From IMG/VR virus record IMGVR_UViG_3300035670_000547, positions 1-39,905 of that record: 39,905 bases of DNA. One strand, written 5' to 3'. Below are positions 1-39,905 of this stretch, piece after piece; within the stretch, counting starts at the first letter, position 1, and every line of letters begins with the position of its first letter. The stretch comes from a virus. The notes below the pieces were generated by a model. That model was not told the DNA's origin, did not search any database, and saw nothing but the letters and a program-made list of their open reading frames with translations. Position numbers and translations under genes: made by a program.

Positions 1-94
1 AGCGTGTCTCTGCCTCAGCGGTCGCCGCAATCTACGGGCTACACCGATTCGTACCCACCGACCAATACGCCGCAGAACTGTTAGGTGACATACC
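1..94. repeat. Direct repeat of contig end, copy 1 (circular closure)
   Basis: These 94 bases are identical to the last 94 bases of the window. The repeat lies inside the exonuclease coding sequence, and the reading frame continues from the right end into the left end without interruption. A coding overlap of k-mer-like length is what an assembler leaves on a circular or circularly permuted molecule, so I read it as an assembly overlap rather than a physical terminal repeat. Unit genome length would be 39,811 bases. Confidence 0.93.
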
Positions 95-872
95 CCCCGC
101 ACCTATCGCACCAACCTGGGCAATGACACGAGGCAACGACCTCGAACCGCTGTGCATCAAGTGGGCTATCGACCGCACAGGAATCAACTACAACACCCCA
201 GAGGAAATGTTCGTAGCCGAATCCGATGACGGGTCAGCCCGCATGATTGCCACACTCGACGGCTTCTACGAGGACGGCGACACCCGACAGGTACTCGAAA
301 TCAAAACCCTGTCTCAGCCGTTCGACGGAGAACTGTTCGACTACTGGCGCATTCAAGGAATCCAGCAGGCAATCTGTGCGGACGTGGACCACATCACTTG
401 GGGAATCTTTGACTCCACGATGGCGTTCCATGTTGTAAGACAGGATGTGTCCGCCGATGAGAAGGCGGAGCATGTCGAAGCCGTATCCAAATGGTTGACC
501 TGCATCGACCTTGGTATCACACCCGAAGGAGTCAACTGGTCCTATGAAACCATCAGCACACGCTATTCGAAGCCTGAGCCTACGACTGTCGAACTACCTG
601 CTACGGCTGAGGATTTGGTTGCACAACTGAAACATGTGAAACGGGAACTCAAGGGTCTGAGCGAACTTGAGGACAAACTGAAAGCAGAACTGTGCGAACT
701 GATGGGTTCGAACGAGTATGCCACTGTCAACGGAACCATCATCGCCACATGGAAGGGACGAACCTGGCAGTCCCTTGACATCAAAACACTCAAGGCGATG
801 GAGCCAGACCTCGCCAACAAATACAGCAAACCAGTAACCACACGCACGTTGCTCCTGAAAGGGGAGAAGTAA
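1..872 (+). CDS. YqaJ-like phage recombination exonuclease (3' part; 5' part at 39730-39905)
   Basis: 5'-3' dsDNA exonuclease of the YqaJ/lambda-exonuclease superfamily, which resects ends so a single-strand annealing protein can load. Joined across the circular junction the protein is 317 residues; codon phase here begins at base 3. Visible motifs: the N-terminal SASAVAAIYGLH segment, TRGNDLEPL near residue 69 (conserved Glu of the family), Asp114 in TLDGF, Glu127-x-Lys129 in LEIKT, and the following Y-W-R-I-Q-G-I-Q-Q helix. These form the PD-(D/E)XK core. The C-terminal third (about 190-260) is charged and helical. The stop overlaps the start of the annealing protein by one base, so the two are translationally coupled, as in other exonuclease-annealase pairs. 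I am confident of the family. Confidence 0.9.
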   Translation, partial: RVSASAVAAIYGLHRFVPTDQYAAELLGDIPPAPIAPTWAMTRGNDLEPLCIKWAIDRTGINYNTPEEMFVAESDDGSARMIATLDGFYEDGDTRQVLEIKTLSQPFDGELFDYWRIQGIQQAICADVDHITWGIFDSTMAFHVVRQDVSADEKAEHVEAVSKWLTCIDLGITPEGVNWSYETISTRYSKPEPTTVELPATAEDLVAQLKHVKRELKGLSELEDKLKAELCELMGSNEYATVNGTIIATWKGRTWQSLDIKTLKAMEPDLANKYSKPVTTRTLLLKGEK

Positions 873-1495
873 TGGAAAACACAGAAGCAAACACAGCCCT
901 ACGCGCCATCCTTGACAACTACGGTGTGCCCGACCCGAAGATTGTTGGCAAACTCCCACGCGGAGGAACCCAACTCGACTTCGTCGGTCACGCAGACATC
1001 ACCAAAATCCTCATCGAGATAGACCCGATGTGGTGGTGGGAACCAGCAGGCTGGGACAACGGACGCCCCGCCATCCACGTCGTCAACGGCATGGCAGTCA
1101 TGTGGGGACACCTCTACGTCCACGGCAAGCAGATGCTCGGAGTCGGCACAGTCAAACACGACAAGGCTGACCTCGACAAAGAACTCGTCGGAGACTTCCT
1201 TCGTAACGCCGCAATGCGATTCGGTATCTGCCTGTCGCTGTGGACGAAACAAGAATGGGAATCACAGGACGCACCAGCCCGCCCATCCGCACCTAAGACA
1301 GCACCAGCACCAGCCAACAGCGCACTCAGCAAAGAACAGTTAGACCAGTTCTTCATGGCATGCGCCAAGTCAGCCATCCAACCGCTGACGGTCGCCAAGA
1401 ACGCGGGCGTCGATTTGGATAACGCCACCGTCGAGGACCTCGCCAAGTTGCGTGAAGCGTTCAACGAACTCAAGGCGTTCAAGGAAGGTGCATGA
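872..1495 (+). CDS. Rad52-like single-strand annealing protein
   Basis: 207 residues. The N-terminal 120 residues contain the pattern LPRGG..LDFVGHADIT, a tryptophan-rich WWWEPAGW stretch, a Gly-Val/Gly-Thr strand and GDFLRNAAMRFGICLSLW. From family memory this layout is typical of Rad52/Sak-type annealing proteins of actinophages. A Pro/Ala linker (about 132-148) joins a 45-residue C-terminal helical domain that may bind a partner such as SSB. It follows the exonuclease directly and precedes nuclease genes, so the likely role is annealing complementary single strands in phage recombination or recombination-dependent replication. The ATG overlaps the exonuclease stop codon. Confidence 0.82.
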   Translation: MENTEANTALRAILDNYGVPDPKIVGKLPRGGTQLDFVGHADITKILIEIDPMWWWEPAGWDNGRPAIHVVNGMAVMWGHLYVHGKQMLGVGTVKHDKADLDKELVGDFLRNAAMRFGICLSLWTKQEWESQDAPARPSAPKTAPAPANSALSKEQLDQFFMACAKSAIQPLTVAKNAGVDLDNATVEDLAKLREAFNELKAFKEGA

Positions 1496-1668
1496 TGCCA
1501 GCGAAACGAACCGTTGACCCGACAGGCAAGGACCGTTCAACGAAAATGATTGCCTTGCGTATCACCAGCGCACAGGCTGAAACCATGCAACGTCTCTGCC
1601 AAGAACGCGGAGTATCAAGGTCAGCCCTCATCCGTCATCTGTTAGAGAGCGAGGTTGCCCGTGGCTAA
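1495..1668 (+). CDS. Small ribbon-helix-helix DNA-binding protein
   Basis: 57 residues. The N-terminus is basic (AKRTVDPTGKDRSTK). A short strand KMIALRIT is followed by helix A (AETMQRLCQERG) and helix B (SRSALIRHLLESEV), the canonical RHH/CopG-Arc arrangement, which binds DNA as a dimer. TGATG overlap with the annealing protein; an ATG three bases upstream at 1492 is also in frame, but 1495 gives better spacing from the AAGGAAGG Shine-Dalgarno. It could autoregulate this operon; I see no operator that proves this. Confidence 0.7.
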   Translation: MPAKRTVDPTGKDRSTKMIALRITSAQAETMQRLCQERGVSRSALIRHLLESEVARG

Positions 1669-2008
1669 CCGAAGCAAAATCATCGGCACACGATTCGAAA
1701 CCTTGGTCGCCCGCTACCTACAAACCGCAGGCTTCCCCCATGCTGAGCGTCGCGCACTCCAAGGCGCACTCGACAAAGGAGACATCGGCGGATGCGGACC
1801 GTTGGTGTTCGAATGTAAAGCAGCGAAACGCCACGAGTTGTCTTCATGGATTGAGGAGACTGTTGCCGAGACCCGTAACGCTGGCGCAGACTACGGCATC
1901 CTTGTCGTCAAACGCAACGGACACAACACAGGCGAAGAACAGTATGCGGTGATGCGTCTCGAAGACATGGTGCGTCTCTTACATAAGGCGGGGTACGGTG
2001 ATGCATGA
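1661..2008 (+). CDS. PD-(D/E)XK endonuclease, Holliday-junction-resolvase-like
   Basis: 115 residues from GTG 1661 (SD GAGAGCGAGG upstream); a TTG at 1655 would add two residues. The fold signature is clear: Glu in GTRFETLVARYL, Asp in KGDIGG, and the catalytic E-x-K in VFECKAAKR, followed by a helix and a strand YGILVVKRNG. Small single-domain RecB-like nucleases of this size in phages often act as Holliday junction resolvases. Position directly after exonuclease and annealase supports recombination-intermediate processing. The start overlaps the RHH gene. Confidence 0.75.
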   Translation: MANRSKIIGTRFETLVARYLQTAGFPHAERRALQGALDKGDIGGCGPLVFECKAAKRHELSSWIEETVAETRNAGADYGILVVKRNGHNTGEEQYAVMRLEDMVRLLHKAGYGDA

Positions 2009-2162
2009 CCCGCTATTTGTGATGACTCAAGCAATTCATCGTCTTGAAGAAGAAGTGAATAAGTGGAAGAACGTCGCGGGTCTCATGCACGAGTTCATTC
2101 AAGAAGGCGACCCGCAAGGCGCTAAGCAACATTACGAGGAGGAGTGTGCGCCGTGGCTGTAA
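2001..2162 (+). CDS. Small coiled-coil protein of unknown function
   Basis: 53 residues, almost entirely helical in appearance: ITHRLEEEV-like heptads follow residue 9 (AIHRLEEEVNKWKNVAGLMHE). It begins eight bases before the end of the nuclease gene and ends inside the start region of the next gene, so it is embedded in a coupled string. No family recognised. Coding is supported by overlap spacing and by lack of any other use of the interval. Confidence 0.5.
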   Translation: MHDPLFVMTQAIHRLEEEVNKWKNVAGLMHEFIQEGDPQGAKQHYEEECAPWL

Positions 2163-2416
2163 AACAAGGGACGTTTGCCCAAGAAACATTTGTGACGCTT
2201 CAAAATGCTGAACACCTAATTCCTATTTTGGGGCAACAGATGCCAAAAGATATGTTGCTTGAATTGGAACGCAAAAACTTGAAGCCCATTGGCTCACCAA
2301 CTATTAGGGTGGAAGATATCTTTTTTTTCAATGACGAAACTGGCGAAACATCATTAGTCAAACGCATTTCATGTCTGTGCCGTTATGAGGAGAACGCAAG
2401 TGCTTGGTTACAATAA
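2153..2416 (+). CDS. Hypothetical small protein
   Basis: 87 residues from GTG 2153, chosen because GAGGAG ends about ten bases upstream; a GTG at 2144 is the longer alternative. Sequence is mixed alpha/beta (QNAEHLIPILGQQMPKDMLLELE, then IRVEDIFFFND). No family recognised. Its codons are noticeably more A/T-rich (TTTTTTTT run at about 2320, AAAGAT, TTGGAA) than its neighbours, suggesting recent acquisition. The stop overlaps the next gene's start. Confidence 0.55.
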   Translation: MAVKQGTFAQETFVTLQNAEHLIPILGQQMPKDMLLELERKNLKPIGSPTIRVEDIFFFNDETGETSLVKRISCLCRYEENASAWLQ

Positions 2417-2861
2417 TGAACCTGATGCACCATCGCGCACAGAGGGTTACGCCCCATCGCATGACATCAAACAGTTCGACTTCACCAAAGACCTAGCGTT
2501 CGGACATGAAGGCGAAGAACTTGTCACACAGTTTCTTGCTGACCTAAGTCAGGGTTCATTCGAAGTGAAGTATGACCGCTTCCGTAACGGACGTATCTTC
2601 GTAGAGTTCGAACAGAACCCACGCAACAGCGGATGGAAACCGTCAGGTATCGCTGTGACAGAAGCCCGATGGTGGGTGTATTTGTTCGCACCAACAGCGT
2701 TCGCTATAATTGAAGTACCCAGACTGAAACGCTACCTGAAACATAACGTCGCCAACATTCGACAGTTGGTAGCAGCGCCAGACTCCGACAATCCAGCGAA
2801 AGGATTTCTGCTATACCCAGACCAAGTAAGGGAGTTGATGACATTATCCGCCTACGACTAG
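2400..2861 (+). CDS. Phage PD-(D/E)XK-like nuclease
   Basis: 153 residues from GTG 2400 (SD GAGGAG eight bases upstream); ATG 2385 is possible but lies on the SD side. Motifs: DFTKDLAFGHEGEELV (conserved Glu helix), FEVKYDRFRNGRIFVEFEQ (E-x-K strand followed by acidic VEFE), then SGIAVTEARWWVYLF and a final PRLKRYL helix. From family memory this is a common stand-alone restriction-endonuclease-fold phage protein usually annotated as a resolvase-like nuclease. It is the second such fold in this operon, so the two probably cut different structures. Confidence 0.7.
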   Translation: MLGYNNEPDAPSRTEGYAPSHDIKQFDFTKDLAFGHEGEELVTQFLADLSQGSFEVKYDRFRNGRIFVEFEQNPRNSGWKPSGIAVTEARWWVYLFAPTAFAIIEVPRLKRYLKHNVANIRQLVAAPDSDNPAKGFLLYPDQVRELMTLSAYD

Positions 2862-2868
2862 AGGACAA

Positions 2869-3342
2869 ATGATAAAACGAATCGTAAGTACCGCAGTAGT
2901 AACCGCAGTAATTTTGGGGGGCGCGATGGCAATGGCAATGCCAACCGCAGAAACAGAAGGGACGCCAGCAAGTCGCATGAATATCCGTCACGTCAGAGAA
3001 GAACCACTACCCATCCCAGCCACAGCCAAAGCCCCCCAATGGTGGGCACTCGCTCGCGAGGTGGGTTGGGCAGAGAAAGACCTCCCCATCCTTGACCGTG
3101 TCATCTGGCGCGAGTCACGAGGGCAAGCCGATGCGTTCAACCCGCACGACCCGAACGGTGGCAGTCTTTGCTTGCTCCAGGTCAACCGCTTTTGGACCAA
3201 ATACCTTCGTCAGAACGGGGTCATCAACAAAGCAAACGACCTGTTCGACCCAGCCACCTGCCTCACCGCAGGACTCACCATCTACAAGTACGGTGTGGAG
3301 CGTTACGGTTGGGGTTGGGGACCTTGGGCTATCTACCCGTAA
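2869..3342 (+). CDS. Exported lytic transglycosylase-like (SLT) muramidase
   Basis: 157 residues. Residues 1-27 form a signal peptide (MIKR, hydrophobic core, AMAMPTA). Residues about 72-157 match the soluble-lytic-transglycosylase/lysozyme fold: VIWRESRG with catalytic Glu82, ADAFNPHDPNGG, SLCLLQVNRF, then a terminal YGWGWGPWAIYP strand. Predicted to cleave peptidoglycan outside the membrane. It sits in the early recombination operon, far from the lysis cassette, with SD AGAGGA right upstream. It may be the glycan-cleaving lysin partner of the M15 peptidase, or it may act at an early stage; sequence alone does not decide. Confidence 0.78.
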   Translation: MIKRIVSTAVVTAVILGGAMAMAMPTAETEGTPASRMNIRHVREEPLPIPATAKAPQWWALAREVGWAEKDLPILDRVIWRESRGQADAFNPHDPNGGSLCLLQVNRFWTKYLRQNGVINKANDLFDPATCLTAGLTIYKYGVERYGWGWGPWAIYP

Positions 3343-3356
3343 GATAACCTTGCCTT

Positions 3357-3518
3357 ATGAAGGGACGTACACGAATCGAATGGGAGTGCGACCGTTGCGC
3401 CATGCGCTTGACCACTCACATCAGACTCTTAGAACCTCCAGCGCATTACTGCACTGGGCGTGATAATAACAGCAACTCGAACAATCGAGTGCCACTACAA
3501 GAAAGAAGGAAACGATGA
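3357..3518 (+). CDS. Small zinc-ribbon-like protein
   Basis: 53 residues. Cys11-x2-Cys14 and His30/Cys32 could hold one zinc ion (WECDRCAMRL ... PPAHYC). The C-terminus is Asn/Ser-rich, then basic. No clear Shine-Dalgarno. The stop overlaps the SSB start (ATGA), which supports coding and coupling. Function unknown; a nucleic-acid-binding accessory role is only a guess. Confidence 0.5.
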   Translation: MKGRTRIEWECDRCAMRLTTHIRLLEPPAHYCTGRDNNSNSNNRVPLQERRKR

Positions 3519-3916
3519 ACACCATCACAGTTATCGGCAACGCAGGGAAACCTGTCGAGTTGAAGTACACAGCAGGAGGGCTGGCAATGGGAACATTCAC
3601 CCTCGCCACCACCTCAGGCAAAGACGACAAGAAGCAGACCGTGTGGCACAACGTCACCGTGTTTGGGCAACTTGCTGAGCATGTCGCCTCCTCCATCGAG
3701 AAGGGTTCACATGTCATGGTTGTCGGCAAGTTGGACATCTCCTCCTACGAGGACAAGAAGACGGGTGAGAAGAAGTGGACAACCAAGATTCTCGCTGACG
3801 AGGTTGGTTTGTCGTGCAGGTTCCGTCCTGTTATCGCAGACAAGACCGAGCAGGTAATGAATCAGGTAGCGCAGGCGTTCGGCACACCGAAGTTCTTGCA
3901 GGAAGAAGCGTTCTAA
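3515..3916 (+). CDS. ssb: Single-stranded DNA-binding protein (SSB)
   Basis: 133 residues. OB-fold features: MNTITVIGNAGKPVELKYT start, GTFTLATTS, VWHNVTVFGQLAEHVASSIEKGSHVMVVGKL, then a strand with KTGEKKWTTKI. The acidic tip ends EEAF, resembling the protein-interaction tip of bacterial SSBs. Binds ssDNA during recombination and replication, and likely cooperates with the exonuclease and Rad52-like annealase upstream. SD GAAAGAAGGAAACG; overlaps its neighbours by four bases and one base. Confidence 0.93.
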   Translation: MNTITVIGNAGKPVELKYTAGGLAMGTFTLATTSGKDDKKQTVWHNVTVFGQLAEHVASSIEKGSHVMVVGKLDISSYEDKKTGEKKWTTKILADEVGLSCRFRPVIADKTEQVMNQVAQAFGTPKFLQEEAF

Positions 3917-4167
3917 TGGACATCACCAAACTCACCCTCGAAGAATGGTTGGAAATCGGATTGCAAGCAGGGTTCACTTCGCCTCCTGTGTGCATGAACC
4001 ATGACGGGTTCCCAACAACCATCACCGAAGACGCAGAAATGCTCGACGGTTCGGACCCGTGCGTATTTCTGATGCGCTTGTACGAATCAGAAGAACACAA
4101 GGAAGCCATCGAAGCGAACTGTCCAGCAACAAAGTGGAGGAACCCGTACCGTGAACATGGAAACTAA
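3916..4167 (+). CDS. Conserved actinophage-type small protein with cysteines
   Basis: 83 residues from the ATG that overlaps the SSB stop. An upstream in-frame extension from 3814 would overlap SSB by 100 bases and is rejected. Distinctive core: PPVCMNHDGFPTT, then ..GSDPCVFLMRLYES. I recall similar VCxxHDGxPT proteins in actinophages, without a known function. Two cysteines (in PVC and DPC) may be structural. Confidence 0.68.
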   Translation: MDITKLTLEEWLEIGLQAGFTSPPVCMNHDGFPTTITEDAEMLDGSDPCVFLMRLYESEEHKEAIEANCPATKWRNPYREHGN

Positions 4168-4450
4168 CGGAGCCGAAGTCCTGTTAGAGGCATACGACCT
4201 CATCACAGGCGACCGACATCAGGCATACGCCCACCCTTACGACGACTACACACAGACCCGTGACATCTTCGAGGCGTTCACAGGTATCCATCTCACGGTG
4301 GAGCAGGCGATTCTGTTCATGGTCGCAGTCAAGATGTCCCGTCTGAAGACCTCAATGGAACGGGGTTCGTGGTCGCACGACAGCCTTGTTGATGCCTGCG
4401 GGTATCTAGGATGTCTGTCAATGGTGAAGGAAACCAACTGGAATAAGTAA
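4151..4450 (+). CDS. DUF6378-like phage protein
   Basis: 99 residues from GTG 4151 (SD GTGGAGG about 11 bases upstream). Sequence DLITGDRHQAYAHPYDDY, then LFMVAVKMSRLKTS and SHDSLVDACGYLGCL matches the phage family usually labelled DUF6378: a helical protein with conserved R-x-x-x-Y-x-H-P and K-x-x-R ... D-x-x-D-x-x-G-Y. The role is unknown; the Asp/His-rich helices are reminiscent of all-alpha nucleotide pyrophosphatases, but that is inference. Confidence 0.7.
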   Translation: MNMETNGAEVLLEAYDLITGDRHQAYAHPYDDYTQTRDIFEAFTGIHLTVEQAILFMVAVKMSRLKTSMERGSWSHDSLVDACGYLGCLSMVKETNWNK

Positions 4451-4464
4451 GAAGGGAATAGTTG

Positions 4465-4770
4465 ATGGGCACACATGCCATCGTGAAAGATTTACAGATG
4501 AGCAAACTCGGCTGGTGGGATAACGCCCCATGCAAAGGCATGGACGGAAAGATATTCTTCCCTGAGATTGCTCGCGGTTACCAAGAAACAGACCCGTACA
4601 AGGAAGCCAAGAAGGTGTGTGGGTTCTGTAAGTATCGGAATCAGTGTTTCGAGTTGGCGATGGAGGCTGAGGTGCATGAGATTGTGCGCTTCGGTGTGTT
4701 CGGTGGACGCACACCACGCGAACGTCTCGCCATCCAAAGACTCCGCGACAAGGGGATAGAAAGCGAATAG
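4465..4770 (+). CDS. WhiB-family iron-sulfur transcriptional regulator
   Basis: 101 residues from ATG 4465 (SD AGAAGGGA seven to eight bases upstream; TTG 4462 is an alternative). Four cysteines at 23, 52, 55 and 61 give C-x28-C-x2-C-x5-C, with a longer first interval than most WhiB proteins. GVFGGRTPRER (about 77-87) is the WhiB signature turn and is followed by a basic C-terminus. WhiB proteins hold a [4Fe-4S] cluster, bind the principal sigma factor and modulate transcription. Phage WhiB proteins (for example in mycobacteriophage TM4) repress host whiB2-type control and can cause septation defects and superinfection exclusion. As last gene of the early operon it is well placed to redirect host transcription. 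Confidence 0.93.
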   Translation: MGTHAIVKDLQMSKLGWWDNAPCKGMDGKIFFPEIARGYQETDPYKEAKKVCGFCKYRNQCFELAMEAEVHEIVRFGVFGGRTPRERLAIQRLRDKGIESE

Positions 4771-4815
4771 CCCCGCTACGACCGAAGCGAAGGGGGGACT
4801 TCGGGAGCAGGGCTA
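4768..4815. terminator. Long hairpin between convergent operons (candidate bidirectional terminator)
   Basis: TAGCCCCGCT (4768-4777) pairs with AGCAGGGCTA (4806-4815) with one mismatch, and inside it CCGAAG (4782-4787) pairs with CTTCGG (4799-4804). It begins at the WhiB stop codon and ends 25 bases before the last leftward gene, exactly where two opposing operons meet. Neither side has a U-run, which is common for actinobacterial terminators but leaves the call uncertain. Confidence 0.5.
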
Positions 4816-4840
4816 CTCAAACAACCATCCTATCAACTGG

Positions 4841-5104
4841 CTAACGTTTCTGTAGCCTTTCGACACGATAGTTGCTGTGCTTGTACAGCATGGTGTTATC
4901 TGCGTTGGACTGGGCTGACTGACGGCTAGCAAACACCTTAGCCTTCGTCGGGTCATTGGTGAATGTTGCCCCATTGTATTTCTCGGAGCCACGCCAATAC
5001 CCGTACACCTGTTTGCCCACCACCTTACGCACCACCCATTTCTTGCGTCGTCTCCGTGGATGGAACGACCGTAGATATTGGCGGTGTCGCCACCACTGTC
5101 TCAC
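4841..5104 (-). CDS. Basic small protein, last gene of leftward operon
   Basis: 87 residues from GTG 5104, preceded by SD GAGAGGGG; GTGA overlaps the previous stop. The first 25 residues are strongly basic and aromatic (RQWWRHRQYLRSFHPRRRRKKW); the rest reads YGYWRGSEKYNGATFTNDPTKAKVFASRQSAQ. The second half resembles short phage proteins that describe a 'Y-W-x-G ... F-T-x-D-x-x-x-A-x-x-F' repeat, of unknown function. Unlike most neighbours it is basic, so nucleic-acid binding is possible. Confidence 0.6.
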   Translation of the reverse strand: MRQWWRHRQYLRSFHPRRRRKKWVVRKVVGKQVYGYWRGSEKYNGATFTNDPTKAKVFASRQSAQSNADNTMLYKHSNYRVERLQKR

Positions 5105-5277
5105 CTGTCCCCTCTCAGCATGTCCTCGTCGAAATCCAACTCGAACTGCGCCATTTCTGAGATGAGGATTGTCCACCCCCACCGTTTCTGAAGGATGTCA
5201 ATGACGTCTCGCGCCATGCCCTGTGTCGGGATGTTGTGGTGTACCCAGTCTTCGAGTTTGTCCATCATCGTTTCCAT
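5101..5277 (-). CDS. Acidic hypothetical small protein
   Basis: 58 residues: METMMDKLEDWVHHN start, central ILQKRWGWTILISEMAQFE, acidic end LDFDEDMLRGD. Start ATG 5277 overlaps the preceding TAA (TAATGG) and the stop overlaps the next GTG. Coding is supported by this overlap chain. No family recognised. Confidence 0.55.
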   Translation of the reverse strand: METMMDKLEDWVHHNIPTQGMARDVIDILQKRWGWTILISEMAQFELDFDEDMLRGDR

Positions 5278-5426
5278 TAGCGTCCCTTGCCTGCTGGGTG
5301 ACGGTACATTTCTTTGCGTCGGGCACGTTCTTCGTATCGTTCGATGTCTCGTCCGAGTGTGAACCCTCCGCAGAACGTGGCGACTAGACAGAGGAAGACG
5401 ATGGTGACCCTAATGTTTTCGCTCAT
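5277..5426 (-). CDS. Single-pass membrane protein
   Basis: 49 residues. Residues 5-25 form one hydrophobic segment (RVTIVFLCLVATFCGGFTLG), followed by a charged cytoplasmic-type tail RDIERYEERARRKEMYR. ATG 5426 overlaps the upstream stop by four bases. A small inner-membrane protein in an early block could modify the host envelope or exclude superinfecting phage; this is inference from topology only. Confidence 0.58.
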   Translation of the reverse strand: MSENIRVTIVFLCLVATFCGGFTLGRDIERYEERARRKEMYRHPAGKGR

Positions 5427-5599
5427 TGTGCCATCGCTCCCATCGCCTGCTCGAACGCATACTGGGTTGCGTTGAGTTGTTCCAACATGCGTACCCCTTG
5501 GAATGGGGGGATGATGTTGTCTCGGATTGCTGTGGATACCATCATGCGCAAGTCCTCGAACTGGCGGATGATAGCAACTTGCATTGTTTCGGTTGTCAT
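5423..5599 (-). CDS. Hypothetical helical small protein
   Basis: 58 residues from ATG 5599 (SD AAAAGGAGA ten bases upstream; ATGA overlap with the 40-residue gene). Sequence is amphipathic helical: MQVAIIRQFEDLRMMVSTAIRDN ... GVRMLEQLNATQYAFEQAMGAM. No family recognised. Confidence 0.55.
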   Translation of the reverse strand: MTTETMQVAIIRQFEDLRMMVSTAIRDNIIPPFQGVRMLEQLNATQYAFEQAMGAMAQ

Positions 5600-5718
5600 T
5601 GCTGGTTCTCCTTTTGTTTGGTCGTGTCCATGATTTCGCAGTAGCACACATGGCAGAGTTGGTACTCGTCCATTTCTGCTACCTCTCGAAGTTCCTGATT
5701 GCAGTTCTTGCAGTTCAT
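5596..5718 (-). CDS. 40-residue CxxC mini-protein (zinc-ribbon-like)
   Basis: Cys3-x2-Cys6 near the start and Cys22-x2-Cys25-x-Cys27 in the middle (MNCKNCNQEL ... LCHVCYCE) could bind one zinc ion. SD AAAGGGAAA upstream. The stop overlaps the next ATG. One of four CxxC mini-proteins in this genome; function unknown. Confidence 0.55.
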   Translation of the reverse strand: MNCKNCNQELREVAEMDEYQLCHVCYCEIMDTTKQKENQQ

Positions 5719-5720
5719 TG

Positions 5721-5900
5721 CTATTTCCCTTTCTTGTTTGGTGTGATGTTGCTTTCATCTATCAACACGGCTACACCGTTGTTGAGTAGAACTGTGATGG
5801 CGAGTCCGTACTTGTCTTGGACTACGCCTTGGACTGTGCCTGTTCGCCCGTAGTACTGGTGGTATCTGCCTGTGATGGTGACGAGGTCTCCGACTTTCAT
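5721..5900 (-). CDS. Small beta-barrel (KOW/SH3-like) protein
   Basis: 59 residues from ATG 5900. Pattern KVGDLVTITGRYHQYYGRTGTVQGVV ... LAITVLLNNGVAVLIDESNI is that of a KOW/SH3-type barrel (G-D-x-V-x-x-x-G ... G-x-x-G-x-V). KOW modules bind RNA, ribosomal proteins or RNA polymerase elongation factors, so effects on transcription or translation are plausible. ATGA overlap with the upstream gene fixes the start; an in-frame extension to 5954 is rejected. Confidence 0.6.
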   Translation of the reverse strand: MKVGDLVTITGRYHQYYGRTGTVQGVVQDKYGLAITVLLNNGVAVLIDESNITPNKKGK

Positions 5901-6223
5901 TGCGCGACCCCATCGCCGTAGGTATCCACCTTGATTTCGGTTTTGACTTTCCACGGTACGGCGGTAAGAAAGTATCCGATTCGGTTGATGAATCTCGTAC
6001 CGTTCACAATGTATGAGCCGTCATCTCCATCGACCCAAGTCCAAACATGATGTCTGCCTTGTGTCTCCATGATTCGAGAGACGTACTCGTATTCCGTGCC
6101 GTAGGTCTCAAACATGATTCGGCCCCGCTCGTTGTCATTCCATGAGGCGTCGGGGTCGAGATGGTTGATGACTGGCTGGAACACGGTTTCCCATTCGTCG
6201 AGTGTCAGGATGGTTCGTGTCAT
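5897..6223 (-). CDS. Hypothetical protein
   Basis: 108 residues, soluble, acidic N-terminal half (LTLDEWETVFQPVINHLDPDASW) and Tyr/Val-rich second half (YVSRIMETQGRHHVWTWVDGDDGSYIVNG). From memory, short phage proteins with a leading 'DxWxxxFxPxxN' and a Trp-rich strand pair occur in other actinophages, with no assigned role. Linked by four-base overlaps to both neighbours. Confidence 0.6.
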   Translation of the reverse strand: MTRTILTLDEWETVFQPVINHLDPDASWNDNERGRIMFETYGTEYEYVSRIMETQGRHHVWTWVDGDDGSYIVNGTRFINRIGYFLTAVPWKVKTEIKVDTYGDGVAQ

Positions 6224-6525
6224 GCTGTTGCCTTGACCTTGGTGCGAGTGAGGACAACCTCACGGCTCGTGTCGGTATCAACCTGCCCTGTCTCGTCGAT
6301 GGGGTAGGCGATGATTTTGAGGACGGAATCCTCACCGATGTAGTAGTTGATGTCCACCCCGAACTTGCTGTCCCACTCGTCGTGTTCTAGATAGAACGTC
6401 TTTGTGGTGTGTGACTGGATGGACATGGTTGTCGCTTTGCGTTTCGCCCATGCCATGAGTGACTGGGCTTTGTTGATGGTGATGTCGAGTCGGCTAGCGA
6501 CCTCTTGTGGTGTGTACGTTTTCAT
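6220..6525 (-). CDS. Hypothetical protein with N-terminal HTH-like segment
   Basis: 101 residues. Residues 5-30 (TPQEVASRLDITINKAQSLMAWAKR) have the spacing of a MerR/excisionase-type winged-helix start. The rest is strand-rich (TKTFYLEHDEWDSKF ... VLKIIAYPIDE). It could be a small DNA-binding regulator of the leftward operon; the HTH assignment is by eye. ATGA overlap with the next gene. Confidence 0.55.
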   Translation of the reverse strand: MKTYTPQEVASRLDITINKAQSLMAWAKRKATTMSIQSHTTKTFYLEHDEWDSKFGVDINYYIGEDSVLKIIAYPIDETGQVDTDTSREVVLTRTKVKATA

Positions 6526-6528
6526 GTC

Positions 6529-6780
6529 TTACGACCCTGACCTTTGGCACTCGACTGACCATCGGATTGCGTCGCACACGTCTTCGTTGGCTCGGTCTGT
6601 CAAGTCGTCGAGAGCGTGACAAGTGAGTGCCCATTCGTCGGCGGTCATTGGTTGGATGTCCTCATCGTCGTTGGCTCCGATGAGTGAGTTGCCTGAGTCG
6701 ATGTCCCACCATCCGATGACAAGTTCATCGTCGGGTGCGTACCGTTCTTGTAGGCACTTGATGATTGTTTCCACTCTCAT
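6529..6780 (-). CDS. Acidic hypothetical protein with TADEWA motif
   Basis: 83 residues, strongly acidic. DDELVIGWWDIDSGNSL is followed by PMTADEWALTCHALDDL. The TADEWA motif recurs in the ArdA-like protein encoded at 7862-8203. A good TTGACA/TACAGT promoter lies just upstream inside the neighbouring gene. SD AAGGAGGGA. Acidity and size would fit a DNA-mimic or inhibitor, but this is inference. Confidence 0.6.
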   Translation of the reverse strand: MRVETIIKCLQERYAPDDELVIGWWDIDSGNSLIGANDDEDIQPMTADEWALTCHALDDLTDRANEDVCDAIRWSVECQRSGS

Positions 6781-7022
6781 TGCTGTCCCTCCTTGTTGTT
6801 AGTTGTACTGTATGACATCTGTTGGTTGTTGTCAAGGACTATCGCGGTGGACTGATGCCACGCCTCGCCCTCACCTGCGACGGGCTTCACCTTGTAGTCG
6901 AGGTTGCCGTACCGTTTCCGTGCGTCAAGGATGACGACAGAGAAACTGAGTGGTGTTCCTGCGACGTTGAGTGTTGCTGTCTTGCCGATGTTGGCGGACA
7001 GTTCTTGTGCTGTGGTTGTCAT
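6777..7022 (-). CDS. Hypothetical beta-rich protein
   Basis: 81 residues: TTTAQELSANIGKTATLNVAGTPLSFSVVILDARKRYG, then YKVKPVAGEGEAWHQSTAIVLD. It looks like a small beta-barrel with a G-K-x-x-x-L-x-x-x-G turn. The last 60 bases double as a promoter for the next gene, which explains the low-complexity C-terminus (NNQQMSYSTTNN). No family assigned. Confidence 0.57.
   Translation of the reverse strand: MTTTAQELSANIGKTATLNVAGTPLSFSVVILDARKRYGNLDYKVKPVAGEGEAWHQSTAIVLDNNQQMSYSTTNNKEGQQ
6807..6835 (-). promoter_or_regulatory. Sigma-70-type promoter TTGACA-N17-TACAGT
   Basis: On the minus strand TTGACA (6835-6830) is separated by exactly 17 bases from TACAGT (6812-6807). It is the best -35/-10 pair seen in the leftward operon. 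It lies within the 3' end of one gene and starts transcription about 20 bases before the ATG at 6780, so it would raise expression of the distal half of the operon. Confidence 0.65.
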
Positions 7023-7261
7023 TGCTGTTGTTCTCCTTCGTTGATGTAGTCAAGGTCAATGCTGTAAAGGTAGACCTCGTCGCCTTCGGCGTTGTGGAAT
7101 TTGGCGACCGTCCCGTCCTCGTCATCTTCATAGGTACTGTCATCTACCCATGCGATGAACGTGAGACTTCGGACGTAGTCGTCGGTGTAGTGCTCGTCAT
7201 GTCTTGCGTCAGGGATTGCGAGGTCTTGTGCGACTAAATCGGCGCGTACTGCGTATCTCAT
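7019..7261 (-). CDS. Acidic hypothetical protein
   Basis: 80 residues from ATG 7261 (SD GAAAGGAAAC); the in-frame extension upstream to 7390 is rejected because it overlaps the previous gene and has shadow-like composition. Sequence MRYAVRADLVAQD ... DDYVRSLTFIAWVDDSTYEDDEDG ... EVYLYSIDLDYINEGEQQQ is very rich in Asp/Glu. No family recognised. Confidence 0.6.
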   Translation of the reverse strand: MRYAVRADLVAQDLAIPDARHDEHYTDDYVRSLTFIAWVDDSTYEDDEDGTVAKFHNAEGDEVYLYSIDLDYINEGEQQQ

Positions 7262-7263
7262 GT

Positions 7264-7518
7264 TTAGTTTCCTTTCATTTCTTGTGCGAATACTGCCAAC
7301 TCCAACTGTTCGACAATGGCACACTGGTCGCCCGTCCCCATCTCTGCGAACTCGTCGAGGTCGTCCTGTGTCCAGTGCGAGATGTCGCATATGGCGTGCG
7401 TGTTCTCTAGTTCTCCTGCCGTGAGGTGTGACCCTGTGGGTAGATGGTCAAGGATGAGGTAGCCTTCGTTCTGTAGGTCGTACAGAAGATAGGCGCGTTC
7501 CATTGTGTCAAGGTTCAT
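7264..7518 (-). CDS. Acidic hypothetical protein
   Basis: 84 residues. N-terminal helix MNLDTMERAYLLYDLQNEGYLILDHLP, then acidic HWTQDDLDEFAEMGTGDQCAIVEQLELAVFAQEM. Two bases separate it from its upstream neighbour's stop. No family recognised; net charge is strongly negative. Confidence 0.58.
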   Translation of the reverse strand: MNLDTMERAYLLYDLQNEGYLILDHLPTGSHLTAGELENTHAICDISHWTQDDLDEFAEMGTGDQCAIVEQLELAVFAQEMKGN

Positions 7519-7520
7519 GG

Positions 7521-7829
7521 TTAGACCCCTTCCGTTTCCATGAGGTCATCAAGCCAGTTCTCTACGGCGTGAGGGTTCACTGCCCATTCTTTGAGGGCGT
7601 CGGCAAGATAGTCCGCCTCCATGTATCCCTGTCGCGTGTGCTGTCCGACGTTCGCCCCGTAGTTGTCGTCGCTCCATCCGATGAGGTCGAGATAGAGAAG
7701 AAACGGGTTGTTGTATCGGTCGCAGTTGAGACCCCAACGGTACAGTGCCTCGGCTTGCGGTGCTTTCGTGTTCTCTCGTTCGAGATAGTCCCATACTGAG
7801 ACTGTCTGCTCTTCTTCTTGCGTGTCCAT
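7521..7829 (-). CDS. Hypothetical actinophage protein sharing an N-terminal tag with the ArdA-like protein
   Basis: 102 residues from ATG 7829 (SD AGAAGGG). The first 15 residues (MDTQEEEQTVSVWDY) closely match those of the next upstream gene (METQEQEQTYTYEEY). The body PFLLYLDLIGWSDDNYG ... GYMEADYLADALKEWAVNPHAVENWLDDLME resembles an actinophage small-protein family (D-L-I-G-x-S ... E-x-x-x-L-A-x-A-L-x-x-W) without assigned function. Strongly acidic. The preceding 32-base gap holds AAC repeats around the ribosome-binding site. Confidence 0.62.
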   Translation of the reverse strand: MDTQEEEQTVSVWDYLERENTKAPQAEALYRWGLNCDRYNNPFLLYLDLIGWSDDNYGANVGQHTRQGYMEADYLADALKEWAVNPHAVENWLDDLMETEGV

Positions 7830-7861
7830 TGTTGTTGTTTCCCTTCTGTGTTGTGTTGTTG

Positions 7862-8203
7862 TTAGTAACTGCGGAATAGGTGTCCGTCGGTTTCCCATAC
7901 CTCGCCTCCGCGCTCTAGGTCGTTGGCGTAGGCGTCGTAGTCGAAGTACTTACACTTGACCGCTTCGGGGTAGTTGTCGTCGGCTAGTTGTTCGGCATAT
8001 TCTTTGACCGTCATTTCCCCGATGTATGCCTCCTCGAAGTCTGAGAAGTGGTGCGCCCATTCGTCGGCGGTGAGTTGTGCGTCCTTCTTGTGGAAGTTGT
8101 CGAGGTACACCCCGAACGCCTCCATAGGGTCGCCTTCACCGTAGAAGTGTTCGATTAGGTACTCCTCGTAGGTGTAGGTCTGCTCTTGCTCTTGTGTTTC
8201 CAT
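7862..8203 (-). CDS. ArdA-like antirestriction protein (short form)
   Basis: 113 residues. The C-terminal 60 residues carry the ArdA signature: FSDFEEAYIGEMTVKEYAEQLADD, then KYFDYDAYANDLERGG and WETDGHLFRSY. ArdA proteins are elongated acidic DNA mimics that occupy the DNA slot of type I restriction-modification enzymes. Typical ArdA is about 165-180 residues in three domains. Here the N-terminal domain is absent or replaced by a Gln/Glu-rich start and a short YLDNFHKKDAQLTADEWA segment. Start ATG 8203 overlaps the previous stop; SD GGAGGGCAAGTA. Likely protects incoming phage DNA from host restriction. Confidence 0.78.
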   Translation of the reverse strand: METQEQEQTYTYEEYLIEHFYGEGDPMEAFGVYLDNFHKKDAQLTADEWAHHFSDFEEAYIGEMTVKEYAEQLADDNYPEAVKCKYFDYDAYANDLERGGEVWETDGHLFRSY

Positions 8204-8502
8204 TACTTGCCCTCCGTTGTAATTGTGTCGTGAATTACTGCCTCGCGCACCTTTTCGGGAACATCTAGCCATTTGATTCTGTAGTGACCGTTCTCGTATC
8301 GGTATCGGCTTGCGTCATAGTTGCTCATATCTGACCAGCCACTAAATGAAAGGCTCGCGTTTGTTCCTAGGTAGCCCACGCGCTCGTCGTCGAACTTGAC
8401 AAAAATTGTGTAAGCGTCTACGAACTTTGGATGGTGGAAGCAGTCCACGACATTGTCGGGTGCTCCTTCTCTCCATCGTTTCCCTGCTCTGCGTATTGCC
8501 AT
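8203..8502 (-). CDS. Hypothetical protein
   Basis: 99 residues. Basic N-terminus (MAIRRAGKRWREGAPDN), then HHPKFVDAYTIFVKFDDERVGYLGTNASLSFSGWSDMS and YRYENGHYRIKWLDVPEKVREAV. Mixed alpha/beta with aromatic strands; no family recognised. Starts with the repeated SD cassette (AAGGAGGGCAAGTAATG) and has its own promoter at 8543-8571. Confidence 0.58.
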   Translation of the reverse strand: MAIRRAGKRWREGAPDNVVDCFHHPKFVDAYTIFVKFDDERVGYLGTNASLSFSGWSDMSNYDASRYRYENGHYRIKWLDVPEKVREAVIHDTITTEGK

Positions 8503-8542
8503 TACTTGCCCTCCTTGTAGGTGATATGTCTAACTGTAATAC

Positions 8543-8571
8543 ACACTAGCGTGCGTATCGTCCCTAGTCAA
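8543..8571 (-). promoter_or_regulatory. Sigma-70-type promoter TTGACT-N17-TAGTGT overlapping a cloverleaf element
   Basis: Minus strand: TTGACT (8571-8566), 17-base spacer, TAGTGT (8548-8543). The -35 lies within the outer stem and first inner stem of cloverleaf element C, so folding or protein binding there would compete with RNA polymerase. Transcription would start near 8536 and read the gene at 8502. Confidence 0.55.
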
Positions 8572-8607
8572 GCCTCGACGCTTGTGCCACCCTACGGTGG
8601 GCTAGGG
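8562..8607 (-). repeat. Three-way-junction (cloverleaf) element C
   Basis: Plus-strand coordinates: outer stem CCCTAG 8562-8567 with CTAGGG 8602-8607; inner stem CAAGC 8569-8573 with GCTTG 8580-8584 (loop CTCGAC); inner stem CCACC 8587-8591 with GGTGG 8596-8600 (loop CTAC). The element fills the gap after the stop of the 40-residue gene. Same architecture as elements A, B and D, with different paired bases. Confidence 0.75.
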
Positions 8608-8615
8608 GTTCGGGG

Positions 8616-8738
8616 TTAGTGGGTTGCGCTGACCCATTCCCCAACTGGCATGTCCTCGAAACATTCCGCGCATAGCCCCTCTTGGATGTCGTCCTCAGGG
8701 TCTACCGTTCCGCATAGGTGGCACTTGTCGGGGTTCAT
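8616..8738 (-). CDS. 40-residue zinc-ribbon mini-protein
   Basis: Cys6-x2-Cys9 and Cys23-x2-Cys26 (DKCHLCGTVDPEDD ... GLCAECFEDM) form a complete zinc-ribbon-like four-cysteine set. The start overlaps the upstream stop by four bases. No close relative recognised. Too short for ordinary gene finders but well supported by overlap, cysteine spacing and position. Confidence 0.6.
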   Translation of the reverse strand: MNPDKCHLCGTVDPEDDIQEGLCAECFEDMPVGEWVSATH

Positions 8739-8971
8739 TTTGTGCCTGCCAGTTTGATGAGGTGCGACACCGTGACGTAGTTGCGCTCTGCCCTAAGGTA
8801 TCGCTGTCTCGTGGCTTCCGCTTCGACACTGTCCGCCCCGAATTTGTGGCTTGCCTCCCAGAACGCGCCCTCGGCTTTGTCTAACTCATTACCGAACGCG
8901 CGACGCATATCTCGCGCCTCGTCCTCGTTCATGATGGCGACATAGGTATCGCCGTTGCGTACTATCTCCAT
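8735..8971 (-). CDS. Hypothetical helical protein
   Basis: 78 residues from ATG 8971, directly after the SD cassette AAGGAGGGCAAGTA. Starts with a strand MEIVRNGDTYVAIMN, then one long charged helix EDEARDMRRAFGNELDKAEGAFWEASHK ... RYLRAERNYVTVSHLIKL. The extension upstream to 9109 runs through cloverleaf element D and is rejected. Function unknown. Confidence 0.6.
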   Translation of the reverse strand: MEIVRNGDTYVAIMNEDEARDMRRAFGNELDKAEGAFWEASHKFGADSVEAEATRQRYLRAERNYVTVSHLIKLAGTK

Positions 8972-9013
8972 TACTTGCCCTCCTTGTTGTTGTTGCGGAC
9001 TTGTGTCCGTCGT

Positions 9014-9057
9014 CCCCTGGTAGGTCGTGAACCTGCGCCGTCGATACGGGCTAGGGG
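9014..9057 (-). repeat. Three-way-junction (cloverleaf) element D
   Basis: Outer stem CCCCT 9014-9018 with AGGGG 9053-9057, extended by a G-T wobble and a G-C pair. Inner stem AGGT 9022-9025 with ACCT 9031-9034 (loop CGTGA). Inner stem CCGT 9038-9041 with ACGG 9046-9049 (loop CGAT). It lies between the 68-residue gene's stop and the next ribosome-binding site. The flank on the stop-codon side (AACCCC-A-CCCCTAGCCC on the minus strand) is shared with element C. Confidence 0.7.
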
Positions 9058-9065
9058 TATTGGGG

Positions 9066-9272
9066 TTATTTGGCGTGACCTCCGCAATCCGCGCACTTTG
9101 CGCCGTCACTTGACCAGCGTGGTGTCCATGACCAGCGGTAGCCTGTCTCGCCAGCCTCCCGTAGTCTTTGGTCTACGTTCGTGCCGTACTTGGGGTCATT
9201 CTGCCATCGTGAATCTCCGCAATCGTCGCAGATTACGACGTCCTCGTCGATATTGGCGATGTAGTAGGACAT
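9066..9272 (-). CDS. CxxC...CxxC zinc-ribbon-like protein
   Basis: 68 residues from ATG 9272. Cys15-x2-Cys18 and Cys60-x2-Cys63 flank a 41-residue insert (DVVICDDCGDSRW ... DGAKCADCGGHAK). Probably a single zinc site closed from both ends. No enzyme motif. SD GAGGAGGGCAAATA. The in-frame extension to 9383 overlaps the previous gene and is rejected. Confidence 0.62.
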   Translation of the reverse strand: MSYYIANIDEDVVICDDCGDSRWQNDPKYGTNVDQRLREAGETGYRWSWTPRWSSDGAKCADCGGHAK

Positions 9273-9484
9273 TATTTGCCCTCCTCGTTTAGATAAATTT
9301 CTACCCATTCGCCATCTGTCGGCAGATTCAGGGTCGCCTTTTCGTCGGCGGTGAAGATATCGGCGGTGGACTTGTGTCCCCATCCGTTCTCGTTATTCCA
9401 CCATTCGGACACCCAATAGTTGGGATGATTCGGGAACGCTAGAACGGGCGTCCCTTGTCGGTGAATTGTGTACGCTACTTTCAT
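9272..9484 (-). CDS. Hypothetical protein
   Basis: 70 residues. MKVAYTIHRQGTPVLAF, aromatic NYWVSEWWNNENGWGHKS, then IFTADEKATLNLPTDGEWVEIYLNEEG. Acidic C-terminus. Preceded by SD GCAAGGGG, AAC repeats and the promoter at 9518-9546. No family recognised. Confidence 0.57.
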   Translation of the reverse strand: MKVAYTIHRQGTPVLAFPNHPNYWVSEWWNNENGWGHKSTADIFTADEKATLNLPTDGEWVEIYLNEEGK

Positions 9485-9517
9485 TTTTTCCCCTTGCTGT
9501 TGTTGTTGGTATGTCTT

Positions 9518-9546
9518 ACTGTATCACAAGGCTATCACCTTGCTAG
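9518..9546 (-). promoter_or_regulatory. Extended -10 promoter TGA-TACAGT with adjoining palindrome
   Basis: Minus strand: TACAGT (9523-9518) preceded by TGA, giving an extended -10. The -35 at 17 bases (CTAGCA) is poor. An inverted repeat CAAGG-N6-CCTTG at 9527-9542 fills the spacer, so it could be an operator. Cloverleaf element A begins two bases further upstream. Drives the 70-residue gene at 9484. Confidence 0.5.
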
Positions 9547-9547
9547 T

Positions 9548-9587
9548 GCCTCGTCCGAATCGAATCGGCACGCCCAAGGCGCGAGGC
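9548..9587 (-). repeat. Three-way-junction (cloverleaf) element A
   Basis: Outer stem GCCTCG 9548-9553 with CGAGGC 9582-9587. Inner stem CCGA 9555-9558 with TCGG 9565-9568 (loop ATCGAA). Inner stem CGCC 9571-9574 with GGCG 9578-9581 (loop CAA). All 14 pairs are Watson-Crick and junction strands are one, two and zero bases. Located between the stop of the 61-residue gene and the promoter of the next. Confidence 0.78.
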
Positions 9588-9593
9588 GGGGGA

Positions 9594-9779
9594 TTACATT
9601 CCGAATCCGCAAGCCTCCACGAATCGGGCGCGGTCGAATCGTGGGCTCTCCTCCTCCATCATGTCCGCAAGTTTGCGGGTCATGGCGAACAATGCGGACT
9701 GTCCATCGACGCCGATATCTTTCTGCCCGCCTAATTCGCGGATGATATTGGCTATGGCTTGGTAGTGCTTTCTGGTCAT
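9594..9779 (-). CDS. Conserved actinophage-type small helical protein
   Basis: 61 residues: MTRKHYQAIANIIRELGG ... ALFAMTRKLADMMEEESPRFDRARFVEACGF. Short phage proteins starting M-T-R-K-x-Y-x-x-I-A and ending in F-D-x-x-R-F-x-x-A-C-G are frequent in actinophages; role unknown. Begins with the repeated SD cassette (AAGGAGGGCAAGACATG). Confidence 0.68.
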   Translation of the reverse strand: MTRKHYQAIANIIRELGGQKDIGVDGQSALFAMTRKLADMMEEESPRFDRARFVEACGFGM

Positions 9780-9818
9780 GTCTTGCCCTCCTTAGTGTTG
9801 TTGTGTCTTGCCTTGCGT

Positions 9819-9857
9819 CCCGTATCGCAATCGAATGCCACGCCCAAGGCGTACGGG
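9819..9857 (-). repeat. Three-way-junction (cloverleaf) element B
   Basis: Outer stem CCCGTA 9819-9824 with TACGGG 9852-9857. Inner stem GCA 9827-9829 with TGC 9836-9838 around the same ATCGAA loop as element A. Inner stem CGCC 9841-9844 with GGCG 9848-9851 (loop CAA, also identical to A). Four of six outer pairs and two inner pairs differ from A yet remain complementary. Confidence 0.77.
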
Positions 9858-9866
9858 GAACCCTTG

Positions 9867-10010
9867 CTACTTGACTTGGTCCAGCAGTTCTGCCATCGAC
9901 AGTAGCCAAGTGGCGTTAGCCTCATGGGTTCTGTCGTCGCCCGCGAGAGCGCGGAATCTTTCGGCGAGGCTTTCCGCCATCGCCACTGTCTGCCTATCTA
10001 CTGCGAACAT
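9867..10010 (-). CDS. First gene of leftward operon, hypothetical 47-residue helical protein
   Basis: MFAVDRQTVAMAESLAERFRALAGDD ... HEANATWLLSMAELLDQVK, all-helical in appearance. SD AAAGGGG seven bases before ATG 10010. The start codon lies inside an SOS-like palindrome and the SD lies in a switchable hairpin, so both transcription and translation of this gene look regulated. No family recognised. Confidence 0.6.
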   Translation of the reverse strand: MFAVDRQTVAMAESLAERFRALAGDDRTHEANATWLLSMAELLDQVK

Positions 10011-10017
10011 TCGTTCG
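10004..10017. promoter_or_regulatory. SOS/LexA-like box 1 (CGAAC-N4-GTTCG)
   Basis: CGAACATTCGTTCG is a perfect match to the Gram-positive/actinobacterial LexA core CGAAC-N4-GTTCG. It overlaps the start codon of the first leftward gene. Confidence 0.55.
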
Positions 10018-10045
10018 CCCCTTTCGTTCAGGGGGCTTGCGCCCC
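10017..10045 (-). promoter_or_regulatory. Leader with alternative hairpins controlling the first leftward gene
   Basis: On the minus strand, segment a GGGGC (10045-10041) and segment b GCCCC (10036-10032) form a hairpin with a GCAA (GNRA) tetraloop. Segment c GGGGC (10021-10017) contains the Shine-Dalgarno and can instead pair with b across a ten-base loop. Pairing a-b leaves the SD free; pairing b-c hides it. Read in the plus direction the a-b hairpin is followed by TTTT and could also stop rightward transcription. Confidence 0.55.
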
Positions 10046-10063
10046 TTTTCCCTTACAAATACC

Positions 10064-10097
10064 ACTGTAGCAGATAGGGAGACAGAAAGCAAGTCAA
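10064..10097 (-). promoter_or_regulatory. Main leftward promoter (extended -10 TGC-TACAGT)
   Basis: Minus strand: TACAGT (10069-10064) preceded by TGC. At 17 bases upstream the -35 is TTGCTT (10092-10087); a TTGACT (10097-10092) overlaps it but would need a 22-base spacer. It would start transcription near 10057 and give a leader of about 47 bases before ATG 10010. No other promoter precedes the 21-gene leftward block. Confidence 0.6.
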
Positions 10098-10127
10098 AAC
10101 ACGTTACAATCGTATGACAATTTTCAC

Positions 10128-10141
10128 CGAACACACGTTCG
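10128..10141. promoter_or_regulatory. SOS/LexA-like box 2 (CGAAC-N4-GTTCG)
   Basis: CGAACACACGTTCG, a perfect core match. It lies about 30 bases upstream of the leftward -35. Confidence 0.55.
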
Positions 10142-10160
10142 CCTACCACCCCGACACCTA

Positions 10161-10174
10161 CGAACACCTGTTCG
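10161..10174. promoter_or_regulatory. SOS/LexA-like box 3 (CGAAC-N4-GTTCG)
   Basis: CGAACACCTGTTCG, a perfect palindromic arm pair (CGAACA/TGTTCG). It starts 33 bases (about three helical turns) from box 2. Confidence 0.57.
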
Positions 10175-10177
10175 CCA

Positions 10178-10191
10178 CAAACACACGTTCG
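10178..10191. promoter_or_regulatory. SOS/LexA-like box 4 (one mismatch)
   Basis: CAAACACACGTTCG differs from the core by one base. It shares the ACACGTTCGCC right half with box 2; all four boxes are followed by CC. Confidence 0.45.
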
Positions 10192-10210
10192 CCCCAACCC
10201 TCGACATTTT

Positions 10211-10246
10211 GTTAGGTAACCCTAACATCAGTTAGGCGACCCTTAC
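10211..10246. promoter_or_regulatory. Tandem GTTAGG palindromes (candidate operator or origin repeat)
   Basis: GTTAGGTAACCCTAAC (10211-10226) is a perfect 6-4-6 inverted repeat. It is repeated imperfectly as GTTAGGCGACCCTTAC (10231-10246) with a 20-base period, about two helical turns. The spacing suits cooperative binding of a dimeric regulator or an initiator. Confidence 0.45.
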
Positions 10247-10863
10247 ACTTGTCTACTACTTGTCTGCTTGCTGTTGTTAGCGGGGTGGGGTATCTAACTG
10301 ATTGGTCAATTAGTGAACGGGGGGTCTGCCGAGGCATACGGGGGTGGGGGGATAGGGGTTATTCGTTCTAGCGGTTTTCACTCTTTTTGGTGTTTCTGCG
10401 GCGTGTGTTTTCGAGCAACTTGTATGCGACTTGTATACATGCAGGGAGGTGGGCAGGGGTCTGGTTTGTTATACGCTTCAGTGTGGCGGTAACAAAAAAT
10501 GTTGCAGCGACATGGACCCGTCAGGCTCCCAACTCCTTCTTCTTTGCGGGCAAGCAAACGAAGTTTGCGCGGCAGCCCAACCGAACGAATGTGAGGGCGG
10601 GAGCGCAGCAACGCGACACACCCGATAAGCGCCTCCCCCACAGTTCCCGCCCCCGCGGAAGGTCGCCGTGGCAAAATTTTAGCCGACACCTTTGTTCGAT
10701 GATAAGACGTTCATCACGCTGCTCCCCTCACTCAAAGATGAGAGGTCTACCCAGGTTTCCCTGTTTACGCCCCGCCACATGCAACCGTGGAACGACCATG
10801 AGCGCCCTGTGTCTCCCGACATGAGGGACTTGATGAAGTTGACTGTGACTGTACCACACCTCT

Positions 10864-10871
10864 GCTACTCT
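10864..10871 (+). promoter_or_regulatory. Extended -10 (TGC-TACTCT) for leaderless rightward transcript
   Basis: TGC (10863-10865) plus TACTCT (10866-10871) ends six bases before ATG 10878, and no Shine-Dalgarno precedes that ATG. A transcript from here would begin at or next to the A of the start codon. A TTGACT at 10839-10844 is 21 bases from the -10, longer than usual. Confidence 0.5.
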
Positions 10872-10877
10872 TACAAC

Positions 10878-11462
10878 ATGCCTGCAAAGAAACCAAAAGG
10901 AATTGACTGGAACGGCAGTCTCGCAGATTTCAAAGACGCTGTAGAAATCGCAGGGAAGGTTGCATACGAAGTTTCAGGAGCAGGCGACGTAGTACGATTC
11001 GCCAAAGACCCCAGCATCAAAAACGCTGCCGCCCTTGGACTCACCGTAGCCGCATACGCAGCAGGACCAGCAGCCAAAGCAGCACAAACCGCCAAAGCAC
11101 TCAACGCCTTCAAAGCAGTCGAAGCAACCTCTAACATTCGTGCAGCAGCAGCCGCAGCCGACGCAATCAAAACCAGTCGCGTAGTCGCAGCCACCAAAGG
11201 CGCAGGAACTATCACCACCAAATCAGGTGTCGCACTCCCAATGACAGGAATCAAAACTTTCTCCACCGCAAAAAACCCTGTCCGTGCAGCCGCATCAACC
11301 CGCGTAGTAGTCACCAAGGAAGCAGAAAAAGCGGCAGCAACCGTCGCCTCATCCATGCAAGGAAAAGTCACCGCAGGTAAGGTCGCAGGCGCAGCAGTAG
11401 CATCAGCAAAGGCTGGCTCAACTGTCTCAACACAAAAGCAGAAAAACAAGAACAAGCGCTAA
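10878..11462 (+). CDS. Alanine-rich basic protein, probable virion-associated
   Basis: 194 residues from ATG 10878; the open frame extends upstream to 10692 but that part lacks an SD and has non-coding composition. After DWNGSLADFKDAVEIAG the protein is very Ala/Val/Thr-rich with amphipathic helices, and it ends with a lysine-rich tail (KQKNKNKR). The motif GSLADFKDAV is shared with the next protein (GSLADYKESV). Composition and place before the terminase suggest a DNA-associated or ejected virion protein. No family recognised. Confidence 0.62.
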   Translation: MPAKKPKGIDWNGSLADFKDAVEIAGKVAYEVSGAGDVVRFAKDPSIKNAAALGLTVAAYAAGPAAKAAQTAKALNAFKAVEATSNIRAAAAAADAIKTSRVVAATKGAGTITTKSGVALPMTGIKTFSTAKNPVRAAASTRVVVTKEAEKAAATVASSMQGKVTAGKVAGAAVASAKAGSTVSTQKQKNKNKR

Positions 11463-11464
11463 AC

Positions 11465-12319
11465 ATGGCTCCACGCAGACCACGCACCCCCGATTACATG
11501 GGGTCACTTGCTGACTACAAAGAATCAGTCAAGCCTGCATCCAAGAAAGAAAAACTGTACGGACAGGAACTCGGCAAGATTGGTCGAGCAGCCGAACGCG
11601 GCGCACCAGTCAACACCGTCCAACAGAAGATGGGCACATACTCCGAACAGGTCATGCAAAACAAAGCAAACCGCGACATGCCCGTCAAACGCAAGGTCCA
11701 AGAGATGGGGCTGCAACTAGGGGTTGCCGCGCTCACCAACCCGAACACCCTGCGTGGCGTTACGAACACTGTCAACAAGGGCGTGTCCGCAATCCAAAAC
11801 CTGAAATCACCAACCTATTACGGTATCCACGGTTCACCAACCGAAGGACTCAAAAAAATCACTCCTGCTCTCGGACAAAACACCCAGCAATTCCTCAAAG
11901 GTTCCACCAACATCGGAACCTCAAACGTCAACAAACCAGCCGTATTCTCTCTCGAACCCAAGACCGAGAACGTCCTCCAAGCCACCGACTACGCACAAAA
12001 GTTTGAAGTATCAGGAAAAGGCTCCGTATACGTTGTAAAGGGCAAAGCAAAAAACGTTATCTCTCACGAACTAACCGAATCAAAAAACATTGCTGGAAGC
12101 GACCTGTTCGCAAAATCCACGTTGAGCAACGAAAAACTTTCAAGCAAGCCGATGAAGGTGGTCAAAGAATTCAAGGTTGCCGACTATACGAAAACCGCGT
12201 ATAACAAGTTTGATGATGCTATGGAAACGACACAGGATTTCAGTCCTTTGTCCGCGCAAATTCAGGCTGCAATCAAAAAGGACTCGAAGAAGATGGTCCC
12301 TAAGTTCCGTCGAAAGTAA
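11465..12319 (+). CDS. Basic virion-module protein with possible ADP-ribosyltransferase-like segment
   Basis: 284 residues. Residues 9-22 repeat the GSLADYKESV motif of the preceding protein. The middle, about residues 116-205, reads YYGIHGSPTEGLKKITP, then KPAVFSLEP ... ATDYAQKF and GSVYVVKGKAKNVI. An H-G-S turn followed by a VFS strand, an A-x-x-Y-A helix and a VY-V strand resembles phage-encoded ART-like (KptA/PARP-type or polyvalent-protein ART) domains, but I cannot confirm a catalytic Glu. C-terminus is lysine-rich. It may be co-injected and modify host proteins, or be purely structural. Confidence 0.5.
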   Translation: MAPRRPRTPDYMGSLADYKESVKPASKKEKLYGQELGKIGRAAERGAPVNTVQQKMGTYSEQVMQNKANRDMPVKRKVQEMGLQLGVAALTNPNTLRGVTNTVNKGVSAIQNLKSPTYYGIHGSPTEGLKKITPALGQNTQQFLKGSTNIGTSNVNKPAVFSLEPKTENVLQATDYAQKFEVSGKGSVYVVKGKAKNVISHELTESKNIAGSDLFAKSTLSNEKLSSKPMKVVKEFKVADYTKTAYNKFDDAMETTQDFSPLSAQIQAAIKKDSKKMVPKFRRK

Positions 12320-12322
12320 CCG

Positions 12323-14302
12323 ATGGGTACAAAAAGAAGGGTCCCACCAGAGGACAAAGCACGGTTCTTCGCCGCAATCGCAGCAGGCTCAACCATCACC
12401 GAAGCCTCACGCATCGCAGGCATCCACATCAACACAGGCTCCAACTGGCTAGCCAAATCCAAAGAAGCCAAAGCCAAACTTGACGCAGCCGTCCTCGAAG
12501 CCTCCCGCGTACGCTCACGCGGAGGAGGCGTCCAATACGACAAATACGAACAAGACCTAGACGACGCCGTCAACCTCCCCCCAGCAATCCCCCACAGCCG
12601 CCTCAAACCAGAAGCACAACGCGGACTCACCGACTTCGACTTCTTCCGACGCTACTACCTCGGACGAGTCCCCTCACCCTGGCAAGTAGAAGCAGCCGTC
12701 CAACTCGTCGAACTCCTCGAAAACCCAGAAAAAGAATTCGTCGTACTCAACGTCCCACCAGGAGCAGGAAAATCCACCCTATTCCACGACGTCGCAGTAT
12801 GGGCAATCGTCCGCAACCGCTCCATCCGCGTCATGATTGGCTCCATCTCACAAGCAATGGCAAAACAATACTCACGCCGCATCCGCGAAACCCTAGAACG
12901 ACCAGCGCCAATCCACCCAGACCCCGAACTCGTCCGCAAAGGACTCGCCATCAACGCCGAAGGATGCCTCTCCATCGACTACGGTCGCTTCAAACCATCC
13001 GACAAAGGCGCACTCTGGCGTGCAGAAGAATTCGTCGTAGAACAACTCGACGGAAACGGTCTCGACAACAAAGAACCAACCGTCCGCGCATACGGAATCG
13101 ACTCCGAATACATCGGACATCGCGCCGACCTATGCCTCTTCGACGACGTCGCCTCCGTAGACAACGCACGACCAGGCTCAACCCGTGACAAACTCATCGA
13201 AAGATGGGACCAAGTAGCCGAAGCCCGCGTCGACCCCTCAGGCTTGCTCGCCGTAGTCGGACAAAGACTGTCCAGCAACGACCTCTACGCCCACTGCCTC
13301 TCCAAAATCTCGTATGAAACCGACGAAGAAACCTACGACGGCACCGACATCACCACCCCCGAAGGCTTAGAAGCCATCGAACCACTCAAAACACAAAAAT
13401 ATAAGCACATCGTCTACAAGGCGTACTACCAAGAACTTGACACAGGCATCCAAAGCCGCCGTTTTGACGCCGAACCATACCCCAACGGACCACTTTTAGA
13501 CCCAAAACGGTTGTCCTGGAAAGACCTTTCCTACATCCGATATTCCAACCCACGCACATTCAAGGTGGTATATCAGCAAGAGGACGACGAATCAGACACC
13601 ATGCTTATCGACCGCACCTGGATAACAGGTGGTCTCGGCAAAGATGGCGTCCAATACCAAGGATGCATTGACAACGACCGCCTCCCAGGGCAAATCCCCG
13701 AAGGACTTACCCCACCCATCATCTCCGTCATCACCGTCGACCCCTCCCCAAGCCAATTCTGGGGCATCCAATGGTGGCTCTACCAACCAGAAACCAACCT
13801 CCGCTACCTCATCGACCTCATGCGAGTCGAACTCACCGCCGAACAACTCCTCGGCTACGACACCACCACCCGCGAATACTCAGGCGTCCTCGAAGACTGG
13901 ACCAACCGAGCCTTCCAATACGGCTACCCCGTCTCCCACATCATCGTAGAAATCAACGCCGCCCAAAGATTCCTTTTAGCGCATGATTTCGTCCGCAAAT
14001 GGCAAACACGCCAAATGGTCAACATCATCCCCCACACCACACACCGCAACAAATTCGACCAAAAACTCGGAATCGAAGCACTCCTCCCACCCCTCTACCG
14101 CACAGGCGCAGTACGCCTCCCATCCATGCGCGGCAACTGGAAAACACTCGCACTCGTCGACGAACTCACCAAATGGACCCCAGACAAAAAGAACGGCACC
14201 GACCTCGTCATGGCAAACTGGTTCGCAGAACTCCACTTCCCCAACATCGGCGGCATCAAACTCCCCCCACGCCAATGGCGACCATCATGGCTACTCCAAT
14301 AG
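12323..14302 (+). CDS. terL: Terminase large subunit with fused N-terminal HTH
   Basis: 659 residues. Residues 1-55 form a helix-turn-helix typical of terminase small subunits (ARFFAAIAAGSTITEASRIAGIHINTGSNWLAKSKEA). The ATPase follows: Walker A PPGAGKST at 145-152, Walker B DLCLFDD at 269-275, coupling motif VVGQRLSSNDLY at about 311-322. The C-terminal RNase H-like nuclease has Asp473 (TVDPSPSQF), Glu543 (IIVEINA) and Asp627 (GTDLV). It packages DNA into the prohead and cuts it into genome lengths. No separate small subunit gene is seen, so the fused HTH may take over DNA recognition. Codons are extremely C/A-rich. Confidence 0.93.
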   Translation: MGTKRRVPPEDKARFFAAIAAGSTITEASRIAGIHINTGSNWLAKSKEAKAKLDAAVLEASRVRSRGGGVQYDKYEQDLDDAVNLPPAIPHSRLKPEAQRGLTDFDFFRRYYLGRVPSPWQVEAAVQLVELLENPEKEFVVLNVPPGAGKSTLFHDVAVWAIVRNRSIRVMIGSISQAMAKQYSRRIRETLERPAPIHPDPELVRKGLAINAEGCLSIDYGRFKPSDKGALWRAEEFVVEQLDGNGLDNKEPTVRAYGIDSEYIGHRADLCLFDDVASVDNARPGSTRDKLIERWDQVAEARVDPSGLLAVVGQRLSSNDLYAHCLSKISYETDEETYDGTDITTPEGLEAIEPLKTQKYKHIVYKAYYQELDTGIQSRRFDAEPYPNGPLLDPKRLSWKDLSYIRYSNPRTFKVVYQQEDDESDTMLIDRTWITGGLGKDGVQYQGCIDNDRLPGQIPEGLTPPIISVITVDPSPSQFWGIQWWLYQPETNLRYLIDLMRVELTAEQLLGYDTTTREYSGVLEDWTNRAFQYGYPVSHIIVEINAAQRFLLAHDFVRKWQTRQMVNIIPHTTHRNKFDQKLGIEALLPPLYRTGAVRLPSMRGNWKTLALVDELTKWTPDKKNGTDLVMANWFAELHFPNIGGIKLPPRQWRPSWLLQ

Positions 14303-14303
14303 T

Positions 14304-14312
14304 TGCTATCCT
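14304..14312 (+). promoter_or_regulatory. Possible extended -10 (TGC-TATCCT) before portal gene
   Basis: TGC-TATCCT lies 41 bases upstream of the portal start in the only gap (51 bases) between terminase and portal. The -35 region has no clear match. Confidence 0.3.
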
Positions 14313-14353
14313 TACAATAAACCAAAACAACTAAACTAGGAGATTCGCGTCAA

Positions 14354-16174
14354 GTGCTGCCAGTAGAAGAAATCGTCTCCCTGTATAACGCGAGACAAGA
14401 AGCACAAGGACCCGTGCTGCGCAAAATGCGAGAAGTACGCGACCTCGCAAACGGCGACACCATCATCCCGCTCTCCGAACTAGACCGCAACGCCCGCACC
14501 AACGTCGCTAACCTCCTCGTCCAAGGGTTAGACCAAACCTCCATGCGCATCTCCTCAGTGATGCCAACCCCATACTTCCCACCAATCAAACCAGGCAACA
14601 ACGACTCACAAGAACTCGCACGACTCCGCAAAAAGATTGTCCTCTCCTACTGGGACCACAACAAACTAAACATCAAGCAGCGTCGCCGCGCACGCCACTT
14701 CCTCGCATACTCCAGCGCACCAGTCTTCCTCCAACCAGACTTCAAGAAACTGCAACCAACCTGGTCAGTACGCAACCCGCTCGACACCTTCCCCGCACCA
14801 ATGGAAGACCCAGACGCACTCGTCCCAGACAACTGCATCTTCACCTACACCAAAACCGCCAAATGGCTCGTCGACAACTACGGTGACATCGTCATCGGAA
14901 AACTCCGCATGGGTCGCGTCACCTTCGACACCAAATACACCCTCCTCCAATACGTCGACGACAACGAACTCGTCGTCTGCGTCATCGGCTCACCACTCAC
15001 CGAAGGCATGACCCCATCCGAACGAGCAGGCTTAGAAACCGTCGAACTCGAACGCATCCCCAACCGCACAGGCATGCCAATGGTTGTAATCCCGCAACGC
15101 ATCTCCCTCGACCAGCCACGCGGACAATACGACGGCGTACTCGGAATGTACTTCACCCGCGCACGACTCCAGGCACTCACTGAGATTGCGATTGAACGCG
15201 GCATCTTCCCCGACGAATACCTCGTCGCTCGTGCTGGAGAAAACCCTGAAATCATCCAGATGGCTGACGGCAAAACAGGACAACTTGGTGTTGTCAAGGG
15301 TGGCGACATTCAACAGTTGCAAACCAACCCTGGCTACAAAACCGACACTGCCCTCGACCGACTTGAGCGCCAAGAACGCCTGGAGGGTGCTATACCCGCA
15401 GAGTTCGGTGGCGAATCTGGTACGAACATTCGTACGGGTCGCCGCGGAGAAAACGTCCTCTCCGCAACCGTCGACTTCCGTGTACAAGAAGCACAATCAG
15501 TATTCGAACAATCCCTGTTTGAAGAAGACAAGATTGCTATCGCTATTGAGAAGGCGTATTGGGGGAATCAGAAAAAGTCGTTCTTCCTTTCGGGACGCGC
15601 AACAGGAGGAATGACCAACTATGTTCCGAACAAAGTTTTCGAAACAGACTTCCACTACGTCACCTATCCGTCGTCTGGTTCAGATGTCAACGGTCTCATT
15701 GTTGGTTTGGGTCAGCGCCTCGGTACTGGTCTCATGTCGAAAGAGTCGGCGCGCGAAGCAGACCCACTTATCACTGACCCAGAACTCGAAAAGGACCGCA
15801 TCACCGCAGAGTCCATGGAAGCCGCTCTACTGTCCTCAATCCAGGCACAAGCAGCGGACCCCAACGGACCTTACCAACCAGAAGATTTGGCTTATCTCAC
15901 CATGCTCACGGTCGAAAAGAACGTACCTCTTTATGAGGCGGTCCAAATGACCCAACGCCGTGCACAGGAACGACAGGCTGCGATGGCACCGCAGGGTGCG
16001 CCTGAGACGATGCCAGGGTTGGCGATGCCAGGAATGGGTGCAGAAATGCAGCCAGCACCAGCAGGACCGCCATCCATCCAAGATTTGCTAGGTCAACTTC
16101 AAGGACAGCCAGCAGCCGTAGCCACCCAACCCAACACACCAGGAGCCGTACTCAGCCTTCAAGGGAGACTGTAA
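14354..16174 (+). CDS. Portal protein
   Basis: 606 residues from GTG 14354 (SD AGGAG about 11 bases upstream). Assigned by position directly after the terminase, by length, and by portal-like features: helical N-terminus, LSYWDHNKLNIKQRRRARHFLAYSSAPVFLQPDF, WSVRNPLDTFPAP (typical of portal 'P-x-D-x-x-x-x-P' strand) and a long helical section near 390-420. The C-terminal 70 residues are Pro/Met/Gln-rich and disordered (MAPQGAPETMPGLAMPGMG). Forms the dodecameric DNA channel at one capsid vertex and binds terminase during packaging. Confidence 0.85.
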   Translation: MLPVEEIVSLYNARQEAQGPVLRKMREVRDLANGDTIIPLSELDRNARTNVANLLVQGLDQTSMRISSVMPTPYFPPIKPGNNDSQELARLRKKIVLSYWDHNKLNIKQRRRARHFLAYSSAPVFLQPDFKKLQPTWSVRNPLDTFPAPMEDPDALVPDNCIFTYTKTAKWLVDNYGDIVIGKLRMGRVTFDTKYTLLQYVDDNELVVCVIGSPLTEGMTPSERAGLETVELERIPNRTGMPMVVIPQRISLDQPRGQYDGVLGMYFTRARLQALTEIAIERGIFPDEYLVARAGENPEIIQMADGKTGQLGVVKGGDIQQLQTNPGYKTDTALDRLERQERLEGAIPAEFGGESGTNIRTGRRGENVLSATVDFRVQEAQSVFEQSLFEEDKIAIAIEKAYWGNQKKSFFLSGRATGGMTNYVPNKVFETDFHYVTYPSSGSDVNGLIVGLGQRLGTGLMSKESAREADPLITDPELEKDRITAESMEAALLSSIQAQAADPNGPYQPEDLAYLTMLTVEKNVPLYEAVQMTQRRAQERQAAMAPQGAPETMPGLAMPGMGAEMQPAPAGPPSIQDLLGQLQGQPAAVATQPNTPGAVLSLQGRL

Positions 16175-16579
16175 ATGGCACAGCAATACTCAAACCGCAG
16201 CGACCTGCAAAACCCAACCAAAAAAATTGCTAAGACTGTCGCCACAGGTCAAACCTATGGTGAAGCCAAGCAACAGATGGAAGCGCAACGCGCTGTTCCG
16301 ATGGGCACACCTGTCGCACCTGAACCGAAGAACTTTGTTCCTGCTGGCGGCTTCGGACCATTAGACCGCCCATCAGAGCGACCATTCGAACCAGTAACCG
16401 CAGGAAACCCGCTCGGTGCTGGACCAGGACCAGAAGTCTTACCGTCACCACTTCCAGAAACCATCCAAGTTGGCTCGAAACAGGACCTCATCAACCAGGT
16501 TCGTTACGCATACTCACAGAATCCGAACAGCGCGTTGCTACAGTTACTGTTCGAACTTGAGGGCACACCAATCGCATGA
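16175..16579 (+). CDS. Small virion-module protein after portal
   Basis: 134 residues. The N-terminal half is polar (TGQTYGEAKQQMEAQRAVPMG), the middle is Pro/Gly-rich (GFGPLDRPSERPFEPVTAG), and the end is a helix (SKQDLINQVRYAYSQNPNSALLQLLFEL). Similar short proteins sit between portal and internal virion protein in related environmental phages, from memory. Overlaps the next gene by four bases. Could be a portal- or ejection-protein chaperone. Confidence 0.6.
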   Translation: MAQQYSNRSDLQNPTKKIAKTVATGQTYGEAKQQMEAQRAVPMGTPVAPEPKNFVPAGGFGPLDRPSERPFEPVTAGNPLGAGPGPEVLPSPLPETIQVGSKQDLINQVRYAYSQNPNSALLQLLFELEGTPIA

Positions 16580-19500
16580 AAAAAACTGTTCAGCAACTTG
16601 AGGCTGAAGCACGGGAAACAGAAGCACTCGCTCGTCGCCGCCAAGAAATCGTAGACCGCTACACCCCAGACACCGCTGAACGTCTCTCACGCGCATACCA
16701 CGGCAGTTACTACACCAACCCAGAAGTAACCGCCGCACTCGGCGTATCCGACATTCCTGTCGACTACAAAGAAGTCCACATCAACTCCGCTGTCCAAGCA
16801 GCAAAATACAAGGAACAGTTGAAGGACCGTCGCGCACTCGCCGCAGGCGCAACCCCAGAACAAGACCCGAACCTTCCATACACCCTTGTCGACCTGTTGC
16901 GCATGGACCCACAGGAACTCGCCATTCGTTCCGATAAGGCTCCAGCATGGTGGGACCAGGTAGACCCAATCAACCCAGAAAACGGATTGAACTGGCGCAA
17001 CATCCCAGTCCCATCAGAAATCAAAGACGCCAAAGAACTTCTCGACCTCCAAGAAACACAAGTCATCAAACTGTTTCTTTCAAAAACGGAAGACGAATGG
17101 TACGCAATCCCAGGCATGGTCGCCAAAGGAACCTATAACACCAAAGGTGAACGCATCCCTGGCACGTTTGACGCATACGCCGACCTTGGCGCAAAATTCC
17201 CAAATCTTCGTTCCATGTGGGATGCACGAGCAGCGTTCGGTGACGGACCAAAACCCTGGTCCCCAGAAGCAATCTCCTCCAACCTCATCTCATCCTTCCA
17301 AGAAGGAATGGCACGCTCAATCAGCACACTCCAACTCCCATTCAAAGCATTAGGTTTTGCCGCACCAGACCACATCGGTCCAGCAGGCGGAGTAGAAGTC
17401 GCAGGAATCAACCTGCCATCCCGCATCAGTTTGAAAGGCGCAGGAGAAATCGCCAAGGGCGGAGTCCGTGCAGTAACCACAGGGTTCGTTGCAGCAGCAC
17501 AGGCAAGCAAAAGCACCTTCGAATACGCCATCACAAACCGAGGACCGCTCTCTGCGCTCGGCGTAGCATCCGTCCCAGTCGAACCAGACTCACTACAAAA
17601 ATTCAACCAACTCGTCGTCGAAGGAAATATCCTCAGCCAAATCGCAAAAAGCGCTATCGCTGGAGAAAAAATTGACATCGGCACAGGATTCTTTCCAGAA
17701 GGCAAAATCGCTGAGGAAGCACGCAAAGCCCACGACACAGCACTTCCAACCGTCAACGGACAAACCTGGACACTGGGCAGAGCCACAATCAGCCCCCTCA
17801 TCCAGGAAGGTTACATTGACCAAAACGGTTACGTCGCTTCGCTCATCTCTGGGATAGTTGACGGAACATTCACCGCGGTCACCGACCCAGGTTTGTTTAT
17901 GGGCGACCCAGTCCAAGCGTTGATGCGCAAATTCAACCTGACCGAAAAAGCCGCACTAACAGTTCTCGACGACGGCATCATCAAAGACGCACTACTGGAC
18001 AAGTGGAGAAAAGAACGTCAAGCAGCAGGCGCATCAACCACACCCAAAGACGTCATTGACTTGCCGTTCTATAGTGCCCGTGAAGCAGGCGAAGAAGCAC
18101 CAAGATTCGCTGGCGTCCTCCCAGAAGGCACCGTAATCCCAGAAGAAGTACAGCAATACGTCGACCAAGTCGTTGAAGATACCGTTCGCAACCTTCCATT
18201 AGCCGCGATGGACAACCCGCCATCACCCAACCTGCCCATTCTTTCCGACAGAAACAGCATCAAGCGACGCCTCGGCGTCATCGACCCCGCTGGCGAAACG
18301 CCACGATTCGTGCCACGCGAAATCGACGCAATGCCATACACCCGAGAAGGACAAGTCACCCTTGAAAAACTCGGCTCATTCAATAATGTCGGTGAACTCT
18401 ACGACCATTTCCTCGGTTCAATCCCCCCAGGTCTCGCTGTCGCCATCCAAGACATAGTTGATACAGCCCGCGCAGCAGGCAAACAAGTCGACCTCAAAGA
18501 CATCCACCGCGTTCTCAAAGACGGTGTCTATTCTGGTGACCCGCTCTACAACATTCGAGAAGTCCCAGGTGTCTACAAAAAGTGGGTGAACCAGACAGGA
18601 CCCGCTATCGCCCAATGGACCTCTGGGGTGACACGCCAGTTGGCGCGTATGCCACGGTCAACATTCTTTTCATTCGAAGACCCAATCGCGTCCGTACGCG
18701 ACGCCAATCGTTTGATGATTGTAATGAAGGTGCCGAAGGCGGACCGTCACGCAATGCTTTCAGCACTGATGAAGGCTGTAGCCAAGGGCGAAGTATCCGA
18801 ACGATTCGCGCTTTCAAAACAATTCACCAAAACCATCATTGCGCCACAACTCCGCAAGAAGGGTGTACCAGAATCCTTTATTGACGAAGTAGCGGATTGG
18901 GCTGGAAAAACAGACGACGTACAGCAGTGGTCTTTCACCGCTGTAGGTGGTGGTTATCCAACCCCATGGCTTGCCGATGCGGAAGTATTGCGCTCAACAG
19001 ACCTGATGCAAAAAGGTTTCATGATGGTCGCGCCAGAAAAGTTCCGTGAAGTGGTGCTGGCTGTAACAAACACATATCAGGCGTTCGCCCCATTCAGGGA
19101 CGAAACCGCAATGATTGCTAATGGTGTAAGCCCAGAAAACGCAAAACGAATCGCCAGGACAGTCAACTTCATGTTGTCAGATAAAAAGTTTTCTTGGCTC
19201 GAAAAAATCCAGGCGAACTACCTGAAGCCAGTAGCGCTCGGCGCACCCCTCCCAATTCGAATGGTCACCCGAATCCTCCCAGACGAAATCCTCCGAATCG
19301 CTGTAACCGAATCCCTTGACGAATCTGCGCTAAAAGCACTCGGCGCTTACGGTCATGTCAACATCAACACGTTCGGCGTGGAAATCAAAAACGCAAAAGA
19401 AATTCAAAAACTGATGCCGAAACTTGAACACTACGACGACCTTGTCGCCAAAATCAAGTCGGCTGAAGCCGTAGGTGATTCAGTAACCGCAGACCGTTTA

Positions 19501-22143
19501 CGCAAGGAACTCGATAAGTTTGTTGCAGAAAACGGAACGAAAGAACAAATGCAGGCGCAGATTGACCTGTTCAATGACCGAATCAACGAGTCACTCCCTG
19601 GCACTGGGCGCAAGATGGCGGAACTGTCAAAAGGTTTGATGGCTGACCAATATGGCGACCCATCGGTATTGAACTATGTCCGTCAAATGCCAGAATCAGT
19701 ACAAAAAGATATTCAGATTGGTTTCAATGGTCAGCAAATTATTGACCCGAAAAGCCAGCGCAACAAAAACTGGGTTACGGGGACTGCCCGCGACCTAGTC
19801 CAAATGTCCGACACCCCCGAATATCGGGAGGTTGCACGAGCCATGCTTGCTGGCGGGAAAGACGCAGTAGAACAACTACCCAACCGTTTCCTTTACGGCG
19901 ATTTGAAGCCAGTGTTTGAGGATATTTGGGCAAAAATGTTGCGCACACAGGGCGTAAAAGGCATGTCCTCAATCACCCCATTGACCAGCATGGAAGGTCA
20001 AATGGTGTGGATTCGCACCATTCTTGAAGATATTTTGACCCGCACCGCTGGCGACCCAGTCGCAATCGGTGTTGTCGCAACAGGAAAACTGGGCAAGAAC
20101 CCCGTGCTTGACGCGAACGCATGGAAAGTAAAAACGGTTCGAACCGTCAACCTGTACGAACCAACCACAGAATTCAGAACGTGGGTGCAAAACAATTTGT
20201 TGCAAAACCCAAACAGCCCCGAATTCGCCCCGTTCGCCGCGGAAGTTGCGCAAGACGCAATTCAAGCCAAAGACCGTTTGTTCACAAGGGCATTTGCGCT
20301 TTATCGAAACGCCTCAGCAAAATACGCTCGTGGACCATACAAGGACTACCAGAAATGGAAGCGCATCCGCGAACTCATGCCAGCCATGTTGCCAGAAGAA
20401 GCAGCAAAAATGGCTGACGCATTGGAACAAAGCGACGCTCCAAAATGGTTGCGTGACTCCATCAGGGAAGAAGTGCAGTTCGCCACTGGCACAGCAACCC
20501 GCAAACAGGTTGAAGTGTTGGGTGAAATGTACGGCAACCAAAAGGTCGACCAACTCCTATTCGATTCATCTAACCGTTCCTATGTCGGTTATCGCCACAG
20601 TTTGACGTTCGCGTTTATGGACGCATGGGTAGAACAGTGGTCTGTGTGGATGAGGGCAATGGCTGAACAGCCAAGCGCCCTCGAAAAAGTACGGGTTGGT
20701 CAGCAAGCGCTCGAAAACACTGGTGTTCTTTACACCGACGAAGACACAGGTGAACAGGGTGTTGCAATCCCATTCTCGAAAGAGGTGTATGCGCTCCTAG
20801 GTTTGAACGCACAAGAACGAATTAGAACCAGAAACCTGAGCCTTCTCGGGTCTCCAGTACCAGGATTCTTCGGAGTCGGCGCAATGGTTATGGACAGCAT
20901 CCTCCCCAATAACCAGGCTTTCCAGTCGTTGAGGGCTACCGTGTTCCCGTTCGGTGACCCACAAACCCGTTCCAAAATTGCGGACTATCTGGTCCCAGCC
21001 TGGGGACAGGGGCTTATCGCAGCAGCCGCTTCCCGCGGAGGAAAAACAGGCACAGACTTTTTTGACAACCTCCAGCAACTTTCTTCTACCGAAACAAACG
21101 ACTCCATCCGAGCCACCACGGTCAATGCCGTTCTCACGAATATTGCAGCAAATAGGCGTGGTCTTCCTCTTACCGCAGAAGAACGCGAAGCAATCATTGA
21201 GGACGCTGTAGCCAAAACCGACTACCTTCTCGCCATCAAAGCACTTGGACGCATCTTTCTGCCAGGAGCCTCATACACCAAATACTTCACCGAGATTGGC
21301 GCAGAAAACGTCACCCAGGGTCAGGTGCTTGATGACTTCAGCAAAATGCAAGAAGAAGCCAGAAAAAACGGTGGCTCCTACACCGATGCCGTAGTCGCAT
21401 TGTTCGACAAGTACGGCGACGGGGCGTGGGTGTTCTTGGCTGGGGCGACACAGGCTGCGCCAGGACTCCAAGTAACCAGGGAATACGCCCAATGGCAGTC
21501 CGCTAACCCTGGGCTGGTCGACAAATATCCGCTTGTCGCTGGCTGGCTTGGACCACAAACAGGCGAATATGACCCCGCGGCGTACAGGGCGCAAGGTTCA
21601 TCGGGTTTGCGCAAGCCGCGCGACATTGAGCAACGCCAGGAACGCGCACTCAACAACCTTGCCTGGGCACAATACAACCATTTCAAAGACCAGTTGGTGA
21701 ACATTGGAGCCAAGCAAGGCTTCACCGAGGAACAGGTAAAGCGTTCAGAAAACTTCAAGGCGCTTGTCAAGGAAAAGTCTGACGAACTGAAGACGCAGTT
21801 CCCTATGTGGAGTCCTGCTGCAACTAGCGGAGAACTTGAACGCGAACTGGTCAACCAGATTCGACAGATTGAAAAGATGGTCAAGGACCCTGCCGTTTTG
21901 AAACTTGATGGCGGTAAGGCTTTGCAGCAGTACTGGGATTTCCGCAAGCGCAGCATCGACCTGGCAACGAGTCAGGACCCGTCGCTGGCTAATGACAGTT
22001 GGCGTAAGGCTAAGAACGCTGGTGCGATGCGGGCACAGTTGACCAGAATCGGTGAACAGTTGGTGGATACCTACCCAGACTTTGCGCCGTTGTGGGAAAA
22101 TATACTGTCAAGAGAGTTCGAACCAGCAGAAATAGGAATGTGA
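16576..22143 (+). CDS. Giant internal virion / ejection protein (1855 residues)
   Basis: Takes up 14% of the genome. Mostly predicted helical with alternating hydrophobic stretches and charged coiled-coil parts (for example residues 1-30 and about 960-1010). Gly/Ala-rich membrane-prone patches occur around residues 240-330 and 1440-1520. There is no typical tape-measure periodicity and no clear catalytic motif by eye. Its position between portal and scaffold in a genome lacking tail-tube, sheath and tape-measure genes suggests an internal core protein that is ejected and forms a trans-envelope conduit, comparable in role (not sequence) to T7 gp15/gp16. Function is inferred from position, size and composition. 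Confidence 0.62.
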   Translation: MKKTVQQLEAEARETEALARRRQEIVDRYTPDTAERLSRAYHGSYYTNPEVTAALGVSDIPVDYKEVHINSAVQAAKYKEQLKDRRALAAGATPEQDPNLPYTLVDLLRMDPQELAIRSDKAPAWWDQVDPINPENGLNWRNIPVPSEIKDAKELLDLQETQVIKLFLSKTEDEWYAIPGMVAKGTYNTKGERIPGTFDAYADLGAKFPNLRSMWDARAAFGDGPKPWSPEAISSNLISSFQEGMARSISTLQLPFKALGFAAPDHIGPAGGVEVAGINLPSRISLKGAGEIAKGGVRAVTTGFVAAAQASKSTFEYAITNRGPLSALGVASVPVEPDSLQKFNQLVVEGNILSQIAKSAIAGEKIDIGTGFFPEGKIAEEARKAHDTALPTVNGQTWTLGRATISPLIQEGYIDQNGYVASLISGIVDGTFTAVTDPGLFMGDPVQALMRKFNLTEKAALTVLDDGIIKDALLDKWRKERQAAGASTTPKDVIDLPFYSAREAGEEAPRFAGVLPEGTVIPEEVQQYVDQVVEDTVRNLPLAAMDNPPSPNLPILSDRNSIKRRLGVIDPAGETPRFVPREIDAMPYTREGQVTLEKLGSFNNVGELYDHFLGSIPPGLAVAIQDIVDTARAAGKQVDLKDIHRVLKDGVYSGDPLYNIREVPGVYKKWVNQTGPAIAQWTSGVTRQLARMPRSTFFSFEDPIASVRDANRLMIVMKVPKADRHAMLSALMKAVAKGEVSERFALSKQFTKTIIAPQLRKKGVPESFIDEVADWAGKTDDVQQWSFTAVGGGYPTPWLADAEVLRSTDLMQKGFMMVAPEKFREVVLAVTNTYQAFAPFRDETAMIANGVSPENAKRIARTVNFMLSDKKFSWLEKIQANYLKPVALGAPLPIRMVTRILPDEILRIAVTESLDESALKALGAYGHVNINTFGVEIKNAKEIQKLMPKLEHYDDLVAKIKSAEAVGDSVTADRLRKELDKFVAENGTKEQMQAQIDLFNDRINESLPGTGRKMAELSKGLMADQYGDPSVLNYVRQMPESVQKDIQIGFNGQQIIDPKSQRNKNWVTGTARDLVQMSDTPEYREVARAMLAGGKDAVEQLPNRFLYGDLKPVFEDIWAKMLRTQGVKGMSSITPLTSMEGQMVWIRTILEDILTRTAGDPVAIGVVATGKLGKNPVLDANAWKVKTVRTVNLYEPTTEFRTWVQNNLLQNPNSPEFAPFAAEVAQDAIQAKDRLFTRAFALYRNASAKYARGPYKDYQKWKRIRELMPAMLPEEAAKMADALEQSDAPKWLRDSIREEVQFATGTATRKQVEVLGEMYGNQKVDQLLFDSSNRSYVGYRHSLTFAFMDAWVEQWSVWMRAMAEQPSALEKVRVGQQALENTGVLYTDEDTGEQGVAIPFSKEVYALLGLNAQERIRTRNLSLLGSPVPGFFGVGAMVMDSILPNNQAFQSLRATVFPFGDPQTRSKIADYLVPAWGQGLIAAAASRGGKTGTDFFDNLQQLSSTETNDSIRATTVNAVLTNIAANRRGLPLTAEEREAIIEDAVAKTDYLLAIKALGRIFLPGASYTKYFTEIGAENVTQGQVLDDFSKMQEEARKNGGSYTDAVVALFDKYGDGAWVFLAGATQAAPGLQVTREYAQWQSANPGLVDKYPLVAGWLGPQTGEYDPAAYRAQGSSGLRKPRDIEQRQERALNNLAWAQYNHFKDQLVNIGAKQGFTEEQVKRSENFKALVKEKSDELKTQFPMWSPAATSGELERELVNQIRQIEKMVKDPAVLKLDGGKALQQYWDFRKRSIDLATSQDPSLANDSWRKAKNAGAMRAQLTRIGEQLVDTYPDFAPLWENILSREFEPAEIGM

Positions 22144-22874
22144 TGGCTCCAAGAAACGTAAAACCAATGGAAGAAGGTGGCGGTTCGGGCGTGTTCGAAG
22201 ACCCAGTAGGTGCTGGTTCCCTTGGCGGAGATTCTGCTGGAAGCCCGATGGGTGGAGTCGACCCGAACTACAAGATTCCAACCTCGTGGGGAACGGTTGA
22301 CCAGCCATACACGTTCACGACCAAAGACATCAACATTTTGTACAAGGTGTCCACAGACAAACTTGCTTCATACAACAAACAGTTGATGGCAGCGTTCCCA
22401 GGTTACAAGCCGAGCAACGTCAACAATCGTTCCGACAGCAAACTCCGTTCCTATTTCGGTAAGGCTCTCACTCGAATCAACATTTTGAACTCTGACCCGA
22501 ACGGTCCGTTGCGCGGTAAATCACTCGACCAGGCTCTCGCCTATCTAGCCGAATACCCCGAACTCGAAACCGCAACCAAACTCCCCACCTACCGTCTCGA
22601 CAACCCAGACGACCTGAAGGCCGTATTCACCAAGGCGGCACAGTCGACCATCGGGCGCACCGTTCCAGATGCAGACTTGAACCGAATGGTCGAGACCTAT
22701 CAGAAGCAGATGATGGAGTATCAGAAGCGCTCCGCACTCGGTGGGACCATCACCGCCCCGCAGTCGGCAGAGACATTTGCTGCTAGCCAGATTGAAAAGC
22801 AGATGCCCGTAGAATCAGAAGCCAACGACTACCTCTCCTACATGGGCGCTCTGTCAGAATGGTTGCAAGGATAA
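22143..22874 (+). CDS. Probable internal virion protein
   Basis: 243 residues from ATG 22143, overlapping the giant gene's TGA. Gly/Asp-rich flexible N-terminus (1-40), then helical body (DINILYKVSTDKLASYNKQLMAAFPGYKPS ... RSYFGKALTRINILN). C-terminal Gln/Glu-rich helices. Belongs to the run of helical proteins between portal and scaffold. No family assigned. Confidence 0.6.
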   Translation: MAPRNVKPMEEGGGSGVFEDPVGAGSLGGDSAGSPMGGVDPNYKIPTSWGTVDQPYTFTTKDINILYKVSTDKLASYNKQLMAAFPGYKPSNVNNRSDSKLRSYFGKALTRINILNSDPNGPLRGKSLDQALAYLAEYPELETATKLPTYRLDNPDDLKAVFTKAAQSTIGRTVPDADLNRMVETYQKQMMEYQKRSALGGTITAPQSAETFAASQIEKQMPVESEANDYLSYMGALSEWLQG

Positions 22875-22876
22875 CA

Positions 22877-23788
22877 ATGGCTACCGACACACCACCAAAA
22901 CAAGGCTCCCAAGCATGGCTTGATTTTGCTCGCCAAGAATACGGCTGGATAGCAGAACTCTACAACTCGGTACCAGAACTCAAAACCATCATCGACAAGG
23001 CTGTCAAAGAAAAATACACCGCAGACCGCTTCCTCAACGCTGTCAAGTCAACCGCATGGTCACGCACCAAAGACGCCAAGGAACGTGCCTTTATCGAGTT
23101 GCAGGCGTCCGACCCGACCACCCTCGCAAACAACATCTCTGCCAAGCGCATCGCTATCGAAAACCTCGTCGCCAAGGGCGGGTACAGTTTGGCTCCAGCA
23201 GCCATTGACAATCTTGCCACCCAAGCCGTCAAGTACGACTGGAACACCGACGAACTAAACCGTTACGTCGGAACCGAAGTCGCCAAAACTGGCAAGGCTG
23301 GCACCACCGCCACCCCAGCAACACAAGGCAAGGACGCTCAAACCATCAAGACACTGGCATCCGACTACGGGCTGCGTTTGAATGATTCGCTCGCAGCAAA
23401 ATATGCTGAGCAACTTATTGCTGGCACCATGACCCAGGAACAAATCAAAGAGAACTTCCGTCAAGATGCAGAAAACTTTTATCCAGCCCTGAAGGGTCAA
23501 CTTGCTCAGGGTCGAACGGTGGCGCAAGCAACCGCAACCTACAGGTCGGTGGCGGCAGACGTCCTCAACATCGACCCCAATGACATCGACTTCAGTGACA
23601 CGAACAAGTGGGGGCGTCTTCTCACCTACCAGGACCCGAATAGTGGGGAGACGAGAATGATGAACGGAACTGAGTGGGCTACCTTTCTGCGTACTCTTCC
23701 TGAGTGGCAGAAGACTGATGAGGCGAAGAACGTGTATCGTGATGTGGCGTCTACGCTTATTCGCGGATTTGGAAAGGTGCGTGGCTAA
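22877..23788 (+). CDS. Probable internal virion protein
   Basis: 303 residues from ATG 22877 (SD AAGGA six bases upstream). Sequence SQAWLDFARQEYGWIAELYNSVPELKTIIDKAVKEKYTADRFLNAVKSTAWSRT resembles a helical module seen in internal virion proteins of environmental phages: 'L-x-x-Y-x-W-I-x-x-L-x-x-x-x-E' followed by 'T-x-W-Y/S'. A Thr/Ala/Gly linker at about 140-155 separates two helical halves. The last 225 bases switch abruptly to G/T-rich codons. Confidence 0.6.
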   Translation: MATDTPPKQGSQAWLDFARQEYGWIAELYNSVPELKTIIDKAVKEKYTADRFLNAVKSTAWSRTKDAKERAFIELQASDPTTLANNISAKRIAIENLVAKGGYSLAPAAIDNLATQAVKYDWNTDELNRYVGTEVAKTGKAGTTATPATQGKDAQTIKTLASDYGLRLNDSLAAKYAEQLIAGTMTQEQIKENFRQDAENFYPALKGQLAQGRTVAQATATYRSVAADVLNIDPNDIDFSDTNKWGRLLTYQDPNSGETRMMNGTEWATFLRTLPEWQKTDEAKNVYRDVASTLIRGFGKVRG

Positions 23789-24844
23789 ATGTCAATGACA
23801 TCCCCATTCAGTGAAATTACCGAAGATGCTGGTGCCCGTGCCGCAGCCGCGCGGGCAGCCGCAACCGAAGGCACAGTCACCAGGGACCGCACAATTGTCG
23901 AACCAGCAACAGTGGTTCTTGACGCATGGGGACGTGCTCCAGGTGACCCGTTCTACGGTATCGCCCCAGCAGGCGGCGGGGGCGGTGGAGGCGGTGGACC
24001 AACCGTTCTCCCAGTATCAGGTGCAGCAGCCGACGAACTTCGCGCCACGCTCCGCCGTTACGGTCTCGAAAACCTGTTCGATACTTTGAACAAGGCAATT
24101 ATCGCAGACCCGACCATCGCTCGTACCACAGACGCACTATTCGGTGCGGTCCGAAACACCGACATCTATAAGCAGCGGTTCAAGGGTAACGCCGACCGTG
24201 TTGCAAGAGGCTTGTCGGAGTTGTCTGAAGCCGAATACGTCAACCAGGAAGAGCAGTATAAGACTGTTCTTCGTAATCAGGGTTTGCGTCGCGGGTTCTA
24301 CGACAGCCAAGACGATTTCGCCAAGTTCATTGCTAATGACATCTCGCCCAATGAACTGTCAGACAGAATCCAGCAGGGGTACAACGCAGTAGTCAACGCA
24401 CCCCCAACCGTCGTCAACGAACTCAAGCGACTCACAGGAATCGACGACAGCCAACTCGTCGAATACTTCCTCGACCCAGCCAAAACCACCACCGAAATCG
24501 AACGCAAAGCACGCTCCGCCCAAATCGCAGCCCAAGCACGCACCACCGCCAACATCGTCCTCACCGCCCAGCAAGCCGAAAACCTCGCTCTTTCAGGCGT
24601 AACCCAAGCCGCAGCCCAGCAAGGCTTCAGCCAAATCGGTGAACAAGCAGAACTGTTCCGCACCAACATCGGTGAACAAGAAATCACCCAGGAAGAAATC
24701 CTCGCAGGAGTCTTCACCAATGAACAGGCTGCCGCACGACGCATCGCGCAACGCCGCCGCCGACGACAAGCAGGCTTCGAACAAGGCGGCGGATTCGCAG
24801 GAGCAAGCGGACAACAAACAGGACTCACAACTGTAGGGCAATAG
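23789..24844 (+). CDS. Probable internal virion protein with poly-Gly hinge
   Basis: 351 residues. An Ala/Arg-rich N-terminus, a run of nine glycines near residue 65, then a helical body similar in style to the previous protein (YGLENLFDTLNKAIIADPTIARTTDALFGAVRNTDIYKQRF). The section 220-330 is Gln/Ala-rich helix (AQQAENLALSGVTQAAAQQGF), with five consecutive arginines near 322-326. Ends four bases before the strong promoter of the capsid cassette. Confidence 0.6.
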   Translation: MSMTSPFSEITEDAGARAAAARAAATEGTVTRDRTIVEPATVVLDAWGRAPGDPFYGIAPAGGGGGGGGGPTVLPVSGAAADELRATLRRYGLENLFDTLNKAIIADPTIARTTDALFGAVRNTDIYKQRFKGNADRVARGLSELSEAEYVNQEEQYKTVLRNQGLRRGFYDSQDDFAKFIANDISPNELSDRIQQGYNAVVNAPPTVVNELKRLTGIDDSQLVEYFLDPAKTTTEIERKARSAQIAAQARTTANIVLTAQQAENLALSGVTQAAAQQGFSQIGEQAELFRTNIGEQEITQEEILAGVFTNEQAAARRIAQRRRRRQAGFEQGGGFAGASGQQTGLTTVGQ

Positions 24845-24872
24845 TAGACACGCACAATAACTGTGTTATAGT
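24845..24872 (+). promoter_or_regulatory. Strong promoter for scaffold-capsid cassette (TAGACA-N16-TATAGT)
   Basis: TAGACA (24845-24850, five of six to consensus), 16-base spacer, TGT-extended TATAGT (24867-24872). It lies in the 138-base gap before the scaffold gene, and the cassette ends in the terminator at 26442-26478. This matches the high demand for capsid protein. Confidence 0.68.
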
Positions 24873-24883
24873 TCAACTACCTG

Positions 24884-24959
24884 TACAAGCGCCCCCCGAC
24901 TTGTATGGTGCATACGGGGAGACCAATCAACATACAGCCGCCACAGTCCTCCGCTGTGG
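24884..24959 (+). promoter_or_regulatory. Structured leader of the scaffold-capsid mRNA
   Basis: Three stems can form. TACAAG (24884-24889) pairs with CTTGTA (24900-24905). GTATG (24903-24907) pairs with CATAC (24911-24915) and shares three bases with the first stem, so they exclude each other. CCACAG (24941-24946) pairs with CTGTGG (24954-24959) around a loop containing TCCTCC, which is complementary to the downstream AGGAGA ribosome-binding site. The whole is a good candidate for mRNA stabilisation or translational control. Confidence 0.45.
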
Positions 24960-24982
24960 TGTGGGTAAAAGGAGAGTGCCAT

Positions 24983-25438
24983 ATGTCAGAAATTGACAAC
25001 TACGAAAGCGACGACCAGATGGAGTCCACGCAGAACCCAGTTCGAGCGCGGATGAAGCAACTGGAAAAGGAAGCCGAAGCCCTGCGCAAGCAGGTAGCAG
25101 AAGCCGAAGCCGCAAAACGAGAACTAGCCTTCGTCAAGGCGGGAATCAACCCGACCGACCCGATGGCAAAGTACTTCGTCAAAGGCTACGACGGCAACCT
25201 CGACCCAGAAGCCATCAGGCAAGCAGCAGTTGAGGCGCGTTTGATTAGTCCCCCCGAAACGACACCAACGGCTGATGAGGCACAGGCGTGGCAGCGAACC
25301 AACAAAATCGCTGCGGGCGCTCAAACCGCACAGCCACCAGTCGACTGGAGCAGGCGAATCAGCGAGGCTCGAAGCCCGCAAGAAGTAGATGCAATCCTGG
25401 CAGAAGCACGAATCGCTCTAGGAAACGCAAACTACTAA
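24983..25438 (+). CDS. Capsid scaffolding-like protein
   Basis: 151 residues from ATG 24983 (SD AAAAGGAGA); the frame extends upstream through the structured leader but that is not used. Acidic N-terminus, then a coiled coil (RMKQLEKEAEALRKQVAEAEAAKRELAF), a middle DPMAKYFVKGYDG and a disordered Pro/Thr part, ending in a helix (SPQEVDAILAEARIALG). Charged coiled coil immediately before the major capsid gene is the usual position and form of a scaffold protein, which templates the prohead and then leaves. Confidence 0.78.
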   Translation: MSEIDNYESDDQMESTQNPVRARMKQLEKEAEALRKQVAEAEAAKRELAFVKAGINPTDPMAKYFVKGYDGNLDPEAIRQAAVEARLISPPETTPTADEAQAWQRTNKIAAGAQTAQPPVDWSRRISEARSPQEVDAILAEARIALGNANY

Positions 25439-25456
25439 CAAAAGGAAAAAACCAAA

Positions 25457-26422
25457 ATGGCAGGCGAAACCACTACCTCGTCTCTGTCCATCGACCAGGT
25501 TGCATTTGACCGCCTCGCGTACTTCGCGTTGCGTTCGGAACTCCTGTTCGACCAGGCAGCAGACATCCAGCCAGTCGCCCAGGCAATGCCTGGTTCTGGC
25601 GTCACGTTCACCATCTTCTCTGACATCGCAGCCGCGACGTCGACCCTCAACGAGGTCACCGACGTCACCCCGACCGCGCTGTCCGACAGCCAGGTGACCG
25701 TCACCCTCAACGAGTACGGCAACGCAGTCGTCACCACCGCAAAGTTGCGTGGCACCGCGTTCCTCGACGTTGACTCGGCAGCAGCCAACATCATCGGCTA
25801 CAACGCTGGCGACTCGATGGACCAGGTCGTCCGCGAAGTTCTCGCAGGCGGCACCAACGTCGTGTACGCAACGGGTGGCAGCAGCACCCCGTCCAGCCGC
25901 ACCACGGTCGCAGCAGAAGACATCATCGCCGCTGACGACGTCCGCAAGGTTGTCGCACAGTTGCGAGGAGCCAACGTTGCCACGTTCAACGGCTCGTACA
26001 TGGGCTTCATCCACCCAGACGTGTCGTACGACTTCCGTTCGGCAACCGACGCAGCCGCATGGCGCACGCCAGCGAACTACGTCAACCCAGAGGGCATCTA
26101 CAACGGCGAAATCGGACTCTTCGAGTCGGTTCGTTTCATTGAGACGCCACGCGCCAAGGTGTTCGAGAACGCCTCGGACGGCTCGGGTTCAACGGGAACC
26201 GTGGACGTGTACTGCACGCACATCATGGGACGTCAGGCTCTCGCCAAGGCGTTCTCGACGCAGGACGGAAACGGCGCAGTGCCGAAGATTGTCCGCGGCA
26301 ACGTCACCGACTACCTCATGCGCTTGCAGCCTTTGGGCTGGTACTGGCTGGGTGGCTACGGTCGCTTCCGCGAGGCTTCGCTTCGTCGCATCGAATCGTC
26401 TTCGAGCATCGGCACGAACTAA
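25457..26422 (+). CDS. Major capsid protein, N4-gp56-like
   Basis: 321 residues with SD AAAAGGAAAAAA. Features of the N4-gp56 family (HK97-like fold): N-terminal arm with DQVAFDRLAYFALRSELLFDQAAD, long E-loop region TFTIFSDIAAATSTLNEVTDVTPTALSDSQVTVTLNEYGNAVVTT, spine helix around GDSMDQVVREVLAGGTN, and P-domain strand GSYMGFIHPDVSYDFRS. Third codon positions are strongly C-biased, as expected for the most highly expressed phage gene. Followed by the best terminator of the window. Confidence 0.9.
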   Translation: MAGETTTSSLSIDQVAFDRLAYFALRSELLFDQAADIQPVAQAMPGSGVTFTIFSDIAAATSTLNEVTDVTPTALSDSQVTVTLNEYGNAVVTTAKLRGTAFLDVDSAAANIIGYNAGDSMDQVVREVLAGGTNVVYATGGSSTPSSRTTVAAEDIIAADDVRKVVAQLRGANVATFNGSYMGFIHPDVSYDFRSATDAAAWRTPANYVNPEGIYNGEIGLFESVRFIETPRAKVFENASDGSGSTGTVDVYCTHIMGRQALAKAFSTQDGNGAVPKIVRGNVTDYLMRLQPLGWYWLGGYGRFREASLRRIESSSSIGTN

Positions 26423-26441
26423 CTAGACCCAGTCTGGTTCA

Positions 26442-26478
26442 GAGAAGCCCCCTGCTTCGGCGGGGGGCTTTTCTTTTT
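26442..26478 (+). terminator. Rho-independent terminator after capsid gene
   Basis: AAGCCCCC (26445-26452) pairs with GGGGGCTT (26463-26470) around TGCTTCGGCG, and the stem is followed by TTCTTTTT (26471-26478). Canonical GC-rich stem with a U-tract. Ends the scaffold-capsid transcript. Confidence 0.92.
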
Positions 26479-26486
26479 GCTACACT
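26478..26486 (+). promoter_or_regulatory. Extended -10 (TGC-TACACT) for leaderless transcript after the terminator
   Basis: TGC-TACACT starts in the last base of the terminator U-tract and ends seven bases before ATG 26494. No Shine-Dalgarno is present. Transcription would start at the initiation codon. No -35 match is visible because that region is the terminator stem. Confidence 0.48.
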
Positions 26487-26493
26487 TTTAGCG

Positions 26494-26856
26494 ATGTCAA
26501 TTTCCAACTACGCCGAAAACGCACTACTTGACACGCTAAGGAACCAGTCATTTGCTGTCACGACCACCTACGTCAAGTTGCACACTGGCGACCCAGGCGA
26601 AGCAGGAACTAGCAACGCCGCCACGGAGACCACGCGCAAGTCTGTTTCTTGGTCGGCTGCATCATCGGGTTCGATGGCTTCTTCTGCGACTCTTGAATGG
26701 ACCAACGTCGCGGCAACAGAAACGTACACACATTGGTCGCTTTGGGACAATGCTTCTACGGGCAACTGTCTGTGGACTGGTTCTCTGTCTTCTTCCGCCG
26801 CTGTTACTGCTGGCGACACGTTCCAAATCACTTCTCTCACCCTGTCGCTCGACTAG
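26494..26856 (+). CDS. Minor virion/appendage protein
   Basis: 120 residues: ISNYAENALLDTLRNQSFAVTTTYVKLHTGDPGEAGTSNAA, then VSWSAASSGSMASSATLEWTNVAATETYTHWSLWD and ITSLTLSLD. This 'Y-V-x-L-H-T-G-D-P-G-x-x-G' family is common in phages near capsid or fibre genes and is annotated as a minor tail or decoration protein. Beta-sandwich in appearance. Expressed from its own start signal after the capsid terminator. Confidence 0.72.
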   Translation: MSISNYAENALLDTLRNQSFAVTTTYVKLHTGDPGEAGTSNAATETTRKSVSWSAASSGSMASSATLEWTNVAATETYTHWSLWDNASTGNCLWTGSLSSSAAVTAGDTFQITSLTLSLD

Positions 26857-26861
26857 CCGTT

Positions 26862-26875
26862 AGGGGATAACCCCT
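26862..26875 (+). promoter_or_regulatory. Hairpin hiding the Shine-Dalgarno of the repeat protein gene
   Basis: AGGGG (26862-26866) pairs with CCCCT (26871-26875) around ATAA, and ATG begins two bases later at 26877. The only SD-like sequence of this gene is inside the stem, so its translation is probably low or needs ribosomes arriving from the upstream gene. Confidence 0.5.
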
Positions 26876-26876
26876 T

Positions 26877-27911
26877 ATGGCTATCACTGCGGTAACAGGA
26901 TTTACAGAAGGATTCGTTGATACCCACCCGTTTTATCGGGCGACCTATTTCCGCACAGTCTCCAGAACCGCCACAGGTCCAGGGAACGGTACACAGCAAA
27001 CCGCATCAGGGCGCGTAGTCAGCCGCCTTGACCGTCTCGTCGATTACCACACGGGTTTCTACGGCAACGGCGGACGTTTCTATTTGGGTGTTCGCGCCAC
27101 AGTAACTGTTACCGCAACCGCCACAGGCACAGGCACCGCATCGGCTACAGCCAACATCCTCAAACAACGAACCGCTACAGGTTCAGGGGCTGGAACGGCT
27201 ACCGCAAACAGAGTGCTTATAGCAATTCGTACTGCTACGGGGTCTGGCGCTGGTTCTGCTTCAACAATCGAAAACATTATTCGGGTTTACAAGCGCACTG
27301 CGACAGGCTCGGGAACTGGCACGTCGCAAGCATCAGGTGTGCGGGTCGCGCTGCGCACTGCTACAGGTTCAGGCACAGGTTCAGGGACGGCAGATTGGAA
27401 TATCAACCCTGCTCGCACTGCAACAGGTTCTGGTGTGGGCTCATCTGCTATTGTCGTCACCCGTGTTGTACTTAGAACCAGCAGCGGTCAAGGCATTGGC
27501 GGGTCGTCGACGACACGGATTCTTGTTGCGCTCAGAACGGGAACTGGCTCGGGCGCGGGTACGGATACGTCGGTCGGCGCTAGAGCGCTCAAGCGTGCTT
27601 GCACAGGTTCGGGAAGCGGAAGTGGCACAGCCGATTGGCTGAAGTCCCACATCTTCCGAGTCCCCACCACCCGCACCTACCCATTCGCTGAACGCCTCTC
27701 CGAGGAAGCACCAGACAGATTGTTCGCCCATACCCCGCAAGGCATCCGAGCCAAAAACCTCTACCGTCTCAGCGACGGCACCTACACCACCACAGACCCG
27801 CGACGCCCAGAACTCATCACCCGCACCTACTACGGTGGGCATGACATATTCTTGACCGACGAAGAAGTAACCGAACTCACCGCCGCAGGATACGGAGCCA
27901 GCATCACCTAA
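26877..27911 (+). CDS. Repeat-containing appendage protein with C-terminal YYGGH module
   Basis: 344 residues. N-terminal 60 residues lead into eight to nine tandem repeats of about 20 residues with core R-T-A-T-G-S-G-x-G, followed by a hydrophobic strand such as RVLIAI or VVTRVVL (about residues 90-265). This periodicity suggests a beta-solenoid or fibrous stalk. The last 75 residues form a separate module: LYRLSDGTYTTTDPRRPELITRTYYGGHDIFLTDEEV, then LTAAGYGASIT, which recurs in the next gene. Likely an exposed appendage or capsid fibre. Confidence 0.65.
   Translation: MAITAVTGFTEGFVDTHPFYRATYFRTVSRTATGPGNGTQQTASGRVVSRLDRLVDYHTGFYGNGGRFYLGVRATVTVTATATGTGTASATANILKQRTATGSGAGTATANRVLIAIRTATGSGAGSASTIENIIRVYKRTATGSGTGTSQASGVRVALRTATGSGTGSGTADWNINPARTATGSGVGSSAIVVTRVVLRTSSGQGIGGSSTTRILVALRTGTGSGAGTDTSVGARALKRACTGSGSGSGTADWLKSHIFRVPTTRTYPFAERLSEEAPDRLFAHTPQGIRAKNLYRLSDGTYTTTDPRRPELITRTYYGGHDIFLTDEEVTELTAAGYGASIT
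27120..27640 (+). repeat. Degenerate 60-66-base tandem coding repeats
   Basis: Each unit encodes R-(T/A)-x-T-G-S-G-x-G plus a strand. Units share GCTACAGGTTC-like or ACTGCAACAGG-like bases but differ in codons, so they have diverged at DNA level while the protein core stays constant. Confidence 0.6.
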
Positions 27912-28207
27912 TGGCAACCTTCACCCCACCAACAGACAACTTCGTCGTACCAGCCATCATTCAAGATGTCATGTCCATGCTGCCCATCAGCAAAGAAGAA
28001 CGCATCGCCAACAAACTCGGTGTCCATATTGAAGCCTCGGGCAGAGGAAGAAACATCTTCCTGCTCACCAACGGCACCTACACCGAACGCCAACCATCCG
28101 ACTACACGCTCATCTCAAAGGTTTACTATGGTGGGCACAGTACAGAAGTGGACGCAACCGAGGTTGCATCGTTGACCGCCGCTGGATACGGAGCATACAT
28201 ATCGTGA
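27911..28207 (+). CDS. Paralogue of the YYGGH C-terminal module
   Basis: 98 residues. The C-terminal half (NIFLLTNGTYTERQPSDYTLISKVYYGGHSTEVDATEVASLTAAGYGAYIS) aligns with the last 60 residues of the preceding repeat protein at GTYT, YYGGH, EV and LTAAGYGA. The N-terminal half is different and helical. Probably a free-standing version of the same appendage or adaptor domain. ATG overlaps the previous stop; ends in overlap with the next gene. Confidence 0.65.
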   Translation: MATFTPPTDNFVVPAIIQDVMSMLPISKEERIANKLGVHIEASGRGRNIFLLTNGTYTERQPSDYTLISKVYYGGHSTEVDATEVASLTAAGYGAYIS

Positions 28208-28479
28208 AGCACAGAGAAACCCATCCCAACCTGGATGTCGAAGGCTGTTTCGGTTGCAGGGTCGCAGGTGTCCGAATGGGTACCAACTCGACGACGTCGC
28301 GGGGCGCTAAGGTGGCGTCAATAAATCAGACGGAACGAAACTGGAACAAGGACATGCCCGCCTATAAGCGGCTCCGTGCAAACGGATTACAGCCGAAAAA
28401 GATAGATGGTGCAGCCGAAGTTGAGAAGAAAGCGCAGGAATCATGGCAGGTAGAAACGGGGATACTGCCAAACATTTAG
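28204..28479 (+). CDS. Conserved phage protein with CxxC, W-x-x-D-x-x-A-Y motif
   Basis: 91 residues from GTG 28204. HPNLDVEGCFGCRVAGVRMG has Cys15-x2-Cys18. Later ERNWNKDMPAYKRLRANGLQPKKIDGAAEVEKKA. I recall this family (H-P-x-x-x-x-G-C-F-x-C-K ... W-x-x-D-x-x-A-Y-x-x-L-x-x-x-G-x-Q-P) in many environmental phages near virion genes, without function. The last 37 bases overlap the glycosyltransferase start. Confidence 0.65.
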   Translation: MKHRETHPNLDVEGCFGCRVAGVRMGTNSTTSRGAKVASINQTERNWNKDMPAYKRLRANGLQPKKIDGAAEVEKKAQESWQVETGILPNI

Positions 28480-29576
28480 CGTTCATCGGACCAGACCTAC
28501 CCCATGTCGGGTACGGTCGCATGTTCGTCTCACTCAGAGACACCCTCGCCACCAAAGTCACCTTGAATGACCGTGCCGAGCATGTGGTGTATGCGATGCA
28601 ACCAGACATGGTCAAAGGCTGGTATCACGGGCAGAAAGCCACCATCCTCACCATGTGGGAATCAGACAAACTCCCACCCAAATTCTTCGAGTACCTCCCG
28701 CAATTCCAAACCGTCATCGTCCCTTGCCTCCACAACTTTGACCTGTTCTCCCAATACCATGACAATGTCCACGTCATACCTCTCGGCGTAGACCGCACCA
28801 TCTGGTGTCCGAACCCGCAACCGAAAACGGACCGCTTCAAGATTCTGTGTGGCGGGTCCGAATGGCACCGCAAAGGACTTGATGTTGTCCTAGAAGTCTT
28901 CAACATGTTAGGTATGCCTAACACTGAACTGCACATCAAGATAGTTCCGCCATATAGGTCTGCCCCAGAACGCATCGACTACCCGAACGTGGTAGTGCAT
29001 CGAGACTGGATGACCCTAGAAGAAGAAGCCGCACTCATGCACAGCATGGACTGTTTCGTTTCTGTTTCCCGTGGCGAAGGCTTTGGACTTATGCCTCTCC
29101 AAGCAATGTCCGCAGGAATCCCCACCATTCTCACGGATGCCCACGGTCACCGCGAATTCTCAGACCTCGCCACCCACCGCATCTCCGCCACCCCGCAACC
29201 AGCAACAATCGGCAAGTGGTCGGACATCGGCAACTGGGAAGAACCCAACCGAGAAGAACTAGCCGAAGCCCTCTGGGACATGTACAACAACCGTGACCGC
29301 TACACCCAGCAAGCATTAGACACAGCCCCAGAAACCGCTGCGTTCAACTGGGAAACCTCAGCCAACCAACTCCTCCAAATCGTCAAACCCACCAGCAACA
29401 CCGTTGATTCCAACTGGGTGCGGGCAGGGGACGTCACCACAGCCGTCAGGGTCAACCGCCGCATCAAAGCCGACATCGGTGCCCACCACATAGACCTTGT
29501 CCCTGGGCAGACCTATCATGTAGTGTTGAACGTCAGAGATGCTTTGAAAGAATCAGGGTATCTGCTGGAGGATTAG
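28443..29576 (+). CDS. GT4-like glycosyltransferase
   Basis: 377 residues. Rossmann-like first half (HLAFIGPDLPHVGYGRMF) and GT-B second half with FKILCGGSEWHRKGLDVVLEVF (donor-phosphate Arg143/Lys144), HIKIVPPYRS and SVSRGEGFGLMPLQAMSAGIPTI. The last carries the family E-x7-E motif, with Glu212 present but the second Glu changed to Gln220. An 80-residue C-terminal beta-rich extension (from about 300) is unusual. Retaining transferases of this type could glycosylate virion appendages or the host surface. Placement between appendage genes favours virion glycosylation. Confidence 0.82.
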   Translation: MAGRNGDTAKHLAFIGPDLPHVGYGRMFVSLRDTLATKVTLNDRAEHVVYAMQPDMVKGWYHGQKATILTMWESDKLPPKFFEYLPQFQTVIVPCLHNFDLFSQYHDNVHVIPLGVDRTIWCPNPQPKTDRFKILCGGSEWHRKGLDVVLEVFNMLGMPNTELHIKIVPPYRSAPERIDYPNVVVHRDWMTLEEEAALMHSMDCFVSVSRGEGFGLMPLQAMSAGIPTILTDAHGHREFSDLATHRISATPQPATIGKWSDIGNWEEPNREELAEALWDMYNNRDRYTQQALDTAPETAAFNWETSANQLLQIVKPTSNTVDSNWVRAGDVTTAVRVNRRIKADIGAHHIDLVPGQTYHVVLNVRDALKESGYLLED

Positions 29577-29581
29577 CCAAG

Positions 29582-29740
29582 ATGCCATCAAAGAAAAAGT
29601 TTTGGGACACCAAAAACCCCAACAAGAAATCGACCCCATTGACGGCATCCCAGAAGTCTGCGGCAAAAGCACGAGCAAAGAAGGCTGGGCGTCCCTACCC
29701 GAACCTCGTCGACAACGCATGGGCAAAACGCAATGGCTAA
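29582..29740 (+). CDS. Lysine-rich small phage protein
   Basis: 52 residues, strongly basic: PSKKKFWDTKNPNKKS ... ASQKSAAKARAKKAGRPYPNLVDNAWAKRNG. The ending A-G-R-P-Y-P-N-L-V-D-N is, from memory, conserved in short proteins of environmental phages. Overlaps the next gene by eight bases. Probably binds DNA or packs within the capsid. Confidence 0.62.
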   Translation: MPSKKKFWDTKNPNKKSTPLTASQKSAAKARAKKAGRPYPNLVDNAWAKRNG

Positions 29741-29990
29741 GTATCAAGGCAAGAACGTCTCGCTGAACAGTCCGCGCCCCATCAGAAAGGGTGAGCCAGG
29801 GTACGGTCGTAAGAAGTCTGTGGTGTATGTGTCGGCTGGCGAGCAGGTGAAGCGTGTGATGTTTGGCGACCCGAACATGACTATCAAAAAGGAGCAGCCT
29901 GGTCGCCGCAAGAATTTCCGTGCCCGCCACAACTGCGATAATCCAGGTCCTAAGACAAAGGCAAGATACTGGTCCTGTAAGGCGTGGTAA
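29733..29990 (+). CDS. Conserved small basic phage protein (FGDPNM/FRARHxC)
   Basis: 85 residues: KYQGKNVSLNSPRPIRKG ... KKSVVYVSAGEQVKRVMFGDPNMTIKKEQPGRRKNFRARHNCDNPGPKTKARYWSCKAW. This is a widespread phage family, recognisable by V-x-F-G-D-P-x-M, F-R-A-R-H-x-C and Y-W-S-C-x-x-W. Role unknown; His/Cys positions suggest a metal site. Often encoded near portal or prohead protease genes. Confidence 0.75.
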   Translation: MAKYQGKNVSLNSPRPIRKGEPGYGRKKSVVYVSAGEQVKRVMFGDPNMTIKKEQPGRRKNFRARHNCDNPGPKTKARYWSCKAW

Positions 29991-30026
29991 ACTCCCCTAC
30001 ACTGAACTAAGAGTCAAGGAGTATTT

Positions 30027-30140
30027 ATGCCGATGGTCGGAAAAAAGGAATTCCCTTACACAAAGGCTGGCATGGCTGCCGCTAAGAAGGAAGCCAAGAA
30101 GTCTGGCAAGCCAATGAAGAAGGCTAAAAAGAAGAAGTGA
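30027..30140 (+). CDS. 37-residue lysine-rich protein
   Basis: MPMVGKKEFPYTKAGMAAAKKEAKKS ... KKAKKKKK-like end. SD TCAAGGAG six bases before ATG. From memory, short proteins starting M-P-x-V-G-K-K-x-F-P-Y are found repeatedly beside virion genes of marine and freshwater phages. The stop overlaps the adaptor's GTG. Likely DNA-binding virion protein. Confidence 0.62.
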   Translation: MPMVGKKEFPYTKAGMAAAKKEAKKSGKPMKKAKKKK

Positions 30141-31024
30141 CCACAGCCGCAACCGTCATTGACAGGACGTTGCGCCAACTGCTCTCAGGAACGGTCGAGG
30201 CTCGCAACAAACTGGCTTCCAGTGTTGACTCGTCCACGACGAGCGTAACTGTGTCATACAACCTGGAAGGGTTGCGTCCAGGACAAGTATGCGAAATCGA
30301 CTCAGAAGTCATGTACATCTGGGAAACCGACCCGAACACTAAGACTCTGACTGTTCAGCGCGGGTTCAACGGGACGACCGCAGCCAGCCATAGCGCCAAC
30401 GCAATCGTCACCGTCTCCCCGCGCTTCCCACGCGCACAGGTGCTTGAAGCAATCAACGACGAACTTGCCGACCTTTCATCTCCGATGCACGGGCTGTTCA
30501 AGGTGACGAGCATGAACCTGGATTACAACGGTTCCGACAGCATGATTGACCTGACAGGTGTCACCAGCATCATTGACATCCTTCAGGTTTCTGTGCGTTA
30601 CATGACAGATGATTACCCTGTCGCCCGCAAGGTTCGCCTCGTCCGCGACGTCCCAACCGACGACTTCCCATCAGGATTCGCTCTGCGCTTTGACCAGGGT
30701 GTGTTCCCAGGGCGTCTCCGCATCGTCTACAAGGCACCATACAGCAGCGCTTCTACCGAAGCCACCGACATCAACAGCACTTGCGGCGTCCAGGATTCGG
30801 TCACGGATATTGTGACGTTGGGTGCGCAGATTCGTTTGATGTCGCCACGAGAAATCAAGCGCAACTTCACCGAATCCCAAGGCGACACCCGTCGCGCCGA
30901 CGAAGTTACTGCTGGCGCTGTCGCTGGGTCTGTTTCGAACCTTCTTCGTTTGCGCCGCGACCGCATCCAGGCTGAAGCCGCACGACTCGCAAGGGCATAC
31001 CCCACCTTCCTCAACAAGGACTAA
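30137..31024 (+). CDS. Head-tail adaptor-like protein
   Basis: 295 residues from GTG 30137. ATVIDRTLRQLLSGTVEARNKLASSVDSSTTSVTVSYNLEGLRPGQVCEIDSEVMYIWETD, then VQRGFNGTTAASHSANAIVTVSPRFPRAQVLEAINDELADL. The R-G-x-x-G-T-x-A-x-x-H motif also appears in the fibre protein at 32896-33453, suggesting a common beta domain. C-terminal helices are Arg-rich. Position directly before the nozzle-like protein suggests an adaptor ring below the portal. Confidence 0.65.
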   Translation: MTTAATVIDRTLRQLLSGTVEARNKLASSVDSSTTSVTVSYNLEGLRPGQVCEIDSEVMYIWETDPNTKTLTVQRGFNGTTAASHSANAIVTVSPRFPRAQVLEAINDELADLSSPMHGLFKVTSMNLDYNGSDSMIDLTGVTSIIDILQVSVRYMTDDYPVARKVRLVRDVPTDDFPSGFALRFDQGVFPGRLRIVYKAPYSSASTEATDINSTCGVQDSVTDIVTLGAQIRLMSPREIKRNFTESQGDTRRADEVTAGAVAGSVSNLLRLRRDRIQAEAARLARAYPTFLNKD

Positions 31025-31027
31025 ACA

Positions 31028-32887
31028 GTGGCTGACACCCTGTACAGGTTCACGGATGCGTTCATCCCCGCACCAAAATTCTTCTCGGGCGGAACCACAA
31101 CCCAACTTGTCCCCGACATCTTCCCTATCGCCATCAACGGACGCCCCTACCTTGTTGACCAAAAGGCTGGAACATTCGCTAGAGGTTTTGAGCCGCGTGT
31201 CCGTGACTCTGTTGACCAGTCAACTGCCCCAGGTGAAGCCGCTATCAACCCGCAGGGTTTGTGGCGTCGAGGCGAAGTGTCATGGCATTACGGTGCAGGA
31301 CAAAAGTATGCGGATACTGCTGAGGCACAAGACTATAGGTTCTTTACCAGCAAGGGCGTCAACCCGTGGACCAAAGGACAGTTGACGCTTCTCAACGCAG
31401 TCAAAGAATCACTGAACTCGTCAGACACAAAACTTCTTCTTGTATCAACAGACACCCGTGTTTATGTTCTTGATGGGGCGGACGTCAAATATACGACAGA
31501 CCCATTCGCATCTAGCCCAACCTGGACGACCGTCACTGGTTTGCCTGCCGCCACCCCGCGCGACATGACAACCGACGGCACCAACGTCTACATCACCTAC
31601 CCAGGTCTCACCAGCAGTTACGGTCTGTGGAAATACACGCCAGCAGGTGTAGCCTCTAACGTCGCATATGGACACGAATTCGGATACATCGACTTCGTCA
31701 AAGGTTTCTTCATCGTCACAGGCGCAGCCTCGGCAGGCAACGGCAACGACCTATATTTCAGCCCATCAGGGAACGTCGGCGCAGACGACTACGAACATCC
31801 CGTTTCGTCATTCGAATGGATTGGCGCAACCGCAGGACAAACCGCCATCTATATCGCGGGCTACTCAGGTTCGCACGGAGCAATCTACAAACTGACCATC
31901 AAATCAGACGGCACACTTGACACCCCTGTTGTCGCACTTGAACTTCCATTCGGAGAATACCCAACAGAAATCTCCTCCTACCTTGGCGCAATCCTTATCG
32001 GAACAAACAAAGGTGTCCGTTACGCGACCGCAGATTCCGCATCAAACCTCACCGCAGGACAACTCATCCCAACCACAGGAGCAGTAAGAGAATTCACCTC
32101 CGAAGACCGATACGTTTGGTTTACCTGGGCACAATACGATGGCTTCTCTGGCGGGCTCGGACGTCTCGACCTTGGCACCTTTATTGCCGCCAACACCCCC
32201 GCACACGCGTCAGACTTGATGCACTCAACAACCGCAAACATTCTGTCGACCACAACCTTTTCCAACAAACGCATCTTTTCTGTTTCTGGAGACGGCGTCT
32301 ACGTTGAAGACTCAGCAAACCTTGTTGCCACAGGAGAAATCATTACGGGAATCTACCGTTGGGGCATCCCTGACCGAAAGTTCGTAGCCAAATTCGACAT
32401 CCGAACCCAGCCTTTGGTCGGAACTATTACCCCGTATATTTCGGCGGACTCCGCAGACTACGCATCTCTTACCGCGCACGACAAGCCACTCACCACCGAA
32501 TCAGTGTCAACTGGTCCGCAAGCCAAATTCATTGAAGCGAAGTTCAAGTTGGAGTTGGCACGGGCTTCCGCAACCGAAGGACCAACCATGACCCGCTGGA
32601 TGGCACGAGCCTACGCCTCCCCAGCCCGAAGCCAAGTTTTCCGAGTCCCCATCCTCATGCACCATCGCATCAGGGTCCGAGACTCCGAATACTATTTTGA
32701 TGTCGAACTAGAACTAGAAGCCCTGCGTGATTTGGTCACCAACCCGCGCGTGGTAAACTATCAAGAAAATGCCGAAGTATTTTCTGTAGTGGTAGAGGAC
32801 CTGGAATTCCAAATAATTGACGGGTTCCAATCCAACTGGGACCTAGAGGGAACCTGTACTGTTATAATGCGTTCGGTAACGGATTAG
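31028..32887 (+). CDS. Tail nozzle/tubular-like beta-propeller protein
   Basis: 619 residues from GTG 31028. Six to seven repeating blade-like beta segments can be seen (for example SDTKLLLVSTDTRVYVLDG, ATPRDMTTDGTNVYITYPG, GQTAIYIAGYSGSHGAIYKL, EISSYLGAILIGTNKGVRYAT). The C-terminal 170 residues form an all-beta part (GIYRWGIPDRKFVAKFDIRTQ ... FQIIDGFQSNWDLEGTCTVIM). This matches the plan of podoviral nozzle proteins such as T7 gp12 or P22 gp10. It would close the DNA channel below the adaptor. Assignment rests on blade pattern and gene order. Confidence 0.62.
   Translation: MADTLYRFTDAFIPAPKFFSGGTTTQLVPDIFPIAINGRPYLVDQKAGTFARGFEPRVRDSVDQSTAPGEAAINPQGLWRRGEVSWHYGAGQKYADTAEAQDYRFFTSKGVNPWTKGQLTLLNAVKESLNSSDTKLLLVSTDTRVYVLDGADVKYTTDPFASSPTWTTVTGLPAATPRDMTTDGTNVYITYPGLTSSYGLWKYTPAGVASNVAYGHEFGYIDFVKGFFIVTGAASAGNGNDLYFSPSGNVGADDYEHPVSSFEWIGATAGQTAIYIAGYSGSHGAIYKLTIKSDGTLDTPVVALELPFGEYPTEISSYLGAILIGTNKGVRYATADSASNLTAGQLIPTTGAVREFTSEDRYVWFTWAQYDGFSGGLGRLDLGTFIAANTPAHASDLMHSTTANILSTTTFSNKRIFSVSGDGVYVEDSANLVATGEIITGIYRWGIPDRKFVAKFDIRTQPLVGTITPYISADSADYASLTAHDKPLTTESVSTGPQAKFIEAKFKLELARASATEGPTMTRWMARAYASPARSQVFRVPILMHHRIRVRDSEYYFDVELELEALRDLVTNPRVVNYQENAEVFSVVVEDLEFQIIDGFQSNWDLEGTCTVIMRSVTD
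32860..32868 (+). promoter_or_regulatory. Extended -10 with perfect TATAAT before fibre genes
   Basis: TGT-TATAAT (32860-32868) has a complete consensus -10 and the TGn extension, inside the 3' end of the nozzle gene and 27 bases before ATG 32896. The -35 at 17 bases (GACCTA) is weak. Probable extra promoter for the fibre module. Confidence 0.55.
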
Positions 32888-32895
32888 GAGTTTAG

Positions 32896-33453
32896 ATGGC
32901 ATACGCAACACGACGGTCATACGCAGGCGCAGCACCCGCATGCACCCTGACCAACGCCATCAACTCATCCGACACCTCTGCCCTGCTCACAGGTGACGTC
33001 ACTAACTGGAACAACACCACCAACGGACCGTTCTACATGGTCATCGACCCAGGTCTAAGCACTGAAGAAAAAGTGCTTGTTGCTTCTCGTTCGGGCTCAT
33101 CGCTTTCCTCCATCACCCGTGGCGTCGATGGCACGACAGCATCATCGCACTCGGCTGGTGCAACCTGCTACCCAGTGTTCACCGCCGTCGATGCAGACCA
33201 GGCGAACCGAGTCGCATCTGTTCTGACCACAAAGGGCGACCTGCTTGCCACCGATGGCACGGTCTTGAACCGTCTCGCTGTCGGCGGAAACGGAACCATC
33301 TTTGTGGCTGATTCGACTGCGACGAATGGTGTGAACTGGTTGACTGCTGGTACGGCTGGCTATGTGTTGACTGCTAACGGTTCAGGTAATGCTGTAACAT
33401 GGACTGCACCAGCCGCAGGTGCGGATGTTCTTCAAGTTCAGGTTTTCAGTTAG
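32896..33453 (+). CDS. Tail fibre attachment-like protein
   Basis: 185 residues. TLTNAINSSDTSALLTGDVTNWNNTTNGPFYMVIDPGLSTEEKVLVASRSGSSLSSITRGVDGTTASSHSAGATCYPVFTAVDADQAN is the N-terminal domain of many phage fibre proteins (P-F-x-x-x-I-D-x-x-x-x-x-E-E-K-x-x-V ... R-G-x-D-G-T-x-A-x-x-H). The second half (LTTKGDLLATDGTVLNRLAVGGNGTIFVADS) is a common fibre repeat. Codon usage switches from C/A-rich to G/T-rich near 33290, in mid-gene, suggesting a recombination joint. Confidence 0.7.
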   Translation: MAYATRRSYAGAAPACTLTNAINSSDTSALLTGDVTNWNNTTNGPFYMVIDPGLSTEEKVLVASRSGSSLSSITRGVDGTTASSHSAGATCYPVFTAVDADQANRVASVLTTKGDLLATDGTVLNRLAVGGNGTIFVADSTATNGVNWLTAGTAGYVLTANGSGNAVTWTAPAAGADVLQVQVFS

Positions 33454-33461
33454 GAGCGTAA

Positions 33462-33824
33462 GTGGCAACATACACCAAGGTCAAGTTGAGTGGCTCAACG
33501 GACGGTCGCGCAATCAAGGTTGCCGCGACCGCTACTGCTGGTACAACGATTCACACGGGTTCGACGACCGCTACAACTTACGATGAGATTTGGTTGTACG
33601 CACAGAACACGGATACGTCAGCAGTGAAGTTGACCCTTGAGTGGGGTGGCACGACTGCGCCTGACGATTTGATTGAGTTGACTGTTGCGGCTGAGTCTGG
33701 TTTGGTGCTTGTTGCCCCTGGACTTTTGTTGAAGGGTAACGCTACGGCGTTGATTGTTCGTGCGTTTGCTGCGACGGCGAACGTGATTACGATTCACGGG
33801 TTCGTAAACCAGATTACGGCGTAG
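33462..33824 (+). CDS. Conserved small virion protein (beta-sandwich)
   Basis: 120 residues from GTG 33462. KVKLSGSTDGRAIKVAATATAGTTIHTGSTTATTYDEIWLYAQNTDTSAVKLTLEWGGTTAPDDLIELTV is a recurrent phage beta-sandwich family (L-S-x-S-x-x-G-x-x-I-x-V ... I-H-T ... D-E-I-x-L-Y-A-x-N). Often located with fibre or decoration genes. Likely a structural adaptor of the fibre. Confidence 0.65.
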   Translation: MATYTKVKLSGSTDGRAIKVAATATAGTTIHTGSTTATTYDEIWLYAQNTDTSAVKLTLEWGGTTAPDDLIELTVAAESGLVLVAPGLLLKGNATALIVRAFAATANVITIHGFVNQITA

Positions 33825-33831
33825 GTTCCCA

Positions 33832-34764
33832 ATGACTTTGCGTTGGGACCAGCGGTCGAGGGTTAGCCAGTATGTGAATTACTGGATGAACCCTGCGCTG
33901 CAAGGTTTGCCCATTGAATATCTTGTGATTGCTGGTGGTGGTGCTGGTTCTGGTTCTCAGAACACTTCTACTGCTGGTGGCGGTGGCGGTGCTGGTGGTT
34001 ACCGTTCGTCTGTGCGTGGTGAATCATCTGGTGGTGGAGCGTCTGCGGAGTCCATATTGACGCTAACTGCTGGCACATACACGGTTGTCGTTGGTGCTGG
34101 TGGTGTCGGAAACAACACATCAAACACAAATGGTGGTAATGGGGCAAACTCTGTTTTCGGTTCTATTACTTCAACGGGTGGTGGTGGTGGTGGTTACTGG
34201 TCCAATCAGGGAAGTAGTGGCGGTTCTGGTGGTGGCGGTGGAAGTAATGCGACTACTGCTCAGGGTTCTGGTACGGCGAATCAGGGCTATGCAGGTGGCA
34301 CTAAGGGTGCGCAGTCTGGTGGAGATGAGGCTTCTGGCGGCGGCGGTGCTGGTGCTGCTGGCTCTAATTTGAGCAGCAATCAGGTTGGGTCTAACGGCGG
34401 TGCTGGTGTGTCTTCATCTATCACTGGTTCTGCTGTCACTCGTGGTGGTGGCGGTGGTGGTGGCGGTGCTGGCGGCGGTGGTGGCACAGGTGGCGCTGGT
34501 GGTGGCGGTAACGGAAGTGGGTCGAATGTTGATGGGGTGGCAGGTACAGCCAACACGGGCGGTGGCGGTGGCGGTTCTGCAACAGCAAGTGGTGGCAATA
34601 AGACTGGTGGTGCTGGTGGTTCTGGTGTCGTGATTGTTCGCTACCCAACAGCAATCGCATCGCAACTGGGATACACGGTTGTTGGCGGAACCATCACAAA
34701 CTCTGGTGGATACACGATTCACAGTTTCACGACTGTTGGTACGAGTAGTTTGAGGATTTCGTAA
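33832..34764 (+). CDS. Glycine-rich tail fibre/adhesin
   Basis: 310 residues. A short N-terminal part (LRWDQRSRVSQYVNYWMNPALQGLPIEYLVIAGGGAGSG) leads into 200 residues of Gly-rich motifs (GGGGGAGGY, AGGGGTGGAGGGGNG), ending GGAGGSGVVIVRYPTAIAS and a beta C-terminus. Comparable glycine-rich domains form polyglycine-II bundles in adhesins such as phage S16 gp38, where surface loops set host specificity. The G/T-rich DNA (GGTGGTGGT) is prone to slippage or recombination, which would diversify loops. Confidence 0.72.
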   Translation: MTLRWDQRSRVSQYVNYWMNPALQGLPIEYLVIAGGGAGSGSQNTSTAGGGGGAGGYRSSVRGESSGGGASAESILTLTAGTYTVVVGAGGVGNNTSNTNGGNGANSVFGSITSTGGGGGGYWSNQGSSGGSGGGGGSNATTAQGSGTANQGYAGGTKGAQSGGDEASGGGGAGAAGSNLSSNQVGSNGGAGVSSSITGSAVTRGGGGGGGGAGGGGGTGGAGGGGNGSGSNVDGVAGTANTGGGGGGSATASGGNKTGGAGGSGVVIVRYPTAIASQLGYTVVGGTITNSGGYTIHSFTTVGTSSLRIS

Positions 34765-35354
34765 TGGCTGCTGGTTACGGGAAGCGTACTCGTCCTTCGA
34801 CCCTGGTTGGGCAGTGGTTGGGGTCTGGTCTTGTTTTGGAGCGTGGCTCGTTTGAGTCCATTGCCACAACGACTGTTGGTTCTGGCGGAAGCGCAACGGT
34901 TAGTTTCAGTTCTATTCCTGCGACTTATAAGCATTTGCAACTTCGTTGCCTCGCCAGAACGGATAGAGCAGCGACAGAAGACCAGTTGCGAATTACCCTG
35001 AATAGCGACACGGGTTCAACATATTCAGACCACAACATTTCTGGTGATGGAGCAAGCGCAACATCTGGTGCAACAGCAAATAACACATACATGTTTCTTG
35101 GCAGGTCTGCTGCTGCAAGCGCAAGTGCTTCTATGTTTGGTGTGGCTGTCATTGATATTCTTGATTATGCAGACACAAACAAATACAAGACTGTGAGAAG
35201 TTTGTCTGGTGTAGATTTGAATGGGAGTGGAAAGGCAACGCTTTTGTCTGGTTCGTGGCGTAGCACTTCTGCTGTAACAAGTATTCAGGTGACTTTTATT
35301 GGTAGCAATATGGCTCAGTATTCACACTTTGCGTTGTACGGGATAAAGGGATAG
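34764..35354 (+). CDS. Receptor-binding candidate, paralogue 1 of 3
   Basis: 196 residues. After a short N-terminus (AAGYGKRTRPSTLVGQWLGSG), FESIATTTVGSGGSATVSFSSIPATYKHLQLRCLARTD begins a beta-sandwich that ends SHFALYGIKG. Same start (S-x-A-x-V-x-F-x-S-I-P-x-T-Y-x-x-L) and end (LYGIK) as the next two proteins. Such domains occur at the distal part of fibres. ATG overlaps the glycine-rich gene's stop. Confidence 0.62.
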   Translation: MAAGYGKRTRPSTLVGQWLGSGLVLERGSFESIATTTVGSGGSATVSFSSIPATYKHLQLRCLARTDRAATEDQLRITLNSDTGSTYSDHNISGDGASATSGATANNTYMFLGRSAAASASASMFGVAVIDILDYADTNKYKTVRSLSGVDLNGSGKATLLSGSWRSTSAVTSIQVTFIGSNMAQYSHFALYGIKG

Positions 35355-35356
35355 TT

Positions 35357-35863
35357 ATGCCAGCGACCTATGAGCCGATTAGCACAACCACTTTGGGTTC
35401 CGCTGTGCAGACGGTAACGCTGTCAAGTATCCCACAGACCTACACCGATTTGGTGGTGGTCGTCAATGCGTTCTCCAGTGTGCAGTCAGATTTGTATGTC
35501 TCGTTCAATGCTGATAGTTCCGCATTGTATTCACGCACATCTGTCTATGGTGACGGAACATCGGCTGGTTCTATTCGCAACACTCGTTCCGATGGTTATG
35601 GATACATCATTCTCACCTATTACGGTGCGGTGACAACTACGCAGGGTGCATCGGTTCACACAATCAACATCTTCAACTATGCGAACACAACCACGAACAA
35701 GACGGTGTTGGCTCGTGCGAACGCTGCTGCTGTCGGTGTGGATGCGACTGTTGGTATGTGGGGTTCAACTGCCGCGATTGACTCTATGACCTTTGACCTT
35801 GCCTCGACACGCACCTTCTCAATCGGTTCTACCTTCACTCTGTACGGAATCAAGGCTGCGTAA
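35357..35863 (+). CDS. Receptor-binding candidate, paralogue 2 of 3
   Basis: 168 residues. YEPISTTTLGSAVQTVTLSSIPQTYTDLVVVVNAFSS at the start and FSIGSTFTLYGIKAA at the end match paralogues 1 and 3, while the middle (SVYGDGTSAGSIRNTRSDGYGYIIL) is different. This is the pattern expected for a conserved scaffold with variable binding surface. Confidence 0.62.
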   Translation: MPATYEPISTTTLGSAVQTVTLSSIPQTYTDLVVVVNAFSSVQSDLYVSFNADSSALYSRTSVYGDGTSAGSIRNTRSDGYGYIILTYYGAVTTTQGASVHTINIFNYANTTTNKTVLARANAAAVGVDATVGMWGSTAAIDSMTFDLASTRTFSIGSTFTLYGIKAA

Positions 35864-36372
35864 TGGCTAACACTTACACGCTCATTCAATCGGTAACGGT
35901 TGGCTCTGGTGGCGCAGCGAGCATCGAGTTCGGGTCAATCCCACAGACCTACACCGACCTTGTTTTGGCTAGTTCAGTAAGGACAGACGAATCAGCAACA
36001 TTCAGTTACTCAAACATCAGTTTCAACGGCAACACCTCCAGTTATTCAAGTAGATGGGTGTATGGAACGGGTGCCGCTGCTGGCTCAATCAATCTGTCTA
36101 CCAACAGAATCATGGACATCAATGCTGCGAGTAACACCTCTAGCACCTTTACAAATTTTTCAATTTATATTCCCAACTATGCTGGTTCAACAAATAAATC
36201 TTTTTCAATAGACAGTGTTCACGAGCAGAATGGCACGACCGCATACCCCGAACTTATTGCTGGGCTGTGGTCAAACACGGCATCCATTTCATCAATCAAA
36301 TTGTATTTAGATAGCACTTACAAGTTCGTTCAATACACATCCGCATCTCTTTACGGAATAAAGAACAGTTAG
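35863..36372 (+). CDS. Receptor-binding candidate, paralogue 3 of 3
   Basis: 169 residues. YTLIQSVTVGSGGAASIEFGSIPQTYTDLVLASSVRTD at the start and YTSASLYGIKNS at the end place it in the same family; IPQTYTDLV is identical to paralogue 2. The middle is Ser/Asn-rich. One-base overlap with paralogue 2. Confidence 0.62.
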   Translation: MANTYTLIQSVTVGSGGAASIEFGSIPQTYTDLVLASSVRTDESATFSYSNISFNGNTSSYSSRWVYGTGAAAGSINLSTNRIMDINAASNTSSTFTNFSIYIPNYAGSTNKSFSIDSVHEQNGTTAYPELIAGLWSNTASISSIKLYLDSTYKFVQYTSASLYGIKNS

Positions 36373-36381
36373 GATAAACAC

Positions 36382-36606
36382 ATGGTCACAAAACTTATCG
36401 TTGATTGCTCCACGGGCATCATCACCGAAGCAGAACTCACCGCAGAAGAAATCGCAGACCGCGAGGCTGCTGCTGAAGCGTGGGCTGCTGCCGAGGCAGA
36501 GCGTGAGGCTGCGGAACTGGCAAAGGCTGAAGCAAAAGCATCAGCCCTAAACAAACTCGCCGCACTCGGTTTGACAGCAGAAGAAGTTGCGTCGATTCTG
36601 GGATAG
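36382..36606 (+). CDS. Small helical fibre-associated protein
   Basis: 74 residues. VTKLIVDCSTGIITEAELTAEEIADREAAAEAWAAAEAEREAAELAKAEAKASALNKLAALGLTAEEVASILG is a typical phage fibre-gene neighbour: a short N-terminal strand, a long Glu/Ala helix and an ending L-x-x-L-G-L-T-x-E-E. Possibly a fibre assembly chaperone. Its 3' end is overlapped by the start of the PA14 gene in another frame. Confidence 0.68.
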   Translation: MVTKLIVDCSTGIITEAELTAEEIADREAAAEAWAAAEAEREAAELAKAEAKASALNKLAALGLTAEEVASILG

Positions 36607-37999
36607 CCGCTGGCTAGTCTTCCTCCCAGTCGCCTTCTTCGCGTTACTCCCACAACAGGCGAACGCTGAACCCGAACCAGGGTTACACGCTGTCGGCTAC
36701 ACAATCGACCAGATACCACCCATCAGGTCTGATGACGTTTACCTGTCTTGCGGCAGTGAAATCGAAAACAACATCAACCGCAACTTCAACGGTGAACCAT
36801 TCCAAGACTGCGGCTACGACTTCTTCATGGTCCACTACACAGGGTTCATCAACATCCCTGAGCATGACACGATTCAGTTCATGGTTGCCGCAGATGACGG
36901 CGGAACCATCAACATCTCTGGTCAAGAGTTCGGAACATGGAACCTCAAAGGTTGCTCATGGTCCCCTATCGCCACACTTGAACTAGACGCAGGACCCAAT
37001 CCTCTTGATGGCTGGTTCTTTGAGGCTGGAGGCGGAACGTGCTATATGCTCGCATGGAAGATTGACGACGGCTACTGGGAGATTGTTCCTGAATGGGCAT
37101 TTACAACGCAATACACGACCCCGACGACGACCTCTACTACTACTGTCCTAGAAACGACTGTCCCTGCCACGACCACCACTTCTACGACAGTTCAGGAAAC
37201 TACGACCTCGACGACCGAAGCGCCCAGTACATCGACAACAGAAACACCAACGTCAACCACTTCATCGCTTCCTCCTTCCACGACAACCACAGAAGAAAGT
37301 ACCACCACCACGACTCAGGTCGCAACCACTACGAGTACGTTGCCACCTGCCACGTCAACCACACAAGGATGGGTACCTCCACCGCCATCAACCACGACTG
37401 AACCTTCCACGACCGTTCCCCCAACAACCACAACGGAATCACCACCACCCCCAACAACCCTGCCAGAAACTCCAACCACACAGCCCGCTCCCCCCGCCAC
37501 TATTCAGATACCAACCACCCTAGCCCCTGCCACCACAATCCCACCAGTCGCGTCCACAGCCCCTCTCGTGAGCGCAACCCCCGAAACCGTCCCAGACACC
37601 CCCGAACCCGTCCTAGGGGCTCCTGACGCCTCCACTGAGCAGGTCGCTAAAGCGGTTGACGCCATCTTGGAGACCGCCCCCAGCCCCGACCAGGCTGCCC
37701 AGTTAGCCACAAACGCACAAGTGCTTGCTGTAGTTAGCACCAGCCAAGCCGAAGAAATCTTCGAAGCGCTGGATGTTAGCGAATTGGATAACACCCAAAT
37801 TGAAGCCCTTGTCGAAGCCGTGCAGGATGCACCCGAGGAAATCCGTGAAACCTTCGAAGAAACCGTAGACATTTTCAAGACGGGTCTAGACACCTACGTC
37901 CCTGTCGGCTCCAACATCCCTGTCGGGACACGCCGTACTTTGGTGGCTATCGGAGCCGTTCTGACCATGCTGCCCCCACCTACTAGAATCAGAAACTGA
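36587..37999 (+). CDS. Exported PA14-like domain protein with mucin-like Thr/Pro stalk
   Basis: 470 residues from TTG 36587, the only in-frame start that keeps the signal peptide (residues 1-27, MRRFW, hydrophobic core, ANA). Residues about 32-173 resemble a PA14/GLEYA carbohydrate-binding beta-barrel: FFMVHYTGFINIPEHDTIQFMVAADDGG, then DGWFFEAGGGTCYMLAWKID. Residues 174-345 are almost only Thr, Pro, Ser and Glu. Residues 345-435 are acidic helices, and the last 25 contain a hydrophobic segment (TLVAIGAVLTMLP) with a basic tail, perhaps a membrane anchor. Likely placed on the cell surface or on the virion. No phage structural homologue recognised. Confidence 0.62.
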   Translation: MRRFWDSRWLVFLPVAFFALLPQQANAEPEPGLHAVGYTIDQIPPIRSDDVYLSCGSEIENNINRNFNGEPFQDCGYDFFMVHYTGFINIPEHDTIQFMVAADDGGTINISGQEFGTWNLKGCSWSPIATLELDAGPNPLDGWFFEAGGGTCYMLAWKIDDGYWEIVPEWAFTTQYTTPTTTSTTTVLETTVPATTTTSTTVQETTTSTTEAPSTSTTETPTSTTSSLPPSTTTTEESTTTTTQVATTTSTLPPATSTTQGWVPPPPSTTTEPSTTVPPTTTTESPPPPTTLPETPTTQPAPPATIQIPTTLAPATTIPPVASTAPLVSATPETVPDTPEPVLGAPDASTEQVAKAVDAILETAPSPDQAAQLATNAQVLAVVSTSQAEEIFEALDVSELDNTQIEALVEAVQDAPEEIRETFEETVDIFKTGLDTYVPVGSNIPVGTRRTLVAIGAVLTMLPPPTRIRN

Positions 38000-38166
38000 T
38001 GAAGAAAGTATTGACCTACCTTGTGGACAACGCATGGACCTGGGCAGGTACAGGCATGGTTCTCATCACCCTTTCGGGTCCTACCTTACGGCAGGCAACC
38101 CTGATTACAGGGTTCACTATTCTGCTACATTCGATAATCACTCTCGCACAGAAAGACTCTGACTAA
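37999..38166 (+). CDS. Small two-segment membrane protein (holin-like)
   Basis: 55 residues. Two hydrophobic segments, WTWAGTGMVLITLSG and TLITGFTILLHSIITLA, are linked by a short polar turn, and the tail is charged (QKDSD). It is placed at the start of the lysis cassette with one-base overlaps on both sides. Likely holin or antiholin that permeabilises the membrane at lysis. Confidence 0.6.
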   Translation: MKKVLTYLVDNAWTWAGTGMVLITLSGPTLRQATLITGFTILLHSIITLAQKDSD

Positions 38167-38420
38167 TGGAAAAGTTGAAGAACATCATCTTCCGCATCTT
38201 CGCCCTGTTCGGCTCGTCGGCTCTCGCCGCAGTCGCAGGTGGCGCAATCATCGGAGTCGAACTCTGGAAGTCAGCCGCCCTCGCAGGCGTCATGGCATGC
38301 GCCCAGGTCATCGAGAAGTTGCTCCGCTACAGCGTCGATGGCACTCTCACCAAGGAAGAAATTGAAGCCGCGTTCGCTGGTGCTGGTGCACCGAAGAAGA
38401 AGGATGAGGCGACCGCATAA
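38166..38420 (+). CDS. Holin-like membrane protein
   Basis: 84 residues. One or two transmembrane segments (IFALFGSSALAAVAGGAIIGVELWKSAALAGVMACAQVI) are followed by DGTLTKEEIEAAFAGAGAPKKKDE. The ending D-G-x-L-T-x-x-E-I-x-x-A-F is frequent in actinophage holin-region proteins. Immediately precedes the peptidase gene with a one-base overlap. Confidence 0.68.
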   Translation: MEKLKNIIFRIFALFGSSALAAVAGGAIIGVELWKSAALAGVMACAQVIEKLLRYSVDGTLTKEEIEAAFAGAGAPKKKDEATA

Positions 38421-38983
38421 TGGCGAAGGTGGACATCGCCAAACTTCCCATCATCAAGGTGAAGTTGTGCTCCCACCTCAAGAACGTGGAGCCAGGTGAA
38501 CTTGACCCGAGCCTGCTTCGCAAGATTGAAGGCAAGGGTCAGTTGCATCATTGTGCGGCTGACGCATATGAGGCGATGGACGCTGCCGCTAACGCAGAAG
38601 GAATTGACCTCAGCCCGACTAGCCCAGCGGACACATATCGCTCGCTTGCGGTTCAGGAGTACGGATTCTTCCAGCGATACACCGACAAGCCAAACAAGAA
38701 GCAGATGAAGCAGAAGCCACGCATCTACAAGGGCAAGGCTTGGTACCTAAAGTCACGAAAGTTGGCGCAACTGGCGGTGCCTGGTACGAGTCAGCATAAT
38801 TACGGCATCGCAATCGATATTGCTAACGCTTCTGGTGCACGACTGGAATGGCTTGCGAAGAACGCGACCTCGTTCGGTTTCTCGTGGGAAGTACTCCCAT
38901 CGGAGCCGTGGCATCTGCGTTATGTCGCAGGCGATGATGTGCCTGAGCGGGTAAAGGCGTGGAAGGAATCGAAGGCGGTCTGA
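38420..38983 (+). CDS. M15-family peptidase endolysin (D-Ala-D-Ala/L-Ala-D-Glu type)
   Basis: 187 residues. VanY/M15 motifs are complete: DTYRSLAVQ (71-79), SQHNYGIAIDI with zinc ligands His126 and Asp133, and EPWHLRYV with catalytic Glu162 and zinc ligand His165. It cuts peptide stems of peptidoglycan. No signal peptide, so release needs the adjacent holin. N-terminal 60 residues are unusual and may help binding. This is the main endolysin; the transglycosylase at 2869-3342 would attack the glycan strands. Confidence 0.88.
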   Translation: MAKVDIAKLPIIKVKLCSHLKNVEPGELDPSLLRKIEGKGQLHHCAADAYEAMDAAANAEGIDLSPTSPADTYRSLAVQEYGFFQRYTDKPNKKQMKQKPRIYKGKAWYLKSRKLAQLAVPGTSQHNYGIAIDIANASGARLEWLAKNATSFGFSWEVLPSEPWHLRYVAGDDVPERVKAWKESKAV

Positions 38984-39045
38984 TGTGGATGCTGGCTGGT
39001 CTGTCTTTCTTAGCGCCGTTGTTGCTGGTGCTTTTTCTGTCCTAG
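38983..39045 (+). CDS. Possible 20-residue overlapping hydrophobic peptide
   Basis: ATG 38983 overlaps the peptidase stop (TGATG) and opens a 20-residue frame made only of hydrophobic and small residues (MWMLAGLSFLAP and onward), ending at TAG 39043-39045. It lies out of frame inside the next gene's membrane segment. It could be a miniature holin or a chance product of T-rich codons. Confidence 0.25.
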   Translation: MWMLAGLSFLAPLLLVLFLS

Positions 39046-39200
39046 TCGCAGTCATCCAAAAATTCAAGAAAGATAATGCCTCCGACCATGAGGTCGTAAT
39101 GGGCATGTTGAAGATGGTGTACAAGAAGCAGGGCAACGTCGAAGACAAGATTGACCGTGTCGACGCCAAGTTGGATAGGCATATCGAAACTCATCACTGA
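38985..39200 (+). CDS. Membrane-anchored coiled-coil protein of the lysis cassette
   Basis: 71 residues from GTG 38985. N-terminal transmembrane helix (WSVFLSAVVAGAFSVLVAVIQKF), then a charged coiled coil (NASDHEVVMGMLKMVYKKQGNVEDKIDRVDAKLDRHIETHH). Similar one-TM plus coiled-coil proteins (XhlA-like or Rz-like position) follow endolysins in many phages. May act as holin accessory. Confidence 0.65.
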   Translation: MDAGWSVFLSAVVAGAFSVLVAVIQKFKKDNASDHEVVMGMLKMVYKKQGNVEDKIDRVDAKLDRHIETHH

Positions 39201-39225
39201 GGAATCGTAAAGCGTTTAGTTGGGG

Positions 39226-39234
39226 TGCTATCGT
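39226..39234 (+). promoter_or_regulatory. Extended -10 (TGC-TATCGT) for SD-less start
   Basis: TGC-TATCGT ends ten bases before ATG 39245 and no Shine-Dalgarno precedes the ATG. Third instance of this arrangement in the window, which suggests a near-leaderless transcript. Confidence 0.42.
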
Positions 39235-39244
39235 CGCAATCCCT

Positions 39245-39397
39245 ATGACGACTGAAACGCTATACACCATCCGTAAATACCTCGTCCGAGCAAGGGTCCA
39301 GGGGCACACCGAAGAAGAAGAATTCTTCCAAACCTTACAGGCATTGGACCGCGCAATCATCGAACAGAAACAGCGTCACGCCCAACTGGTAGCCTAA
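39245..39397 (+). CDS. Small helical hypothetical protein
   Basis: 50 residues: MTTETLYTIRKYLVRARVQGHTEEEEFFQTLQALDRAIIEQKQRHAQLVA, a pair of amphipathic helices. No SD; the start is fixed by the -10 signal just upstream. First gene of the rightward early unit. No family recognised. Confidence 0.55.
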   Translation: MTTETLYTIRKYLVRARVQGHTEEEEFFQTLQALDRAIIEQKQRHAQLVA

Positions 39398-39401
39398 ACC
39401 C

Positions 39402-39668
39402 ATGGAGCAAGGGAACCGCTACCCCATCGTCATGGTCACATGGGCAGACACCCACATGTCTGACGGCGGATGGCTCGAACTCAAAGACTACGACGACGAT
39501 GGCGAGTGCATCGTCAACTCGGTCGGCTACCACATCCCTGTTGGTGAACCAGGCTCAAAAGACCAGCACGTCACACTCTGGCAAACCCTTTGTAAAACCG
39601 AAGGAATCCACGCAATCCATATCCCTATCGGTATGGTGCGTGACCTGAAAATTCTTCAAGATTTTTAG
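39402..39668 (+). CDS. Conserved actinophage-type small protein
   Basis: 88 residues: PIVMVTWADTHMSDGGWLELKDYDDDGECIVNSVGYHIPVGEPGSKDQHVTLWQTLCKTEGIHAIHIPIGMVRDLKIL. A beta-rich protein with V-x-W-x-D ... G-W ... S-V-G-Y, which resembles short phage proteins with no known role. It ends just before the promoter of the exonuclease operon. Confidence 0.65.
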   Translation: MEQGNRYPIVMVTWADTHMSDGGWLELKDYDDDGECIVNSVGYHIPVGEPGSKDQHVTLWQTLCKTEGIHAIHIPIGMVRDLKILQDF

Positions 39669-39698
39669 TTGACAAACCGTATCACCCACATGTAGGGT
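39669..39698 (+). promoter_or_regulatory. Promoter of the recombination operon (TTGACA-N18-TAGGGT)
   Basis: A perfect TTGACA (39669-39674) is 18 bases from TAGGGT (39693-39698), 31 bases before the exonuclease ATG. ACCCAC and TAGGGTGG around the -10 form a short inverted repeat that may be an operator. Likely early promoter. Confidence 0.6.
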
Positions 39699-39729
39699 GG
39701 TTGGTGAAGGACAACGAAGGGAGCAACGC

Positions 39730-39905
39730 ATGAAGCGTTACCGCATATCCAAACCAACACACGGTGAAGCCGACTGGCTAGCCGTCCGATTCTGGGACGA
39801 ACAGAAACGCAAGCGTGTCTCTGCCTCAGCGGTCGCCGCAATCTACGGGCTACACCGATTCGTACCCACCGACCAATACGCCGCAGAACTGTTAGGTGAC
39901 ATACC
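39730..39905 (+). CDS. YqaJ-like exonuclease, 5' part (continues at base 1)
   Basis: First 58-59 residues of the exonuclease described at 1-872. ATG 39730 has SD GAAGGGAGC upstream. MKRYRISKPTHGEADWLAVRFW begins the protein; SASAVAAIYGL matches the conserved N-terminal region of YqaJ nucleases that binds the catalytic core. Truncated only by the contig end. Confidence 0.9.
   Translation, partial: MKRYRISKPTHGEADWLAVRFWDEQKRKRVSASAVAAIYGLHRFVPTDQYAAELLGDI
39812..39905. repeat. Direct repeat of contig start, copy 2
   Basis: Identical to bases 1-94. See the entry for copy 1. Confidence 0.93.

Follow-up and report, generated by a model that had tools for sequence, protein, structure and literature searches.

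The four intergenic elements analysed here belong to a large, previously uncatalogued RNA family that has no match in Rfam. Its members form a three-way junction, and the covariation for this fold is decisive, lying far above shuffled, slid and phylogeny-aware controls. Judging from its sequence and setting, the element probably marks the division of a long phage message into separate gene units. Our preferred reading, to which we give a probability of roughly 0.4, is that it would serve as an intercistronic punctuation and processing element, cut between the R and the C of an R-C-D-A flank, that divides the operon into translation units. The RNA family and its architecture are new, and the proposed functional kind, intercistronic processing, has precedents.

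The window is the whole stretch of DNA that was analysed, the 39,905-base IMG/VR virus record IMGVR_UViG_3300035670_000547. Its ends overlap by 94 bp, and thus it is probably a complete circular contig. It represents a tailed phage, with genes recognisable as terminase, portal, RecE-like exonuclease and single-strand annealing protein. BLASTN of the leftward operon or the structural region against cultured phages gave no match, and none is close in DNA. The best cultured matches to the large terminase were OX376640 and OX376641, at 26% identity. These are phages LanE43-AprE7 and AprF5 (E7 and F5), which were isolated on 'Ca. Planktophila' strain LanE-43 (PMC10202952). This terminase kinship makes an actinobacterial host likely for the window phage. 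The elements and genes of the leftward operon, in the direction of transcription, are as follows.

9867..10010, minus strand: first operon gene, 47 aa; stop codon 9 nt before element B
9819..9857, minus strand: element B, type 1 (three-way-junction scan; R1 29.3 bits); stems P1 CCCGTA/TACGGG, P2 CGCC/GGCG, P3 GCA/TGC; loop L1 TTG(G), joint J12 TG, loop L2 TTCGAT
9815..9818, minus strand: 3' flank of B of the R-C-D-A type, ACGC; proposed cut between R and C
9594..9779, minus strand: gene of 61 aa lying between B and A, with its stop codon 6 nt upstream of A
9548..9587, minus strand: element A, type 1 (junction scan; R1 66.4 bits, seed member); P1 GCCTCG/CGAGGC, P2 CGCC/GGCG, P3 CCGA/TCGG, L2 TTCGAT; interloop pair of L1 G 9574 with L2 C 9562 predicted from type-2 copies
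9544..9547, minus strand: R-C-D-A 3' flank of A, ACTA
9527..9542, minus strand: short hairpin after A, CAAGG-TGATAG-CCTTG, on the 5' side of the next unit
9066..9484, minus strand: pair of overlapping genes (70 and 68 aa) lying between A and C, with the stop codon 8 nt upstream of C
9014..9057, minus strand: element C, type 2 (junction scan; R2 67.6 bits, seed member); P1 CCCCTAG/CCAGGGG (one A.C mismatch), P2 CCGT/ACGG, J12 CGC, P3 AGGT/ACCT, L2 TCACG
9010..9013, minus strand: R-C-D-A 3' flank of C, ACGA
8996..9009, minus strand: short hairpin after C, CGGAC-ACAA-GTCCG
8616..8971, minus strand: pair of overlapping genes (78 aa and about 40 aa, the latter read from the sequence directly) lying between C and D, with the stop codon 8 nt upstream of D
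8562..8607, minus strand: element D, intermediate type (junction scan; R1 19.4 bits, R2 20.2 bits); P1 CCCTAG/CTAGGG, P2 CCACC/GGTGG, J12 CA, P3 CAAGC/GCTTG, L2 GTCGAG
8558..8561, minus strand: R-C-D-A 3' flank of D, ACGA
8540..8557, minus strand: short hairpin after D, TACGCAC-GCTA-GTGTGTA, with one G.U
8203..8502, minus strand: gene after D, heading a run of short-gap or overlapping genes without a further element

An earlier note on this DNA had described four such elements, and a mechanical junction scan recovers all four at the same positions. Its comparison of A with B, in which the loops are identical and two-sided changes have replaced four of the six outer pairs and two inner ones, was correct when re-read, and its statement that elsewhere in the leftward operon the gene junctions are short or the genes overlap agrees with the gene map. 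Two features can be added to its description: the outer stem is followed by R-C-D-A, which is nearly invariant, and an extra short hairpin is present downstream of A, C and D, whereas B is without it. After A and D there follows TACAGT, a likely -10 box in the window phage; some junctions may therefore carry promoters rather than processing sites. By eye, the 61-aa gene resembles the largest upstream-gene family, ending ..F(V/L)EACG...

In a scan of the 39.9-kb window for perfect three-way junctions, only five had 6 bp or more in the outer stem, three of them being elements; element C was represented by a 5-bp outer stem plus its A.C mismatch. The minimum-free-energy fold of the coding strand is the three-way junction for all four elements. 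The single-sequence energies are only modestly unusual (z of -3.1, -1.8, -1.2 and -0.3). As these energies are not decisive, the proof had to be comparative.

Relatives were gathered through the large terminase (68 loci) and with DNA patterns, a type-1 pattern for the A/B kind and a type-2 pattern for the C kind, both of which left helix P3 free. The type-1 pattern identified 91 stretches among 2.9 million viral contigs in IMG/VR (source contigs up to about 145 kb) and had no match in 257 Gb of bacterial and archaeal genomes (GTDB). The type-2 pattern identified 42 stretches in viral contigs, and a slightly wider version had two matches in GTDB genomes, neither of which forms a junction, leaving no real copy there. 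Covariance models gave 119 matches for type 1 (R1) and 68 for type 2 (R2). In total, 165 distinct copies or contexts were collected in 85 loci. The earlier note had let its case depend on further hits, and these came as dozens of homologous elements in relatives of the window phage. E7 carries three copies in a row (OX376640.1, 1387-1434, 1753-1794 and 2163-2208), with the same layout of stop codon, R-C and ribosome-binding site as elsewhere, and F5 carries at least two. One copy lies between ssb and a gene read as rusA-like in L305, a prophage-like contig with an isolate-style IMG identifier.

The cultured Gordonia, Microbacterium, Mycobacterium, Streptomyces and Arthrobacter phages that were tested gave no convincing match. 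Rfam 15 had no match above the gathering threshold in the window or in loci L263, L219, L280, L312 and L305, and at E<=10 it gave one chance match, away from the elements. The remark in the earlier note that no named family has this form thus holds against Rfam 15, and no description of the element was found among open-licence PMC papers. Two other approaches were set aside. With a loop-only pattern (ATCGAA..GCCCAAGGC), most of the matches were due to chance. Weak plus-strand R1 matches hinted that type 2 might be an inverted type 1; this was rejected because the R-C flank, the J31 A and the L2 UCR align in the sense orientation.

Because the search patterns left P3 free, pairing in this helix is covariation free of selection bias. 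Every one of the 49 distinct type-1 cores forms P3, for which about 13 different stems are used, and at least three of its four pairs are formed in 24 of 24 type-2 cores. Of the cells in the type-1 alignment (97 distinct rows), 99.9% are paired, and changes on both sides number 312, versus 79 in shuffles; slid controls of the same alignment were 15-49% paired. Since this alignment had been fitted to the structure, an R-scape-like, phylogeny-aware test was added, in which substitutions were redistributed on the tree. Seven of the nine variable type-1 pairs and six type-2 pairs were significant, so that in this approximate form the test found in both types the significant pairs whose absence the earlier note had named as grounds against it. 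No significant pair contradicts the fold, the others being neighbours within P3 or inside L1. Columns 18 and 21 of type-1 L1 covary, which leaves a two-base loop and an invariant unpaired G. About a dozen unpaired positions are conserved (the L1 G, J12 UG, L2 UUCRAU, the J31 A and the 3' RC), and the loop bases are kept while the stems vary.

A contact between the two loops was hypothesised before it was tested, as L1 ends in G and L2 carries U-C-R, like the tRNA elbow. In the aligned type-2 copies (n=53), the interloop pair is G-C in 50 and A-U in 3, with no mismatch. A scan left free at both positions gave 23 real junctions, of which 19 were G-C, four were A-U and none was mismatched. The change implies two to three independent events; with three, the same leaf set would arise by chance with a probability of about 5e-6. 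As far as sequence can tell, this Watson-Crick pair of type 2 resembles G19-C56 of the tRNA elbow. It is testable in type 2 only, because the L2 C never varies in type 1: type-1 copies with a changed L2 C were predicted and searched for, and 0 were found versus 91 (the sole L2-variant match, L328, is not a junction). Both bases are invariant in type 1, and there we infer the pair.

The conserved unpaired positions, together with the multi-copy intergenic location, would also suit a small self-cleaving ribozyme of a new kind, its active site being made up of the conserved loops and R-C, and some phage ribozymes are indeed multi-copy and intergenic. We consider such a ribozyme very unlikely. The junction core is very small, only a P3 that folds back would bring the docked loops, which otherwise lie at the opposite end, near R-C, and no Rfam ribozyme matched.

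The element is about 40-46 nt long and has a regular order: stop codon, P1 (6-8 bp), P2/L1, J12 (U-G/A or C-R-N), P3/L2, an A, P1' and a single-stranded R-C-D-A, after which there is usually a short hairpin, then an A/C-rich linker, a strong ribosome-binding site and a start codon. Nearly all copies are flanked by genes on both sides and lie on the coding strand. The stop codon is mostly 5-13 nt upstream of the junction (mode 7), and the next start is mostly 42-59 nt downstream (mode about 47). In the flank, the C at +2 is invariant in 163 of 163 copies and preceded by R, and +3 is never C. The bases at -1 and +1 could pair with each other in hardly any copy. One further copy whose junction is real, L341, is followed by TT instead of RC. 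Downstream stems of at least 5 bp are present in 65 of 145 distinct stretches, versus about 5 expected from shuffles.

The gaps that bear an element peak at 90-100 nt, whereas the element-free gaps of the same operons are mostly overlaps. Thus, the elements separate units of one or a few coupled genes. The genes beside them belong to 76 upstream and 83 downstream families in 127 combinations, the largest families being small proteins without evident function, and the identity of an element tracks neither neighbour strongly. That the neighbours vary so freely favours a generic mark over a gene-specific switch; a gene-specific riboswitch is unlikely given 127 gene-pair combinations.

A spacing of about 7 nt from the stop codon is typical of stimulators of readthrough or frameshifting, and the element shares this spacing. 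It is almost certainly not such a stimulator, as stop-to-start distances fall into each of the three frames (63/50/45), and none of these tends to be open across the element more than the others.

Selection acts on the sense RNA, as indicated by the coding-strand G.U bias, the gene orientation and the fixed spacing to stop and start codons. Read on the coding strand, the non-Watson-Crick pairs of type 1 are 14 G.U and 0 A.C (an A.C is a G.T on the other strand), and those of type 2 are G.U to A.C 15:6. The earlier note had offered either an RNA or a DNA site for cassette exchange; strand, G.U bias and position uphold the RNA part, and the same facts speak against the DNA part. In its fullest form the DNA reading would make the element a folded single-stranded recombination site, similar to attC, at the 3' end of mobile gene cassettes. 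Such a site would agree with the very mosaic gene order of the arrays, in which each gene or gene pair has a single element on the 3' side of its stop codon. As in integron attC sites, the structure lies 3' of each arrayed gene, and the stems vary while key unpaired bases are kept. Unlike attC, the element is selected as coding-strand RNA, and no core boxes (RYYYAAC/GTTRRRY) are seen in its alignments by inspection. With type-1 departures that are G.U and never A.C on the coding strand, constant gene orientation and an identity that follows neither neighbour strongly, this reading is highly improbable.

The location immediately after stop codons could also suit a partial terminator or pause element without a U-tract, which would grade expression along the operon, and actinobacterial terminators can be without a strong U-tract. 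This is quite unlikely for several reasons. First, a U-run is nearly absent, TTTT occurring within 45 nt downstream in two of 164 stretches, and a terminator scan found none at the elements. An intrinsic terminator with a U-tract is thereby excluded, and the attenuation proposed in the earlier note is not supported in so far as it meant intrinsic termination. Secondly, nearly all copies have a co-directional downstream gene and are thus intergenic rather than at operon ends; the window operon ends with a different stem-loop, at about 4770-4788. Third, termination needs neither conserved loops nor an interloop pair.

The intercistronic processing that we favour would proceed as follows, the cut, the enzyme and the effect on stability being the steps that we infer. 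A compact cis-acting RNA folds into the three-way junction about 7 nt after the stop codon, and its two hairpin loops would dock through one interloop Watson-Crick pair, as the D-loop and T-loop of tRNA do. With the loops docked in this elbow-like manner, P1 would act much as an acceptor stem does, its length being nearly constant and its -1/+1 end unpaired. A host endonuclease would then cut the linker after P1, the simplest position being between R and C. This would leave the upstream unit with the junction as its 3' end, blunt and resistant to exonucleases, right after the stop codon, and the downstream unit would begin with its own 5' hairpin. In this way, genes or coupled pairs would become messages that are separately stable and separately translated.

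One candidate for the cutter is actinobacterial-type RNase E, whose cuts lie 5' of C. The main alternative to it is a tRNA-processing enzyme that would read the tRNA-like fold. The cut is placed at R|C because the R-C at the base of P1 is the sharpest signal, beside a hairpin, and because RNase E cuts 5' of C. In mycobacteria, RNase E cleaves single-stranded RNA directly on the 5' side of a cytidine, with the motif RN|CNU (PMC10641625). Several points do not sit easily with this processing reading. For RNase E the R-C-D-A linker is rather short, the published motif has an R at -2 that is not constant here, and the real junction of L341 has TT in place of RC. Some copies, including B, have no clear downstream hairpin, so a 5' hairpin cap for the next unit would not be obligatory. 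Simple hairpins could protect a 3' end, yet the loops are conserved, which suggests recognition more specific than that of a generic nuclease.

Specific recognition without any cleavage is the main alternative overall. The elbow-like docked loops would be bound by a protein of the phage or the host, or else by the ribosome or translation factors. The binding would act on the ribosome that ends translation about 7 nt upstream and would block or control re-initiation and coupling to the following gene. Conserved loops with varying stems are expected for a recognised fold, the 5-13 nt stop spacing sets P1 at the mRNA entry edge of the ribosome, and the tRNA elbow is a general recognition surface (PMC4810234). 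We regard binding of this kind as somewhat unlikely, as it leaves the invariant R-C after P1 and the frequent second hairpin unexplained.

The likeness to tRNA bears on the enzyme. The element and the tRNA elbow have in common two hairpin loops, an interloop Watson-Crick pair, at the level of sequence a UUCRA loop (type 1), and an acceptor-like stem followed by R-C. Unlike tRNA, the element has no anticodon arm, its acceptor/T stack is shorter and interrupted, and it has D for C at position 75. By sequence, the likeness to a T-loop, which is UUCRA with a U54-A58 pair, consists of UUCRA in the main type-1 L2 group and a 7-nt UUCGAGA in one E7 copy. CCA is an anti-determinant of RNase Z. The element may be seen as a miniature tRNA-like molecule that RNase P, RNase Z or both would excise or nick. 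In it, P1 would stand for the acceptor stem, P3/L2 for the T arm, P2/L1 for the D arm and R-C for the discriminator and C74. This mapping is consistent with the type-1 L2, whose UUCRA(U) matches a T-loop consensus, with the covarying interloop G-C pair, with the 14-16 nt from the L2 C to the end of P1 (alignment count) versus 16 in tRNA (C56 to 72), and with an unpaired -1/+1, a kept R73-C74 and a +3 without C. It is nevertheless unlikely. P1 and P3 together make 9-12 bp, interrupted by an A, and not a constant 12; -1 is C or A and not the usual U; the 5' side is conserved in part only; the type-2 L2 loops are UCRYG and not canonical T-loops; and ARAGORN and Rfam give no tRNA signal.

A broader form of the idea is speculative and rather unlikely. 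In it, the element would be an elbow-only, anticodon-less tRNA mimic serving phage operons as a universal punctuation mark, and host tRNA-processing or degradosome enzymes that read its fold would cut every message into separate units, as a counterpart in phages to mitochondrial tRNA punctuation. Mitochondrial punctuation by RNase P and RNase Z likewise has structured RNAs between cistrons, which parallel the proposed cut-site marks; however, the elements here are not tRNAs, and both cut and enzyme are only proposed. The intercistronic RNase III sites of phage T7 lie between early genes and leave 3' structure. They are processing elements between phage genes, as is proposed for the element, but they are long irregular hairpins, whereas P1-P3 of the element are 3-8 bp and too short for RNase III.

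Of the elements described so far, the closest are the start-associated and extended start-associated sequences (SAS/ESAS) of cluster K mycobacteriophages and cluster EF Microbacterium phages. These, of unknown function, are similar in being actinobacteriophage intergenic repeats with many copies per genome (PMC3203893, PMC7302621). ESAS is a 17-bp imperfect inverted repeat, or a weak motif around GTAGAG, tied to a conserved ribosome-binding-site motif (PMC3203893, PMC7302621), whereas the junction element is tied to the stop codon. Identity with SAS/ESAS was rejected, as R2 finds nothing in AnnaSerena, Hyperion or Adephagia, and the one site examined in AnnaSerena appears to be a plain stem and not a junction.

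The finding adds a structured RNA family with unusually strong comparative evidence and several copies per genome. Its carriers are uncultured freshwater-type phages, and the only cultured relatives found infect 'Ca. Planktophila' (order 'Ca. Nanopelagicales'), which is among the most abundant bacteria of fresh water and is abundant in lakes. The isolated phages E7 and F5 carry copies, so the question is testable in culture. The processing reading offers a simple rule by which dense phage operons of tiny genes would be divided into expression units. If the tRNA-elbow reading is true, the element would represent a natural tRNA mimic reduced to a minimum, and it would provide RNase E, P or Z with a clean substrate.

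The only clear exception to the R-C flank rule, which concerns the near-invariant bases right after the outer stem (P1) of the element, is found at L341:1802-1828, where the junction is structurally good and is followed by TT in place of R-C. Hairpins were also observed on either side of the elements. In one lineage, a hairpin of the GTGAG-GTAA-CTCAC type lies directly 5' of the junction, with the stop codon in or beside it:

L280, L282, L287, L288, L292 and L298: hairpin immediately 5' of type-2 elements (the element C kind)
L312:1387-1434: hairpin also at this copy in E7, an isolated phage of 'Ca. Planktophila' (OX376640.1)

Downstream of the elements, in L263 and similar loci, the ribosome-binding site directly 5' of the start codon forms part of a small hairpin of the form (x)CCT-GAGG-AGG(x'). 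This hairpin was identified 27 times, its stem measuring 4-6 bp, and its outer pairs covary (AAGCCT/AGGCAC, AGACCT/AGGTCA and ATACCT/AGGTAT).

Several features were noted in the window itself:

1-94 and 39812-39905: contig ends that overlap exactly over 94 bp
4760-4815: between the convergent operons, an imperfect three-part stem-loop unlike intergenic elements A-D
6807-6835, minus strand: promoter-like TTGACA-17-TACAGT within the leftward operon

The terminal overlap indicates that the contig is probably a complete genome, either circular or terminally redundant, and the stem-loop is probably an operon-end terminator. Promoter-like matches in the window were not in excess when scanned against shuffles. 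TACAGT is present 3' of elements A and D and also ahead of the first gene; thus, it may be the usual -10 box of this phage, and internal promoters may be present in some of the gaps that hold an element.

Lastly, L192, L208, L222, L242, L246, L258 and L267 have equal model scores and share an alignment row, which suggests that they carry the same type-1 (A/B kind) element (GCCTAGCGCGTTCGG...). These contigs range from ~27 to 145 kb, which points either to a recent transfer of the element among phages whose genomes differ greatly in size or to contigs that are pieces of a single phage group.
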